Program-made: the position numbers and the translations under genes
Part shown: one piece after another, positions 1 to 64,000 of the stretch
How the letters are laid out: every line of letters begins with the position of its first letter
Position numbering within the stretch: the first letter of the stretch is position 1
Source of the DNA: Bryobacterales bacterium
Lineage (GTDB): Bacteria > Acidobacteriota > Terriglobia > Bryobacterales > UBA6623
DNA length: 64,000 bases
Direction of reading: 5' to 3'
NCBI GenBank assembly: GCA_028819255.1
Contig: JAPPMB010000015.1
Span: 1-64,000 of the forward strand
Notes under the pieces: generated by a model
Told to the model about the DNA's origin: nothing
Database searches by the model: none
What the model saw: the letters and a program-made list of their open reading frames with translations, nothing else

Positions 1-53
1 TGATAATACACATGTTATACGTGTCCAACGCTCGCTCAACGCAACACTAGTGA
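1..53. other. AT-rich window edge with in-frame stops ahead of the adaptor gene
   Basis: These first bases are visibly more AT-rich than the rest of the window and include a near-palindromic stretch around positions 8-24. In the frame of the downstream adaptor there are two consecutive stops (TAG at 48-50, TGA at 51-53) directly before the first usable codon. No signal-peptide coding sequence is present. This may be a contig edge, an assembly junction or a real truncation; the window alone cannot tell. Confidence 0.4.
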
Positions 54-1007
54 TTGACGGTCAAACTGACTGGCTCGGTGACGCTCGAGGAAAAGGCTTC
101 CGTAGCGTCCGAGGTCGTGGGCCGAGTCGTCTGGGTCTCGCCGAAGTTCAGCAACGGCGGATCGTTCGATGCGGGCGAGACATTCATCAGGATCGACCCC
201 GCCAAGTTCGAACTGGCCGTGGAGGCGGCGGCAATGGCCGTCCAGGAGGCCGAGGCCCGGGTATGGGCCGAAAAGGCCCGAGGCGAAGAGAACGCGCGGC
301 AGTTCGCCCTCAAGAGTCCGGAACTCGAGGCGTCCGAATGGACTCGGCGACTGCCCAAGATTGCGGAGGCGGAGGCAGAGCTCGGCAAGGCGCAAGCCAG
401 GCTCCGGCTGGCGGAGCTGCGGCTGGCGGACACGAACATCTCGTTCCCCTACGACGGCCGGGTGATGACTTCGGACGTCGAGGTCGGCGAACTGGTCGGG
501 CCAAGAGACCTGGTCGGCCGCACAGGTCTGGGCGTCGTGTACCGGCCGGAGGCGCTACAGGTGGACGCGCCGATCGAGCCACGGGACCTCGAGTACCTCG
601 CCCCGGTGATCGGCCGTGCGGCGCAAGTCTCGGGAGAGTTGGGGACCTGGAGGGCGAGGGTTGCACGCGTATCGTCGGTGGTTGCGCCCAGGAGCCGATT
701 GGCGTCTGTGTTCCTGAAGTTCTCTGGGAGCGTGCGGGCGAGCTCGTTGCCGGCACCGGGGGCATTCGTGCATGTCGAGATCAATGGGCCCAGGCACAGG
801 GACGTCTACGTGCTTCCCGAATCCGCCCTCCAGGAACGCGACAAAGTCTGGGTCGTCAAGGGAGGCGCGCTGAGGTCGCTTGAACTGGAGACGTTGGGAC
901 CGACGGCTGAAGGTTGGGTCGTGCGGGAATTCGACGCGGGTTCGGGTGTGGTTGTCGGGACGCTGCCCGGAGCCCGCGATGGGCTGGCAGTGACGGCGAC
1001 GGACTGA
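54..1007 (+). CDS. RND efflux periplasmic adaptor (HlyD/AcrA-like), N-terminus missing
   Basis: Membrane-fusion adaptor expected to link the inner-membrane RND pump encoded next to an outer-membrane channel. It shows the lipoyl half-motif (SEVVGRVVWV, about residues 19-28), the GETFIRIDP turn, an Ala/Glu-rich helical hairpin (about 55-130), the second lipoyl half (ISFPYDGRV) and a beta-barrel/membrane-proximal C-terminus. The only in-frame start is TTG at 54, right after two stops, and the protein begins in the first lipoyl strand. The signal peptide or anchor and roughly 40-60 residues normal for the family are therefore missing. It ends 13 nt before the pump gene, so the two are probably one operon. 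The family call is firm; whether the gene is functional is doubtful. Confidence 0.8.
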   Translation: MTVKLTGSVTLEEKASVASEVVGRVVWVSPKFSNGGSFDAGETFIRIDPAKFELAVEAAAMAVQEAEARVWAEKARGEENARQFALKSPELEASEWTRRLPKIAEAEAELGKAQARLRLAELRLADTNISFPYDGRVMTSDVEVGELVGPRDLVGRTGLGVVYRPEALQVDAPIEPRDLEYLAPVIGRAAQVSGELGTWRARVARVSSVVAPRSRLASVFLKFSGSVRASSLPAPGAFVHVEINGPRHRDVYVLPESALQERDKVWVVKGGALRSLELETLGPTAEGWVVREFDAGSGVVVGTLPGARDGLAVTATD

Positions 1008-1020
1008 AGGGGACACTTCC

Positions 1021-4000
1021 ATGGGCACCACCGAAGCCGAACGGACGGCGCAATCGGAGAATTCCTCACATAAGGGTCTGATCGCCTACTTCGCGGGCAA
1101 TCCCGTGGCCGCCAATTTGCTCATGCTGCTCTGCATCGTCGGAGGCGTCGTTTCCGGGTTTCAGCTCGCAGTTCAGAATTATCCCGACCTCGATCTGCGA
1201 TTAATTGGCGTGACCGTGCGTGCACCGGGCTCGTCTGCGCAAGAGGTGGAGCAGGACATCAACCGGCGCGTAGAGGAGAGTGTGATCGGTCTGGCGGGGG
1301 TCGAGCGCGTCGTAGCAACCGCAACCCAGGATCTGGGCCGGATCGAAATCGAAATGGCCACGTTCGCGGATTCCGGTACGGTGCTGCGAGATGTCCAGAG
1401 TGCGGTGGACAGCATCGAGAACTTTCCGCCGTTGAACGCGGAGCGCCCGGAGGTCAATCTCCTCCAGCTGGATCTCGAGGTCATGACATTGGCGGTGACC
1501 TCCTCGCTGGCCGGCGAGGATGCGCTGAGGCGCGCAGCCGAAGACGTGCGAAGCGAACTGCTGGAATTGCCGTCGATTTCTCAGGTGAAGCTGGCAGGCA
1601 CGCGCGATCGTGAGATCTCGATAGAGGTGAGCGAGGAGGAGTTGCGCCGCAACGATCTCTCTATCTCTCAGATCGCCAACACGGTCCAGCGTGCCTCCCT
1701 GAACCTGACGTTCGGGGAGCTGCGCACGGACTCAGGCGGCGTCGTCCTGCACACCGTCGGCAAGCGCAGCATAGGTAAGGAGTTCGAGGGCATTCCGCTC
1801 ATCACCCGCCTCGACGGCACCAACGTCACGCTTGGCGACGTGGCCGAAATCCGGGACGCCTTCGCCGACGAAGACGTTGTCTCGAGAGTCAACGGCAAGC
1901 CCGCGGTGTTCGTCCGGGTCGAAGCCACAGAACGCCAGTCGGTTGTCGACATGGCGGAAGACATCAAGAATTGGCTGGCTGCCTACGAGCCACCCCGCGA
2001 CGTGTTGGTCACTGTCTGGACCGACACGGCGGAGGGGGCCATTGCCAGGCAGTCGGGAATTCTGAGGAACGCAGTGATCGGGACGGTCCTGGTCTTCGTG
2101 CTGCTCCTCCTGGTGTTCGACCTTCGCGCCGCGGTGTGGATAACTCTCGGAATCCCGTTTTCCTTCGCCGCCGCCCTGGTCTTCTTCGAGCCAGCCAATC
2201 TCACGTTGAACCTCGGGACGATGATCGCGTTCTTCCTCATGGTCGGCCTCGTCGTGGACGACGCTTTGGTGGTCGGAGAGAGCATCGCCGCGGAACGGGA
2301 GAGAGGCAGGAGCGCATTGGATGCGGCCGTAGCCGGCGTCAGAGCGGTAGCGAGTCCGATAACCATCGGCGCATGCACGACGATCCTTGCGTTCGTACCG
2401 TTCCTCTTCGTTACCGCGCCTGCCTATCAGCTGGTGAATGTCTTTCCGTTTGTGGCGCTGTTCGTCCTGGCCGTTTCGCTCGTCGAGGCCTTCCTCATCC
2501 TGCCCGCCCATCTCTCGTATGAGGGCCGCTGGAGTTTGCAACCGTTGCGCACACTCCAAGCCGGAGTGGGCGTCTGGCTCGACGGTGTCCGCGAGCGGAC
2601 TGTGGTGCCGGCGGTGTCCTGGTCCGTGCGACATGTCGGCACGACTCTCATTATCGGAGCGGCGCTGGTTCTGTTCTCCCTCCTGTTGGTGCGAACGGAG
2701 ATGGTTCGCGTCATCTTGCTCGACGAGCAGATGAACGTGCCCAACAGCGTTCAAGTCAACCTGCAACTCCCGGTTGGGACGCCATTCCAGACCACCCTGG
2801 CCGCGGCGGAGGATGCTGTGGACGCAGCCTACGCGATGAACGAACAACTGCCAGGGGAGTCGATCAATGGGGTCAGCATCCTCGTCGGAAATCTCGCGTC
2901 TTCGCGATCCACCGGAGCCGACCCGAGAGGCAGCCATTTGGCCTCAGTGAGGGCTCACCTCAACGAGCGGCCAGCCCGTCGTGCGGCTCCGGCAGAGATC
3001 GAACGGACTTGGCGATCGGCGATCGGCGATGTGTCACATCTGGAGAGGATCGAGTTCCAGAGCGCGGTGATCCGGACCAGGCCCACTGTCGCGTATGCGT
3101 TGAAGCACGATGATCCGGAGACCCTGGCGAAGGCTGCGTCGGAGATGAAGTCGTTCCTGGCGACGGTTCCGGGTGTTTTTCAGATCTCCGACAGCCTTGC
3201 TTCGGGAAAGCGGCATCTCCAGATCGGACTCACGCCAGCCGGGGAAGCCGCGGGACTGACTCCAGCTGCAATCGGACTGCAGTTGCGCGCCAACTTTCAC
3301 GGCATCGAGGCCCAGCGGATTCAGCGCGGCCACGAAGAGGTCAAGGTCATGGTCCGGTACCCCCGCGAGCGACGGCGGAACCTCGGCGAGCTCGCTGGTG
3401 AGCGCATTCGCCGCGTCGGCGGAGGGGAAGTGCCGCTGCACACGGTGGCGACCCTCAACGAGGAGCGCGAGCCAGCCACGTTGACACGTGTCGACGGAAG
3501 GCCTGCCGGAATGGTATATGCGCGGGCCGACTCGGCGGTTGTCACGCCCATTCAGGCGCGCCGAAGGGTCGACCAGGAGTTCATTCCTGCGCTGCTCGAG
3601 CAGTTTCCCGACCTCCAGGTCGAACCCGAGGGCGGGGTGCGGGACGAGCGAGCCATGATGGAGACGCTTGGCCTCCTGGTCCCCGTCGTGCTGATTGGGA
3701 TGTACGCACTCATGGCCGCGTTTCTCCGAAGTTACTGGAAGCCCCTGGTGGCCGTCGCTGGTTTTCCGCTCGCCTTCGCCGGCGCGATCCTTGGGCACTG
3801 GGTGCTCGGATGGGACTTGACGGCGATGTCGTTGTTCGGAATCATCGCTGTATTCGGGGTCGTCGTCAACGATGCTCTGGTTCTGCTAGACCGATACAAC
3901 TCGATCCGCCTCGAGCTTCCGATGATGCCCGCGATTGCCGCGGCGGCGACGGCGACTCGTCTCCGCTTCCGGGCGGTGTTTCTGACGAGCGCGACCACGC

Positions 4001-4158
4001 TGCTCGGGTTGTCCCCCCTGCTGTACGAACGCAGCGACGATCTCATGTTCCTCGTTCCGTTCGTCGTGAGCATGATGGGCGGCGTCGTGCTTTCTGGCGT
4101 CTTCATTCTCTTCATCCTCCCGACCCTGGTGATGATCGCCGAAGGCCGGGACGAGTGA
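1021..4158 (+). CDS. RND efflux transporter permease (AcrB/AcrD/AcrF family)
   Basis: Inner-membrane proton-driven pump of 1045 residues, the usual family length. TM1 lies at about residues 28-45 (NPVAANLLMLLCIVGG), followed by a large periplasmic porter domain, the TM2-TM6 block and the paired acidic residues of TM4 (LVVDDALVVGE, near 410-415) that relay protons. The second half repeats the plan, with FGVVVNDALVLLDR near 940-955. The ATG at 1021 follows a GGGG-containing Shine-Dalgarno 5-8 nt upstream. It is co-directional with the adaptor 13 nt upstream; no outer-membrane factor is visible, so that part is probably encoded before the window. Substrate cannot be read from sequence. Confidence 0.93.
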   Translation: MGTTEAERTAQSENSSHKGLIAYFAGNPVAANLLMLLCIVGGVVSGFQLAVQNYPDLDLRLIGVTVRAPGSSAQEVEQDINRRVEESVIGLAGVERVVATATQDLGRIEIEMATFADSGTVLRDVQSAVDSIENFPPLNAERPEVNLLQLDLEVMTLAVTSSLAGEDALRRAAEDVRSELLELPSISQVKLAGTRDREISIEVSEEELRRNDLSISQIANTVQRASLNLTFGELRTDSGGVVLHTVGKRSIGKEFEGIPLITRLDGTNVTLGDVAEIRDAFADEDVVSRVNGKPAVFVRVEATERQSVVDMAEDIKNWLAAYEPPRDVLVTVWTDTAEGAIARQSGILRNAVIGTVLVFVLLLLVFDLRAAVWITLGIPFSFAAALVFFEPANLTLNLGTMIAFFLMVGLVVDDALVVGESIAAERERGRSALDAAVAGVRAVASPITIGACTTILAFVPFLFVTAPAYQLVNVFPFVALFVLAVSLVEAFLILPAHLSYEGRWSLQPLRTLQAGVGVWLDGVRERTVVPAVSWSVRHVGTTLIIGAALVLFSLLLVRTEMVRVILLDEQMNVPNSVQVNLQLPVGTPFQTTLAAAEDAVDAAYAMNEQLPGESINGVSILVGNLASSRSTGADPRGSHLASVRAHLNERPARRAAPAEIERTWRSAIGDVSHLERIEFQSAVIRTRPTVAYALKHDDPETLAKAASEMKSFLATVPGVFQISDSLASGKRHLQIGLTPAGEAAGLTPAAIGLQLRANFHGIEAQRIQRGHEEVKVMVRYPRERRRNLGELAGERIRRVGGGEVPLHTVATLNEEREPATLTRVDGRPAGMVYARADSAVVTPIQARRRVDQEFIPALLEQFPDLQVEPEGGVRDERAMMETLGLLVPVVLIGMYALMAAFLRSYWKPLVAVAGFPLAFAGAILGHWVLGWDLTAMSLFGIIAVFGVVVNDALVLLDRYNSIRLELPMMPAIAAAATATRLRFRAVFLTSATTLLGLSPLLYERSDDLMFLVPFVVSMMGGVVLSGVFILFILPTLVMIAEGRDE

Positions 4159-4617
4159 GTTCGTCAAGGGCAAACGGCCGCCTTCAGAGGTGCCGAGTCG
4201 CAGGGTCCCGTCCCCGGGATGCTCGCTGCAATTGAGAGAATACGTTCAGTGCGGGAAGAGTGGGTGTCGAATCGATTCCGTAGCAGAGGCCGGCCCGGAC
4301 AAGATTGCAGAGTCTTTCACGGCCCAGTGGTTTCGTTGCAGAGGCCAAGCCAGTCGGTCAGGCCATTGCGTTCCGTCCTCGCAAGGAGCAGCGCCGCAAT
4401 CCAATCAGTCGACGCTTGGGTCCAGAGTCGCGGTGCCTAGTCCGATCCCGTCACGACGATTGGGTCCGAGGTTTGGAGGCCCCACTGTTGCCGAAGTCCG
4501 AAGATGAACGTCGAGTTGCCTGCGCGAACGGCAACACCCTGCTTGCCTCCGGTGGGAAACGTCATCGGAGACACCACCGCAATCCCTCCCGGGTTCACCG
4601 ACAGGAGATTCTCTCAT
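4159..4617. other. Intergenic stretch, no recognisable gene
   Basis: Between the pump gene and the decayed monooxygenase copy I see only short open frames with compositions typical of noncoding high-GC DNA and no family motif. Its distal part may be further decayed sequence of the neighbouring pseudogene, but I cannot align it with confidence. Confidence 0.5.
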
Positions 4618-4927
4618 GTGAAGGAATCCAGTGATTCCATGTCCCTGGGCAGTGGCAATGACTCCGCGATCGTGAACTCGTCGTCCCCCGGCGCAATGAC
4701 GATGCCCGCGCCCAATCCACATCTGGGGGGACAACCGGAAGCTAATCCTCATACGGGAGGCAGGCTCGTTCGTGAAGCGCAGGGCCACTTCCGAGATCCC
4801 GGCATCTTTCATTCTCGATGGGTGATAGTATGACTCGAACAGGAAGCACGACGCGCGGCCTGCCGCCGCCGGCCCGCTTCCCGTGCCTTCGTGGCCCGGA
4901 TCCTCGGCCTCGGGATCCAGCTGGCCG
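4618..4927 (-). pseudogene. Decayed copy of the cytochrome c/PHM-like monooxygenase gene
   Basis: On the minus strand this stretch translates to FLFESYYHPS...SEVALRFTNEPASR, closely matching FLFESHFHPS...SEIALYFTDEPASR of the intact gene at 5331-6719. At DNA level 4618-4850 aligns to about 5735-5970, and 4850-4925 to about 6006-6115, so two internal blocks are deleted. The reading frame shifts near 4735, after which the match continues in another frame. One histidine of the HxH copper motif is replaced by Tyr (YYHP). The N-terminal cytochrome part and the C-terminal Met-containing part are not detectable. It is a tandem duplicate in decay, same orientation as the intact gene and about 0.4 kb downstream of its stop. 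Confidence 0.82.
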
Positions 4928-5330
4928 AAACGGCCTGAGGGAGAACGGCCAGGCGTTCTGGTGCGCGGGCCCGCACTCTTGGCGGCGCAGACTGAGCACC
5001 GGTCGAGAATCAATTGGGGGGCCGGTCTGTGTCGGGCAGCCGCGGACGCCGGCCGGACTTGACCACAGTGTGGTCGGCGGCTGGTTGCGGGTAACGAGGC
5101 GGCGAAACTGACTTCCCCGTAGCGCCGGCAGCAGACCATTGAGTTCCGGACTCGTGTCCCCGTCGCGAGGCGAAGATCACGCGGACGCGCTCAGCGCATC
5201 CCACCGAGGATCAATGACGCGGAGGCGCACTCCGGGCCGAACACCGCACCTGGACCGCCTGGAGCCTGCTCGGCTCGGCTTCCGCGGCCGAGGGTGCAGC
5301 GGACCGCTCGCGACGGGCCGCGGGGAAATC
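4928..5330. other. Intergenic, no recognisable gene
   Basis: Spacer between the stop of the intact copper monooxygenase gene and its decayed copy. Open frames here have no family motif and read as noncoding high-GC DNA. No clear terminator hairpin was found by eye. Confidence 0.5.
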
Positions 5331-6719
5331 CTATCGGCCCGGCCGAACCCTGCGCCGAGTCGGAACCGAACTCAGATACTGCCGTATCAGTCCGTTATGT
5401 TTCCTTCGGAGCTTGGCCAGCTCTTCGCTAATGGCGGGCACATCCGACTCGTTCACCGGCATTGCCGTAAAGATCACGGAACCCATTTCGTCCGTGGACC
5501 CGCGGCCCCAGAGGACCCGCTTCGGAGGCGCGGTCGGATTCCGTGGATTCTCGGCCGAGTTGTCGTACCGAATGCGGGCGTGGATGGTTGCTCCCGCGGG
5601 AAGGGCCACAGGCTCCTCATAGACATACATGTCCTGCCATGCGAAATCCCAGTCCTTGATCCAGATGAGCGGGATCTCCGCTCCGCCGGGCGCCTCTGCC
5701 CAGGCCTTGAATTCCTTCGCAATGTAGTGGGCGTGGGGTGTCACGCCGAAGAGTTCCATGTCTGCAGGCAGTGTGAATGACTCCCCGATCGTGAACTGGT
5801 CGTCTCCCGGCTGGATGTCGATGCCCGCGCCCAATCCGTACCTGGGGGGCAGCTGGAAGACCACCCTCGTGCGGGAGGCAGGCTCGTCCGTGAAGTACAA
5901 GGCTATTTCCGAGACCTCGGTCTCTTCCTTTCCCGATGGGTGGAAGTGTGACTCGAACAGGAAGTCGCTGCCGGCCGGCACAAGGATCTGGCATCCGGGC
6001 GGCATGACGCGCGTACTGCCGCCGACGGCCCATCCGCCGAGGGCGATCCGGCCCGGGACCGCGCCGCTTCCCATGCCTCCGTAGCCCGGCTCCTCGTCCT
6101 CGGCATCCAGCCGGCGCGCACGGCCTGTGGGATCTGCCTTGAAGAGGCTGTGATGCACCACGCTTCGCACAAGGGGCCTGAACTGGTACGCCCGGAGCCA
6201 CCTGTCCTCCGCCGTCGGGATCCGTGCCGGGAAGTTCCGATAGATGTCCGGGCCGTCCGCCGGAATCGTGTACGGCTCCTCCATCTTGACGACCACATCG
6301 GGCTCGCCCAGGATCCAGTCCGAGGAAAACTCCGGGGGTTCCGGGGAGGCCCCTCTTCCCTCGGGCGCCCCGGCTTCGACCCAGATTGCGATCTGAGCGA
6401 TTTCCGAGTCGCTCATGTGGCGCTCGCCCTTGAATGAACCGTATCCGGGTTCGGCGTGCCAGGGAGGCATGTATCGGGACTGGGTCACTGCGCCGATCAG
6501 CTGGGCGCGCTTGGCGACATCCTCGTACGTCAGGAGCGAGAACGGAGCGGCTTGGCCGGGCCGGTGACATGAGGCGCATCGCTCGTGAAGGATGCGCGCA
6601 ACGTGTGTGTTGAAGGTGATGCTTCCGCCTGCCGACCGCTCTGCAGCCTCCAGCGCAATGCCTGCAATCAGGATCAGGGCACCCCAGAAGGCGTTGAAGA
6701 GGGAAACCGGGATTCTCAA
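5331..6719 (-). CDS. Cytochrome c domain fused to PHM-like copper monooxygenase
   Basis: Predicted exported redox enzyme, 462 residues. A hydrophobic signal at about residues 7-24 is followed by a heme-c motif (C48-A-S-C51-H52) in a short cytochrome domain, then a domain resembling copper type II ascorbate-dependent monooxygenases. The expected copper ligands are visible: paired His 189-190, a third His at 258 or 260 (HFHP), HxH at 329/331 (PHAHY) and a late Met at 412 (TDEM). This pattern matches the two mononuclear copper sites of the PHM/DBH family; the substrate is unknown. It starts with TTG at 6719 and overlaps the stop of the redoxin gene upstream by 4 nt, so the two are translationally coupled. 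A decayed paralogue lies downstream. Confidence 0.85.
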   Translation of the reverse strand: MRIPVSLFNAFWGALILIAGIALEAAERSAGGSITFNTHVARILHERCASCHRPGQAAPFSLLTYEDVAKRAQLIGAVTQSRYMPPWHAEPGYGSFKGERHMSDSEIAQIAIWVEAGAPEGRGASPEPPEFSSDWILGEPDVVVKMEEPYTIPADGPDIYRNFPARIPTAEDRWLRAYQFRPLVRSVVHHSLFKADPTGRARRLDAEDEEPGYGGMGSGAVPGRIALGGWAVGGSTRVMPPGCQILVPAGSDFLFESHFHPSGKEETEVSEIALYFTDEPASRTRVVFQLPPRYGLGAGIDIQPGDDQFTIGESFTLPADMELFGVTPHAHYIAKEFKAWAEAPGGAEIPLIWIKDWDFAWQDMYVYEEPVALPAGATIHARIRYDNSAENPRNPTAPPKRVLWGRGSTDEMGSVIFTAMPVNESDVPAISEELAKLRRKHNGLIRQYLSSVPTRRRVRPGR

Positions 6720-7390
6720 TTCAACCCTCCTCGCTGGATCACGTCCAGCGACGGGATATAGCAGCCGACGGCCTTCGCACGCGGCCGGGAGACTTGCTTG
6801 GCGGACAGGACTTCGTCCAGCGCGTCCCGCAGATCGCTCACCGTTGCCCTTCGCCGGGGCGTCCCAAGTGCGGCGTACAGATTGTCGATTCTCCCCAGAT
6901 AGACCAGCTCGCCGGTCTCATTGAAGAGCGCCGATTCCGGGGTGACAGTGGCATCTGCCAAGCGGACCAGCTCATGGTCGACATCGTGGATCGCCGGTTG
7001 GGATCCGCCGTACTGACGCAGGTGCTCCCGGATCTCTTCGGTGCCGACCGTGGGATCCACGTAGGCGACCAGGCATCTCACACCCCTAGGCTCGTAGTCA
7101 TGGCAGATTCTTCGGATTTCCGGAGCGTACCTGTTCGAGATCGGGCAGTCATGTGTGACGAAGTACAGCACGGTGGCTTTGAAGCCCGGCTTCAACGGCA
7201 CGGTGTGGATGTGACCGTCGATGTCTCGCAGGCTCGTCGAAGCGAGCGATGCGGACACCAAAAGCACGACGGGCAGGCACAGCCGCACACCCCGAATCAG
7301 GCTCGCCGCGGCGGCGACGTTGGCGGTTTTCGCATCCCTTGGAGGGGGTTGCTTCGCTTCCTGCAGCATTTCAGGCGGAACCACGTCCAC
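6716..7390 (-). CDS. Membrane-anchored thioredoxin-like redoxin (AhpC/TSA type) with a single active-site Cys
   Basis: Protein of 224 residues with an uncleaved or cleaved hydrophobic segment at about 33-50 and a thioredoxin-fold domain outside the cytoplasm. The active-site strand reads THDCPISNRYAPE: one Cys (82), not CxxC, at the place of a peroxidatic or copper-binding Cys. The cis-Pro turn is TP near 150. The C-terminal end carries a second conserved-looking Cys (210) in AVGCYIPSL. Such redoxins commonly sit beside cytochrome/monooxygenase fusions in Acidobacteria, as here with a 4-nt overlap. Roles in delivering electrons or copper to the partner are inference. The start is GTG at 7390; ATG at 7369 is an alternative. 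Confidence 0.8.
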   Translation of the reverse strand: MDVVPPEMLQEAKQPPPRDAKTANVAAAASLIRGVRLCLPVVLLVSASLASTSLRDIDGHIHTVPLKPGFKATVLYFVTHDCPISNRYAPEIRRICHDYEPRGVRCLVAYVDPTVGTEEIREHLRQYGGSQPAIHDVDHELVRLADATVTPESALFNETGELVYLGRIDNLYAALGTPRRRATVSDLRDALDEVLSAKQVSRPRAKAVGCYIPSLDVIQRGGLN

Positions 7391-8215
7391 TTGACTGCAC
7401 TAGGAAAGGTGCCTCTTCTGAAGCGAACTTGGATTCCGTCCGTATGTTACACGTCCGGGAACTCGGCGGCGTGGGAATTCCCCGGAGTCATCCCACCGTC
7501 CAGAGGCCGGCAGACTGGTGGACCCGACGGACGGATCCCAGCGTTGCCAACACCGAAGAATTTCGACTCCCGGACGGCCTCGCGTGGGGTGGTTCCGGTT
7601 CCCGAGACAAGCGGCCTCCGAGATCAAGGCGGACTCCGCTGCTCCTCTGAGCAACCAGCCAAGGACGTTCTTGTGCTATGGGAGGTCATTGTGGTCGCGT
7701 CCCCCCGTCTTGGTCCGACTTGGCCGCCAGTGAGGGCTCCGGCCCTCCGGAAGGCCTTGCTGATTCCGAGTCTGACCACGCACGCCCAGCGGTTTCGCGG
7801 TCCGCTCCCGCCGGTGCCCTCACAGGAAAATGGCCTGCGACCAGGCTGGATTGTCGGGCAGAGTGCTGCAGTTCGAACGTCGCACCCGATGAGACTTACG
7901 GGGCAGATCCAGATGTTCCGCTCGGATTGGTGCTCCTTCTGCGAACCGCACTGGCCGAGCCCGTCCCTGATCTGAGGATGCGGGACCACGCCTCAGAACG
8001 TACTTTTTGTACCCCACAAAGCGACCTAGTCGCTGGCAGCACCGGCGCCCGTGCATTCCAATCGATCAAGAAACTGGTCTATATTGGATATGGATTCAGT
8101 TCTGGACAAGTTGTCGTGGTCCGATCCGGTGCCGTCGTGCATCGAGTGACACACATGTGTCTCCGGAGGTCGCGTTGAAGCTGTCTGGAGCGCCGATACG
8201 ATCGGGGACTCATCC
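7391..8215. other. 825-nt divergent intergenic region
   Basis: Lies between the divergent redoxin and PSD1 genes and so must hold promoters for both, but no consensus pair stands out. Open frames have no family signature. A 7-bp stem-loop (TCTGAGG at 7971-7977 with CCTCAGA at 7991-7997) is followed by a T5 run at about 8004. It could be a weak terminator on the plus strand, although no gene ends nearby. The last 200 nt are lower in GC than their surroundings. Confidence 0.4.
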
Positions 8216-10843
8216 GTGTCTGGGCTCTTGCGTGCAGCCGTCTTCGTACTCGCTCTGGCCTCCGTGTCTCCGGCGGCGCCGAGCGGAGAGCAACTCTTCC
8301 TGAACACCGTCCAGCCGACTCTCAAGCAGAAGTGTCTTGGGTGTCATGGTGAAGGCAACACCTTTGGCAAGCTCGACCTCCGCTCCCGTGGTTCGGCCCT
8401 CCAAGGCGGCCAGCGAGGGCCGGCAATCGTAAGCGGCGACCCCGGCGCGAGCCTGCTGATGCAGGCGATCGACCACGTCGGCGAACTGCAGATGCCCCCG
8501 GGCGGGGAAGAGAACCGGCTGCCTGAGACCGTTCGCGGGGCGTTTCGCGACTGGATCGCGGAAGGAGCGCCGTATGCGGCCGGCAGCTCTGCCGCGAAAT
8601 GGGACTTCGATGAGGCCGATCTGTGGGCATTCCGTCCGGTCCGCACGATCGATCCCCCACGGAACGGGGTGAACCTGCACTCGGTCCGCACGCCCGTCGA
8701 CAACTTCATCCTCGCCAAGCTCGCGGAGAACGGCATTGAGGCGGCGCCGCGGGCGGACAGGCGCACGCTGATTCGACGCCTCACGTTTGACCTGACCGGT
8801 TTGCCGCCGACGCCCGAGGAAGTCGACGCGTTCCTGGCCGACGATTCCGACAGCGCCTACAAGGTGCTCGTCGAGCGCCTGCTGGAGTCGCCCCGGTACG
8901 GCGAACGGTGGGGCCGCCACTGGCTCGACGTCACGCGCTACGCCGACACGGCGGGGTACTCGAACGACTTCGAACTGCCGAACGCGTGGCGCTATCGGGA
9001 CTACGTGATCCGCAGCTTCAACCGGGACAAGCCGTACGACCAGTTCGTGCTGGAACAGATTGCCGGGGACGAACTCTTCCCCGAGGATCCCGACGCGATC
9101 ATCGCGACCGGCTTTCTCCGCACAGGTCCGTGGGAGCACACTGGCATGGCTGTGGCGGGGGTGACCAGACAGCTGTTCCTCGATGACGTGACGCATCACG
9201 TCGGGCAGTCGTTTCTCGGACTGACGCTGGGCTGCGCCCGCTGCCACGACCACAAGTTTGACCCGATTCCGACCAGGGACTACTACCGCATGCAGGCCGT
9301 GTTCGCACGCACGGCGTTCGCGAGGCGGCCCCTGCCGTTCCTGCCGTCCGAATCGACCGAAGGCTTCGACTTGGGCCGCAAGCCATTCGACGCCCGGATC
9401 GTCGAACTCGAGCGGCGCATGCACGACCTGCACGAAGCGGCCCGGCAGCGTCTGGCCGAGGCCAAGGGAGCGGAGTACGCCGCCGGCGCCGCAAGCAACA
9501 TTCTGCAGCGGCACATGGACAAGGAGCAGGCGGAACTCCTGAAGCTGCTGCGCAAGCGCGCCTCGATGCACAAGCTCTCGAAGCTGCGCTTCGAACCGCT
9601 GGCCATGACCGTCTCGAACGGGCTCGATCCCGACTGGGATGTCGTCGCCTCGCGCAACAGCTACCTCAAGGCCAGCGACTACGACACCGCCAGGACGTTC
9701 GTGCTCGTGGGCGGCGACATCCAGGCCCCGTCCGACGAGGTCTTCCCCGGCACGCTGGAGGCCGTGGAACGCTACTCGGACCTGGCTTCCCGTCCGGTTC
9801 CGGCCACGTCGGAAGCCAGGCGGTCGGCTCTCGCGAAGTGGATTGCGGACCCTCGCAATCCACTGACCGCGCGGGTCATGGTGAATCGGATCTGGCAGTA
9901 TCACTTCGGCCAGGGGCTGGCCGCGAACCCGAACAATTTCGGAAAGACGGGAAAGAAGCCCACCCACCCGGAGCTGCTGGACTGGCTTGCCGCGTTCTTT
10001 GTCGAGCAGGGCTGGAGCGTGAAGGCGGTCCATCGCGTGATCCTGTTTTCGGAGGCATACCGGCGCGCCGCCGAGCACCCTGACCGCGACACGCTCGACA
10101 ACAAGGATCCCCGGAACTCCCTGCTCGCCCGCTTCTCGCCACGCCGCCTGGAGGCGGAGGAGCTGCGGGACAGCATGATCGCGGTCGCGGGCGAGCTCAG
10201 CGATCTGGCCGGCGGCCCGGGCACCTATCCCCAGATCAATTCGGACGTGGCCCGTCAACCCCGGCACGCCATGGGAACGCTGCGACCGGTCTATGAGGCC
10301 GAGCCCGTCAGAAGGCGCCGAAACCGGCGCTCGGTCTACAGCTTCCAGCAGCGGAGCCTCCTGGACCCGATGGTGGAGGTCTTCAACGGTGCGAATCCAG
10401 ACCTGACCTGCGAACGTCGCGAGTCGTCCACGGTTCCGACCCAGGCCTTCGCGCTGCTGAACTCGGAGCAGTCCCGCGACATGGCCATGATCATGGCTCA
10501 CCGCATCGCCGGGGAGTCTGCCTCCGACGTGGTCGGGGGGGCGTTCCGTCTCGCCTACGCCCGGCATCCGTCGGCCGAGGAGCGCGGATGGTCGACTGGA
10601 TTCCTCGAGCGCATGACGGCGCACCACCGGCGGAACCCGGCCCGTCCCCGCCAGCCCCCCGATGACATCGTGCATCACATCACGAGCGAGCTGACCGGCG
10701 AACGTTTCGAGTTCGTCCAGCCCGCCTACTCAGGTCCCTACGAGGACAACCCGCACCCAAGCGAGGCCGCGCCCGAGACGCGCGCCCTGGCGGACCTGGC
10801 CTTGGCTCTGCTCAACTCCAATGAATTCGTGTACGTGTATTGA
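8216..10843 (+). CDS. PSD1 protein: PSCyt1 cytochrome + DUF1549 + DUF1553 (pair 1)
   Basis: Large exported protein of 875 residues. A signal peptide (about 1-20) precedes a PSCyt1-type heme motif (C40-L-G-C43-H44), then DUF1549 from about residue 155 (TPVDNFILAKL, FDLTGLPPTP, PRYGERWGRHWLD) with a second heme-c-like motif [11 protein letters not shown] near 341. DUF1553 follows, with [18 protein letters not shown] and PTHPELLDWLA; the end reads LLNSNEFVYVY. The GTG at 8216 has a GGGGA Shine-Dalgarno about 9 nt upstream. It is followed after 2 nt by the DUF1501 gene. PSD1/DUF1501 pairs are widespread in Planctomycetota and Acidobacteriota with no proven reaction; periplasmic or surface electron transfer coupled to polymer breakdown is a common guess. 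Confidence 0.92.
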   Translation: MSGLLRAAVFVLALASVSPAAPSGEQLFLNTVQPTLKQKCLGCHGEGNTFGKLDLRSRGSALQGGQRGPAIVSGDPGASLLMQAIDHVGELQMPPGGEENRLPETVRGAFRDWIAEGAPYAAGSSAAKWDFDEADLWAFRPVRTIDPPRNGVNLHSVRTPVDNFILAKLAENGIEAAPRADRRTLIRRLTFDLTGLPPTPEEVDAFLADDSDSAYKVLVERLLESPRYGERWGRHWLDVTRYADTAGYSNDFELPNAWRYRDYVIRSFNRDKPYDQFVLEQIAGDELFPEDPDAIIATGFLRTGPWEHTGMAVAGVTRQLFLDDVTHHVGQSFLGLTLGCARCHDHKFDPIPTRDYYRMQAVFARTAFARRPLPFLPSESTEGFDLGRKPFDARIVELERRMHDLHEAARQRLAEAKGAEYAAGAASNILQRHMDKEQAELLKLLRKRASMHKLSKLRFEPLAMTVSNGLDPDWDVVASRNSYLKASDYDTARTFVLVGGDIQAPSDEVFPGTLEAVERYSDLASRPVPATSEARRSALAKWIADPRNPLTARVMVNRIWQYHFGQGLAANPNNFGKTGKKPTHPELLDWLAAFFVEQGWSVKAVHRVILFSEAYRRAAEHPDRDTLDNKDPRNSLLARFSPRRLEAEELRDSMIAVAGELSDLAGGPGTYPQINSDVARQPRHAMGTLRPVYEAEPVRRRRNRRSVYSFQQRSLLDPMVEVFNGANPDLTCERRESSTVPTQAFALLNSEQSRDMAMIMAHRIAGESASDVVGGAFRLAYARHPSAEERGWSTGFLERMTAHHRRNPARPRQPPDDIVHHITSELTGERFEFVQPAYSGPYEDNPHPSEAAPETRALADLALALLNSNEFVYVY

Positions 10844-10845
10844 GC

Positions 10846-12267
10846 ATGAAACGCCAAGTAGTCACAGCGACGCCCTCCCGAAGGGAGTTCCTCTACCACT
10901 CGGGCATGGGGCTCGGGGCCATTGCCCTCTCGGCGCTGCTGCAGGGCGACCGCGCTTCGGCCAGCCCCCTCGCGCCGAAGCGCCGCCACCACGCCGCCAA
11001 GGCCAGGAGCTGCATCTTCCTGCTCATGGAAGGGGGGCCGAGCCACATTGACACGTTCGATCCGAAGCCCAAGCTTGCGGACCTGCACCTGACGGAGTTC
11101 GTCAAGGAGCGGAACAGGTTCGAGGCGAGCATGAACACCGGGAAGCGGTATTTCGTACGCAGCCCCTTCGCGTTCCGGCGCGCCGGCCAGCTGGGCATCG
11201 AGATCAACGCCAAGCTGCGCAATTTCGCAGACTGCGTCGACGATGTCTGCTTCTATCGGGGCCTGCAGGCGACTTCGGTGAATCATCCCACCGCCCTTTA
11301 CCATCTCAACACCGGGAACCGATTCGGGGGCGACCCGGCGATGGGCTCCTGGGTGACCTACGGGCTCGGGACCGAGAACGAGAACCTGCCGGGATTCGTG
11401 GTCCTCCCGGATCTCGCGTACCCGCAGGGCGGGGCAGGCAACTGGTCGAACGGCTTCCTGCCGGCGCACTATCAGGGCACGCCGCTCAGGTCGCAGGGCT
11501 CGCCCGTGCTGGACATGAGCCCTCCCGGCTACGTCACCGAGACGCAGCAGCGCGAGACGCTGGACCTCCTCGGCCAGCTGAACCGCAGTCACATGCGGCG
11601 TCATCCGCGCCACGACGAGCTTTCAGCCCGCATTGCGAGCTACGAGCTGGCATTCCGCATGCAGGCCGAGATGCCCGAGGCGATCGACATCGATTCGGAG
11701 CCTCAGTCCACCAGGGACCTCTATGGCGTCGGCTCGAACGATTCCGAGGTGGATTCGATCGGTCGCCGCTGCCTGCTCGCCCGTCGTCTGGTCGAGAGGG
11801 GCGTCCGCTTCGTCCAGGTGATCGTCTCGGGATGGGATTCCCACGACTACATCGAGAAGGCGCACGGTTCGCGTCTCGACGCGATCGACCGGCCCATGGC
11901 CGGACTCCTCAAGGATCTCAAGCGGACCGGGCTGCTCGATGAGACGCTGGTCGTATGGGCAGGCGAGTTCGGGCGCTCGCCGGACAACGGCATCCGGGGT
12001 GGAGGCACGGCGTGGGGGCGCGATCACAACGCTCCGGCCATGCCGTTCTGGATGGCCGGCGGCAACGCCCACCGCGGACGAATCGTCGGCGCGACTGAAG
12101 AGACCGGCCGGTCAGCCGTCGAGGTCGTGCATCCCATTCAGAACATGCATGTGACACTGCTGCACCTGCTCGGTCTCGATGACGCAAGACTCACGTATTT
12201 CGCGCAGGGCCGCGACAAGCAGCTGAGCCAGACCGGCGGGGAGCTCATCAGGGAGCTGGTGAAGTAG
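10846..12267 (+). CDS. DUF1501 protein (pair 1)
   Basis: 473-residue DUF1501 member with a twin-arginine-like leader (SRREFLYHSGMGLGAIAL) pointing to Tat export. Family landmarks include GGPSHIDTFDPKP near the N-terminus, [27 protein letters not shown] and a GRDHN segment. DUF1501 is distantly related to the alkaline-phosphatase/sulfatase fold, but no reaction is established. The ATG at 10846 is chosen over an in-frame TTG at 10840 because the latter would overlap the stop of the preceding PSD1 gene and adds only two residues. The 2-nt spacing to that gene indicates co-translation and a joint role. Confidence 0.92.
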   Translation: MKRQVVTATPSRREFLYHSGMGLGAIALSALLQGDRASASPLAPKRRHHAAKARSCIFLLMEGGPSHIDTFDPKPKLADLHLTEFVKERNRFEASMNTGKRYFVRSPFAFRRAGQLGIEINAKLRNFADCVDDVCFYRGLQATSVNHPTALYHLNTGNRFGGDPAMGSWVTYGLGTENENLPGFVVLPDLAYPQGGAGNWSNGFLPAHYQGTPLRSQGSPVLDMSPPGYVTETQQRETLDLLGQLNRSHMRRHPRHDELSARIASYELAFRMQAEMPEAIDIDSEPQSTRDLYGVGSNDSEVDSIGRRCLLARRLVERGVRFVQVIVSGWDSHDYIEKAHGSRLDAIDRPMAGLLKDLKRTGLLDETLVVWAGEFGRSPDNGIRGGGTAWGRDHNAPAMPFWMAGGNAHRGRIVGATEETGRSAVEVVHPIQNMHVTLLHLLGLDDARLTYFAQGRDKQLSQTGGELIRELVK

Positions 12268-12831
12268 CGGACAGCGGGGAGTTCGACCTCCTGCCCGCCG
12301 GAGCCCGCCTTCGTGTCCGCACAGAGCCCGCAGCCTGGCCCGAAGGCAAGTCCGATTCCCGGAATGGCCCCGGACCGCGCTCTCAGTCCTCGCCAGCGCA
12401 GCGACGTGTACGGGGCCGGGCCGTCCGCCTTGCCGGATGTCCATGGCCTTCCCCCGGGAAGCGATCCGAGCGCCGTCAGCGGCCACGCCGACCCGCCGGG
12501 GACTTGTCGGGAGTTCCGTCTCAACACCAGAAGCCCGCGGAAACAAACCTCGTGATCAGAACCGAGAGCACCGGTGGACCCGCTCGATGCGTGGCGCCGT
12601 CACGACATGGCCGCGGTGAATTGTACCCTCGGGCTGTCATCGGATCGTCACATTAGTGAAGGGTGCAGTGTTGCGCGTGTCTAGTCCCGACCAGAACGCA
12701 CCGGTCATCGGGATCTCGCGGCTCCGCGAACTGGCGAAATGCTCTCCCCCCGATCCAGCCGGAGTTGGAAACGCACATGGCTGGCCGATCATCCCCGGAT
12801 ACGCGAAGTGGCTGGTAATCTGAGAATTGCG
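12268..12831. other. Intergenic region upstream of TonB-dependent receptor
   Basis: About 560 nt without a gene I can support. The receptor's frame is open back to an ATG at 12739, but the residues before 12832 are not signal-peptide-like. Short inverted repeats occur (for example around CGCGGCTCCGCG at 12718) but no clear terminator or promoter consensus. Confidence 0.45.
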
Positions 12832-15375
12832 ATGTGGCGCAATCCGCCCATTGGCCGGCTGCGGTCCACGGCCATTGCGGCGATTCTTGCGTGCTTGAGC
12901 CAGGTCGCATGGTCGCCGGCCGCCTTCGCCCAGACGGAGACGTACTCGGTTCTTGGACAGGCGTACCTGTCCGGAAGCGACGGCGAACACTTCGGAGTCG
13001 CAGGGGCCGCGGTCGAGCTCCATTCGCTCTCGGAGGTTGAGCCCGAGCCTTCCTCGCCCGACTCCCAGGGCCCGGCCGTTGCTGAGACCAACGAACTCGG
13101 ACTGTTCCGATTCGACGGCTTGGCCGAGGGGTGCTACTACCTGATCGGAACGTCGCCGGGCATGAGCGGGCAGAGCGACATCGCCTGTGTGCCGTCGGAG
13201 GAGGACCCCCTGCGGATCGACGTCGAACTGGAAGTCGACACAGTTGTCGAATCGGTGAACGTCACGGCGTCTGTGATCGCGATCGACCCCACCGAGACCA
13301 CGTCGTCCGGTTCCGTGGGGGTCTCGACTCTCGACAACGCCCCGAAGGCGAATCGCAGCGTCGAAGACGTGATGCCGCTGATTCCCGGGGTCCTCCGCGG
13401 GCGCGCCGGGGAAATCAACATGAACGGCGTCCGTGCGACACAGAGCGGCTCGCAGCTGAATAGTGTCGACGTCACCGATCCGGTTGCGCGCACTTCCGAG
13501 ATGACGCTTCCGCTCAGCGTCGTCTCGAGCGTCGAGGTGCTCTCAAGTCCCTACGACGCCCAGTACGGCGGCTTTGCAGGGGCCATGTCGACGGTCGAGA
13601 CCAGGGCGTCGGACCCTTCGGAGTTCCGGTTCGACCTTCAGAACTTCACGCCGCGCATCCGGCGGCGCGCAGGCAAGCTCCGCGGGATCGAGTCGAGCAC
13701 GCCGCGCCTCACGGTGAACGTGCCGCTGATCTCGAACCGCGTAGCGTGGCTCCACGCCACCGAGTACCAGTATGTCCGTGCCGACCAGGAGGATGCCAAC
13801 CTGCCTCTGCTCGAGCGGGACGTGGAACGGGAAATGATCACCATCTTCAACCAGTTCGACGCGTTCCTGTCCGAGAGGAACACGGTCTCCCTGACGGCGC
13901 TGGTCTACCCGGAGAAGTTCAACTACTTCGGCCTGAACGCGTTCACCCCCCAGGAATCGACCGCCGACCTGCGGAAGCGGGCGTTTCTCTACACCATCAA
14001 GGACTCGCACCAGTTCGTTTCGGGCGGCGTTCTGCTCTCCAACTTTTCGATCCAGGAGCTCTCCAACGAGGTCAAGCCCCTCGGGGACGCCCCAAGCATC
14101 ATCGGCATCGACCGCGCCGCCGGCTCCTTCTTCAACCGTCAGGCCCGGATGACGACCCGGCGCAAGCTGTCCGAGCTGTACCACTTCCGGCCGCTCGGCC
14201 GCCACCAGCTCAAGGCCGGCTTCGACTGGGGCTGGGAGTCCTATCGGGGGGAACAGATCTTCAATCCCGTGACTTGGCTGGGTGTGGGCGACAGGCCCGT
14301 GATGCACTTGCGCTACACCGACCCCACCATGGTCAGCAGCAGCAAGACCGACATGTCGGGGTTCCTGCAGAACAAGTGGACGGTCAACGACCGCCTGACG
14401 CTGGACCTCGGCGCGCGTCTCGACCGCGACTCGATCTCCTCCCGGGTGAACCCCTCCTACAGGGCAGGCTTCGCGTACGCCTTCGGCGGCGGATCGAGGA
14501 CCGTTCTGCGGGGCGGCTCCGGCCTGTTCGTGGATCGCATCAGCTTGCTGGTGCCCGCCTTCGAGCAGCTGCCCGTCCGGATCGAGACAGGTCTCCTACC
14601 GGACGGGGGAATCGCTTGGGAGAGACGCCTGCGGTCGCGATTCGACGGCCCCATCCGCAATGCCAAGAGCCTGGGCTGGAATCTGCAGCTCGACCGCGAG
14701 ATCATCGACAACCTGTTCCTGCGTACAGGATTCCAGTACCGCCGGACCCTCAGCAATTTTCTCGTCAACCCGGTCTACGCCGGAAACGACCGGTCCGACA
14801 CCGACGCCCTTGCCATGAGCAGCGGGGGCCGGGACTACTACCGCGAGTTCCAGGTATCGCTCCGCTACAGGCTGAGCGGAACGGGCCACATCACCGCTTC
14901 CTACGTGCGCTCCAGCTCCTCGGGAGACCTGAACGACTTGGGATCCATCTACGGCCCGACGCCCTCCGCGCTGATCCTGCCGAACCAGCGCGCTCCCCTG
15001 CGGTTCGACGTCCCGCACCGCATGCTCGCTTGGACGGAATTCAATCTTCCATGGGGACTGAAGACGATTCCCGTCTGGGAGGTGCGAAGCGGATTCCCGC
15101 ATTCGAACCTCGACGAGTACCGCAACCTCGTGGGTCCCCGCAATCGTGCGGGCCGGTTCCCGATCTTCAATGCGGTGGACCTGCAGATCACCAAGAAGGT
15201 CAGCATTCCCTTTCGCGGCAAGGACCGCAGGTTCCGCGCCGGGATCCGCCTCTTTAACCTGCTGAACAACTTCAATCCGCAGGACGTGCAGCAGAATCTC
15301 GCGAGCCCCCACTACGGGGTGTTCTATCGCGGAGTCAAGCGCAAGATCCGCGCCGTCTTCGAGATCGGCTACTAG
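12832..15375 (+). CDS. TonB-dependent receptor with N-terminal carboxypeptidase-regulatory-like domain
   Basis: Outer-membrane receptor of 847 residues. The ATG at 12832 gives a proper signal peptide (hydrophobic core about residues 11-30, cleavage after AAFA). A beta-sandwich resembling carboxypeptidase-regulatory domains (about 35-125) precedes a plug (ANRSVEDVMPLIPGVLRGR, then SSVEVLSSPYDAQYGG) and a C-terminal beta-barrel ending in an aromatic-rich strand (IRAVFEIGY). It sits between two PSD1/DUF1501 pairs on the same strand, which suggests it imports a product or substrate of those proteins. A longer start at 12739 is possible but gives a poor leader. Confidence 0.87.
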   Translation: MWRNPPIGRLRSTAIAAILACLSQVAWSPAAFAQTETYSVLGQAYLSGSDGEHFGVAGAAVELHSLSEVEPEPSSPDSQGPAVAETNELGLFRFDGLAEGCYYLIGTSPGMSGQSDIACVPSEEDPLRIDVELEVDTVVESVNVTASVIAIDPTETTSSGSVGVSTLDNAPKANRSVEDVMPLIPGVLRGRAGEINMNGVRATQSGSQLNSVDVTDPVARTSEMTLPLSVVSSVEVLSSPYDAQYGGFAGAMSTVETRASDPSEFRFDLQNFTPRIRRRAGKLRGIESSTPRLTVNVPLISNRVAWLHATEYQYVRADQEDANLPLLERDVEREMITIFNQFDAFLSERNTVSLTALVYPEKFNYFGLNAFTPQESTADLRKRAFLYTIKDSHQFVSGGVLLSNFSIQELSNEVKPLGDAPSIIGIDRAAGSFFNRQARMTTRRKLSELYHFRPLGRHQLKAGFDWGWESYRGEQIFNPVTWLGVGDRPVMHLRYTDPTMVSSSKTDMSGFLQNKWTVNDRLTLDLGARLDRDSISSRVNPSYRAGFAYAFGGGSRTVLRGGSGLFVDRISLLVPAFEQLPVRIETGLLPDGGIAWERRLRSRFDGPIRNAKSLGWNLQLDREIIDNLFLRTGFQYRRTLSNFLVNPVYAGNDRSDTDALAMSSGGRDYYREFQVSLRYRLSGTGHITASYVRSSSSGDLNDLGSIYGPTPSALILPNQRAPLRFDVPHRMLAWTEFNLPWGLKTIPVWEVRSGFPHSNLDEYRNLVGPRNRAGRFPIFNAVDLQITKKVSIPFRGKDRRFRAGIRLFNLLNNFNPQDVQQNLASPHYGVFYRGVKRKIRAVFEIGY

Positions 15376-15430
15376 TTCCGGCGGACGCCGAGGCCGTCCG
15401 GAATCGGCGAGGAGCGCCGCCATCCTTCGG

Positions 15431-15436
15431 TATACT
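15431..15436 (+). promoter_or_regulatory. Possible -10 box (TATACT)
   Basis: TATACT lies 7 nt before the first in-frame start (GTG 15444) of the following DUF1501 frame. Transcription from this box would begin at or next to that GTG, giving a leaderless or nearly leaderless message; otherwise the ATG at 15468 would have a very short leader. No good -35 hexamer is visible. Confidence 0.35.
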
Positions 15437-15467
15437 CGGAACCGTGGAACTGCGGGCGGATCGTCCC

Positions 15468-16820
15468 ATGAATCGGCGGCGCTTCGTGGAATCTCTGTGT
15501 GGCGGACTGGGCTCCGTCGGCTTGGCGGCGATGCTGCAGGAGCGGTCAGAGGCCGCCGCAAACACGCCCGCCGGGCCGCATTTCGCGCCACGGGCAAAGC
15601 ACGTCATCTTCCTGTTCATGACCGGCGGTCCTTCCCACATGGACCTGCTGGATCCGAAGCCGGCGCTCCTCAGGTACGAAGGGCAGCGGCCCGAGTCGGT
15701 CGACCTTCGGACGGAGCGGATGACGGGCGGGCTGCTACCGTCCCCGTTCGAGTTCCGTCGCCACGGGCAAAGCGGAATCGAGGTCAGCGAGCTCCTGCCG
15801 AACCTGGCCGGAATCGTCGACGACCTCTGCGTCATCCGCTCGATGTACACCTTCAATCCGACGCACACGCCGGCCCGCAACCTGATTCACTCCGGGAACA
15901 TCGCGGCGACGAGACCGTCCCTGGGCGCCTGGATCTCGTATGGCCTCGGCACGGAGAACCGGAACCTCCCGGGATTCGTCGTGCTGAGTCCCGGAGCGCG
16001 CGGAGGGGACCTGTGGCGCTCGGGCTTTCTGCCGGCCGAGCACCAGGGGACGCACTTCAACCACGCGGAGACGGATCCGGAGCAGATGATCCGGTACCTG
16101 CGCAACGACGTCCTGGGAGCCGGCGATCAGCGGCGGCAGCTCGACCTTCTTCAGGCGCTCAACCACGACCACCGGGATCGGGTTGGCGGCGACTCCTACC
16201 TTGATGCCCGCATCCGGGCGATGGAGACCGCCTACAGAATGCAGTTCGAGGCGCTCGAGGTCTTCGACGTGCGCAAGGAGCCGGCGCGCTTGCGCGGGGA
16301 CTACGGCGAGACGCCGTTCGCCAATGGCTGCCTGCTCGCCCGCAGGCTGGTCGAGCAAGGTGTCCGCTACGTGCATGTGTACTACGGCCCGGGCCAGCCC
16401 TGGGACGACCACAAGGAAATCAACAGGAATCTCCGCGAGCGCTGTCCGGACATGGACCAGGCTTCCGCGGCGCTCATTCGCGACCTCAAGAGCCGCGGGC
16501 TGCTCGACGAGACCTTGGTGGTGTGGGGCGGGGAATTCGGGCGGACGCCCGTGTCGGAGGCCGGCGACGGCCGCGACCACAACCCGTACGGATTCACCAT
16601 GTGGATGGCGGGCGGCGGCATGCGAGGGGGCATCGCGTACGGCTCGACGGACGAGTTCGGGTTCCAGGCGGTCGAGGACCGCGTCAGCATCCACGACCTG
16701 CACGCCACGATCCTCAACCAGCTCGGCTTCGACCACGAGCGCCTGACATACCGCTACGCGGGCCGGGACTTCCGGCTCACCGACGTGCACGGAACGGTCC
16801 TGAACGAGCTGATCGCATGA
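15468..16820 (+). CDS. DUF1501 protein (pair 2)
   Basis: 450-residue DUF1501 protein with a Tat-like leader (NRRRFVESLCGGLGSVGLAAML). Family landmarks: [53 protein letters not shown] and GRDHNPYGFTMWMAGGG. The ATG at 15468 is preferred because it places the arginine motif at the N-terminus and has GGGCGGA upstream; GTG 15444 would add eight residues. Its stop overlaps the start of the following PSD1 gene (ATGA at 16817-16820). Gene order is reversed relative to pair 1. It resembles the third DUF1501 protein (29754-31196) more than the first in the GRDHNP(Y/H)G(F/Y)TMW segment. Confidence 0.92.
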   Translation: MNRRRFVESLCGGLGSVGLAAMLQERSEAAANTPAGPHFAPRAKHVIFLFMTGGPSHMDLLDPKPALLRYEGQRPESVDLRTERMTGGLLPSPFEFRRHGQSGIEVSELLPNLAGIVDDLCVIRSMYTFNPTHTPARNLIHSGNIAATRPSLGAWISYGLGTENRNLPGFVVLSPGARGGDLWRSGFLPAEHQGTHFNHAETDPEQMIRYLRNDVLGAGDQRRQLDLLQALNHDHRDRVGGDSYLDARIRAMETAYRMQFEALEVFDVRKEPARLRGDYGETPFANGCLLARRLVEQGVRYVHVYYGPGQPWDDHKEINRNLRERCPDMDQASAALIRDLKSRGLLDETLVVWGGEFGRTPVSEAGDGRDHNPYGFTMWMAGGGMRGGIAYGSTDEFGFQAVEDRVSIHDLHATILNQLGFDHERLTYRYAGRDFRLTDVHGTVLNELIA

Positions 16821-19162
16821 GACTGCCGGCCCTCCTGGTGGCCGCCGCGGCGGTCGCTGCGGCGCAGACTGCAGAAATCGAGTTCTTCGAAAGGAGGATT
16901 CGTCCAATCCTGGTGGGAACCTGCGAGGCCTGTCATTCCTCGCGCGTGGCGGAGCCCATGGGAGGGCTCGTCGTGGACAGCCGCGACGGCTTGCTGGCCG
17001 GCGGGGCTTCCGGCCCTGCCCTCGTGCCCGGCTCCCCGGATGCCAGCCTGATCATGAGGGCCCTGGGCTACCTCGATCCCGTCCTGAAGATGCCGCCGAC
17101 CGGCAGGCTCCCGGATCGCGTGGTAGAGGACTTCCGGACGTGGATATCGGCCGGTGCCGTCGACCCGCGGGAGGCCCTCACCAGCGATGCACCCGCTGCC
17201 GACGAGGGGTCGGGGCCGGGCACGTCGATCGAGGAAGGCCGGCGATGGTGGGCTTTTCAGCCGCTCAAGGAGAGAGTGGCACCGGTCGTTTCCGATCCGG
17301 ATTGGACACTGAGAAAGATTGACTCGTTCGTGCTGGCGGGGCTCGATCGCCACGAATTGCAGCCGTCCCCGGGAGCGGACCGCCGGACGCTCGCTCGGCG
17401 GGCCTACCTGGACCTCACCGGCCTGCCCCCAGCCTATGAAGAGCTCGAGAACTTCGCTCGCGACGACGCCCCCGACGCCTATCCCCAACTGATCGACGGA
17501 CTGCTGCGGTCAGCCCGCTACGGGGAGCGCTGGGGACGTTACTGGCTGGACGTGGCCCGATGGGCCGAGGACCATCCGACCAGCGAGGCCACGAACCGGC
17601 CGTTTGCCTTCGCGTGGAGGTACCGCGACTGGGTCATCGAGGCCTTCAACAAGGACATCCCGTTCGACCGGTTCGTGCGCATGCAGTTTGCAGCCGACCT
17701 GATGCCGGGTTTCATGCCGTCCGACATGCGGGCGCTCGGGTATCTGGGCAACTCGCCGGTGTACCACAAGGACCGCCGGCTGTCCCGCGACGTGATCGAG
17801 ACGATTGCCAGCGACGACTGGGACGAGCGGGTGGACGCGGTCACCCGTGGCCTGCTCGGCCTGACCGTCGCGTGCGCCCGTTGCCATGACCACAAGTTCG
17901 ACCCGATCACGACCGAGGACTACTACGGCCTGGCCGGCGTCTTCGCCAGTGTCTGGCCCGCGAACCGCCCCGTGGTCCGGCTTGACGCCGAGAGAGCCGC
18001 ATGGCTGACCAGACAGCACGAAAGGCTCTACCGCCTGAAGGGCGTGTATGGCAACCTCCAGGACCTCGACACCGTCGCCGAAGAGCTCCACGCGGGAATT
18101 GTGGCCATGAAGCCCGAATTCGAGGCTCTCGAGCACGAGCTTGGCCCGGACGAGACGCCCATGACTCCGGCGGTCGTCGACTGGGGCGTCTGGGTGGACG
18201 GCTCGACACCCACGGTCACGCGGATGGATTTGCGGCCCGGTCAGCCGCGCGACTTGCCGGTCTTCGTCAGGGGCAATGTGGCGAATCCCGGCAAGATCGT
18301 GCGCCGCCGCTTTCTGAGCGTCTTCGAGCCGGGCGGGGCTGCACCCTTCGAGCACGGATCCGGGCGCTTGGAGCTCGCGGAAAAGATCGTCGGGGAGGCC
18401 GGCCCGCTTGCCGCGCGGGTGTGGGTCAACCGCGTATGGGGATGGCACTTCGGCAGGCACCTGGTCCGGACGCCGTCCGACTTCGGCACGCAAGGGCAGA
18501 TGCCCACGCACCCGGAGCTGCTGGAGGATCTCGCAGCGCGATTCGTGCAGAACGGCTGGTCTCTGAAGTGGCTGCACCGCGAGATCATGCTCTCTGCCGC
18601 CTATCGCCAAAGCAGCCGCGCGAACGAGGCCTACCAGTCCGCGGACCCGACGAACCTGTGGATTTGGCGGATGAACCCAAGACGTCTCGACGTTGAGGCA
18701 TGGCGCGACTCGATTCTCCAGGCCTCGGGGGAGCTGAATCTCGCGATGGGCGGACCGTCGGCCGAAGTCGACAGCGACGATCCGGCCAGACGGACCGTGT
18801 ATTCCAAGATCAGCCGCGGGCGGCTGCATCCCATCCTGCAGCTCTACGACTTCCCGGTCGCAACGCAGCACAGTCCGGTTCGCCAGGTCACCACGACCCC
18901 GCTCCAGCAGCTCTTTGTCCTGAACAGCGGCTGGATGCAGGCGAGGGGGCGCAGCCTGTCCGACTCCGTGGCCGCGCTTTCGGATCGCGACGCGCGGATT
19001 GAGGCCCTGTACCGGAGGGCGCTGGGTCGCGATCCGACGGACGGGGACATCGCCCTTGCGAAGGCATACCTGGATGAACGGGAGGCGCAGATCGGCCGGG
19101 AGCCCTGGGACGAATACGCCCACACCCTTCTCAGCGCGAACGAGCTCAGCTTTCTCAATTAG
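16817..19162 (+). CDS. PSD1 protein: PSCyt1 cytochrome + DUF1549 + DUF1553 (pair 2)
   Basis: 781 residues starting at the ATG that overlaps the DUF1501 stop by 4 nt. A short signal peptide (LLVAAAAVAAAQ) is followed by a heme-c motif C36-E-A-C39-H40, DUF1549 with LDLTGLPPAYEELE and YGERWGRYWLDVARW, a second motif [13 protein letters not shown] near residue 353, and DUF1553 with AARVWVNRVWGWHFGRHLV and MPTHPELLEDLA. The C-terminus, LLSANELSFLN, is typical of the family. Longer frames upstream are only overlap with the DUF1501 gene. Translational coupling supports a joint function with its partner. Confidence 0.92.
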   Translation: MRLPALLVAAAAVAAAQTAEIEFFERRIRPILVGTCEACHSSRVAEPMGGLVVDSRDGLLAGGASGPALVPGSPDASLIMRALGYLDPVLKMPPTGRLPDRVVEDFRTWISAGAVDPREALTSDAPAADEGSGPGTSIEEGRRWWAFQPLKERVAPVVSDPDWTLRKIDSFVLAGLDRHELQPSPGADRRTLARRAYLDLTGLPPAYEELENFARDDAPDAYPQLIDGLLRSARYGERWGRYWLDVARWAEDHPTSEATNRPFAFAWRYRDWVIEAFNKDIPFDRFVRMQFAADLMPGFMPSDMRALGYLGNSPVYHKDRRLSRDVIETIASDDWDERVDAVTRGLLGLTVACARCHDHKFDPITTEDYYGLAGVFASVWPANRPVVRLDAERAAWLTRQHERLYRLKGVYGNLQDLDTVAEELHAGIVAMKPEFEALEHELGPDETPMTPAVVDWGVWVDGSTPTVTRMDLRPGQPRDLPVFVRGNVANPGKIVRRRFLSVFEPGGAAPFEHGSGRLELAEKIVGEAGPLAARVWVNRVWGWHFGRHLVRTPSDFGTQGQMPTHPELLEDLAARFVQNGWSLKWLHREIMLSAAYRQSSRANEAYQSADPTNLWIWRMNPRRLDVEAWRDSILQASGELNLAMGGPSAEVDSDDPARRTVYSKISRGRLHPILQLYDFPVATQHSPVRQVTTTPLQQLFVLNSGWMQARGRSLSDSVAALSDRDARIEALYRRALGRDPTDGDIALAKAYLDEREAQIGREPWDEYAHTLLSANELSFLN

Positions 19163-19165
19163 GCC

Positions 19166-19207
19166 GACATCGCCGGATCGCCGCTGGCGGGCGATTGTCG
19201 CGATGTC
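19166..19207. terminator. Nested inverted repeat between convergent genes
   Basis: GACATCGC (19166-19173) pairs perfectly with GCGATGTC (19200-19207), and an inner ATCGCC/GGCGAT pair extends the structure. It starts 3 nt after the PSD1 stop and ends about 55 nt before the stop of the convergent esterase gene, a good place for a bidirectional terminator. There is no T-run, so it may be Rho-assisted or simply an mRNA-end hairpin. Confidence 0.5.
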
Positions 19208-19261
19208 CTGAGATGGCGCCTGGAGCTCCCGGCCGGCCGGGTCGGACGCGGAACGGCGGGG

Positions 19262-20242
19262 CTATCGGTGTCGGTCAAACTCGATGCGCTGAATCTCGGC
19301 AGCATCCCCGAAGTCGGGAGGCAATCCGTACAAGGCCGCATCGATCCAGATCGCGTCGAAGTGTTCCCAAGCCGCTTCTTCCGGCTCATCGGTGTGACTG
19401 ACGGGAAACGACATGGTCTCGCTGGGACACCGGAGATGCCCCAGAACTGCGAGAACCGTTTCCGGCGGCACGACTTCGTCCCTCCGCCCGAATCCGGCGA
19501 TCACCGGACACCGGATCAGAGGAGCGAAGTTCATGGAGTCGAAGTAGCTGAGAGTGCGCATCACGGCCTCCGTGCGGTCAGGCCTGGCGTTGATGTAGGC
19601 GCGCGTCTCCACGGCGCTCCCGCTCCGTACGAGACGGTGGCGCCCCTCATGCCACCCGAACGTCGGCACCCCGAGCACGAGAAGGTCGGCCGCCGGCCTG
19701 GTCGCCTCCGTCATCAAAGCCAGCGCGGCCGAAAAACTGTACCCGTGGAACACTGTTCGCCTGACGCGGCCCTCAAACAGCACTGCAGCGACCTGACTCG
19801 CTCTCGCGTAGTCGCTGACGGCGCCCTGCAGCACATGACCGTCCGGATCCTCGATTCCGGTCAGCATGTAGCCCCAGGGAGACTGGTCCGGCACGGCCCG
19901 AAACGACTCTCCGTGCCCCCTGACATCGAAGCCGACGACGTTCAGGCCGCTCCGCGCCCAGAGCCACTGCATCGCGGCCCTTCCCCCGTAGCCGTGCGCG
20001 TGAACCACCACCGGGCGCGGCCGGTCGTCCGACCAGCGGATCGAGTAACCCTGCAGCCGCACATTGCCGAGGGATGTGAAAGCCAGCCTAGAGGCGCTAA
20101 GCCCCGCGTACGGCGCGCGCCCGAGCCGTTGCGAATCGAGATTGATCGGCGTCTCGTCGAGTTCCCCCAGGGTGTCACGCCAGAACGCACGGAAGTCGCT
20201 CCGAGCGGTGAGCATGGGGCGGGCTGAACTGAACATGTCCAC
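19262..20242 (-). CDS. CE7-like acetyl-xylan/cephalosporin-C esterase family hydrolase
   Basis: 326-residue alpha/beta hydrolase without a signal peptide, so probably cytoplasmic. Family landmarks are the oxyanion segment HAHGYGG (81-87), FDVRGHGES (105-113), the CE7-specific TGIEDPDGHVLQGAVSDYARA stretch (starting at 128), nucleophile region HGYSFSAA (Ser169), acid Asp255 (GRRDEVVPP) and His283 (SHTDEP). CE7 enzymes deacetylate short acetylated sugars or cephalosporins. The nucleophile elbow here reads G-Y-S-F-S instead of the usual G-G-S-Q-G, so activity or specificity may differ. It is convergent with the PSD1 gene and divergent from the cNMP/acyltransferase gene. Confidence 0.8.
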   Translation of the reverse strand: MDMFSSARPMLTARSDFRAFWRDTLGELDETPINLDSQRLGRAPYAGLSASRLAFTSLGNVRLQGYSIRWSDDRPRPVVVHAHGYGGRAAMQWLWARSGLNVVGFDVRGHGESFRAVPDQSPWGYMLTGIEDPDGHVLQGAVSDYARASQVAAVLFEGRVRRTVFHGYSFSAALALMTEATRPAADLLVLGVPTFGWHEGRHRLVRSGSAVETRAYINARPDRTEAVMRTLSYFDSMNFAPLIRCPVIAGFGRRDEVVPPETVLAVLGHLRCPSETMSFPVSHTDEPEEAAWEHFDAIWIDAALYGLPPDFGDAAEIQRIEFDRHR

Positions 20243-20431
20243 GAATAGGGAGCGAGCCCGAACGTCCGGTCCTCCACGGCACGGCAGCGGCGAGACCGCG
20301 GCCCGACAAATTTATTGGAACTGCACGATAAGGATTAGGATAGGTAACCCTGCAATGCTAGCATCTTGATCGGTCGGCGAGGGAGCCGCCCGGTCCGTCT
20401 CGCCGCACTCCTGACCCACCATGGAGGTGCT

Positions 20432-21916
20432 GTGAGGGCTCCGTTTGAATTGCTCCGAGAGTCCCGGTTCTTTGCCGGCTTCGCCGACGCTGATCTTCTT
20501 GCTTTTTCGCGGGGCGCGGTGCGACTGAGCTTCAGCAAGGGTGATCGCATTGTTGAGGAGGGACGACCCGCGGAGCGGCTCTGCATCCTGGTATCGGGTA
20601 CGGTCCAGCTCTCCTTCCGAGCCCCTTCCGAGCCCAACGAAATGGATCCGCAGGTCGTCGATCCGCGGCACAGCATCGTGATCCATGCGGTCAATGAGCC
20701 CGGCTCTCTGATCGGGTGGTCGGCGATGGTGGAACCATATCTTTGCCGGGCCACGGCAACGGCGCTCGAGTCCACGCGCATGGTCGCCTTCGATCGGGAA
20801 TTCGTGGAGGCCTACTGTCAGAGGCGGCCGAGGTTCGGTCTGGAGTTCATGAAGCGAATTCTATGGGCTCTGGGGGACCGCATCGGAACGAGCCGCGCCC
20901 AGCTCGCCACCCGTCGCTATTCGCGCGAGGCCCAGCGCGTCCGCGAGCTGCTCGCACGGCGGGGCGAGAGGCTCGGCGTGAACTCGCCGCTGTACAAGCT
21001 GCCCATCTATCTCGAGAACCGGCTCACCGCCGCCGACGCCTATGACACCCTCGACGAGGTTGCCCTCTCGCCGAATCCGCTCGAGAGCGACCTTGCCGTT
21101 GAGTGCCGGCGGCTGATTGCAAGTGCGGAGCGCGAAGCGCGCGTGTACCGGCAACTGCAACGGATCTACGACACCGTCGCCCAGGCACCGGGGTCGGCCA
21201 GCCCGCACGAGATCCGTAGAATCTGCTGCCGCGCGTTCCAGAAGCTCTACGCGCTAACCAGCTACCGCATCGGGGGATGGGAGAACCTCCCTGACGGACC
21301 GGGAAACGTCATCCTGATGAACCATCTGTCGAACCATGTCGAAAACACCCTGCCGAACCGGTTTCAGCTGACACTGGACACCCACTTCGTCAGCGCCATG
21401 ATCCTGTTCGAGCGCTACGGCGAGCCCCCGGTCCGCGTCGTGCGGCAGGCGGAGCCGGATGAGGCCGGTCATCGGAGGTACTTCAATCGTTTCGGATACA
21501 TCACCGTCACTTCCAGCCGCCCTCGAGGGCCCGCCGAGGAAGTCGAACGGCAGCTGCGGGGCGCGCGCGAGCAGTTCCTGCGAGATGCGCGGAACGAGCT
21601 GGCGGCGGGGCGCAATCTGGTGATTTGTCCGGAGGGCGGATCCACGAAGACGCGGTCTTCGCCGATGGCTTTTCGTGCGGGCGCATTTCGGATCGTCCGC
21701 GACGCGAACCCGGAACCGCTGCTGGTTCCAATCGCAGTGGCGAACTTCGACAAGCAGATCGCCAGAACCCGTCTCGCTGCAAAGATCTTCCCGCCCATCC
21801 GCCTGTCCGAGCACGTTGATGCCTCCGCCTCGGACTCGGTCTTCTACGGATTCATCAACGACCTCAGGGAACGCTACCGGGACTACGTGCACGAGACCTG
21901 CAAACTCGCGGGCTGA
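20432..21916 (+). CDS. Cyclic-nucleotide-binding domain fused to PlsC-type acyltransferase
   Basis: 494 residues joining two domains. The N-terminal part (about 5-120) looks like a CAP/cNMP-binding fold (FFAGFADADLLAF, FSKGDRIVEEGRPAERLCILVSGTVQLSF, LIGWSAM). The C-terminal part (about 285-485) is a 1-acyl-glycerol-3-phosphate acyltransferase-like domain with an NHLSNHVEN block near 297 and CPEGGSTKTRSSP near 400. The catalytic NHx4D Asp is not clearly conserved: Glu/Asn follow. A ligand-gated lipid acyltransferase is plausible. The GTG at 20432 is chosen for the GGAGG at 20423-20427, though spacing is only 4 nt; an in-frame TTG at 20366 would add 22 residues. No membrane segment is obvious. 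Confidence 0.78.
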   Translation: MRAPFELLRESRFFAGFADADLLAFSRGAVRLSFSKGDRIVEEGRPAERLCILVSGTVQLSFRAPSEPNEMDPQVVDPRHSIVIHAVNEPGSLIGWSAMVEPYLCRATATALESTRMVAFDREFVEAYCQRRPRFGLEFMKRILWALGDRIGTSRAQLATRRYSREAQRVRELLARRGERLGVNSPLYKLPIYLENRLTAADAYDTLDEVALSPNPLESDLAVECRRLIASAEREARVYRQLQRIYDTVAQAPGSASPHEIRRICCRAFQKLYALTSYRIGGWENLPDGPGNVILMNHLSNHVENTLPNRFQLTLDTHFVSAMILFERYGEPPVRVVRQAEPDEAGHRRYFNRFGYITVTSSRPRGPAEEVERQLRGAREQFLRDARNELAAGRNLVICPEGGSTKTRSSPMAFRAGAFRIVRDANPEPLLVPIAVANFDKQIARTRLAAKIFPPIRLSEHVDASASDSVFYGFINDLRERYRDYVHETCKLAG

Positions 21917-21948
21917 GCCCGGACAGGACACTCTGCAGACCGACCCGC

Positions 21949-22410
21949 CTACCTGAAGACGAGCCTGTGCCTCCTGGCTTCGATCTTGGCGGCGTCGATC
22001 CCCGGAACGGCCAGCAGTTCCGCAAGGGACCGGAAGGCTCCGTGCTCCTTGCGGTAGCGCAGAATCGCAGCCGCCTCCGACCGCCGCAGCGACAGCCGGC
22101 TCTCCAGCTCAATCGCCCTCGCCGAATTGACGTCGACGGGCGGCAGCTCCTCGGCCGGATAGTGCTTCGCCAGGTACTCGACAAGCGTCAGGAGCTCCGC
22201 GTCGGTCGCCTTGACTCCCAAGCCCACCATCTTGGTCAGCGTCGCCGCCCAGCCGTTCCTGTCCTGTCGGAGCGAAACGGACTGTGCAATGTCGTGGCAG
22301 CCCTGGCAGAGCTTCTCGGTCTCTAGCCTGCCGTGCCCTTCGGGCAGGGTCGATGCCTGTGTCGCCGCAATCGCTGAGAGCAGGATGCAGACTGTGCCGG
22401 CGACTCGCAT
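21949..22410 (-). CDS. Exported cytochrome c-like protein with C-terminal helix-hairpin-helix domain
   Basis: 153 residues. A signal peptide (about 1-20) precedes a small cytochrome domain with C35-Q-G-C38-H39 and a possible distal Met61 (TLTKMVGLG). The remainder (about 93-150; VDVNSARAIELES, ILRYRKEHGAFRSLAELLAVPGI) is a ComEA/T2SK-like helix-hairpin-helix pair, usually a DNA- or protein-binding module. The start codon is immediately adjacent to the stop of the preceding propeller gene (no gap), so both come from one message. Fusion of a redox heme module to HhH in the periplasm is unusual; the HhH may serve as a docking module here. Confidence 0.82.
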   Translation of the reverse strand: MRVAGTVCILLSAIAATQASTLPEGHGRLETEKLCQGCHDIAQSVSLRQDRNGWAATLTKMVGLGVKATDAELLTLVEYLAKHYPAEELPPVDVNSARAIELESRLSLRRSEAAAILRYRKEHGAFRSLAELLAVPGIDAAKIEARRHRLVFR

Positions 22411-23913
22411 TCAGTGCTCCATCGGGAACCCGAAGGCGTACACCGCGCTGTCCGACGCGGCAAGAAACACGTGGCCCGGCCCGGACGAAAGCACATGCCC
22501 ACGGGCTGTTGCCGAAATCGAGTCGCCACTGTCCCACAACCCTCTTCCGGTGGCGCCGTCGATTGCGTACAGCTTGGCCCTGCCGGTGGGAGCGCCGCCG
22601 TCCGGGGCGAACACAACGCCGTTCACCACGATCGGGGTCAGGGGCGCGTCCATTCTCGGCGATTTCCAGCCTTCCTCGAGCGTGACGCTCTGGCCGTCGG
22701 CGTGGAGCTTCCAGGCGGTCAGCGCGTCCGAGCCCGGCAAGAGAATCCAATGCGTACCGGAGCCGTCCCGCCATGCCGCCAGCGACGAATCGGACCGGGT
22801 GGAGCCGCTGCCTGTTCCTGTGCCGGCACGCTCCTCAAGCGTGGCGGCGTCGTAGACCCTCAGTGCTCCGTCGCCGGCAATCGCGGCGACATGGTCCTCG
22901 CCGCCAAGGTCGATGATGACCGGAGCGGAGCGGAATCCCGTGGACGCCGTCGCTCGCTGCGGTGCGAGCGTCCGCGCTTCCAGAGCCACGAGCGGACCGT
23001 TGCTCGTGGTGGCGAAGACCGTGCCGTCCGGACCGAACGCGACTCCGGACGGGCCCACGACCGATCCGCCATCGGATTCCCAGCCAGTCACGGATCCCGA
23101 CTCCAGATCGAGTGCCCAGACGCCGTCCTTCACACCGCTGCAGCCGTTGCTGGTCGACACGTACGCGACGCCGTCGACGACGATCAGCCCGCGCGCATTT
23201 GCGTTGGCCGGCAGGAACGGAATCGGAGGTGCGTGGTCCCGTCCGTTCGAGACGTACAGCGAGTGCAGCATCCCGTCCGCCGAGAGCGCATACACGAGCG
23301 TCACGCCCCGCAAGGCTCTCTGCGCAGGTGGCCGCGTGCGGGTTGACGCCGGCCGGCTTGCCGCCCGCGTGGGTGGCCGCGCGACCTCCGCGAGGGTCAC
23401 TGCACCTTCGCCCGGCTGCCCTACGCCGCTCTTGGCCGGCGAGCGTCGTCCGCGTCCCGGAAACCCAAGCGATGACGGCATCGCGGCCGCGGTGGGACGC
23501 GTGAGATTGGCCGTCATTCCGCCTGGGCAGTCGGGAGAGCTCGCGCTTGGGCCGGGAAGGAAGTGCCTCTCCCACTCCATCCGGGCAAGGTCCGTATCCA
23601 TGGCGTAGACGCCGCCGGAACTGCCCCCCACAAAGGCGAGCGAGCGAAACCCGCGGTGGCTGATCAGGAAGTCGAGCAACGCGGGAGCCGTCAACGTGTT
23701 CCCGCTTCGCGCCGTGTTGGGGACTTCGATCCTCCACAGGAACCGGAAGTCCGGACCCCGGACCGAGGAAGGCGACGTCTTCGCGTCGAACCGCACCCAG
23801 GAGGACCGTTGCGCGTCGAATCCGACCGACGTCCAGTCGTCGGCCAGGGCGACGGACGCGATCAGCAGAAGTCCTGCAGAAAGAGAAGCCGGGCTGCGCG
23901 TGGGTCGAAGCAT
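22411..23913 (-). CDS. PQQ/BamB-type beta-propeller protein, exported
   Basis: 500 residues with a signal peptide (about 8-24, ending VALA) and repeats of the pyrroloquinoline-quinone propeller type ([45 protein letters not shown]). Residues about 139-203 form an Arg/Pro/Ala/Gly-rich low-complexity insert between blades. Such proteins may be quinoprotein dehydrogenases or non-enzymatic scaffolds; the catalytic PQQ residues are not evident by eye, so enzyme status is open. It is directly followed by the cytochrome-HhH gene, a possible electron acceptor. It diverges from the second propeller gene with 91 nt between the starts. Confidence 0.82.
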
Positions 23914-24004
23914 GTTGTCTTGCGTCTTGTGCGAAGCGTCGGACCGCTTCGCATTCGCTCAATCATATCGCTGGTTACTAGAATGGTCCAACGGACCGAG
24001 TGCC

Positions 24005-25564
<1,560 letters not shown>

Positions 25565-25688
25565 CCGGCCTGTCCGAGCGGAGCCCTCCAAGTTGGCGCA
25601 TGACCGCCCGCGATGCTCTGGGCCGAACCGTTCCTGACTGCGGAGGGCGCTGTCGCGGAACCGGCGATGCCGGCGAGGCCTGCCTGCC

Positions 25689-27143
25689 CTACGGGCTCTC
25701 CTTGCGCCCGATGAAGGCCTGATGACGCTTGATCGCCTCCCGGATCGAGGCCACGACTTCCGGATTGCGGTCGGCGATGTCCCATTGTTCGGAAGCGTCC
25801 GTGCTCAGATCGAAAAGCATGGGCGGATCGTGCTTCCGGTGGTTGGCATAGCCCCGCCAGCCGATCTGCCTTTCGGTGCCGAGAGACTCCCAGGACTCAA
25901 GAACCAGCTTGTGATTGCCGACTCGTGCCGCCCACAGGTTTCCGGGCTGGCCGTAGAAGAACCACTCCGTGCGCGGGCTCGGATCGCCTCGGAGCAGCGT
26001 CGCCGACAGATCGATGGAATCCGAGACCCGGCCGGCCGGCAGCGACGCGCCTGTCAAGGACGCGACAGTGGCCATCAGGTCGACATTCACACCGATCCCG
26101 TCGATCACACCCGGATCGATGGTGCCTGGCCACCAGAAAACGCCCGGAACGCGGAATCCGCCTTCCCAGGATGTGATCTTGCCGTCCCGCAGGTGTCCCG
26201 GGGAACCGCCGAGGTCGAAGTAGGTGCGCCAAGGGCCGTTGTCACTGCTGAACCAGACCAGCGTGTCGCTGGCGGCTCCCGTCTCGGCAAGCGCATTGAC
26301 GAGCTGGCCAACCGACCAGTCGATCTCCTCAATGACGTCTCCGTACAGTCCCGCGTCGCTGTGCCCCTCAAACTCCGGCGAGCGGAAGATCGGCACATGG
26401 GGCATGCTGTGGCCGAGGAACAGGAGGAACGGACGATCGCCCTGCTCTCGGATCCATCGAACCGACTCCTCGGTGTACCGCTTGGTAAGCGTCGGCTGGT
26501 ATGCCGGCGTCTCGATCGCCTCCTTCTGGTGGTAGAGGGAAATCGGGAAGTCGGCGCTAGTGGAGTTCCTGATGTTCTCGTATGTGCGCTCGAATCCCTC
26601 GCGCAGCGGCGCGTCGTTGCTTCCAACCAGGCCGTAGAAGTGGTCGAAGCCTTGGTCGTTGGGATGTGAGCCCTGATAGTCGAATCGGCCGCTGAGACCC
26701 CACTTGCCGACGTACGCCGTGGCGTACCCCAGTTCCTTCAGCATCTCCGCCATGGTCACTTCCGAATCGGGCATGTTGGCCCACGCGTTCCTGCCGTCGC
26801 CGTGAATCCTGATCGGCATTCGTCCCGTCACAAGCGCCACGCGGCTCGGGTTGCACAATGGGGCCGAGGCATAGAACGAGGTCCAGCGCTGGCCTTCCCT
26901 GGCAAGAGCGTCTATGTGCGGCGTGTGGATCAGGGGATGTCCCTGGATCGACAGGTCGCCGTATCCAAGGTCGTCGGCGAGGACGAGGATGATGTTGGGT
27001 GGACGTTCCGGGTCCTCCTTCTCGATTGAGGTGCAGGCCGGGGCTGCGGCGAGTGCGACCGCAAGAGAGATTCCGGCGAGAACGTCCGATGGCGAGCGGG
27101 ACGCGCTTGCTGTCTGGATGCTGTGGCTGGTCTTGCCCTGCAT
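25689..27143 (-). CDS. Type I sulfatase, probably lipoprotein or exported
   Basis: 484 residues from ATG 27143. The leader has a hydrophobic run (about 20-36) and Cys37 in APAC, a marginal lipobox. The sulfatase core starts with NIILVLADDLGYGD (metal Asp57, Asp58) and carries the signature LCNPSRVALVTGR, where Cys97 in C-x-P-S-R would be converted to formylglycine. YVGKWGLSG, GHSMPHVPIF and WFSSDNGPW supply the usual Lys, His and Asp/Asn ligands. It hydrolyses an unknown sulfate ester. The frame is open further upstream but that part lacks protein-like character. No sulfatase-maturing enzyme is in the window. Confidence 0.88.
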   Translation of the reverse strand: MQGKTSHSIQTASASRSPSDVLAGISLAVALAAAPACTSIEKEDPERPPNIILVLADDLGYGDLSIQGHPLIHTPHIDALAREGQRWTSFYASAPLCNPSRVALVTGRMPIRIHGDGRNAWANMPDSEVTMAEMLKELGYATAYVGKWGLSGRFDYQGSHPNDQGFDHFYGLVGSNDAPLREGFERTYENIRNSTSADFPISLYHQKEAIETPAYQPTLTKRYTEESVRWIREQGDRPFLLFLGHSMPHVPIFRSPEFEGHSDAGLYGDVIEEIDWSVGQLVNALAETGAASDTLVWFSSDNGPWRTYFDLGGSPGHLRDGKITSWEGGFRVPGVFWWPGTIDPGVIDGIGVNVDLMATVASLTGASLPAGRVSDSIDLSATLLRGDPSPRTEWFFYGQPGNLWAARVGNHKLVLESWESLGTERQIGWRGYANHRKHDPPMLFDLSTDASEQWDIADRNPEVVASIREAIKRHQAFIGRKESP

Positions 27144-27741
27144 GTGCGTCTCGGAGGCTGCTCGATCGACTCTACGATAGCGATTCGCAGACCGGGAACG
27201 CGACTCCGAGGGATTCACGATCCCGGGCAGACGATGCACGTGGAGAAGGCTTGCGGTGCGGGAGCGAATCGAGTCTCCCGAGAGATGCCTTCCCAATGTC
27301 CGCCGGATTGAGCGACACGTCCGCCTCAGGGTTGTGGCCGAAGCAAGGTCGCTATTTCGTGTTCTGGAATGGTGACAGTCGGAGCTCCGACCGCGTTGCG
27401 TGAAGGTGACCCGGCTAGGTTCGCCGCAACTCACGGTGCGTGGAACGGACCGAGCTTCGGGACCGAAATGGAGACCACTCTCATCGGCGACCGCAAGGTC
27501 CCCCGCTTAGTCGCGGCAACTGCACGCCGGCTCCGGACCCTTCTTACGGGCCGATGGGAGCAGTCGCCCTATCCTCAAGGCCCGCATCGCTACGTCGCAC
27601 TCGACATGCACGGGGAGCGAGCCCGCTGTCACTTGGGACGCCGTTCGCCAGGAACGGCGTGTGCTGCCACCGCCTCGGTCCCTCCCGGCGCGGGAGCCGA
27701 AGGATCGGCTTACGTGTGGGATCTCGCCGCCTCCATCACTC
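27144..27741. other. Intergenic, no recognisable gene
   Basis: About 600 nt between the sulfatase start and the small membrane protein gene. Frames on both strands are open for long distances but show no domain or codon pattern I trust. It contains the perfect hairpin listed separately at 27638-27660. Confidence 0.45.
27638..27660 (-). terminator. Perfect 9-bp hairpin downstream of small membrane-protein gene
   Basis: ACGCCGTTC (27638-27646), a 5-nt loop, then GAACGGCGT (27652-27660). Read on the minus strand it lies about 80 nt past the stop of the gene at 27742-28056. There is no T-run on either side, so intrinsic termination is uncertain. Confidence 0.4.
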
Positions 27742-28056
27742 TCAAGCGGGTATCGTTGTGCGCTGCCCGCGCGCCAACCTCCGCCAACTGCGTGCCAGTT
27801 CGTCGCTGCGCACCAGCAGCGCTTCGAATCTTCTGCCGCTGCGGTCGATGAGCGCCTGGATCGTCGCTTCGTGCGCGACCCTCTCCCTCTCGAACTGCTC
27901 CTCGCGCGTGGCGGCCTCGCGACGGTTTGCTCTCTGGGAGATATCAGAATCCCGCTTGGGATTGACTTGTTGGCTCGCCCAGATGCTCACGATCAGAACT
28001 GTGATCGAAACCGGCAGAGGCCAAACAGCTGCCACCACGCCAATCAGTTCCTCCAT
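27742..28056 (-). CDS. Small membrane protein with C-terminal coiled coil, unrecognised
   Basis: 104 residues, no family recognised. One strongly hydrophobic helix (about 5-27) at the N-terminus is followed by a highly charged, Arg/Glu-rich helix (about 40-92) with heptad-like spacing, so a type II or N-anchored protein with a cytoplasmic coiled coil is likely. The ATG at 28056 is preceded by GCGAGGA 4 nt upstream, and a strong hairpin lies downstream. The protein-like composition supports it being real despite its isolated position between two sulfatase genes. Confidence 0.55.
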   Translation of the reverse strand: MEELIGVVAAVWPLPVSITVLIVSIWASQQVNPKRDSDISQRANRREAATREEQFERERVAHEATIQALIDRSGRRFEALLVRSDELARSWRRLARGQRTTIPA

Positions 28057-28305
28057 ATGTCCTCGCTCTACAGAAACTCCCCACCGGGTTCCGGCCCATC
28101 GCTTCCGCTGCGGGGTCGCTGGCTTCCGCTCCCGGCATCCGGCGAGGCCGGGCTAACGCGTGGTCTGCGGGGATGCGATGAAGTGCCGGGCAGACGGTCG
28201 TCGCGAGACCCCGGCAACCGTCGGTCCGTATCTACAGTGGTTGCGGATGGTCAATACCAACGCTCACAGAACGGCAACACGGCGAATTAGCGTCCGCCTG
28301 TACGC

Positions 28306-29754
28306 TCAGGGCTGCAGGATCACGGGCGTGGGCGAGTCCACGGTCCCGGGCGGACGTTGACCGCTGCCCGGATGCCCTTGGTCTCCCAGTTCAGATCTTG
28401 CTTCGTCGGCAATCGCGTTGAGTTGCGCGACGACGTCGGGCCGGTCCGCCGCGAAGTCCCTCAGGCATCCGGGATCGTCCACTACGTTGAACAGCGCGGG
28501 TCCGTCAGGACCGCCGCGTTCGAAGTGCGGATGCCGGGGTCCGGGCTCCTCCAGTGCCACGAACAGCTTCCATGGACCGGACCGCACTGCCTGCAGCCGA
28601 TCCTCGAAGTAGTAGTAGAGGTTCTGGCGTGGCGAGCGGGCCTCTCCGTGACCCAGCAGCGCATCGCGGATGTCCATCCCGTCGATAGCCCGATCGGTCG
28701 AGACCGACTGCCCGCTGATCGACAAGAGTGTGGGGAGAAGGTCCAGCATGCTCGTCAGTGCGGCGGTTTCCGAGCCCGCCGGTACGGTCCCCGGCCACCA
28801 GGCGATCGCGGGCACCCGAAATGCGCCTTCCGCAGTCGTGTAGCCCCTCCCGTGCAGTGGCAGGTTGCTGCCCCGTGCCGGGCTGGAAGGGTCCGCGGCC
28901 AGCGGAGCCCCGTTGTCCGAGGTCCAGAAAACGAGAGTGCGCGCATCCAGACCGGTCGCGACCAGCTTGTCGAGAACCTGTCCGGTGGACCAGTCAAGCT
29001 CTTCCACCGCATCTCCCCAGGCGCCGTTCAGGCTCCGGCCCCGAAACGTCTCGCTGGCAAACGGCACCCGCTCGCTTCCGGGCATCGCATGCGACAGCAG
29101 GAGGAAGAAGGGCCGGTCCCGGTTGGCCTCGATGAACTCGAGCGATCGTTCCGTGTACCGCCCTGTCAACAGGTTCCGGTCGACCGGCGCCTCGATCACC
29201 GTCTCGTTCTCCATGAGCGGCAGAGGGGGCCAGCGGTGGCCCTGGAAGCGCTCCAGGCCCTGGCCCCGTTCCCGTGTCATGTCGTCGCTGTATGGGATTC
29301 CGAAGTACGAGTCGAACCCGTGCCGCGTCGGGAGGAACTCCGGCTGGTCCCCGAGGTGCCATTTTCCGACGAGCGCGGTCGCGTAGCCGCGCTCCCGCAG
29401 GATCTCTGCGACAGTCTCCTCGTCGGGGTTGATGCCGTACGGGGAAACGGGTCTCAGCACGTGCCCGTCACGCGGTGTGACGTGCAGCCCGACGCGCTGC
29501 GCATAGCACCCTGTCAGCAGGCTCGCCCTCGACGGCGTGCAGACTCCGGCGCTGGCATAGAAGTGAGTCAGCTTGCGGCCTTCGCGGGCCATTCGGCTGA
29601 GGTGCGGCGTCCTGTGCAGTGTCGATCCGAACGGCTCCGTGTCCCCGTAGCCGAGGTTGTCGCACAGGATGACGATGAAGTTCGGGGGCCGCTCCGTCCC
29701 GTCGGGGCAACCGGTCAGCGCCGCCAGGAGCAGCGCTGTGTGAGCCGCCCGCAT
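28306..29754 (-). CDS. Type I sulfatase, lipoprotein (third gene of PSD1-DUF1501-sulfatase operon)
   Basis: 482 residues with a short leader ending in a good lipobox (L-T-G-C16), so probably a lipid-anchored periplasmic or surface enzyme. Core landmarks: FIVILCDNLGYGD (metal Asp32, Asn33), the signature VCTPSRASLLTG with Cys72 as formylglycine precursor, LVGKWHLGD (Lys-x-x-His), LLLSHAMPG and FWTSDNGAP. Its ATG overlaps the DUF1501 stop by one base (TGATG), so translation is coupled to the upstream DUF1501 and PSD1 genes. This is the clearest link in the window between the PSD1/DUF1501 proteins and breakdown of a sulfated substrate. Arylsulfatase A-like; substrate unknown. Confidence 0.9.
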   Translation of the reverse strand: MRAAHTALLLAALTGCPDGTERPPNFIVILCDNLGYGDTEPFGSTLHRTPHLSRMAREGRKLTHFYASAGVCTPSRASLLTGCYAQRVGLHVTPRDGHVLRPVSPYGINPDEETVAEILRERGYATALVGKWHLGDQPEFLPTRHGFDSYFGIPYSDDMTRERGQGLERFQGHRWPPLPLMENETVIEAPVDRNLLTGRYTERSLEFIEANRDRPFFLLLSHAMPGSERVPFASETFRGRSLNGAWGDAVEELDWSTGQVLDKLVATGLDARTLVFWTSDNGAPLAADPSSPARGSNLPLHGRGYTTAEGAFRVPAIAWWPGTVPAGSETAALTSMLDLLPTLLSISGQSVSTDRAIDGMDIRDALLGHGEARSPRQNLYYYFEDRLQAVRSGPWKLFVALEEPGPRHPHFERGGPDGPALFNVVDDPGCLRDFAADRPDVVAQLNAIADEARSELGDQGHPGSGQRPPGTVDSPTPVILQP

Positions 29755-31196
29755 CAGGAGAAAATCGATTCGATGACTTTCCCGCCGAAGTCAGTGAGTT
29801 TCTCGTGCCGGCCGTTGTGCAGATACCAGAGGCGGTTCTGGTCAAGTCCGAGCGCGTGCAGAATCGTCGCGTGGAAGTCGCGCATGCCGTAGGGCTTCTC
29901 GGTTGCGTGAAGACCGAACTCGTCGGTCTCGCCGATCGACTGGCCTCCTAGCACTCCGCCTCCCGCGAACCACATCGTGTATCCGTGCGGGTTGTGGTCG
30001 CGGCCGTTGCCGCTCTCCGATGTCGGCAGGCGGCCGAACTCCGCTCCCCAGATGACCAGCGTCCGCTGCAGGAGTCCGCGCTGCTTGAGGTCTTCCAGCA
30101 GGGCCGCCACAGGTCGGTCGCTGTGCCCCGCCATCTTTTCGTGGTTCGCCTTCAGATGCTTGTGCGCATCCCACTGCATGCTCAGGGGGCCGCCGCCCGA
30201 ATAGATCTGGACGAACCGGACGCCGCGTTCAACGAGCCGCCTTGCGAGAAGGAGCCGCGTTCCGAACTCCCTGGTCCTGTCCTCATTCAGACCGTAGGCA
30301 GCCTTGGTCGCGTCGGATTCCCTGGACAGGTCCACTGCCTCCGGAGCATGCGACTGCATGCGGAACGCCAGCTCGTACGCCGCGATGCGGGCCTGCATCT
30401 CGCTGTCGAAGTCGCCGGCGTCCAGTTCGTTCATGTTCTGCAGGAGGTCCAGCATCGCCCGCTGTCGGCTCGAGCTCATTCCCTCGGGGCGTCGCAGGTG
30501 AAGGATCGGGTTCGGGCCGGGACGCAGCAGCGTGCCTTGGTAGACGGAGGGCAGGAAGCCCTGGCTCCAGCAGGAAGTGCCCCCCTCAGGCGTGCCTTCC
30601 GGCTGGGGCATGACCACATAGGCCGGCAGATTCTCAGTTTCCGAGCCCAGACCGTACGTAACCCACGACCCGATGCTCGGATGCGTCGCGAAGAGCCGGC
30701 CGTTGTGCACCTCGTACATTGCGGGCGCATGGACCACGCTCCGTGTGACGAACGACCGCACGAAGCAGATGTCGTCGACATGCCGAGCAACGTTCGGGAA
30801 GAGGTCCGACACCGGCAGTCCGCTCTCGCCGTACCGCCGAAAGTTCCACGGGGTGCCGAGAATCGGATTGGTGCCGTCCGTGAACTGGCCCCCGACCTTG
30901 CCGAAGCTCTCGGGGAGGGGCTGGCCTTCGCGCTTGTTGAGCAGCGGCTTCGGGTCGAACGTGTCCATGGAGCTTGGCGCGCCGACGTTGAAGATGAAGA
31001 TCACCGCGTCCGCCCTCGATTCGAAATGGGGCGGCCTGGACCGCAGAGGATTCTCGATTCGCGCCGCCGCGGACCTGCCGGCCAGCAGGTGCTGTAGGGC
31101 GATCGCACCGAAGCCGTTCGCGGCGCGGCAGAGGATGGTGCGGCGGGTCAGACCTCGAAGGGTCTTGCGTGCGCTACGGTCTGTACACGAATTCAT
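29754..31196 (-). CDS. DUF1501 protein (operon with PSD1 and sulfatase)
   Basis: 480 residues. The leader [19 protein letters not shown] resembles a Tat signal. Landmarks: [75 protein letters not shown] and [17 protein letters not shown]. It overlaps the preceding PSD1 gene by about 23 nt and the following sulfatase by 1 nt. Here the canonical GGPSH segment reads GAPSS, as in many family members with a DTFDPKP end. It is the middle cistron of a tight three-gene operon. Confidence 0.92.
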
Positions 31197-33360
31197 TGCG
31201 GTTCAGCAGGGCCAGCGAAAAATCGCGGAGTGCCTCGGGGCCTGATGCGAGAAACGCCTGTGCGAGCTGGTCCTCGTACTCGGACGGCTTGCGCGCCAGG
31301 GTGAGCTGGAACGCCCGCTCCACAACACAGCCGGTGCCTTCTTCGGCGCACTCGCGTCGCAGCCGGTCTGCAAGAGCACGGGACTGGTCCTGCATGAAGC
31401 CGCTGTTGAGAAGGCTGAGAGACTGGAGCGCGTGCGTGGACGTCTGTCGTACCGAGCACGATGTCATGGTGTCAGGCTGGTCGAAGTTTGCGAGGAAGGG
31501 AAGACGGACGGTCCGCTTGTTCAGCAGGTACAGGCTGCGCCGGTCGTGCTGGGAGAGATCGGGCGTCACGGGCCAGAGATTGTCGGGCTCGGCCTCGGTG
31601 AAGATGAGGTCGTAGACCTCCTGTTCGATGGGCAGCCGGACCGGCTTGCCAGAAAGCGATCGATTGAGCCGTCCGGATGCGGCAAGCGCGCTGTCCCGAA
31701 TCGCCTCTCCCGAAAGCCGTCGGCGGTGGGCGCGCCAGAACAGGGCGTTTCCTGGATCCACAGCCGCCTTTGCCTCCTCGATGTCGGCTGACTGGCGGTA
31801 GGCGCTCGACAGCACGATCAGCCGGTCCATCGCCTTGACGCTCCAACGTTCACCGGCGAACCGCAGCGCGAGCGCGTCGAGCAGGTCCGGATGGGAAGGC
31901 ATCCCTCCCAACAGGCCGAAGTTGTTGGGGTCGGCCATGAGACCGCGGCCCATCCTGAATTCCCATATCCGATTCACCATGACCCGAGCCGTCAGAGGGT
32001 TCCTCGGGCTTGTCAGCCACTTCGCCAAAGCAGCCCTGCGGCCTTCGCGCCCTGCGGGGGCTTGGAATCCAAGCGCCCCGAGGACTGCTGGAAATCCGGG
32101 ACTAACGGGATCACCCCGCCGCCTGTAGTCGCCGCCGTGGAGGACGAACGTGCCGGGCGGATCCTCGAGGTTCTCGACGGCGAACGCCGCCGGGGGAGGA
32201 TCCGGCTTGTGCAGCTCCAGGCGGTGAAGCCGTTGGCGGAGCGCGGACCTGCGCTCCTTCACTTCCTCGGGCATCAGGGGCAGGATCTCGTACCAGACGG
32301 GCTTGATCTGGGACCCGGCCTCCTTGGCCAGCCTGACCTGCTCCTCGTCGCGCTGGTCCTCCGGAACCGCAAGAGCCTCTAGGAATTGCCGGGCCAGATC
32401 CAGGCGTTTCCGTTCAAGAACGGTCTTCGCGTACGGAGCCTCGATTTCCGCCAGCCGGTCCTTGAGCGGCTTGACGGCCGCCTCATGGAGGGCAACCGCC
32501 TGGTCGTGGGAACCGGTCTCGACGTCGTTCGCGGTCAGGATGTCCTTAATGTCCGTAGCACCGAAGAAGGCTTCCAGCCGGTAGTAGTCCGCCTGGCTGA
32601 TCGGGTCGAACTTGTGGTCATGGCACCGGGCGCACTGAACCGTCAGGCCCAGGAGCGCCTGGCCGACGCCGAGAGCCATCTCGGTGACGACTTCCTGACG
32701 TGCCTCTTCCTTGTCCTGGTTGCCGCCGACGATATGTCGCGGGCCCGCTCCATGGAAGCCGGTTGCGATCAGCGCGTCCTCGTCGCCGGGGTACAGCTCG
32801 TCGCCGGCCACCTGTTCACGAACGAACCTGTCGTACGGCTTGTCCTCGTTGAAGGACCGCACCACATAGTCGCGGTACCGCCAGCCGTGCTCCCGGTATC
32901 CGTCGCGCTCGAAACCGTCCGTGTCGGCGAATCTGACCACGTCAAGCCACTTCTGCGCCCAGCGCTCACCGTAGTGCGGCGACGCCAGCAGGGAATCCAC
33001 AAGCCGTTCGTACGCACCCGGCGATTCGTCTTCCAGGAACGTCTCAGCCTGTTCCGGGGTCGGCGGCAGTCCCATCAGGTCGATGCAGACGCGCCTCAGC
33101 AGGCGCTCTCTCGATGCACCCGGAGAAGGCGTCAGCGCCTTTGCCTGCAGGCCCTGCCACACATGGGAGTCGATCACCGTTCTCGTCCACTTCGTAGTCG
33201 TCGGCGCCTCGGAAGTTGGCGAGGGGCTCTGGAATGCCCAGTAGGACCCGGCCGGATTCGACGCCTCAGCGGCAAGGGCTGCGGCCGGGACGAGAGCCGC
33301 GATGATGCACGCCACCATGGTGGCGCAACCGGCTGCAGCACCCGCCTTCACGTCAGACAT
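31174..33360 (-). CDS. PSD1-type protein (DUF1549 + DUF1553) without the N-terminal PSCyt1 domain
   Basis: 728 residues from ATG 33360, with GGAGA 8 nt upstream. A signal peptide (about 9-30, ending AALAAEA) leads almost directly into DUF1549 ([50 protein letters not shown]). The [13 protein letters not shown] heme-like motif is near residue 240. A coiled-coil-like middle (about 265-370) and DUF1553 ([34 protein letters not shown]) follow. Unlike the other two PSD1 proteins it lacks the first CxxCH cytochrome domain. It is the first gene of the PSD1-DUF1501-sulfatase operon. A start at 33435 is open but gives a poor leader. Confidence 0.9.
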
Positions 33361-33500
33361 TATAGGAGTCTCCGGCCGCCCAAGTGTGGGCTCTGACGCC
33401 GGTCCGAGCACCGCGCCAGGCACGGGCGCCGGCATGCGGCTGGAGACGCCCCCGTTGGCCTCCGGCTCTCATTGTGGACTCGATCCACACTGTCACACGG

Positions 33501-33735
33501 ACACAGCTGGCAAAGTGATCGGCGAGGTGCATACCAATATCAGACGCGCATCGGCCTGGGATTGCTGAAGCAGGAGGGCGTGAATTGGATGTGTCAGGCG
33601 CTGGTGGCAGGGAAACTGTCGCGCAGCGGGCTGGCCCGGGACCTGGGCCTCGGGGACTGCTGGCTGAATCCCAACCACGAGCCCTGCGTGGCCTCGGCGG
33701 CCAGGGCCCTGCCACAGCATGCCTAAACCTGTCGG
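33501..33735 (+). mobile_element. Decayed DUF4338/DruA-like gene fragment (N-terminal part), inverted copy A
   Basis: 224 bases (33501-33724) align without gaps to the reverse complement of 36512-36735, mostly identical by eye. The plus-strand translation (RIGLGLLKQEGVN..., LSRSGLARDLGLGDCWLNP) resembles the N-terminal region of DUF4338 proteins, a family seen in IS-like elements and in the Druantia DruA protein. The frame then ends and nothing of the rest of the protein follows. It is a non-functional remnant. Confidence 0.65.
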
Positions 33736-33892
33736 CACTGCCCCATCGCCGTTTCGCCGCCTGCCAGAGGGCTATGCCAAGGCAATTCACCACGACCACG
33801 GACTCCGACCTTTCTCACTCTCTCAACCGTGGTCCTGCGACAGCAGGGTTACCGCGCCGCCGCTCGAATGCAGGCCGAGCCCGACTCGGGCC

Positions 33893-35371
33893 TCAATGAT
33901 CTCGGCTTTCGTTGCGCGGCTTCCGCGGGATGGCAGACGCGGGATTCCTTCGGCGCTCGCCGAGCTCGGAGAGCAGCTCCGATTGAGCGGAAAGCGAATC
34001 CGGAGCCGTCGGGGCCAGCACCGCCTTGAGTAGTGGGGGTGTGGCGAGGGTCGTCAGCATGACCATCGCAACGACGGCCGAAAAGGTCTCGGGGCTGAAT
34101 ACCGGTGCCCCCGCGACCATTACCGTGGAGCCGACCCCCGCGAAAATCAGCCCGACCTCTCCTCGTGGGATCATGCCGACCCCGACGGCCCAGCGGTTGA
34201 CACGCTTTTCCAGGACGCCCGCGGAGCAGACTTGCTTGCTGGCGATCGCCACCAGGGTCAGTACCGCCGCGAACACCAGCACCTCAGCGAACGCGAATGA
34301 GTGAAGATCCACACGCAGCCCCATGAATACGAAAAAGACAGGGACGAAGATCGCTCCGATCGGCTGAATGGCGCTGTCGATCCGGCGCGTCGGCGCCTGC
34401 TCCCCGAAATGTAGCGTGATCGCGCGATCGATGACGAGCCCTGCGACAAAGGCGCCGACGATATCCGCGAGTCCGATCAAGTCGGCTAGCGCCGCCATGG
34501 CGAAGCAATAGGCCACCGACAGCACGAGCGGGATCGTCTTGGATTGGAACCTTTGGACGATGCCCATCAAGGGGACAATCACCGTGCGGCTCATCAGCAG
34601 CGATCCCGCGAGAAATCCAATTGCCTTTACGAGGATCAAGAGGATCGGAAAGAGCGAGACTCCCGTCCCTGCGCCGGAATCGGCGGATTCCACCAACCCG
34701 AGCACGAAGGCCAGCACGATCAGGCCGAGGATGTCGTCCACGACCGCGGCTCCCAAGATCACCTTCGACTCCGGCGACTTCGTCTTCCCCATGTCCTGAA
34801 GCACGCGGGCGGTGATTCCCACGCTCGTAGCGCAGAGGGTGGCACCGACGAACAGATGCACGAACCACTCGGCGTCCTCGGGCAAGAACGCCCACGACGC
34901 GGCAGTGCCGAGCAAGATGGGGGCGACGACCCCGAGTGATGCGACGGCGAGCGCCGAGGGCCCAACTTCAAGCAGCTCCTCCAGATCGGACTCAAGGCCG
35001 ACCTCGAAGAGCAGGAGGATGACCCCGACCTCTGCGGCGACAGCCAGAAACGGTGCCTCCTCCAGAACATCGAACAGGTGGATTCCCGCAAGGCTCAGGT
35101 TGCCGAGAACGACTCCGCACAGCAGCTCGCCTAGGACAGGCGGCTGGTTGAACCGCTCGAAGACTTCGCCACCGACTTTGGCTGCGACGAGGATGATCGA
35201 GATTGCCAGCAGGAAGACAGTCGCATCCTCCTCGTGGCCCCCGCCGCTGATTTCGGCGATCAGCCACCAGCCGAGGGCAGCGACCGCGGACAATGCCACA
35301 AGCCGACCGGGCCACACTGCTGCGGACAGCCGATCGAGAAGCGGTAATTCCTGGCGTGCTCTACCGGACAC
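33893..35371 (-). CDS. CPA2-type cation:proton antiporter (Kef/NapA-like)
   Basis: 492 residues with about 12-13 hydrophobic helices. It has the paired Asp motif typical of CPA2 exchangers (GAAVVDDILGLIVLAF, near residue 205), the GELLCGVVLGN helix (about 80-90), GVILLLFEVGLESDLEEL and the late PRGEVGLIFAGVG helix with Arg/Glu. No C-terminal TrkA-N domain is present. The start is GTG 35371 with GGAGAAG 8 nt upstream. It exchanges Na+ or K+ for H+ across the inner membrane. It lies isolated between two inverted IS-like remnants and close to the Mrp antiporter operon, perhaps brought in with them. Confidence 0.88.
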   Translation of the reverse strand: MSGRARQELPLLDRLSAAVWPGRLVALSAVAALGWWLIAEISGGGHEEDATVFLLAISIILVAAKVGGEVFERFNQPPVLGELLCGVVLGNLSLAGIHLFDVLEEAPFLAVAAEVGVILLLFEVGLESDLEELLEVGPSALAVASLGVVAPILLGTAASWAFLPEDAEWFVHLFVGATLCATSVGITARVLQDMGKTKSPESKVILGAAVVDDILGLIVLAFVLGLVESADSGAGTGVSLFPILLILVKAIGFLAGSLLMSRTVIVPLMGIVQRFQSKTIPLVLSVAYCFAMAALADLIGLADIVGAFVAGLVIDRAITLHFGEQAPTRRIDSAIQPIGAIFVPVFFVFMGLRVDLHSFAFAEVLVFAAVLTLVAIASKQVCSAGVLEKRVNRWAVGVGMIPRGEVGLIFAGVGSTVMVAGAPVFSPETFSAVVAMVMLTTLATPPLLKAVLAPTAPDSLSAQSELLSELGERRRNPASAIPRKPRNESRDH

Positions 35372-35535
35372 GATATCTTCTTCTCCAGCCCGCCGGGCCC
35401 GGTTGGCTTGTCACTGCCGACCCTCCATTGTCCGCCGTACGGCCTCGCGCGGGCTTGGTCACCGCCTGGCGGGGTCCCAGCCGCGACTCGAGCGGCGCGG
35501 TTCCGGAGGGGGCGCCTGTGCTCCGGGCCTTCCCT

Positions 35536-35853
35536 TCAGGAAAGGTGCATGACAACCATCTGGGTCTCGGTCATCTCCTGCACTGCCAAGCGCGGGCCCT
35601 CCTTCCCGAAGCCGCTCTCTTTGAGGCCTCCGTACGGCATCAGTTCTGGCCGCCACTGGGCACCCCGGTTGATGTGGATGTTGCCGGAATCCACCTCCTG
35701 AGCGAACCGTTTCGCCTTATCCGGGTTTTCCGTGAACACCGCCGCCGACAGGCCGTAGCTGGTGTCGTTCGCGGCAGCGATGGCCTTGTCCACGGACTCG
35801 AAGCGGATCAGGCCCACGGCCGGCCCGAAGAGTTCGTCCCCGGCAATGAGCAT
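35536..35853 (-). pseudogene. Aldehyde dehydrogenase C-terminal fragment
   Basis: About 105 residues match the last fifth of NAD(P)-dependent aldehyde dehydrogenases: ELFGPAVGLIRFESVDKAIAAANDTSYGLSA, AVFTENPDKAKRFAQEVDSG and MPYGGLKESGFGKEG. The family is about 480 residues; the NAD-binding region and catalytic Cys are absent. The frame breaks near 35853, where sequence adjoining the DUF4338-like remnant begins. A truncated gene left by an insertion or deletion, not expected to be active. Confidence 0.8.
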
Positions 35854-35929
35854 TTCCCTGTGGCACCTTCCGCGCCGTCTTCAGGCTCAAGGCAGCGTTG
35901 CCGGACCGCTCGACGCGAATCCTGATTCT

Positions 35930-36735
35930 TCCCCGCTTCCGGCCCGGGTGTCAAGTTCCCGCCGAATCCCAGGGCGGACCAGCGCGGGGTCGGCGCTGTC
36001 TTCCGGGCCGGCTTGTGCATTGACGGGCTCTTTTCGGGGGTGCGGGTTCCGGACGCCGGGACCGGCCCAAGCGACACGAGCGCGCCGCGTTTCCGCCCAG
36101 AGGACTCGTGCGCGACCCAATCCCACCGCCTCTCGCAGCCGTCCCGCACGAGGGTCCGGTACCAGAATCAAGACAGTCGCATTTCCACCCGCTCGCCGTC
36201 TTGGCGGCAGGTGGCTGGAAGCGGCGCGCGGATTCCCGGCCTCCCACGTTGGCGAGAGACGCGTGGTTGAAGTCGCGCCGATTTTTCCCGAACAGAGCGC
36301 CTACGCCCTCGCCCGCTACAGCCACTCTCGGGATCCAGTGGTCGACAGCCTGGAATGGGGCCGCGGGCACGGTTCCGAAAAGTTTCTGCATGCCGCCCAG
36401 CGTGCCGAAGACCTCCGATTCCAGCAGCCGGCTCAGCCGGCAGCCCGGAGCCCGAGCCGCACACTGGGGGTGATGCTCCTCCAGCATGGGCCGGGGGCGG
36501 GCCCGGCCCGGAGGCAGGCTGCGGCAGGGCCTTGGCCGCCCAGACCACGCAGGGCTGGTGCTTGGGATTCAGCTAGCCGTCCGCGAGGCACAGGCTCCGG
36601 GCCAGCCCGTTGCGCGACAGTTCCCCTGCCGCCAGCGCCTAACGCAGCCGATTCACGCTCTCCTGCTTCAGCAATCCCAGGCCGATGCGCATTTGATCTC
36701 GGTATGCCCCTCGCCGATCACCTTGCCAACTGTGT
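35930..36735 (-). pseudogene. Decayed DUF4338/DruA-like gene, inverted copy B (near full length)
   Basis: On the minus strand, segments in three frames together recall a DUF4338 protein. They include MRIGLGLLKQESVNRLR, ELSRNGLARSLC and LNPKHQPCV (with in-frame stops at two Trp positions), EEHHPQCAARAPGCRLSRLLESE with VFGTLGG, and a late ESSGRKRGA segment with PRKEPVN. Several frameshifts and stops make it a pseudogene. Its first 224 bases match copy A at 33501-33724 in inverted orientation. DUF4338 occurs in transposon-borne proteins and as DruA in Druantia defence; here an IS origin is more likely because it is repeated and flanks broken genes. Confidence 0.62.
36512..36735 (-). repeat. Inverted repeat partner of 33501-33724
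   Basis: Ungapped 224-base match, mostly identical by eye, in opposite orientation to 33501-33724. The two copies are about 2.8 kb apart and enclose the antiporter gene and the aldehyde-dehydrogenase fragment. Both copies are inside DUF4338-like remnants. Confidence 0.85.
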
Positions 36736-36844
36736 TTGCGTGACTGCGGTCCGACTCTCCCCGGCAGCAGAAATGTTAGCGATAATGTTCTGAACTGTCC
36801 CCGCGTCGTCACGGAACGATGGAGAACGGGAGTGGGCAGCGACT

Positions 36845-39187
36845 ATGGAAAAGGCAAGCGCAAGGGTCCCTCTGTACTCACGCCTCGTCGTCGCGCTGCC
36901 GGCCGGCCTCTTCGTTTGGTTCGCCTCCATGGTTCCGTCGGTCGCGGGCGGCGAGGCGCAGTTTGCGAGCATCGGCTGGCTTCCCCAACTCGGTGTCGAT
37001 CTGGCCTTCCATGTCGATGGACTTGGACTCCTGTTTGCCCTGCTGATCACGGGCGTCGGCACATTCATCCTGCTCTACGCCAGTGAGTACATGCGGGGCC
37101 ACCCCCAAGTCGGACGATTCACCGCGTTCCTCGTTGCGTTCATGCTCTCGATGCTCGGGGTCGTGCTGTCCGACAACCTTATCGTTCTGTTCGTCTTCTG
37201 GGAGCTCACAACGCTCACTTCGTTCCTGCTCATCGGGTACTCTCACGGGGACTCGGCGGCCCGGCGGGCAGCGCTCCAGAGCCTGATCGTCACCGGAGCC
37301 GGGGCGCTCGCCATGTTGGCGGGCTTCGTGCTGCTCGGCAACGCGGCCGGCTCGTACAGCCTGCGAGAGATGCTCGCTGGAGATTCCGATCTGGCCGGCC
37401 ATCCCGCCTACGTCGCCATGCTGGTCCTCGTGCTTGCCGGAGCCTTCACCAAGTCCGCCCAGTTTCCGTTCCACTTCTGGCTTCCGAATGCCATGGCGGC
37501 GCCGACGCCGGTCTCGGCCTATCTCCACTCCGCCACCATGGTGAAGGCCGGAGTCTTCCTGCTCGCCCGTCTGAACCCCGTGCTCGGCGGCACGGACGAG
37601 TGGGGGATGACGCTGACGGGGTTCGGTGCGTTTACCGCGGTCTATTCGGCAGCGGTGGCGCTCACCCGCACCGACCTCAAGCAGATCCTTGCATACACCA
37701 CCTTGATGGCTCTCGGGGTCTGCGTAATGTTCATCGGCCTGCCGCAGAGCCGCGGTGCCGATGAGGTTCCCCTCGGCGCTGTTGCGGCGGTGGCTTTCGT
37801 CTTTGTGCATGCTCTGTACAAGGCGCCCCTGTTCATGGTGGCGGGCACGATCGACCACTCCGCCGGCACCCGTGACATTCGCTCGCTGGGCGGCCTGCGC
37901 AAGGCGATGCCTTGGAGTCTCCTGGCGGCGGCGCTGGCCGCCCTGTCGATGTCAGGGGTTCCTCCGTTCGCCGGATTCGTTGGGAAGGAGATTCTGTATT
38001 CGAGCGCAATCGGCTCCACATACGGCGTCGCGGCGACAGCGGCCATCGTGACCGCGAACGCAATGATCGTCTCAGCGGCGCTCCTGGTGGTCGCCGTGCC
38101 GTTTCTCGGACAAAGCCCAGCCACGCGGCCGACGCCGCACGAAGGCCGTTGGCCAATGTGGATCGGCTCGCTCGTTCTCGGCGTCGCCGCTCTCGGCGCG
38201 GGCCTGTTCCCACGGCTTGCCTTCGAGTGGCTCCTGCTGCCCGCGGCCGGGGCGGTTGCCGGTCGCCAGCCTCATTTCGAGGCCTCGCTGTGGCACGGAT
38301 TCAACCTTCCCTTCGCTCTTTCCGTCGTCACGCTCTCGGCCGGGGCGTTGGCGTATTGGCAGCGCAATCGCCTGACTGGCGCCTTGGGCAGCGCCCTTGC
38401 ACGACTTCCGGTGACCGGCGACAGTGCCTACGACTGGCTGATGAACGGCATTGCGCGTGTCTCGGTCGTGCACACGAGAATCGTGCAGTGCGGCATCCAG
38501 CGCCGCTATCTCCTGATTGTGTTCGCCACGCTGGGAGCGAGCGTTCTGACGACGCTGGTCGTGAAGGGCGTCATCGCCTGGCCGGCACGCATCCCGGACG
38601 TCTCGTTCGTCGAATGGCTGCTGGCAATCCTGATTGCCGCCTCGGCCCTCGTCACGATCAGGTCGCACTCGCGCCTGATGGCGATCGTGGCCCTCGGGGT
38701 GGTGGGGACCGGAATCGCCCTGATCTTCCTCCTGCACGGAGCCTCGGACGTCGCGATGACGCAGCTGATGGTCGAGACGCTGGTCGTTGTGATCGTCGCA
38801 ATGGTGCTGCTCAAGCTTCCCGGCTTCCGCCGGGAGGTCCGCCAGACCGGACTCGGCCGGTGGCGCGACGCGATCGTGTCCTGCGTTGTCGGCCTGACCA
38901 CGACCCTCGTCTTGCTCGCCGTGACCGCTGAGCCGTCGCACCGTCGCCTCACGGAGTACTTTCAGAAGACCGCGGTGCCCGAGGGTTTCGGCGCGAACGT
39001 CGTCAACGTCATCCTCGTGGACTTCCGCGGGCTCGACACACTGGGCGAGATCTCGGTCCTCGCCCTCGCCGCGGTCTCCGCGTACACACTGATCAACTGG
39101 CGTCCCAGGCGATCCGCTCGGGCGGCCGCCCGTTCCAAGGCGTTCCCGGAAGCGGAGGGCGCAGCCAAGCCGGAGACGCTGTCATGA
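36845..39187 (+). CDS. mrpA: Na+/H+ antiporter subunit MrpA (MnhA)
   Basis: 780-residue polytopic protein, largest subunit of the Mrp complex and homologous to NuoL. Characteristic sites: [15 protein letters not shown] (conserved Glu of TM5, near residue 119), [37 protein letters not shown] (key Lys and His) and [17 protein letters not shown] (Lys). The C-terminal third carries the MrpB-like DUF4040 helices ([32 protein letters not shown]). The ATG at 36845 has GGGAG upstream at a long spacing; a GATAAT at 36781 may be its -10. First gene of a seven-gene operon, overlapping mrpB by 4 nt. Confidence 0.95.
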
Positions 39188-39588
39188 ACACGCTCGTGCT
39201 CCGGGTGGCGACGCGGATCCTCCTTCCGCTGATCCTGGTCTCTTCGATCTTCATGCTGCTGCGCGGCCACAACCAGCCCGGCGGGGGATTCGTCGGAGGA
39301 CTGATCGCCTCGATCGGCTTCTCCCTCCATGTGTTCGTCTCGGGCGCGGAAGCGCTCCGCCGCATGCTCCGGACCGATCCGCGATGGATTGCCGCCGTTG
39401 GTCTCGGCGTTGCGATCATCTCGGGTCTCGTAGGCCCGTACGCGTCCGGCACGCCATTCCTTACATCCGCATGGACCTCGGTAGGGGGAGTGAAGGTGGG
39501 AACGCCCCTGGTCTTCGACGTAGGGGTCTACCTCGTAGTTGTCGGTGCCATGCTGACGTTCATCCTCGGAATCAAGGAGCAGGGGTAG
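39184..39588 (+). CDS. mrpB: Na+/H+ antiporter subunit MrpB (MnhB)
   Basis: 134 residues, four helices. Family motif [24 protein letters not shown] near residues 22-45. ATGA overlap with mrpA couples translation. Part of the heteromeric Mrp complex needed for pH and Na+ homeostasis. Confidence 0.93.
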
Positions 39589-39628
39589 GTGTCGGCGAGC
39601 GGCTGACCGAACTCACGGAGACCTGGAA

Positions 39629-40012
39629 ATGGAGCTGATCAACGCGGCCCTCGTCGGCGTGCTCATGGCTTCGAGCGTGTACCTGATGCTCAGCCGCAAC
39701 CTGGTGCGGTTCGTGCTCGGACTGGCTCTGCTTTCCCATGCTGCCAATCTGCTGATCTTCACCGGCGGCGGCATCACCAGCTCGATCACCTCGCGCGCGG
39801 CGGACGGCGCGACCGCGGAATCGGATTCCCTGGCCCAGGCCCTCATCCTGACGGCAATCGTGATCTCGTTCAGCCTGTTCACGTTTGCGCTCGTCCTGGC
39901 CTTCCGCACCTACGAGACCCTCGAGACCGTCGACACTGACGCAATGCGTGCCGCGGAGCCTGAACCGTCCGGGCATCCCGGCCGGACCGATCCAAGCGGG
40001 CGGCCGTCATGA
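39629..40012 (+). CDS. mrpC: Na+/H+ antiporter subunit MrpC (MnhC, NuoK-like)
   Basis: 127 residues with three helices resembling NuoK: YLMLSRNLVRFVLGLALLSHAANLLIF, then ALILTAIVISFSLFTFALVLAF. The ATG at 39629 has GGAGA 7-10 nt upstream. The 40-nt gap to mrpB is the only real spacer in the operon. It ends in a 4-nt overlap with mrpD. The C-terminal 25 residues are hydrophilic. Confidence 0.92.
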   Translation: MELINAALVGVLMASSVYLMLSRNLVRFVLGLALLSHAANLLIFTGGGITSSITSRAADGATAESDSLAQALILTAIVISFSLFTFALVLAFRTYETLETVDTDAMRAAEPEPSGHPGRTDPSGRPS

Positions 40013-41556
40013 CGTGGCTGGTGGCCGGACCGATCGTGGTGCCGCTCAGCGCGGCAGTGGTCACGGGCTTCCTGATGGGGTACGGAGGGATCCAGCGACT
40101 GGTCAGCCTCTGCTCCGGAATCGCCCTGTTCGGAACCGCCGTCGCCCTGCTCACCAACGTCTGGAACGAGGGTGTGACCGCGGCGCAGATCGGCAACTGG
40201 CCTTCGCCGTTCGGGATCACCCTCGTGGCGGACCACCTGAGCGCCGTGCTGGTGCTGATCACCGCGATCATCGCACTCGCTGCGATCGTCTATTCGTTTG
40301 AGGACATTGAGCGCCGGGGCCTGGCAACGGTTCTGCACCCGCTCCTGCACGCCCTCATGGCCGGCGTCTGCGGGGCGTTCCTGGCAGGCGACATCTTCAA
40401 TCTGTACGTCTGGTTCGAGGTCATGCTGATCGCCTCGATCGGGTTGCTGGTCGTAGGGGGCACACGGGCGCAGCTGGACGCCTCCGTCCGGTACGCGGCG
40501 CTGAGCCTAATCGCGACGACCTTGCTGCTCACAGGCATCGGGCTGCTCTACGGCCTCACTGGGACACTCAACATGGCCGACCTCCACCTGCGGGTGCAGG
40601 AGGTGGAAAACGAGGGTCTGCTCACCGTCATCGCCGTCATCTTCATCGTCGCGTTCGGCATCAAGTCCGCCGTGTTCCCTCTGTTCTTCTGGCTGCCCGC
40701 CAGCTATCACACCCCGAAGGTCACGGTTTCCGCGGTCTTCTCCGGCCTGCTGACCAAGGTGGGCGTGTACGCCCTGATGCGCGTGTTCACACTGATCTTC
40801 ACGAACGACATCGGCTACACACACGAGATCCTTCTCTGGGTGGCGGGATTCACGATGGTGACAGGGGTGCTTGGAGCGGCCTCACGAAACGATCTTCGCC
40901 GGATCCTCTCGTTTCACATCGTCAGCCAGATCGGGTACATGATCATGGGGCTGGCGCTCTACACGCCGCTCGGCCTGCTGGGCGGCATCTTCTACACTGT
41001 TCACCACATCATTGTGAAGGCGAACCTGTTCTTCGTCGCCGGTGCGATTCGCCGCTTCGGCGGCTCGTCGCGACTTGCCCGGCTCGGAGGTCTCTACCGG
41101 GATGCGCCGCTGCTTGCCGCTCTGTTCTTCATTCCTGCGTTCTCGCTGGCGGGATTTCCTCCGCTGTCGGGGTTCTGGGCGAAGTTCCTGCTGATCCGCG
41201 CCTCAATGGACGTGCACGAGTATGCAATTGCAGCGACCGCACTGGCCGTCGGATTGCTCACGGCGTACTCGATGACCAAGATCTGGCTGAACGCCTTCTG
41301 GAAGGGTCGCCCGGAGGACGCGATGCCGACCAGACCGCCTTCGCGATCCGAGGGGTTCTTCCTGCTGGCGCCCGTGGTCGGACTCGCGGCCATCACGCTT
41401 GCGATCGGCCTCTACGTGCAGCCGTTCTACGAGCTGGCCGAGCGCGCGGCGCAGGAACTGATGCACCCGGCGGAGTATGTCGGGGCGGTCCTCGGCGAGG
41501 ATGCGGTCAGCGGCGCCGGCCCGTCGCCCGCAGGTCCCGGAGGGTCTGGAAATTGA
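40009..41556 (+). CDS. mrpD: Na+/H+ antiporter subunit MrpD (MnhD)
   Basis: 515-residue NuoM/NuoN-like subunit with about 14 helices. Key sites are WFEVMLIASIGLLVVGG (conserved Glu, about residue 138), GIKSAVFPLFFWLPASYHTPKVTVSAVFSGLLTKVGVYALMRV (Lys pair and His) and HHIIVKANLFFVAGAI (Lys). These match residues needed for antiport in characterised Mrp complexes. Overlaps mrpC (ATGA) and mrpE (TTGA). Confidence 0.95.
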   Translation: MTWLVAGPIVVPLSAAVVTGFLMGYGGIQRLVSLCSGIALFGTAVALLTNVWNEGVTAAQIGNWPSPFGITLVADHLSAVLVLITAIIALAAIVYSFEDIERRGLATVLHPLLHALMAGVCGAFLAGDIFNLYVWFEVMLIASIGLLVVGGTRAQLDASVRYAALSLIATTLLLTGIGLLYGLTGTLNMADLHLRVQEVENEGLLTVIAVIFIVAFGIKSAVFPLFFWLPASYHTPKVTVSAVFSGLLTKVGVYALMRVFTLIFTNDIGYTHEILLWVAGFTMVTGVLGAASRNDLRRILSFHIVSQIGYMIMGLALYTPLGLLGGIFYTVHHIIVKANLFFVAGAIRRFGGSSRLARLGGLYRDAPLLAALFFIPAFSLAGFPPLSGFWAKFLLIRASMDVHEYAIAATALAVGLLTAYSMTKIWLNAFWKGRPEDAMPTRPPSRSEGFFLLAPVVGLAAITLAIGLYVQPFYELAERAAQELMHPAEYVGAVLGEDAVSGAGPSPAGPGGSGN

Positions 41557-42029
41557 CGAACCTCTTCCGCCTGAACCTCCTTCTCGCCATGGGCTGGTGC
41601 GCACTCTGGGGAGCGTTCACCTCCCTGAATTTCGTCGCGGGATTTCTCGTCGGGTTTGCTGCCCTGAGCGTGGCCAGTCCCATCTTCGGATCCACGGGAT
41701 ACTCGGGGCAGGTCATCCGCATTGCCAACCTGGCCGCGTACTTCGTGTGGGAGCTCAGCATTTCAAGTGCCCAGGTTGCGTGGGACGTGATCACTCCCGG
41801 TCACAAGTCGAGTCCGGCGATCGTCGCCGTGCCGCTCGACATTACGGATCCCCTTCAGATCCTCTTGCTTGCGAACCTGATCTCACTCACGCCGGGCTCC
41901 CTGACGCTCGATTCGAGCCCGGACGAGAAGACCCTGTACGTTCACATCATGTACGTTGCCGACCCGGACGACGTGCGCCGGAGAATCAAGACCGGTTTCG
42001 AGCGGAGGGTGCGGGAGGCCATGGGATGA
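41553..42029 (+). CDS. mrpE: Na+/H+ antiporter subunit MrpE (MnhE)
   Basis: 158 residues. Two to three N-terminal helices are followed by the MrpE signature LLANLISLTPGSLTLDSSPDEKTLYVHIMY. It starts with TTG at 41553 overlapping the mrpD stop (TTGA), with GGAGGG about 8 nt upstream. The 3' end overlaps mrpF by 4 nt. Confidence 0.92.
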   Translation: MTNLFRLNLLLAMGWCALWGAFTSLNFVAGFLVGFAALSVASPIFGSTGYSGQVIRIANLAAYFVWELSISSAQVAWDVITPGHKSSPAIVAVPLDITDPLQILLLANLISLTPGSLTLDSSPDEKTLYVHIMYVADPDDVRRRIKTGFERRVREAMG

Positions 42030-42361
42030 TCGGGCTGGGCGAACATTCGCTGGTCGTCGGCTGGGCGATCAACATCACTGCGGGACTGGTCCTGCTGGGA
42101 GCCGTGTTTGCATTCGTGCGGCTGGCCAGGGGTCCGTCGCTCGGGGACCGCGTGGTGTCAGCGGATGCGATTTCGGTGCTCTCCGTGGCCCTTGCGGGCG
42201 TGCTCGCCGTGGCGAGCAACCGGCGGGCCTTCATTGACGTGGCGATCGCGCTTGCCCTGGTCACCTTCCTCGCGACAGTGGCGTTCGCCTGGTACATGGA
42301 CCAGCGCACGCCGAAAATGTACCGGGACGAGATCGACAATCCTCCGGGAGAAGGGCGATGA
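42026..42361 (+). CDS. mrpF: Na+/H+ antiporter subunit MrpF (MnhF)
   Basis: 111 residues with three helices and the family motif RLARGPSLGDRVVSADAISVL followed by DVAIALALVTFLATVAFAWYM. The ATG at 42026 lies in the overlap with mrpE (ATGA), and the gene ends in an ATGA overlap with mrpG. A longer open frame upstream is only overlap with mrpD/mrpE. Confidence 0.92.
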   Translation: MIGLGEHSLVVGWAINITAGLVLLGAVFAFVRLARGPSLGDRVVSADAISVLSVALAGVLAVASNRRAFIDVAIALALVTFLATVAFAWYMDQRTPKMYRDEIDNPPGEGR

Positions 42362-42732
42362 CGGAGAACATATCGGCCAGCGACTGGATCGTAGCTGCCA
42401 TGCTGGTCACCGGGGGGTTCTTTCTGTTCGTTGCGGGGCTCGGCATCCTGCGCCTGCCCGACGTGCTGATCCGCATTCACGCCTCGACGAAGGCGGGCAC
42501 TCTTGGGGCGGGCCTGGTCTTCATGGCGGTCGCTGTGCGCTTCGGGGATGCCGCGACCGTTTCGCTTGCCGTGCTCACGATCGTTTTCCTGCTCGCGACG
42601 GCGCCGGTGGGCGCCCATGCGATCGGACGCGCGGTCTACCGCTCGAACACTCCCTTGTCGGAAAGCACGCACCTGGACGAATGGGCCGGACGCGCCGCAC
42701 CGATGGTCAAGAGGAAGACCGAATCAGGGTAG
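42358..42732 (+). CDS. mrpG: Na+/H+ antiporter subunit MrpG (MnhG)
   Basis: 124 residues, three helices. Family motif GGFFLFVAGLGILRLPDVLIRIHASTKAGTLG (about 20-50) followed by LTIVFLLATAPVGAHAIGRA. It closes a complete mrpABCDEFG operon in which nearly all junctions are 4-nt overlaps. Convergent with the MFS gene 28 nt away. Confidence 0.92.
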   Translation: MTENISASDWIVAAMLVTGGFFLFVAGLGILRLPDVLIRIHASTKAGTLGAGLVFMAVAVRFGDAATVSLAVLTIVFLLATAPVGAHAIGRAVYRSNTPLSESTHLDEWAGRAAPMVKRKTESG

Positions 42733-42760
42733 CCCGCGCCGCTCCACGGCACGAGCCGAC

Positions 42761-44077
42761 TCACTCGGGGAGCTGGGCCTCGCCGGGCTCGGGGAGCCAG
42801 AAGCTTGCCACGAGCCCGATTGCGTACGCGGCCGTTCCGACCACGCCCGCCGCCAGCGCGAGCTTGGCGAACTCGGTGTCGCCGGGAACATAGCTCGCGA
42901 GGGTTGTGGTGACCATTGCGGCGAACGTTCCGAGCATCCTGCCGCCGATGTTGGCTGCGAAGGACTCGCCGGTTCCGCGAAGGCGGGTAGGGTACACGCG
43001 GGGAAGATAGTTCCCCCAGAAACTGAACTGAGCCACCGTGAACAGCCCCGCGAGGAGAATTCCCACCTGGAGCATCCTGAGGTCGCTCGTGGCCGCATAG
43101 AAGAAGACGAGCGGGAACACGATGAGTCCGCCCACCTGAAACACCCTGAGAAGGTTTCGCCGTGCGGCCAGAATCACCACGAGAACGGCCAGCAGGACGC
43201 GTCCGAGGACGCCGCCCACCTCCTGGACGCCCTGCACCAGGGCGACCGTCTGCTCCTGGAGGCCGCGGTCGAGGTCGGCCACCAGTCCGGGCACGATGCG
43301 CGGCACGTGCTGAATGGCGCCGAACGCCGCGCCGTAGCTGCACGCCATGATGATCGTCGTGACGACTGTCGTTCGCATCAGTTCCGGCCGAAAGATCTCG
43401 CGAACGCGCGGACGCTGCAGCTCGCCGGCAGCCTTCTTGCTCGCCCACATGGGGGATTCGGGCAGGAACGGCCGGATGATCATGAGCGGGATCGCGGGGA
43501 TCAGGCCGGAGATCAGGGTGTAGCGCCAAGCCGCATGCGCTCCGTAGATCTCGGGCAGAAGATCGCCGTAGGCATTGGCCAGGAAGTAGGCGCCGGTGAC
43601 CAGCAGGCCTCCAATCGAACTGAACGCCTGCGTCCATCCGATGACGGCCTCCCGCTTCTTCGGCTCCGGAAACAGCTCGGCAAGCCATGCGATCGCCGCC
43701 ACGAACTCGACCGCCACGCCGATGAACGTCGTGCAGCGGAAAATCAGCAGCTGGACCAGGTTGGTGGCGAAACCGGCCGCGAAGGCCGAAAAACCGTACA
43801 GCAGGATGCTCCACACCAGGACCGAGCGCCGACCGAGGCGGTCGGTGAGCCAGCCGCCAAGCAGGCCGAACACGCCGCCGAAGACCGCGGGCACGAAGAA
43901 CAGCAGGCCGATCCAGAAGTTGAATTCCGGCGTTCCCGGTCGCACGTCCGCGAGCTCCAGCAGGGCGGGCCGCACGATCAGCGGAAGCATCAGCAGCTCG
44001 TAGATGTCAAAGGCGAAGCCGAGGGCTGCGACAAAGCAGATCAGCCACTGCGTGCGTGTGAGTGTCGGGAGCTTCAT
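42761..44077 (-). CDS. MFS transporter (metabolite:H+ symporter-like)
   Basis: 438 residues with 12 predicted helices. The first half has the MFS motif GGWLTDRLGRRSVL (about 74-88) between TM2 and TM3 and a central FLPESPMWASKK loop (about 206) like sugar/metabolite symporters. The second half has the cognate LGRVLLAVLVVILAARRNLLRV loop. The start ATG 44077 is well placed before TM1. It probably imports an organic acid or sugar; substrate not inferable. Confidence 0.85.
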   Translation of the reverse strand: MKLPTLTRTQWLICFVAALGFAFDIYELLMLPLIVRPALLELADVRPGTPEFNFWIGLLFFVPAVFGGVFGLLGGWLTDRLGRRSVLVWSILLYGFSAFAAGFATNLVQLLIFRCTTFIGVAVEFVAAIAWLAELFPEPKKREAVIGWTQAFSSIGGLLVTGAYFLANAYGDLLPEIYGAHAAWRYTLISGLIPAIPLMIIRPFLPESPMWASKKAAGELQRPRVREIFRPELMRTTVVTTIIMACSYGAAFGAIQHVPRIVPGLVADLDRGLQEQTVALVQGVQEVGGVLGRVLLAVLVVILAARRNLLRVFQVGGLIVFPLVFFYAATSDLRMLQVGILLAGLFTVAQFSFWGNYLPRVYPTRLRGTGESFAANIGGRMLGTFAAMVTTTLASYVPGDTEFAKLALAAGVVGTAAYAIGLVASFWLPEPGEAQLPE

Positions 44078-44128
44078 GGCAGTAACAGAATGTATCCTAC
44101 TGGCGGCGCGGCCGCAGGCCGAACCCGC

Positions 44129-44587
44129 CTAGAGGACCAGGTTGCCTCCGTCCATGCCTCCGCAGCCCCCCTCGCTGAAGGGCCGGGGGCAGCCGCCCCG
44201 ATAGCAGGCCGAGCCGCTGAAGCCCTTCGGGTTGATGAAGGCGATCCACTCGCGGACCTTGGCACGAACCTGCTGGGCGTTTGCGCCCTGCCTGGCGATC
44301 ATGTACTGGCTCAGGCCCCAGATGGTTCGGGAGATATTGCAGGTGCAGCAGCAGGTGTAGGCGCTGTTGTCCGAACAGCACGGTGCGGGTATCGGCCCGA
44401 GGGCGGCCTTCTTGACCGCTTCCTGGGCAGGGCTGAGCCGGATCTCGGCGTACCACCGCATGAACTGGCGCGACTGGGCCTCTACATCGCGGAAGCTGAT
44501 GACGGCTGCGTCCGCACGGCTCCGCCGAACTTGTGCAGCCGATCCGGCCAATGCGAGGAGCAGAAGACTCCTTCGACTCAGTTGCAT
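44129..44587 (-). CDS. Exported Cys-rich protein with Tat-like leader, unrecognised
   Basis: 152 residues from ATG 44587. The leader SRRSLLLLALAG is twin-arginine-like. The body has nine cysteines: Cys70-Cys71 (PCCSD), Cys79-80-81 and Cys83 (YTCCCTCNIS), then Cys128, Cys133 and Cys142 (ACYRGGC, GGCGG). That spacing, with Tat export of a folded protein, suggests metal or Fe-S binding, but I do not recognise the family and no function is assigned. Starts outside the leader (for example 44797) are open but not protein-like. Divergent from the Oar-like receptor 280 nt away and 51 nt upstream of the MFS start. Confidence 0.72.
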   Translation of the reverse strand: MQLSRRSLLLLALAGSAAQVRRSRADAAVISFRDVEAQSRQFMRWYAEIRLSPAQEAVKKAALGPIPAPCCSDNSAYTCCCTCNISRTIWGLSQYMIARQGANAQQVRAKVREWIAFINPKGFSGSACYRGGCPRPFSEGGCGGMDGGNLVL

Positions 44588-44734
44588 TCCATCAGAATAC
44601 CCCAGCCTCGCTCCGGATCGATGGGGAAACGTGCGGAAGAGGCCGGGGCGGACCGCACTCGGGAATGGGCTCGTCCCGTTCCTCACACGCCGTTGACGGC
44701 CCCCATAAGCCACCCGGTTCCCGGACCTGTCCGC

Positions 44735-44740
44735 TATACT
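44735..44740 (+). promoter_or_regulatory. Possible -10 box (TATACT) upstream of Oar-like receptor
   Basis: Same TATACT hexamer as ahead of the DUF1501 gene at 15.4 kb and the cobA-hemD gene at 57.6 kb. It would give a leader of about 120 nt for the receptor gene. No convincing -35 hexamer is visible. Confidence 0.35.
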
Positions 44741-44868
44741 CTCAGCGGGGGGATTGGCGATGGCGAATGCATGGGAATGGTTTCCAGGACGCCCCATCTC
44801 GCCGTCGCAACTTTCGCCACATTCGAGGGTTAGCCGTCGGCGCTGCTGATGGAACGGAGGAGTTTAGT

Positions 44869-47800
44869 ATGCAATCAAGGAAGTTCTTAACGGGCGGTCT
44901 GGCTGCATTCGCGACGGTGGCGCTCATTGCCGGCTTCGTGATGCAGCCCCTGTCCGCCCAGATTTTGTACGGCACGCTGGTGGGCAACGTCACGGACAGC
45001 ACGGGTGCCGTCATACCCGGCGCCTCGGTGACGATCACGAACGAGGGCACGGGAGCGACAAGGGCCGGCGAGGCCAACGCGGCCGGGGCCTACAGCTTCC
45101 CGACCGTCGCGACCGGACTGTATCGGATCGAGGTGCGGTCCGACGGTTTCAGCACCAGCACGACGACCGGGGTCGAAGTGGCGGTGAACGACGTCACCCG
45201 CGTGGACGTCGATCTGCAGATCGGCGAGGTCACAGAGATCGTGGAGGTCAGTGCATCCGCCGTCCGCCTGCAGACGGACCGCGCCGAGGTTCGCGCCGAA
45301 GTGGACAAGGAGGACATGCAGAACGTCCCGGTGCCGCTCGGGCGCAACTACCAGATGCTGCTTCAGACTCTGCCGGGCTTCTCGCCTCCGGCGAACGCCC
45401 ACTCGGTTCCGGCGAACCCGACCAGGGCAGTGCGCTACACGGTCAACGGCACCACCGACAAGTCCAACAACGTCCGCATTGACGGCGCATCGAGCTACAA
45501 CCCGAACCTGACACACATGTCCGGGATCAACCCGTCCCTCGAGTCGATCGAGGTCGTGAACGTGGTGACGGGTTCGTACGACGCCGAGCAGGGGCTGGCC
45601 GGAGGCGCCGCCATCAACCTCCAGATCAAGAGCGGCACCAACGACTTCCACGGCTCCGGGTTCTGGTACCACAACAACCAGCACATGCAGGCCTATCCGT
45701 ACTTCAGCGACCGCTCCACCGCGAAGCCCAAGTTCATTTCCAACCAGGAGGGAGGCACGATCGGCGGGCCGATCAAGAAGAACAGGGCGTTCTTCTTCGT
45801 CAGCTACGAGCACACTTCCGAGTATTCCAACGCCACCAAGTTCATCAAGGTGCCGACCGTGGCGATGCGGGCCGGCGATTTCTCGGGCTCCCCCCTTCCG
45901 ATCTTCGATCCGATTTCGGCGCCGGTGGGGAGCGAGGCCGACCGAACCGCGTTCCCGAACAACATGATCCCCGGATCCAGGATTGCGCGGGCAAGCAGGA
46001 TCCTGGCCGATGACCCCGAATGGAGCATTCCCGACCGCGAGGGCGTGGGAGCCCTGGGCCTGAACCGCAACAAGCTTGCCAGCAAGAGATACCAGTTCGA
46101 CAGAGACCAGATCGACAGCAAGGTGAACTTCAACCTGTCGGACAAGTGGACCATGTTTGCCCGCCTGAGCTTCTTCTACTACAAGCAGTGGAACCCGGCC
46201 GCCTTCGGCCGGCTCTCGGGCATTCATCTGCATCCCACGAACTTCCGGACCGACAACGGATTCGGGCCGACCTACAGCGGCACGATCTCCACGACCTACG
46301 TCGCGACGCCGAGCCTGATCTTCGATGCCTACTTCGGGACGACGCTCGTGGACAGCAACGCGTTCGGAGCCAACCTTGACCAGCGGATCGGGCTGGACGA
46401 ACTGGGGATTCCCGGAACGAACGGCGACGGCCTGCCGGTTGAGGCCGGCAGCTTCTATGGAGGTATGCCGCGCATGCGGTTCGATGCGGGCTTCGGGAAT
46501 CTCGGGTACCGGGCGACCTCCCCGTTCATCGGGCACGACTATCTCTACCAGATCGTGGCCAACGGCAACTGGACCAAAGGCACGCACGAAGTGCGGTTCG
46601 GGACGGACACCTTCCTGACGCACATCAACCAGGAAGTGGCCAATTTCCCCGGGGGCGACGCACCGGCCGGTGGGTTTTATTTTCGCGATGACGTCACCGG
46701 CCATCCGGACACGAGGGTCAACGACTACAACGTGATCGCCTCATTCATGCTCGGCATGCCCCGTGATGCCGCACGCAACTTCCTGAACGGCAAGAATCTG
46801 CAGACACGTTCGAGCCAGTACTCGGTCTACATTCGCGACCGCTGGCAAGTCCGTCCCAACCTAACTCTGTCCTACGGGACGCGGTGGGAGTACTTTCCGT
46901 TTCCCGTTCGGCCCAACAGGGGGCTGGAACGGTTCGACATCGACGAGAACATCATGCTCGTGTGCGGGCTCGGGTCCATTCCGAGGAACTGCGGCCTGCC
47001 GCAGAGCAAGACGCAGTTCGCTCCGCGCGTCGGAATAGCGTGGCGAGCGACCGACACCTTCGTCGTCCGCCTCGGATACGGGCTGACGTACGATCCGTTC
47101 AACCTGGGACGCGATCTTCGGGGCAACCTTCCCACGCAGTTCTCCGACCGGGTTCCGAATCCGAACGCGTTCTCACCTGCAACGACCCTGGACATCGGAC
47201 TTCCGCCGATTCCTCCCATCCCGACGGACGAGCGACTCGAGATGCCTCTTCGGGCCAATGTTGCCACTGCGGACGAGAACTACAAGCGCGGCTACATTCA
47301 GTCGTGGAACTTCACGCTCGAGAAGCAGTTTGGAAGCTGGATCGGAACTGCGTCGTACGTGGCGACCCGGTCGACTCGGCAAAGTTCCCGGATCGAGGCG
47401 AACTGGGGCGAGCTCGGTCAAGGGAATCGGGGCCGGCTGTTGCGCCAGCGCTACGGAAGGACCGCCGCGACCCTGTTCTGGGGAACCATCGGAACTCCGA
47501 TGTACGATTCGCTCCAGGTCAGACTGACCCGCCGGTCAAGGGCGGGTCACTCGTTCAACCTGGCCTATACGTGGGCCCACGGGCGAGGGTACACATCCGA
47601 ATCGTCAACGGCCCAGCCCCGCGTCAAGCATCCGCAGTACTACTGGAAGAACCGGGGCCCGCTCAGCAACGACATCCGGCACAACCTCGTCATCAGCAAT
47701 TCCTACGCACTTCCGTTCGGCAAGGGCAAGCGATTCGCCTCCAGCGGAGCGGGCGCCCTTCTTCTTGGCGGATGGCAGCTCAATGTCCTGGCGTCCCTCT

Positions 47801-48231
47801 ATACCGGCAGGCCCTCGACGCCGACCGCCTCGGGCGCCTCACTCAACGCCGCGGGCTCCGGACAGTTCGCCGACTGCCTGGCCGCCCCGCGCAAGCTCGG
47901 CAACCCGGACGGGTGGTGGGACATCTCTACACTTGCCGACCCCCGAGTGGCGGGCGGAGCTCCGAGGTTCGGGACATGCGGAGCCAACGTTCTGCGCGGC
48001 CCCGGACTGATCAACGCCGATCTCGGGATCTTCCGGAAGTTCCAGGCGACGGAAAGGGTCAGCGTCCAGTTCCGCGGCGAGATCTTCAACCTCTCCAACA
48101 CGCCCCATTTCAGGAACCCCAACTCCAACGTCAACAGCAGCGGGTTCGGGATCGTGAACAACATGGCCAACACGGGCCGGGAAGGCAACGATCAGCGCGT
48201 GTTCCGCGCCGGCCTGCGGATTGCGTTCTGA
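44869..48231 (+). CDS. Oar-like TonB-dependent receptor, carboxypeptidase-regulatory domain
   Basis: 1120-residue outer-membrane protein. Signal peptide about 5-30 (ending PLSAQ); an N-terminal beta-sandwich (about 33-120: LVGNVTDSTGAVIPGASVTI, AGAYSFPTVATGLYRIEV) is typical of acidobacterial Oar proteins. The plug follows (LGRNYQMLLQTLPGF, SLESIEVVNVVTGSYDAEQG) with a C-terminal barrel ending FRAGLRIAF. The ATG at 44869 has GGAGGAG 7-8 nt upstream, the best ribosome-binding site in this half of the window. Such receptors are thought to bind large or glycan ligands; substrate unknown. The hairpin at 48243 follows. Confidence 0.93.
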   Translation: MQSRKFLTGGLAAFATVALIAGFVMQPLSAQILYGTLVGNVTDSTGAVIPGASVTITNEGTGATRAGEANAAGAYSFPTVATGLYRIEVRSDGFSTSTTTGVEVAVNDVTRVDVDLQIGEVTEIVEVSASAVRLQTDRAEVRAEVDKEDMQNVPVPLGRNYQMLLQTLPGFSPPANAHSVPANPTRAVRYTVNGTTDKSNNVRIDGASSYNPNLTHMSGINPSLESIEVVNVVTGSYDAEQGLAGGAAINLQIKSGTNDFHGSGFWYHNNQHMQAYPYFSDRSTAKPKFISNQEGGTIGGPIKKNRAFFFVSYEHTSEYSNATKFIKVPTVAMRAGDFSGSPLPIFDPISAPVGSEADRTAFPNNMIPGSRIARASRILADDPEWSIPDREGVGALGLNRNKLASKRYQFDRDQIDSKVNFNLSDKWTMFARLSFFYYKQWNPAAFGRLSGIHLHPTNFRTDNGFGPTYSGTISTTYVATPSLIFDAYFGTTLVDSNAFGANLDQRIGLDELGIPGTNGDGLPVEAGSFYGGMPRMRFDAGFGNLGYRATSPFIGHDYLYQIVANGNWTKGTHEVRFGTDTFLTHINQEVANFPGGDAPAGGFYFRDDVTGHPDTRVNDYNVIASFMLGMPRDAARNFLNGKNLQTRSSQYSVYIRDRWQVRPNLTLSYGTRWEYFPFPVRPNRGLERFDIDENIMLVCGLGSIPRNCGLPQSKTQFAPRVGIAWRATDTFVVRLGYGLTYDPFNLGRDLRGNLPTQFSDRVPNPNAFSPATTLDIGLPPIPPIPTDERLEMPLRANVATADENYKRGYIQSWNFTLEKQFGSWIGTASYVATRSTRQSSRIEANWGELGQGNRGRLLRQRYGRTAATLFWGTIGTPMYDSLQVRLTRRSRAGHSFNLAYTWAHGRGYTSESSTAQPRVKHPQYYWKNRGPLSNDIRHNLVISNSYALPFGKGKRFASSGAGALLLGGWQLNVLASLYTGRPSTPTASGASLNAAGSGQFADCLAAPRKLGNPDGWWDISTLADPRVAGGAPRFGTCGANVLRGPGLINADLGIFRKFQATERVSVQFRGEIFNLSNTPHFRNPNSNVNSSGFGIVNNMANTGREGNDQRVFRAGLRIAF

Positions 48232-48242
48232 TCTTGAATTCA

Positions 48243-48265
48243 GGGGCGGGCCGACGGTCCGCCCC
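48243..48265 (+). terminator. GC-rich hairpin after Oar-like receptor gene
   Basis: GGGGCGG (48243-48249) pairs with CCGCCCC (48259-48265), with an inner CCG/CGG pair leaving an almost closed loop. It lies 12 nt past the receptor stop. No T-run follows, so intrinsic strength is uncertain. Confidence 0.55.
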
Positions 48266-48409
48266 GTTGCGATCCCGCTCTTGCTCCCTTGGAGTCGGCG
48301 AGCGAACCCGATTGCCGTCCCTTGGTCGGCGGTCTCGGCCGCTGGAGAGTCTCCGGGCCGGCCGTCTCCCGACAGAGGGGGGCCGAAGTGTGGGCTTCTA
48401 CTGACACGG

Positions 48410-49615
48410 CTATGAGGGCAGGCTGACCGTCCTGCGCTCACGAATCGACTGATTCACCAGGTGGGCCGTTGCGGCTGACTCGACCCCGGAGCGAAGGTCC
48501 GCATTGGGGGTCCGGCGGGTTCGGACGCAGTCGAGCCAGTTTCGCACGTTGTCCATGGTGCCGGTGCCGTCGACCCGCTCTGCCCGCGAGGTGTCGTCGG
48601 AGCGGGCGAAGCGATGTACGGGCTCCGGAAGCGTGACGGACTCCAGCGGCTTCGTTCCCTCTTCGTAGACGGCATAGCCGGTGCGGTCGATCACCATCAT
48701 GGCCCTGTCCCCCCGGAATTCGATGCCGCAGCCGAGTAGGCCGAAGGTCATGTTGCCCTCGTACACGACCATCAGCTCCTCGGGATACGCAATGGTCGCG
48801 ACAACGGTGTCGGGCGCCTCGAGCCAGTCATGCACGTAGGTGGCGCCGGTGGCGCGCACACCGGCGGCGCGGCGGCAGTCAAGGAACCACTGGACGACAT
48901 CGATCCAGTGGGTCATGAGGTCCGTGACGCTGCCGCCGCCGAAGTCCCAGAAGAATCGCCAGAACCGGAATCTGGTTGCGTCAAACGGCTGGCTCCGCGC
49001 CGGGCCGAGCCACCCGTCCCAGTCAAGCTGCGCGGGATCGATCCGTGGCGCTGGAGCGGAACGCAGGGCCGAATAGTCCTGATTCCAGAAACAGCGCACG
49101 AAGGTGACTCTCCCCAGGATCCCGCGGTCGATGATTCGCTTGGCTTCCATGAAGTGATGCCAGCTTCGCTGCTGCGTCCCGGTGGCAATCACCCGCCCGG
49201 ATCTCTCGGCGGCCCGGATGAGGGCGCTGCCCTCTTCCAGGCGGTGAGTGACCGGCTTCTCGAGGTACACGTCCTTGCCTGCATCGATTGCCGCCAGCGT
49301 CACGGGGGCGTGCAGGTGGTCAGGCGTGGCGACGATCACCGCGTCGACGTCCTTGCAGTCCAGAACTCTGCGGTAGTCGGAAACGGACTCGGCCTCCTCC
49401 CCGAATGCCTCGGCGGCGAGACTGCGGTGGGGCCGATACACGTCGGCCACGCCGCGAATCTCGACTCCGCCGGCCGAGGCGGCATAGGCTCCGACGCCCC
49501 GTCCCCGCACTCCGCAGCCAATCACGCCCACGCCGATTCGGTCGTTTGCGCCAACGACAGACGGGGATGTCCCAACGAAAAGTCTGCGGTTGCGAGTGGG
49601 TTCCGGAACGGGCAT
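48410..49615 (-). CDS. Gfo/Idh/MocA family oxidoreductase
   Basis: 401-residue NAD(P)-dependent sugar-type dehydrogenase. The leader RNRRLFVGTSPSVVGA resembles a weak Tat signal, common in family members from these phyla. Rossmann motif VGVIGCGVRGRGVG is near residue 30, EKPVTH near 120, and the C-terminal half has the family's beta-sheet domain (GWLGPA, FGGGSVTDLMTHWIDVVQW). The usual dinucleotide-contacting LEKP and a DxxTHxxD-like histidine are present. Acts on an unknown sugar or polyol. Convergent with the receptor gene. Confidence 0.87.
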   Translation of the reverse strand: MPVPEPTRNRRLFVGTSPSVVGANDRIGVGVIGCGVRGRGVGAYAASAGGVEIRGVADVYRPHRSLAAEAFGEEAESVSDYRRVLDCKDVDAVIVATPDHLHAPVTLAAIDAGKDVYLEKPVTHRLEEGSALIRAAERSGRVIATGTQQRSWHHFMEAKRIIDRGILGRVTFVRCFWNQDYSALRSAPAPRIDPAQLDWDGWLGPARSQPFDATRFRFWRFFWDFGGGSVTDLMTHWIDVVQWFLDCRRAAGVRATGATYVHDWLEAPDTVVATIAYPEELMVVYEGNMTFGLLGCGIEFRGDRAMMVIDRTGYAVYEEGTKPLESVTLPEPVHRFARSDDTSRAERVDGTGTMDNVRNWLDCVRTRRTPNADLRSGVESAATAHLVNQSIRERRTVSLPS

Positions 49616-49978
49616 CTCGGGCGCGTGCGCCGGTGCGGCTGCCAGTGATTCTACAGTCGGCGGCGCGGCTCAGGCCTGTTCGCCCTGATGTACACCTGTC
49701 CGCCGGTTTTCCGAACCGGCCCCTTGGACTCCCGGATCCGAACGCTGGGCCTGGTCGTGGCGGATGCGCTGCCCGGGAGCATGGTCGATCCTGGATCGGC
49801 TGTCCTGTCGAGCCCCGACTGGCAAAGGATGGCCGCCCACGCCGGAGCTGCGGATCCAGTCAGGGCCTCTTGTCGTCGGACTGCGGTCCGATCAACGGCG
49901 CCGGAGGCCCAGAGCGGTGGCAGAGCGAAATCCCCTCGCCATCCGGGCTATGCTCTGTGGTTTGGAGGTGCCACAAGA
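49616..49978. other. Divergent intergenic region
   Basis: About 360 nt between the divergent oxidoreductase and SDR genes. The SDR frame is open upstream to 49688 but lacks protein-like content. No clear promoter consensus was seen; GGAGG at about 49963 serves the SDR start. Confidence 0.4.
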
Positions 49979-50737
49979 ATGAGTTCTGAAACCCGACGGA
50001 TTGCGGCTGTGACAGGCGCGGGGAGCGGCGTGGGGCGGCAAAGCACCCTGGCCCTGCTTGACGACGGCTACCGTGTCGCGCTCCTGGGCCGTCGCCGGGC
50101 GGCGCTGGAAGAGACCGTATCCCTGTCAGGGGCCGGCGACAGGTGCCTGGTCCTGCCGACCGATGTGACCAGCGAGACGGCCATCGGTGCTGCATTCGGC
50201 GAGCTCGTCGCGGCATTCGGTCGCCTGGACGTGCTGTTCAACAACGCGGGCGGAAATGTGCCCGCCACACGGATTGAGGACCTGACGCTCGAACAGTGGC
50301 AGGGCGTCGTCGATGTCAACCTCACGGGAGTCTTCCTCTGCACCAGAGAGGCGATTCGGATCATGAAGCGCCAGCGGCCGAAGGGCGGACGGATCATCAA
50401 CAACGGATCCGTGTCGGCGCAAATGCCCCGACCGTTCTCGGCCCCCTACACGTCTACGAAGCATGCGGTCACCGGCCTGACCAAGCAGGTCGCGCTGGAT
50501 GGCCGGGAATCGAACGTGGCATGCGGCCAGATCGATATCGGCAACGCCGCCACACCGATGACTGAGAGGATGGCGGAAGGTGTGCTTCAGGCCGACCTCA
50601 CCTTGGCGCCCGAGCCTCGGATCGACGCCGACCATGTGGCCCGAGCCGTCCTCTACATGGCCAATCTGCCCCTCAGCGCGAACGTGCTCACGATGACTGT
50701 GATGGCGACCAGGATGCCTCTCGTCGGACGCGGCTGA
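49979..50737 (+). CDS. Short-chain dehydrogenase/reductase (SDR)
   Basis: 252 residues from ATG 49979 with GGAGG about 11 nt upstream. Classical SDR motifs: cofactor loop TGAGSGVG (about 12-19), NNAGG (about 90), catalytic Ser in INNGSVSAQ (about 143) and YTSTK (Tyr about 157, Lys about 161). An [11 protein letters not shown] segment near the C-terminus is typical of the family. Reduces or oxidises an unknown carbonyl/alcohol. Co-directional with the following propeller gene. Confidence 0.9.
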
Positions 50738-50821
50738 AACGCTCCCGCGTTCAGATTGCTCCGGACCGGCATCCTCTCCTGTCGACTCCCACGGTGTGAC
50801 GCTCGCAGCGGCGAAGATCGC

Positions 50822-52303
50822 TTGCTGTGCGAGAATCGCTGCTTGAGACAGGCCGGCCTCGCAGTTCTTGTGGCAACGTGCTGCCTGGCAGCAGCCACTT
50901 CCTTCGAAGATCCAAATCCTCCCTCTCCAGCCAGGCTGGACGCGCGACCTCCCGTCAGCCTCCGCCCGCATCCCGATGTCACGTTCCACGGTGCGCCGGC
51001 GCCGCTCCCGCAAGGAGCCGTGACCGAGGACTGGCCGGCATTCCTCGGCGCGCACGGAATGCCCGTCTCAAACGAGACCCTCTTGCTGAAGGAGTTCGGC
51101 GAGTCCGGGCCAGCGCTCGTCTGGGAGCTCGCCAAGGGAACCGGCTACAGTTCGCCGTCCATCCGGGGGGACTACCTCGTCTACCTCCACCGTTCCGGCT
51201 CGGAGGTCGTGGTGGAGTGCATGCATCCCGAGACCGGCGAGCAGTACTGGGACTTTAGATACCGGACGGATTTCGAGGATCGCTACGGGTACAACAACGG
51301 CCCTCGGTCGAGTCCCGTCATCGACGGAGACTACGTCTTCGTGTACGGCCCGCAGGGCCGGCTCCACTGTCTGCTGCTGAATACCGGCCAGGTCGTGTGG
51401 AGGCGCGACATCGCCGCAGAATTCAAGGTGCCTCAGGACTTCTTCGGCACGGCGACGACGCCGCTGGTGGACGGCGACAACCTGATCCTGAACATCGGCG
51501 CGCCCGGGGGGCCCGAAGTGGCGGCGTTCGACAAGTGCACCGGGCGGATGCTCTGGGGCGTAGGGGACCAGTGGGGAGCGAGCTATGCGACGCCTGTCCT
51601 CGCGACGGTCCGGAACAGTGCCCGGCTGTTTGTTCTGGGAGGAGGGGAAAGCAGGCCCCCGACCGGTGGCCTGCTCTCCATCGATCCGCGCCGCGGCAGC
51701 CTTGTCTTCCGGTTTCCCTGGCGAAGCCGCAGCTATGAGTCGGTCAATGCGTCATGTCCCGTCGTCGTTGGCAACACGGTGCTCGTCTCAGCGACCTATC
51801 GCACCGGGGCGGCGCTGGTCGAGGTCCAGCCCGATGGCGGCTACGAGAAGCGCTGGGAGAACCCGGACTTCGACCTGCACTGGACGACTGCCGTCTACGA
51901 GGACGGCCACTACTACGCGTTCTCGGGGCGCAATGAGCCTGACGCAAAGCTGACGTGCGTTCGAGCCAGTGACGGCGCGACCGTCTGGAGCGAGGTTCTC
52001 GAGTGGCAGGAGACGGTGCGTCTGCGAGACGGGACCCGCACGGTCTACGGAACCCCGTACCGGGGCAACCTGCTCAAGATGGACGGGAGATACCTCGCCC
52101 TGGGGGAGCACGGCCACTTGCTCTGGCTTGACCTCAAGCCGTCCGGCCCCGAAATTCTTGACCGAACCAGACTCTTTCTCGCAAGGGAAACCTGGAGTCC
52201 CCCGGTGGTGAGCAGGGGACTGCTGTACGTCAGCCAGAACTCGAGATCCATTGATCCGCCGGCGGGCCCCCGCCTGCTTTGCTTCGATCTTCGCGCACGT
52301 TGA
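50822..52303 (+). CDS. PQQ/BamB-type beta-propeller protein, exported
   Basis: 493 residues from TTG 50822, which gives a leader (LRQAGLAVLVATCCLAAATS) of normal length. The frame is open to TTG 50756. Blade motifs: DYLVYLHRSGSEVVVECMHPETGEQYWD, GRLHCLLLNTGQVVWRRD, VAAFDKCTGRMLWGVGDQWGASYATPVL, AKLTCVRASDGATVWSE. No heme motif or catalytic Cys pair. Third propeller protein in the window; whether it binds PQQ is unknown. Two adjacent Cys in the leader h-region do not form a good lipobox. Confidence 0.78.
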   Translation: MLCENRCLRQAGLAVLVATCCLAAATSFEDPNPPSPARLDARPPVSLRPHPDVTFHGAPAPLPQGAVTEDWPAFLGAHGMPVSNETLLLKEFGESGPALVWELAKGTGYSSPSIRGDYLVYLHRSGSEVVVECMHPETGEQYWDFRYRTDFEDRYGYNNGPRSSPVIDGDYVFVYGPQGRLHCLLLNTGQVVWRRDIAAEFKVPQDFFGTATTPLVDGDNLILNIGAPGGPEVAAFDKCTGRMLWGVGDQWGASYATPVLATVRNSARLFVLGGGESRPPTGGLLSIDPRRGSLVFRFPWRSRSYESVNASCPVVVGNTVLVSATYRTGAALVEVQPDGGYEKRWENPDFDLHWTTAVYEDGHYYAFSGRNEPDAKLTCVRASDGATVWSEVLEWQETVRLRDGTRTVYGTPYRGNLLKMDGRYLALGEHGHLLWLDLKPSGPEILDRTRLFLARETWSPPVVSRGLLYVSQNSRSIDPPAGPRLLCFDLRAR

Positions 52304-52545
52304 CGGCAGCCGCAGTCCTGGGAGTCGGGATCCACCGATCAATTGCGCCGGGAGCCCGGAGCCGGCCCTCCGGACGGGTTTCCTGAACCTGAGAACCGAA
52401 CTCTCATGGAGTGATTATTGGATTGAGACACTTGTCCAAACGCCGCGGGAGACCAATGAGGGACAGACAATGCGGGACTTGGGTTTTGTCGGCGTTGGCC
52501 GCGGCAGCCGATTGAGTGACATTCCGGTCCGCAAGAAACATGCCG
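52304..52545. other. Spacer between propeller gene and IS1634-like remnant
   Basis: About 240 nt with no recognisable gene. Frames here are weak, and composition shifts towards the mobile remnant that follows. Confidence 0.35.
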
Positions 52546-53110
52546 CTACCTCCGGGGGGGCCCAGATTCCGCCGCCAGCGTTTCCGGTGGAGGTGCCGGG
52601 GGCGGCTTGATTCCCAGCAAGCGTAACACCCGCTCCCGCCACGGGCTCAGCGTGCTCACCACCAACTCCCGGTGCTCTGCCGACGCATCCGTCCGCGGTT
52701 CGGCCACTATCACCCCCTCCAAGCTCTCCAGCAGGTCCTCGAAACTGTTCGGCGGATGATCCCCCTCGAACGTCCTCCGCGACGTGTCCTTGCGGTTGCC
52801 TGCCTGCCACCGCCCCGCCGGCCCCACCGGCCCTGCTGCCCCTGTCTGCTTCATCTCTCCCACGAAATAGGAAGGGCGCCAGCCGTTCCCGCATGTGCCA
52901 CTTCACGTAATGCGCGGAAATGCAGATCGGCAGGGGTGCCCGCACCCGCCCTCCCGGACGCCGACGGACCACGTCCCGCTCGTAGCCCCCGTCGGCATAG
53001 CCGGCTACCAGCTTGTGCGTGTCGGTCTCGGTCAGGTCGAGCAGCAGGAAGCGCTTGCGCCGCCGCTCGGCGGCCGGCAGCGGGAGTGAACAATAGAAGC
53101 GATCGGCGGG
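52546..53110 (-). pseudogene. IS1634-like transposase C-terminal remnant, frameshifted
   Basis: On the minus strand two frames hold recognisable pieces of an IS1634-family transposase tail: ISAHYVKWHMRERLAPFLF (frame 1, about 52860-52930) and TFEGDHPPNSFEDLLESLEGVIV followed by LSPWRERVLRLLGIKPP (frame 2, 52546-52863). A frameshift near 52860 separates them. Upstream (about 52935-53110), a third part resembles the preceding core (FLLLDLTETDTHKLVAGYA) but is shifted. The N-terminal half and terminal inverted repeats are missing, and the copy ends against the reductase gene. Not active. Confidence 0.72.
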
Positions 53111-53118
53111 CGCCGCGA

Positions 53119-53661
53119 CTACAGGGTTGCATTTCGGGTCGAGGCATGATTCACCTCGTACACGAGAGTGACCGTCCCTGTTTTCGGATAGACCTTTTGC
53201 TCCCTGAGGGTCAGCGTGATTCTCGGCGCAGGCTTGGCGACAAGTGGCACGCCTTGGCCCAGAATCACCGGCACGACCGCGACCTCAACCGTGTCGACAA
53301 GCCCCTCCTCCGCCAGGCTGCGGAAGAGGGAGCCTCCCCCGAACAGCCAAATGTCCTTTCCGGGTTCAGCGCGGAGCGATCGGACAGTTTCTTTCCAGTC
53401 CTCGCCGACCACCGTGACATTCCCGAATTCCTCCTGAGCCAGTGTGCGCGAGAACACGTACGTTCGGACACCCGGGGATGAAGGCAGGCCCTCACCTTCG
53501 GTGACCTCGAACGTTCGCCGCCCGAGCAGGTAGGTGTCGAATTGCTCCGACAGTGCTTTGAAATCAAATTGAGGATCCATGACGATCCAGTCGAATTCGT
53601 CGTCCGGCCCTGCAATATATCCATCAAGGCTCATCGCGCAGTTGTAGCGGATTTTTCTCAT
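53119..53661 (-). CDS. RibD/DHFR-fold reductase family protein
   Basis: 180 residues. Landmarks: MSLDGYIAGPDDEFDW near the start, LLGRRTFEV, RTYVFSRTL, DIWLFGGGSLFRSLAEEGLVDTVEVAVVPVILGQGVPL. These are typical of stand-alone dihydrofolate-reductase-like (RibD C-terminal domain) proteins, often horizontally exchanged and of unclear substrate. The codons are more AT-ending than those of the neighbours. It is bounded by an IS1634-like remnant 9 nt past its stop and by a lower-GC stretch upstream, so recent acquisition is likely. Confidence 0.88.
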   Translation of the reverse strand: MRKIRYNCAMSLDGYIAGPDDEFDWIVMDPQFDFKALSEQFDTYLLGRRTFEVTEGEGLPSSPGVRTYVFSRTLAQEEFGNVTVVGEDWKETVRSLRAEPGKDIWLFGGGSLFRSLAEEGLVDTVEVAVVPVILGQGVPLVAKPAPRITLTLREQKVYPKTGTVTLVYEVNHASTRNATL

Positions 53662-54066
53662 CGGCCATCTCTCTGACGCGGCGTTGCCCGCTCGATCAGA
53701 CAGGGTGCCAGCCTGTCTTCAGCCCGAGACTCCATCTTCGCGTTCTCTGTGTGCATTGTATGACCTGATAGAACTCTGCGGTATATGCGAATCGACTAAT
53801 GCGACTAGAGCATGAACTTAGCGCTGCGTTAAGGCGACATATCGTAACTCATGGCTGGGATTGCCGGGTCTGGAGGCAAGAATCAAGTCAAATGCAGCCT
53901 ACTGTTGACCTTGGCACTCGATCGAACCAACTGCAATCGAGGGAGTATTGCAGGGCTCTGCTGGCCGGTCAGTTGACAACCATCAATAAACTAGTCGCCG
54001 GAAGGTGGATGGGAAACAATGGTTCGCGTGGACATCACTAGCGGAGCGGCAGGAGCCCCGTCGGCG
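53662..54066. other. Lower-GC stretch, no confident gene
   Basis: About 400 nt upstream of the reductase gene are clearly richer in A+T than the rest of the window. An 80-residue frame from ATG 53799 to 54041 on the plus strand has no recognisable motif and no clear ribosome-binding site. Together with the neighbouring reductase and transposase remnant it looks like part of an acquired segment. Confidence 0.5.
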
Positions 54067-56391
54067 TCAGGGGCCGTCCGGCAGCACTTCGAAGAGCACA
54101 GCCGCACGGTCCATGAACACCCGTCGCAGCGCCCAGTTGGAAGGGTTGGTGGCGATGATTCTGGACTGGTCAATGAATGGCTTCCGGGAATCCAGACTCA
54201 GAACCACATAGGCGATCCGATGCTCTCTGAGCATTGCCACTGCATCCCGCCGGGTCTCCAAGGAGTCAACGGGGCTGCGAAGCACATCCACCGCATCGGG
54301 CCTCAGGTCTACCCACTCCGAATCCGATTCCAGAGCGGACAGGGCGATGCCGGAGTGAGCGCGACCGGACGCACGGGGAAACGCCAGCTCCACGCCCGTC
54401 AGCGCGACATTGCTGGCGAACCGAGCTTCGATCGACATGCCGGGGAACGGAGGCTCCCGCGAGTTCCATAGCGGAAGCGCCCTGCCGTCAACGAGGCGCC
54501 GTGCGTGCCAAGGGTGGGGGAACGCGGAAATCTTCAGCCGGCCCGGCGGTTTGATCACGCTTCCGTCTCGCAGCAGCCGCATTTCGGACACGGTCCAGGC
54601 TCTTGCACCATTTGGCCGCATCTGCCGGATCCTGACGCCCTGCATTGGCCGCTGCGGCCACACGGCCCTCCACACGCGGTCGGGATGCCTCGCAGTGTCG
54701 ACGGAGGCCAGGAGGGCGTCGCCGAGATCCTGGTTCTCGAGTCCTTGGTAGTAAACCAGCAGTTCCGCTTGGAAGTACGCCTCGGGCAGATTGAAGAAGC
54801 TCAAGACTCGGGTGTTGCTGTCGGCGATCTGGTCCAGCCGGTCGGCCAGCAGGAAGAACTCCACATTGCGGGCTAGGTGCCACTTCTGCGGTTCCAGTCG
54901 GAGGGCCGCTCGCCAGGGGAAACCCTCGACGGTCCATAGGTCCGCGTAGTACCACAATCCCCGCAGCGCCGGCCAGGAGGTGAGGCACTGCGCTGCCAAC
55001 ACAAGAGCGGCGGCGGGGAGCCGAACCCTCTTCGGGAGAGACTGGACGATCAGGCCCAGCGCGAACGCGCCGAAGATCACGCTGGGAATGAGAAACCTGG
55101 CGCCCGCATTCAAGAGCCAGGGCAGGGCGCACACAGCTGCCGCCGCAAGCAAGGCGCGGCCCAGGGGACGCCGCAGTGTCAGCAGGGCGGCAGGGAGGAG
55201 AATTAGCATCCATCCGACAGACCCTGCATAGCGCTCTCCGAAGACGAGTTCAAACGGTGCTCCCATGAACTGCTCGACGCGATCGAAGGGACCGTACTGA
55301 TACGACTGCATCGCGAACCGGTACGCCGATTCCCATTCGACGCTGACGTAGGGGTTGCGGAACACGTTGTTGAAGAATGGTGCGAGCGGGTTTCCGGTGT
55401 AGACGGCGCTCTTTACGAGCCACGGCAGTCCTACGGCTGCGGCCGCCCCGCCCGCAACCGCAAGGCATTTGAGCGCAGGCCGCCAGTCCCTCTCTCTGAG
55501 CAGCACCGCGACCGCTGCCGCGAACCCGCCGGCGACCGAGACCACACCCGTGTACTTGATCGCGAACGCGTAGCCGATGACCAGACCCATTAGCGCGAGC
55601 CATTCGAGTCTCGGGTCGCGCCACCAGAGCACGAGAACGTAGAACACCATCCAGAGCGAGAATGCAAGGGCACAGTCGTTGTAGGCCGAGGTCGCGGCTG
55701 GAATCACCACCGGGCACGTGAAGTAGACCACCGAAGCGAAGACTCCGGCAAGATCGCATCGAACTCTCCGAGCGAGGCAGAGAATCGCGCCGACGGTTGC
55801 GACCAGGAACGAAAAATGGACGATCTTGGCCGCCGACTCGCGACCTATCGCGTAGGCGAAGAGGTACAGCATCTCGGCGCCTTGGGATATCTGTGCGTAG
55901 ACATTCGTGGTCAGCGGGACGAAGCCGCTCGCACGGTAGTACCGCTGCACGAGGCCAAGGTGGTATCCCATCGCATCGGATCGCGTCTCCGGCGCCAGTG
56001 TGTGCACGATGTAGAGCACGCCGTAGATGGACGCGGGCAGAATGACGGCCAGCAGGAGCGGCCAGTCCGGAGACCGCCGTTGGCCCTGCTTCGGCGGCCA
56101 GGTCCAGCGCCCCCACCGAAGCCAGCACGCGGTCGCGGCCGCCCCAAGCAGCACCACCGATGCGTCGGTGACCCATCCGGCGGCGCACAGCGCGAACATG
56201 GCGCTGCTGAGGAGAGCGGACCCGATCGCGTAGGACAGGATCCAGCCCTCCGCCTCGGTCATCATGCCCCTCAATGGGCGCAGGCGCGCCAGAGCGGTGC
56301 GGCCGATGAGCGACGCCGTGAGCACCGTGAAGGCGCCTCCTGCAAGGACCCCGAGCAGGTCGTCGAGAGCTTCGGTGACGGATGCTTCCAT
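54067..56391 (-). CDS. Multi-pass membrane glycosyltransferase-like protein (GT39/ArnT-like topology)
   Basis: 774 residues with about 11-13 hydrophobic helices over the first two thirds (for example WPLLLAVILPASIYGVLYIVHTL, LAGVFASVVYFTCPVVIPA, PLVALLTLRRPLGRAL-like stretches) and a soluble C-terminal part (about 520-774). The loop after TM3 carries Asp residues in ETRSDAMGYHLGLVQRYY, as expected for polyprenyl-phosphate-dependent glycosyltransferases of GT39/GT-C fold. It is likely to transfer a sugar in the periplasm. The GT2 gene upstream ends 27 nt before its start, so donor synthesis and transfer could be linked. Family assignment is by topology and context, not a clear motif. Confidence 0.72.
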   Translation of the reverse strand: MEASVTEALDDLLGVLAGGAFTVLTASLIGRTALARLRPLRGMMTEAEGWILSYAIGSALLSSAMFALCAAGWVTDASVVLLGAAATACWLRWGRWTWPPKQGQRRSPDWPLLLAVILPASIYGVLYIVHTLAPETRSDAMGYHLGLVQRYYRASGFVPLTTNVYAQISQGAEMLYLFAYAIGRESAAKIVHFSFLVATVGAILCLARRVRCDLAGVFASVVYFTCPVVIPAATSAYNDCALAFSLWMVFYVLVLWWRDPRLEWLALMGLVIGYAFAIKYTGVVSVAGGFAAAVAVLLRERDWRPALKCLAVAGGAAAAVGLPWLVKSAVYTGNPLAPFFNNVFRNPYVSVEWESAYRFAMQSYQYGPFDRVEQFMGAPFELVFGERYAGSVGWMLILLPAALLTLRRPLGRALLAAAAVCALPWLLNAGARFLIPSVIFGAFALGLIVQSLPKRVRLPAAALVLAAQCLTSWPALRGLWYYADLWTVEGFPWRAALRLEPQKWHLARNVEFFLLADRLDQIADSNTRVLSFFNLPEAYFQAELLVYYQGLENQDLGDALLASVDTARHPDRVWRAVWPQRPMQGVRIRQMRPNGARAWTVSEMRLLRDGSVIKPPGRLKISAFPHPWHARRLVDGRALPLWNSREPPFPGMSIEARFASNVALTGVELAFPRASGRAHSGIALSALESDSEWVDLRPDAVDVLRSPVDSLETRRDAVAMLREHRIAYVVLSLDSRKPFIDQSRIIATNPSNWALRRVFMDRAAVLFEVLPDGP

Positions 56392-56418
56392 TTCAGAGTG
56401 GACCGGTCACAGCGCGGC

Positions 56419-57141
56419 TCACTGCCTTCGCAACGGCTTGATGGCGTACTTCACGATGCACCACAGGGCCCAGAGACCGTCGCGGGCGCCGACCTTCTTG
56501 CCCTGCTCGTAGGTCCGGCCGTGATAGGCGATCCCGACCTCGTATACCCGGGCGCCCGCCTTGGCGATCTTCGACGTGATTTCGGGCTCGAACCCGAAGC
56601 GGTCCTCTTCCAGAACAAGGGATTGCAGGAGGTCCCGCCGGAAGACCTTGTAGCACGACTCCATGTCGCTGAGGTTGAGATCGGTGGTGAGGTTTGAGAG
56701 CAGCGTCAGGAGCTTGTTTCCGAGATAGTGCCGGAAATACAGAACCCGGTGTTCGCTCGTTGTGAGGAATCGGGATCCGTAGACGACATCGGCGTTGCCC
56801 TGGCGGAGGGGATTGAGCAATCTCGGATAGTCCGCTGGATCGTATTCCAGGTCGGCGTCCTGAACGATCACGTAGTCGCCTCTCGCATGGGCGAAGCCCG
56901 TCCGGAGAGCGTGTCCCTTGCCGCGGTTCCGTTGGTGGCGGAACACCGTCACGTTGTCCGCACCGGCGGCAATCTCGACCGCGAGCTCACCGGAGCCGTC
57001 AGTCGAAGCGTCGTCGATGATCAGGATCTCCTTGTCGACTGCAACACGCTGAACGCGTTCAACGATCTCGCGCAGCGTGCTGGCCTCGTTGTACACGGGG
57101 ATCACGACCGAGAGGCTCGGTCTCGATTCTCCAGGAGTCAT
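56419..57141 (-). CDS. Glycosyltransferase family 2 (dolichyl/polyprenyl-phosphate mannose synthase-like)
   Basis: 240 residues from ATG 57141. GT-A fold landmarks: SVVIPVYNEASTLREIV, ILIIDDASTDGSG, RNRGKGHALRTGFAHARGD and the DxD-bearing VQDADLEYDP. It then continues with GSRFLT and the DMESCYKVFRRDLL segment typical of polyprenyl-phosphate glycosyl synthases. It probably loads a sugar on a lipid carrier for the membrane protein encoded downstream. No transmembrane tail is evident. The frame is open to 57189 but the extra residues are not conserved-looking. Confidence 0.9.
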   Translation of the reverse strand: MTPGESRPSLSVVIPVYNEASTLREIVERVQRVAVDKEILIIDDASTDGSGELAVEIAAGADNVTVFRHQRNRGKGHALRTGFAHARGDYVIVQDADLEYDPADYPRLLNPLRQGNADVVYGSRFLTTSEHRVLYFRHYLGNKLLTLLSNLTTDLNLSDMESCYKVFRRDLLQSLVLEEDRFGFEPEITSKIAKAGARVYEVGIAYHGRTYEQGKKVGARDGLWALWCIVKYAIKPLRRQ

Positions 57142-57617
57142 ACACATCGGACTGGCGCAATTCGTGGGATTTCGGGCCGTCGGCCGCACGGACCAGGCCA
57201 GCCTGATGCCCGGGCCGGAATGCGGCAGTCGGGCGGGGACAACCTGCCACAGCGTGGCAGACTCGGCAGTCGGGGAGGCAGGGACTGACAGGCTCCGCTC
57301 TCGGGCCGGGCTTGAGTCGAACGCGGCTCCGCCCGCGCGATGGCCGGCAACGAGAGTCCAGTCCAGCCATCTCTGGGACTCTCAGCCAACGATCCCCGGC
57401 TCCGCCAGAGCAAGCCGCCGACACCAAGACTCGCCTGGAATGAGAGACTCGTCAGCACAGATTCCTCAGATCGATCCGTGTTGATCAGGATTCGGCTGGG
57501 ACGGGCCATCCCAGATTCCGACACGGATTCGGCCCGAGATCCGGCATCGGGACCGAACCCTCCGATCGCTCCGCGGCAAGCCTGATTCTCCCATTCCCGG
57601 GCCGCCAGACGGCGTTT
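57142..57617. other. Intergenic between divergent GT2 and cobA-hemD genes
   Basis: About 475 nt with no gene I can support. A short stem (CTGGGA 57496-57501 with TCCCAG 57509-57514) is present. The promoter of cobA-hemD probably lies at its end. Confidence 0.4.
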
Positions 57618-57623
57618 TATACT
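57618..57623 (+). promoter_or_regulatory. Possible -10 box (TATACT) of cobA-hemD
   Basis: TATACT ends 8 nt before the TTG start at 57632. Transcription would begin about at the start codon, so the message could be leaderless. No good -35 hexamer is visible. Confidence 0.38.
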
Positions 57624-57631
57624 GAGTTGCG

Positions 57632-59164
57632 TTGCCGGAATTCCGCCAGCCCGCCGAGGCGAGTCCCGGCACCGTCTACCTGGTTGGTGCGGGACCCGGT
57701 GATCCGGATCTGCTCACTCTTCGAGCGCACGATCTCCTCCTTCGGTCGGACCTGGTCCTGTTCGACAACCTTACGTCTTCCGACATTGTTGCATTCGCTC
57801 CCCAAGGGGCGGAACGTCGGTACGTCGGAAAGAAGCGGGCCGAACACGCCTTCACCCAAGCCGAGATCAACGCCCTCATGATTGCGGCTGCAAGGAAGGG
57901 GAAGGTGGTCGTACGGCTCAAGGGCGGCGACCCGTATGTGTTCGGGCGGGGCGGCGAGGAGGCCCAGGAGCTGGTTCGGGCCGGCGTTCCGTTCGAGGTG
58001 GTTCCCGGGGTGACTTCGGCACTCGGAGCCGCAGCGTACGCCGGAATGCCGTTGACGCATCGGGACTACACGCAGTCGGTGACGATGCTGACCGGCCACG
58101 ACGTGGACCAGATCGACTGGAAGTCCATGGCGGGCCGCCAGACCCTTGTCGTGTTCATGGGCCTCACGTCGATCGCCGAAATCGCTAGGCGTCTGCAGCA
58201 TGCGGGACGCGACCCTGGGACGCCCGCGGCCGCGGTGCGGTGGGTGACCCGCGGGGACCAGGAAGTCGTCACCTCGACTCTCGCCGAATTGCCGTCGGCC
58301 GTCCGCCGGGAGGGGTTGAGGCCTCCAGCATTGGTGGTGATCGGCGAGATCGTCCGGCTGAGAGACGAGATCGACTGGTTCGCGAAACTTCCGTTGCGCG
58401 GGCAGTCCGTGGCCGTCACCCGCGCCGCCGCACAGGCCGCGCCGTTCTGTCAGAAGCTGCGGCGTCTCGGTGCCGAAGTCCACCCCATTCCGGTGATTGA
58501 GTTCGAGGACCCCGAGGACTGGGGGCCGGTCGACCGCGCGATCTGCAGTCTCCCGTCGTACGACTGGCTGGTATTCACAAGCGTGAACGGCGTGGACCGC
58601 TTCGTCGCGCGCCTGGACGCCTCTTCCCGGGACCTGCGCGACCTGCCTCGAAAGATCTGCGCGATCGGGCCTGCCACGGCGGACCGCGTGCGCTCTCTGC
58701 ACGTGGCCGTGACGATGGTCCCGAACGACTTCGTCGCCGAGTCCGTCGTCGAGGCCTTCCGGAGCCGCGATCTGCACGGTGCGCGGATGCTGCTGCCAAG
58801 GGCCCAGGAGGCACGGGACGTTCTTCCCGTGCAGCTTGCCGCAATGGGCGTGCAGGTTGACGTCGTTGCCGTCTACCGGACCGTCCCGCCCCCCGGGTCG
58901 AGGGCACTGGCCAGGGCGATCTGGGAATCCGACAACCCGCCGGACTGGGTGACCGCGACGAGCTCCTCCACTGTTCGCCATTTGGCAAGCATGGTCCCGG
59001 CGGACCGGCTTCGTCGCTCCAGAGTCGCATCGATCGGGCCCGTCACATCCGGTGCGGCGCGTGAGCTCGGGCTGACCGTTTCGGTCGAGGCGTCCACATT
59101 CACCACGGATGGACTGGTGCAGGCTCTGTGCGCCCATTCCGCCGCCAACAACGTGCTGCGATGA
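57632..59164 (+). CDS. cobA-hemD: Uroporphyrinogen-III C-methyltransferase / uroporphyrinogen-III synthase fusion (CobA-HemD)
   Basis: 510 residues joining two tetrapyrrole enzymes. Residues about 14-255 are an SAM-dependent uroporphyrinogen-III methyltransferase (VGAGPGDPDLLTLRA, RLKGGDPYVFGRGGEEAQEL, VVPGVTSALGAAAYAGMPLTHRD). Residues about 262-505 are a uroporphyrinogen-III synthase (VAVTRAAAQAAPFCQKLRRLGAEV, DWLVFTSVNGVDRF, ICAIGPATADRVRS, DWVTATSSSTVRHL). The product leads to siroheme/cobalamin precursors as well as uroporphyrinogen III for heme, fitting a genome rich in heme-c proteins. The start is TTG 57632, very close to the TATACT box. The next gene begins 18 nt after the stop. Confidence 0.93.
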   Translation: MPEFRQPAEASPGTVYLVGAGPGDPDLLTLRAHDLLLRSDLVLFDNLTSSDIVAFAPQGAERRYVGKKRAEHAFTQAEINALMIAAARKGKVVVRLKGGDPYVFGRGGEEAQELVRAGVPFEVVPGVTSALGAAAYAGMPLTHRDYTQSVTMLTGHDVDQIDWKSMAGRQTLVVFMGLTSIAEIARRLQHAGRDPGTPAAAVRWVTRGDQEVVTSTLAELPSAVRREGLRPPALVVIGEIVRLRDEIDWFAKLPLRGQSVAVTRAAAQAAPFCQKLRRLGAEVHPIPVIEFEDPEDWGPVDRAICSLPSYDWLVFTSVNGVDRFVARLDASSRDLRDLPRKICAIGPATADRVRSLHVAVTMVPNDFVAESVVEAFRSRDLHGARMLLPRAQEARDVLPVQLAAMGVQVDVVAVYRTVPPPGSRALARAIWESDNPPDWVTATSSSTVRHLASMVPADRLRRSRVASIGPVTSGAARELGLTVSVEASTFTTDGLVQALCAHSAANNVLR

Positions 59165-59182
59165 TAATGTTAGGAGGATTCG

Positions 59183-59674
59183 ATGCGGTACCTGCAAGCA
59201 GGCGAGCAGCAACTGGTCGCACTCGACCCTGACAACAACACGCTTCGGCAGCTCGTGCACCAGGCGGGGTATTCGTGCAAGATCTTCCCGGACCGCAGAC
59301 GGGTCAAGCTGGAAGTGACCGTGCTCGAAGGAGGCGGGCCGCTGCTGCTGTTCGATGCCAGCGATCCGTCGAATCTGGGATGGTTTTCCCGGTGCCAGTT
59401 CTACGTCGACTCCGTTTCCGGAGTTGTCCTGCAGACGCCCCTCGTTGTTTCCAACTGCTTTACCGACGGCAAGCTTGCCCGCGACCGCGTGAGCATCTCT
59501 GTGGCGACCGAACTTCCGGCAGAATTCCGCCTTCCCGGAAAGCGGGGCCTTACGGAGCAGGTGGTCTACGCGCTGATCTACAATCTGCTGACTGCATTGC
59601 GCGAGACTGGCGTCGCCTTGTGCGGTGCATTCGGAATCCAGCCCCTAACGGGGGGTAGCCGAAGGAAGACCTGA
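59183..59674 (+). CDS. Conserved-looking protein of unknown function
   Basis: 163 residues; no family recognised. A clear AGGAGG lies 5-6 nt before the ATG at 59183, and the gene starts 18 nt after cobA-hemD, so it is probably the second cistron. The protein is soluble, of mixed alpha/beta character, with three Cys (FSRCQ, VVSNCF, ALCGA). The middle resembles an alternating beta pattern (VKLEVTVLEGGGPLLLFD). Role unknown; context suggests but does not prove a link to tetrapyrrole or heme metabolism. Confidence 0.7.
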   Translation: MRYLQAGEQQLVALDPDNNTLRQLVHQAGYSCKIFPDRRRVKLEVTVLEGGGPLLLFDASDPSNLGWFSRCQFYVDSVSGVVLQTPLVVSNCFTDGKLARDRVSISVATELPAEFRLPGKRGLTEQVVYALIYNLLTALRETGVALCGAFGIQPLTGGSRRKT

Positions 59675-59937
59675 GCCGCTCTGCCGCCATGCCCGTCACG
59701 CGGACGGCTGCTCGACGAACATGAAAACGTCCCGACCCTGCGGTTCCCCACCTTCCCCGCGCCAGCCTCGGGAGTCTACAGCGGGTGGAATTGATGTCCG
59801 GGAGGGCGCAGCGGGGCGTTCAGAAGTTCGACTATCAGCGGTTTGCGGACAGTCTCCGCCCGGGCGGGAGTTCAGGTCGCCTGAGCGCAGTGCAGCGACA
59901 ACTCCGACCGGTAGTGCGATCGGCTGAGCGATCCGGC

Positions 59938-60495
59938 GTGCAACTGACGCGCATCAGATTCGTGTTGCTGACCACATGCCTGCTCGCTATGTCGCAGGCC
60001 AGCGCCCGGGAGCTGGCGATTACCCTCGACTGGAACGACGACCGGACGGTGATCGACCACATAGAGCCCCGTTCCAAGACACGGGTCTGGACCGGTGCTG
60101 ACGGGAGGCAACGGCACAAGGGAAGACTAGGCGGGATTACGACGACGGGACTGGTGGTTCTGAAACCGAAGACCGCGACCTCCTTGGAAAGCGCCGATGT
60201 CCATTCGATCAAGGTCTTTCCGAGCAAGACCCACAACCGCGGCAACCGTCGCATGATCGCCGTGTTGTCGGCACCGATTGCATGCGGCTCGTCTTTCGCC
60301 AGCTGGATTCTGTGCCTGATCGCGGGCGGTCCGGACGGTGACGAACTCTGTACCAATGCCGGACCTGTAATGCTGATCTTCGGATCCATGATTGCAGTTC
60401 CGTGGACCCTCTGGCGGGTTGCCAGAGGAGCGGACCGCGGGGCCATTCGGATCATTCTCAACAAAGGCACGAAGGCGTCGGAATCTACGCAGTAG
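59938..60495 (+). CDS. Exported protein with SH3/Sm-like barrel and C-terminal membrane helices
   Basis: 185 residues from GTG 59938, chosen because it places a signal peptide (RIRFVLLTTCLLAMSQASA) at the N-terminus; the open frame extends to 59785. Residues about 30-105 read as a small beta-barrel with repeated turns (TRVWTGADGRQRHKGRLGGITTTGLVVLKPK, SADVHSIKVF), like small SH3/Sm-type barrel proteins of bacteria. Two hydrophobic segments follow (about 115-135 and 150-168). No function known. The AT/GC pattern is like its neighbours. Confidence 0.55.
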   Translation: MQLTRIRFVLLTTCLLAMSQASARELAITLDWNDDRTVIDHIEPRSKTRVWTGADGRQRHKGRLGGITTTGLVVLKPKTATSLESADVHSIKVFPSKTHNRGNRRMIAVLSAPIACGSSFASWILCLIAGGPDGDELCTNAGPVMLIFGSMIAVPWTLWRVARGADRGAIRIILNKGTKASESTQ

Positions 60496-60743
60496 CCACG
60501 AGACAACGAATCATGGTGCCGCTCGCTACGCTGACGGCGTGGGGAACGTCACGCGGGCCGAAGCCGTGGAGCGGCGTTCAGACGCCGAACGGTGATCCGC
60601 TCGCCGCAAGAGTTCCGGCACTCCGGAAAGCGGACGGTGTGTCGCCGGACACGCCGATTCGCGAGCCACGACATCGCAAGCTGACGAACTTCACAATGGT
60701 TGCTGCGTCAGCAGTGCGCTCCCTGTGATGTGCCGAGGATCCA
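60496..60743. other. Intergenic, no recognisable gene
   Basis: About 250 nt without a gene. A hairpin with an 8-bp stem including one G-U pair (GGTGTGTC 60636-60643 with GACACGCC 60648-60655) lies 140 nt past the previous stop and could end that message. Confidence 0.35.
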
Positions 60744-62069
60744 GTGGCTAGGAGGGCGGATCCGGTAAGCGCTCGCCGAATGCAACGAATGGAAAGGCCC
60801 GAACCTCGGAGGGCGGTTGCGCTCGCCGCCCGAAAGTCCATCGCCGCCCGGATCTGGCGAGTCGTGCGCCACGCTTTGCCCGCATTCCTCGTGGGTGTGG
60901 CCGCTGGGGACGTGCCACCCGATCCAGTGGCCGCACTTGACCGCCGACTTGCGACCGGCGACTCGGCGTTGCATTTCGACCCCGTGCACGGCTACCTGCC
61001 GTCGCAGCTCGAGGAGCTCGACATTCCCCGATCGTCGCAGCTGCTGGTCTTCTCGAAGACCAGTGCCCAGTTCCGCTGGATCGGACCCGGCAATCCTCGG
61101 GCGATCTACTTCAATGACGACACCTACGTGGGATGGGTGCCGGGCGGCCCGTCTCTGGAGATCTCCACTGCGGTCCCGGGAGGCGGAGCCGCCTTCTACA
61201 CACTGAGCCAGCGTCGGTCGCGGTCGCCCCGACTGGCAAAGGACAGCGGTTCCTGCCTTCAGTGCCACGAGAGCGCGCGCACCCTTGGCGTGCCCGGCCA
61301 CCTGACCCGGTCGGTCTATCCCGCTGGAGACGGTCTGCCGCATTTTGGTCACGGAACGATCAACGTGGATCACTCCACACCGATCAGTCGTCGATGGGGA
61401 GGGTGGTTCGTGAGCGGTCGTGTCGCGCTCCGACACCGTGGGAATGCCGTGGGTCCCGAGGATGCATTCGAGCAGTTCAGAGCAGGATCCCTGACAACAC
61501 CGTACGGCGCTCTCTTCGATCCCGGGAGATATCTGACGCCGTTCAGCGACGTCGTGGCTCACTTGGTCCTCGCCCACCAGACGAGGGTCCACAACTCGAT
61601 AGCCAGGGCGGGCATCGAAGCCGGCAAAGCGATTTCCTATCAGCGTGAGATGGAACGCCTGTTCGGCGAGCCGTCGGAGTCTCTGGTCGCATCCGTCAAG
61701 CGTAGGATTGAGCGGCCGGCCGAACAGCTTGTCCGGGATCTGCTCCTCGTCGGAGAGGCGCGTCTCCCCGGTGCGGTGCGTGGTGAATCCGGCTTCACCG
61801 AGGAGTTCCGGGAGCGCAGTGCCAGTTCGGGCTGGAAGGACCCACTGCGTGAACTCGATCTGGAGTCCAGACTTCTTCGCGTGCCGTGCAGCTACCTGAT
61901 CCGGACGCCGGCGTACGCTGCGCTTCCTAAGAGGGTGCGTCGCTACATCAGGATCCGATTCGAGCAAATCCTGTCCGGCGAAGACGATTCCGAGGCGTTC
62001 AAACACCTGGAGCCCCGCGATAGGGGCGCCATCCTGAAGGTACTCCATCGATCCCCTGGACTCCCGTAG
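60744..62069 (+). CDS. Heme-c motif protein, exported or membrane-anchored, unrecognised family
   Basis: 441 residues from GTG 60744, with GAGGA 4 nt upstream. A hydrophobic stretch (about 44-57, HALPAFLVGVAAG) lies near the N-terminus. The middle has one heme-c motif (C171-L-Q-C174-H175) and landmarks FYTLSQ, YFNDDTYVGWVPGG and RWGGWFVSGRVALRHRGN, giving the look of a cytochrome-containing family found in Acidobacteria and Planctomycetota. The C-terminal 200 residues are charged and helical. Reaction unknown. Another redox protein in a window already rich in them; ATG 60780 is an alternative start. Confidence 0.7.
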   Translation: MARRADPVSARRMQRMERPEPRRAVALAARKSIAARIWRVVRHALPAFLVGVAAGDVPPDPVAALDRRLATGDSALHFDPVHGYLPSQLEELDIPRSSQLLVFSKTSAQFRWIGPGNPRAIYFNDDTYVGWVPGGPSLEISTAVPGGGAAFYTLSQRRSRSPRLAKDSGSCLQCHESARTLGVPGHLTRSVYPAGDGLPHFGHGTINVDHSTPISRRWGGWFVSGRVALRHRGNAVGPEDAFEQFRAGSLTTPYGALFDPGRYLTPFSDVVAHLVLAHQTRVHNSIARAGIEAGKAISYQREMERLFGEPSESLVASVKRRIERPAEQLVRDLLLVGEARLPGAVRGESGFTEEFRERSASSGWKDPLRELDLESRLLRVPCSYLIRTPAYAALPKRVRRYIRIRFEQILSGEDDSEAFKHLEPRDRGAILKVLHRSPGLP

Positions 62070-62784
62070 GTGCCCGGGTGCCACCCGATAGAACGTGTGC
62101 CTGTCCAAGGGCGGTGCGAAGTGCCCTTCGCAATACCGCGGCTTCGATGTGGCGTGGCAGCGGGACCGGAGCTGCTCAAGAGAAAGCTGCTTCCGAGCAC
62201 GACGGAGACCGACCAGCGGCACGGGAATCCCAATCACTTTCCCCAGGGACCTCGGTAGCCAAGTGACCTCTCTGCGCGAAACCCTTGCAACAAGGGTGTT
62301 CGCTGCCTCAAGTACCCGAGTGGCCGACAGCTCGATGGGCAGCCCCCTGGACCTACTTGGTTCCTTCGCTGACTCCGGCGCTACCGCCGCCGAGACGAAG
62401 TCGGAAACTGGGTTCGTCGGACGCACGGCGTCCTTGGCCGTCGGCCCGTTCCGCGAGCCCGATTCGACAGGCTCAAGTCTCTCGCTCTCCGAGTCCCGCG
62501 CCCTTCCAAGCAGGTTGAGCGACAGGTTCGTCTTTGCGCCCGCGAACTGACTGGATCGCGGATTCCACCAACCGGTACCGGATCGACTTCCAGGAGCTTC
62601 CCATTCGGATCGTCGAAGCGATCGAGAGGCCGGAACGATGGTCCTGAAGGAACAGCAGAAGCGGGCGCCCGCGATGGTCCGAAGCTCTGTCGCCGAGTCG
62701 GCGGGACGGCGGGCCGAAGACGAGGGGGCGCGAAAGCACAATCCGGGGTCGAGACCAAGGGCGTTCCCCTCAAGGCGTAGGAGC
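62070..62784. other. Noncoding-looking region
   Basis: About 700 nt with open frames on both strands but no motif I trust. On the minus strand a piece reading RFDDPNGKLLEVDP near 62590 recalls the end of a glyoxalase-fold protein, but it is isolated. No tRNA or repeat seen. Confidence 0.35.
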
Positions 62785-62955
62785 ATGCCGAAGTACAAGC
62801 GGTCCGTCTTCGATATCTGCGGCAAGCACGCCCGCTGCGCCGAATGGGCCGAGTTTGTACCCGGCATGCAGAACAAGGTGATGAGCTTCGAGGTCGTTGA
62901 CGAGGACGAGTGGCGGGCAAGGCTGAATGGGATGTTGTTCCCGGGGCCGGCGTGA
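62785..62955 (+). CDS. Small ORF, unrecognised
   Basis: 56 residues from ATG 62785 (SVFDICGKHARCAEWAEF, VMSFEVVDEDEWRARL). Mixed-charge and soluble, with no motif. Ribosome-binding site GTAGGAG about 3 nt upstream. It may be a real small protein or a gene remnant. Confidence 0.3.
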   Translation: MPKYKRSVFDICGKHARCAEWAEFVPGMQNKVMSFEVVDEDEWRARLNGMLFPGPA

Positions 62956-63342
62956 AGAGCCCCGGAGAGTGAAGGCCACTCGGACCGCTCCCCCGAAACA
63001 TGATCGGACGGAGTCATGTCCGAGTACGCGGTCGTCCATCTGTTGCTAGACCGGCAGCCGATGCCTGGCGACCATGTCCGGGTACCGATGCCGGTCTACG
63101 AGCGCCCATCCGGCATGGAAGGTGGGGGACAGGCTGCGGCGCCAAAGTCCACCTCACGGGAGTTGCTCTGGGGGGCGCCAACATCCCGTCCAAGTCTAGG
63201 TCTTCACCGATGCTAAACCGTTCCGCAGCGTCAAGGATTCGTTGGCAGGACTGTGAACCGGGGCTCGTGCTGCTTTCCAAACGCAACTCTCGCATAATGG
63301 ATTCATGACTTCCCGGGTCTCGCCGGGCTCCGCGCGGCGCGT
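62956..63342. other. Intergenic upstream of metH
   Basis: About 390 nt with no gene I can support. It would hold the metH promoter. I searched by eye for cobalamin or SAM riboswitch elements and saw only an isolated GCCACTcGG, not enough for a riboswitch. Confidence 0.4.
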
Positions 63343-64000
63343 ATGCAGGCACGGTTGGATCGCATTCGCCTCTTGAACGAGGCGCTCTCGGAACGCATTC
63401 TCGTGCTGGACGGCGCGATGGGCACCCAGCTGCAGGACGCGCGACTGACTGCCGAGGATTTTGGCGGAGCCGCGCTGGAGGGCTGCAACGAGAACCTGGT
63501 GCTCACCCGGCCCGACGTCGTGAGCGCAATCCATGCCCGTTACTGCGAGGCAGGCGCTGACATCATCGAGACCAACACGTTCGGCGCGATGGACATCGTG
63601 CTGGCCGAATACGGGCTGGAGGATCAGGTCGCAAGGATCAATCTTGAGGCGGGACGGCTCGCGCGGGAGGCGGCCGACGCACACTCGAGACCGGGACGCC
63701 CTGTATTCGTCGCTGGTGCGATGGGGCCGTCCACGAAGTCGATCAGCGTCACCGGCGGCATCACCTTCGAACAGCTGATCTCCACCTACCGGGAGCAGAC
63801 CCTCGCGCTGGCGGAGCATTCGGACCTGCTGCTGCTCGAGACGTGCCAGGACACGCGCAACGTCAAGGCCGCCCTGATCGGCGTGGGACACGCGCTGCGG
63901 GAGTTCGGTCTCCGGCTGCCGGTCGTCGTCTCCGGCACCATCGAGCCCATGGGGACCATGCTCGCCGGCCAGAACGCTGAGGCCTTGGCCGTGTCGCTTG
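63343..64000 (+). CDS. metH: Methionine synthase MetH, homocysteine-binding domain (3' end beyond window)
   Basis: The first 219 residues of a cobalamin-dependent methionine synthase. Landmarks: ILVLDGAMGTQLQ (about 18-30), GCNENLVLTRPDVV (about 47-60), YCEAGADIIETNTFGA (about 66-81) and GAMGPSTKSIS (about 123-133). The pterin, cobalamin and reactivation domains would lie beyond the window. The first metal-binding Cys of the domain is also expected later. The frame is open to the window end from the ATG at 63343. A one-carbon/methionine enzyme not obviously linked to its neighbours except through tetrapyrrole (cobalamin) supply by CobA-HemD. Confidence 0.92.
   Translation, partial: MQARLDRIRLLNEALSERILVLDGAMGTQLQDARLTAEDFGGAALEGCNENLVLTRPDVVSAIHARYCEAGADIIETNTFGAMDIVLAEYGLEDQVARINLEAGRLAREAADAHSRPGRPVFVAGAMGPSTKSISVTGGITFEQLISTYREQTLALAEHSDLLLLETCQDTRNVKAALIGVGHALREFGLRLPVVVSGTIEPMGTMLAGQNAEALAVSL

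Follow-up and report, generated by a model that had tools for sequence, protein, structure and literature searches.

A predicted PHM/DBH-type copper protein with a cytochrome c domain in the same chain and a paired redoxin in Bryobacterales and other bacteria

Two overlapping genes in the window (the whole stretch of 64,000 nucleotides that was analysed, from a Bryobacterales bacterium) encode a redoxin and a protein that combines a cytochrome c domain with a predicted PHM/DBH-type copper core in one chain, hereafter the cytochrome-PHM protein. Its membership in the PHM/DBH superfamily is well supported by the predicted fold and by the aligned copper ligands, and its pairing with the redoxin is real. 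We consider it probable that the protein acts in the periplasm as a PHM/DBH-type copper monooxygenase whose electron donor is the c-type heme of the same chain instead of ascorbate.

Organization of the gene pair

The features of the locus are summarized in Table 1. On the minus strand, the redoxin gene (7390-6716) is followed by the cytochrome-PHM gene (6719-5331); both reading frames, and their 4-nt overlap, lie where the sequence-only reading had placed them. The GTG start of the redoxin gene is doubtful, because the signal peptide of some orthologues starts later. Promoter and terminator scans gave nothing notable above shuffled sequences, and the plasmid search yielded no match. Chance as an explanation for the gene-pair observation is excluded because of the residue conservation and the fold match described below.

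Table 1. Features of the redoxin/cytochrome-PHM locus and its surroundings
Feature	Positions	Strand	Remarks
Putative cytochrome c/PHM-like copper monooxygenase gene	5331..6719	minus	462 aa, TTG start; open reading frame and relatives
Redoxin gene	6716..7390	minus	224 aa, GTG start; thioredoxin fold, CPIS motif
Stop/start overlap TTGA	6716..6719	minus	4 nt
Shine-Dalgarno-like GAGGAGGG	6725-6732	minus	5 nt ahead of TTG, within the end of the redoxin gene
N-terminal hydrophobic helix, probable Sec signal peptide (residues 1-30)	6630..6719	minus	helix 5-29 in the model; presumed signal function
Cytochrome c domain (residues 33-122)	6354..6623	minus	Cytochrome_CBB3 match in 28 of 33 aligned members
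Heme attachment motif C48-A-S-C51-H52	6564..6578	minus	33/33 members and 84/84 copies
M84 (MPPW), probable heme axial ligand	6468..6470	minus	33/33 and 84/84; presumed ligand role
Predicted PHM/DBH-type double jelly-roll core (residues 138-421)	5457..6308	minus	fold and profile match
H189-H190, predicted CuH ligands	6150..6155	minus	aligned to the PHM His-His pair; 84/84
H258, predicted third CuH ligand	5946..5948	minus	aligned to the His of PHM LQVHY; 83/83 uncut
H329-A-H331, predicted CuM ligands	5727..5735	minus	aligned to PHM H-T-H; 83/83 uncut
M412 in (S/T)xEM, probable CuM Met ligand	5484..5486	minus	33/33; 82/82 uncut; Cu2_monoox_C match ends here
Redoxin C82, single active-site Cys (CxxS)	7145..7147	minus	20/20; 48/48 uncut
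Redoxin C210, C-terminal Cys	6761..6763	minus	near-invariant; 49/49; also in PDB 2ywi, 3u5r and 2cvb
Decayed second copper-domain copy	4635..4944	minus	residues 196-322, two frames, 40-75% identity (tblastn)
PSCyt1/DUF1549/DUF1553 protein and DUF1501 protein	8216-12267	plus	divergent from the redoxin/cytochrome-PHM unit

The decayed copy, in which Tyr occupies the position of H258, lies just downstream of the cytochrome-PHM gene, and this gene was therefore probably once duplicated in tandem. In the relatives compared, the orthologues are not flanked by the PSCyt1/DUF1501 gene pair. In six of the 11 relatives with wider flanks (L129-L134, sister species), the unit lies near conserved open reading frames of 769, 592-596, and 449-462 aa, which are absent beside the copy at 5331-7390.

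Predicted fold and relation to PHM and DBH

The AlphaFold2 model of the 462-residue protein had a mean pLDDT of 89.6 and a pTM of 0.83. Foldseek matched this model to DBH and PHM with E-values of 5.5e-13 and 1.3e-11, respectively. VIA gave Z-scores of 21.0 for human DBH and 20.3 for rat PHM; its top 26 rows were all DBH or PHM (Z 21.0 to 16.2), and the next unrelated structure scored 6.9. Structure prediction of the large protein thus found the PHM/DBH fold.

In sequence searches, public libraries matched the parts of the unit weakly. The 462-residue protein alone fell below the Pfam cut-offs for every domain, with 19.7 bits for Cytochrome_CBB3 (cut-off 27) and 14 bits for Cu2_monoox_C (PF03712; cut-off 23), whereas two paralogues from the same genome, L003 and L002, exceeded the Cu2_monoox_C cut-off. 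Among 33 aligned members of the family, matches at an E-value of 0.01 were obtained for Cytochrome_CBB3 in 28, for Cu2_monoox_C in 11, and for Cu2_monooxygen (PF01082) in four. A phmmer search of the PDB with L003 retrieved PHM only at an E-value of 0.0045, ranked beneath some de novo designed proteins. The profile built from the 33-member alignment (A2), searched against PDB sequences, retrieved rat PHM at 1e-6 and human DBH at 1e-4 and aligned His on His for five copper ligands of PHM.

Rat PHM (1phm, 1opm, and 1sdw) and the cytochrome-PHM protein would share the double jelly-roll core, the His-His...His arrangement of the CuH site, and the His-x-His...Met arrangement of the CuM site. The two proteins are only about 17% identical, and the one studied here differs from PHM in being bacterial, in having an N-terminal cytochrome c domain and a redoxin partner, and in lacking a lyase domain. 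DBH (4zel), the best fold match, is 14% identical and likewise carries an extra domain N-terminal to its copper core, which is a DOMON domain in DBH and a c-type heme domain here. A disulfide-rich copper core is a feature of the animal PHM/DBH enzymes. This feature is missing here: C243 is the sole Cys of the 462-residue protein outside the heme motif, and there can therefore be no disulfides in the copper core.

Conservation of the heme and copper residues

Conservation was assessed in the 33-member alignment and in a scan of species genomes, which confirmed 553 relatives; the best 80 loci were kept and contained 84 copies of the gene. Copies not broken off by a contig end were regarded as uncut. 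C48, C51, H52, M84, H189, H190, H258, H329, H331, and M412 were invariant in the alignment, and the heme and copper residues were unchanged in every uncut copy among the 84. The scan was seeded with the patterns WDFxWQ[DG]xY and CHR[PA]G[EQ][AV][AG]P, so that C51/H52 and W361/Q362 owe part of their conservation to the search itself; these patterns include neither M84 nor the copper ligands. All residue numbers of the sequence-only reading (the above except M84, together with H260 and redoxin C82 and C210) are correct, and its interpretation is supported in part: a PHM-like copper core beside a heme-c motif in one chain agrees with the predicted fold, the ligand alignment, and the conservation.

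M84, the probable Met ligand of the heme, had been missed in that reading. With it, the protein has both the CxxCH motif (C48, C51, and H52) and the distal Met of a class I cytochrome c, each conserved in 33/33 members and 84/84 copies. From these residues and the copper ligands, we infer the heme and metal content of the protein.

Sequence alignment to PHM gives the positions of five of the six copper ligands. For M412, the invariance, the location where the Pfam match ends, and the (S/T)xEM context, which we take to be that of PHM, make a role as the CuM ligand probable; a profile of the C-terminal part only, used to place M412 on PHM, retrieved no PDB match. The earlier assignment of copper ligands holds for H189, H190, H258, H329, and H331, and probably for M412, all of which are invariant, but not for H260, which had been proposed as part of an HxH pair with H258. 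H260 was variable in the 33 relatives, was His in only 55 of the 84 copies, and is not matched by a His in PHM, whose single His at the third CuH position aligned with H258 in the profile alignment. The second site of that assignment is therefore one His, not HxH, and by this alignment the CuH site is the three-His arrangement of PHM.

Such conservation bears on whether the protein is an evolutionary remnant, or binds copper and heme with no catalytic function. A decayed copy does adjoin the gene, and one paralogue locus encodes a cytochrome domain with a jelly-roll remnant devoid of copper ligands, but the ligands were invariant in all uncut copies examined, and we regard this reading as very unlikely.

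Distribution of the cytochrome-PHM family

The genome of origin encodes four full-length members of the family. Two of these paralogues show additions to the same heme-copper unit, namely C-terminal TPR repeats in L002 and a long extra N-terminal region in L003. In another contig of this genome (C22), a 238-aa protein (L004, positions 2782-3498, plus strand) is encoded directly after another full family member; it consists of a cytochrome c domain of the same type and a short jelly-roll-like remnant without copper ligands.

Members were found in 49 of 61 related genomes, the genome of origin included, with at least 18 matches in the richest genome; in a sample of 199 genomes spanning the phylum, 41 had members. 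Acidobacteriota of the Bryobacterales/Terriglobia kind are among the named relatives that matched best, and the 80 loci kept from the scan come from records named Acidobacteria, Planctomycetota, Verrucomicrobiota, Armatimonadetes, Myxococcales, Latescibacterota, and others. Among 59 same-strand neighbouring open reading frames, chosen by a crude length rule and cut to 380 aa where long, no Pfam family occurred in more than two, and the flanks thus gave no hint of a substrate.

In the phylum sample, 148 of the 150 matches listed (both counted by eye) begin before the heme motif, no later than position 25 of the profile. In this phylum, the heme domain is therefore coupled to the copper core. 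Together with the invariant Met, this suggests that the function of the heme is tied to the copper core and argues against an alternative in which the copper core is real and the heme serves as a sensor, as a structural element, or as an electron drain in the oxidase direction, with a small molecule or the redoxin as the donor. The redoxin is indeed a second candidate donor, being fused to the protein in 11 of 80 loci, and we consider a non-donor heme unlikely.

Properties of the redoxin

The sequence-only reading had described one active-site Cys (C82) and a C-terminal Cys (C210) in the redoxin, and both proved to be family-wide (48/48 uncut and 49/49, respectively). The position of the second Cys of a CxxC motif, residue 85, was Ser in 25, Ala in 20, and Cys in three of 48 sequences. 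The redoxin profile (A3) retrieved the solved structures 2ywi, 3u5r, and 2cvb with E-values of 1.7e-25, 5.5e-23, and 5.3e-15, respectively, followed by ResA as a distant match (6.8e-8). The redoxin shares with 2ywi, 3u5r, and 2cvb/2ywo a thioredoxin fold with one Cys-Pro cysteine and a C-terminal Gly-Cys, and presumably belongs with them to the PRX_like1 kind. It differs from 2ywi, 3u5r, and 2cvb in H123, which those proteins lack; this residue was invariant in 20 sequences but was His in only 40 of 49 PHM-linked redoxins and was rejected as an invariant residue. None of these structurally solved proteins is known to us to work with a copper enzyme.

Other identities were considered and rejected. 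ResA and TlpA have the thioredoxin fold in common with the redoxin, but 45 of 48 redoxins have CxxS or CxxA (CPIS here) in place of CxxC, and an extra C-terminal Cys is present. Classical peroxiredoxins have the peroxidatic motif PxxxTxxC; the sequence up to C82, LYFVTHDC, is without Pro at -7. Sco copper chaperones bind copper through CxxxC, which is absent from C82-P-I-S-N86. The redoxin is also unlikely to be the disulfide maker of the cytochrome-PHM protein, because that partner has only one Cys beyond its heme motif.

Linkage and fusion of the redoxin with the cytochrome-PHM protein

The redoxin gene is directly upstream of the cytochrome-PHM gene in all ten sister species. Among the 80 loci (best 80 of 553 relatives), the redoxin was fused to the cytochrome-PHM protein in 11, encoded in the same locus in 38, and absent from the locus DNA in 31, four of which (L074, L077, L085, and L094) had less than 600 bases of upstream sequence. 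Each fusion was one open frame, with the redoxin first in ten and last in one, and 37 of the 38 same-locus redoxins shared the strand of the cytochrome-PHM gene and lay no more than 900 bases from it. The operon arrangement and the natural fusions corroborate the proposal of a dedicated redoxin partner. The natural three-domain fusion L068 (677 aa) was predicted with a pLDDT of 90.0 and a pTM of 0.85, and this model suggests that its three domains may be packed into a single arrangement.

Linkage states were mapped on a quick-method LG+G4 tree of 98 rows (the 80 scan loci, the protein encoded at 5331-6719, and 17 hand-chosen others), in which support was below 80% for 28 of the 95 inner branches. 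On this tree, the arrangement (fused, upstream, downstream, or none) takes 31-34 changes, and the fusion state alone takes at least five changes on well-supported branches; the link has therefore been repeatedly kept or remade. An adjacent redoxin is not strictly required, because the redoxin is missing from the locus DNA in 31 of the 80 loci and is encoded elsewhere in the genome in a family-level relative (G014).

As a control, redoxins of this kind were counted in the 61 related genomes: most encode one or two, none more than three, and three genomes encode none. In the matches listed, 35 redoxins reached at least 149 bits, and 27 of them had a PHM-family match no more than about 1.4 kb away, whereas none of the 65 lower-scoring matches lay beside one; these counts were made by eye, with a profile built from linked redoxins, which biases toward that result. 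In the same comparison, the high-scoring redoxin was absent from all 12 genomes without a PHM-family match. An incidental adjacency would fit the 31 loci without a neighbouring redoxin, but it is set against the 11 fusions, on either side of the protein in different lineages, and against the lower-scoring paralogue that is never adjacent in the matches listed, and is highly improbable.

A role of the redoxin in maturation only, either loading copper or reducing the CxxC of the apocytochrome, after which the assembled enzyme would work without it, deserves more weight. Thioredoxin-fold proteins of the ResA, TlpA, and Sco kinds serve such roles, ResA is among the distant matches, and the 31 loci without an adjacent redoxin fit this explanation. 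Arguing against it are the ResA-type CxxC, missing in most of these redoxins, and the repeated fusion in one chain, which would be unusual for a transient chaperone. We regard restriction to maturation, like a role in copper or heme maturation in general, as possible but tentative.

Proposed mechanism

PHM and DBH are textbook ascorbate-driven animal enzymes, whose products are amidated peptides and noradrenaline, and how electrons cross between their coppers has long been debated. A PHM-type core needs two electrons per turnover, which come from ascorbate in animals. In the mechanism proposed here, both proteins would be exported, since each begins with a hydrophobic stretch. Electrons from a respiratory or periplasmic pool would enter at the heme (H52/M84), a one-electron donor in the place of ascorbate, and would pass to CuH (H189, H190, and H258) and then to CuM (H329, H331, and M412), where O2 would be activated and a C-H bond of the substrate hydroxylated.

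The C82/C210 pair of the redoxin would most likely act in the enzyme's own cycle or in metal loading and not on enzyme disulfides, because only C243 lies outside the heme motif. Participation in the catalytic cycle is quite conceivable, though short of probable, and is slightly preferred over maturation because fusion recurs. Handling of a peroxide or a thiol substrate by the redoxin seems somewhat doubtful.

A wider proposal may also be put forward, with considerable reserve. These proteins may constitute self-sufficient bacterial copper monooxygenases of several phyla, in which the fused heme c feeds the PHM-type dicopper core, and the Cys...Cys pair of a tethered or operonic redoxin joins the turnover as a second-electron donor or as a copper/thiol gate. 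The animal PHM/DBH enzymes might even have their bacterial root in these proteins.

Novelty and implications

Open-access full text was the only literature covered, and no paper on a bacterial heme-PHM-redoxin unit was found there. A 2020 review of metalloproteins assigns PHM and DBM to eukaryotes alone (PMC7435645), and a 2022 paper describes PHM proteins as widespread among eukaryotes (PMC8812541). The sequence-only reading had spoken of a new biochemical unit. Such a claim is too strong for one locus, because the same heme-PHM-redoxin unit occurs in many bacterial phyla; its novelty stands to the extent that this literature holds no description of the unit. The heme-fused PHM-type protein with its redoxin is widespread in little-studied bacteria, with no experimental work on it found in open-access full text.

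If the proposed reading is true, a large bacterial branch with a heme-wired copper core and a redoxin would provide a tractable system in which to study electron delivery and might offer a view of the origin of the PHM/DBH family. Many environmental bacteria carry several copies, with at least 18 matches in one genome, and unknown oxidation chemistry may therefore be at stake in these organisms.
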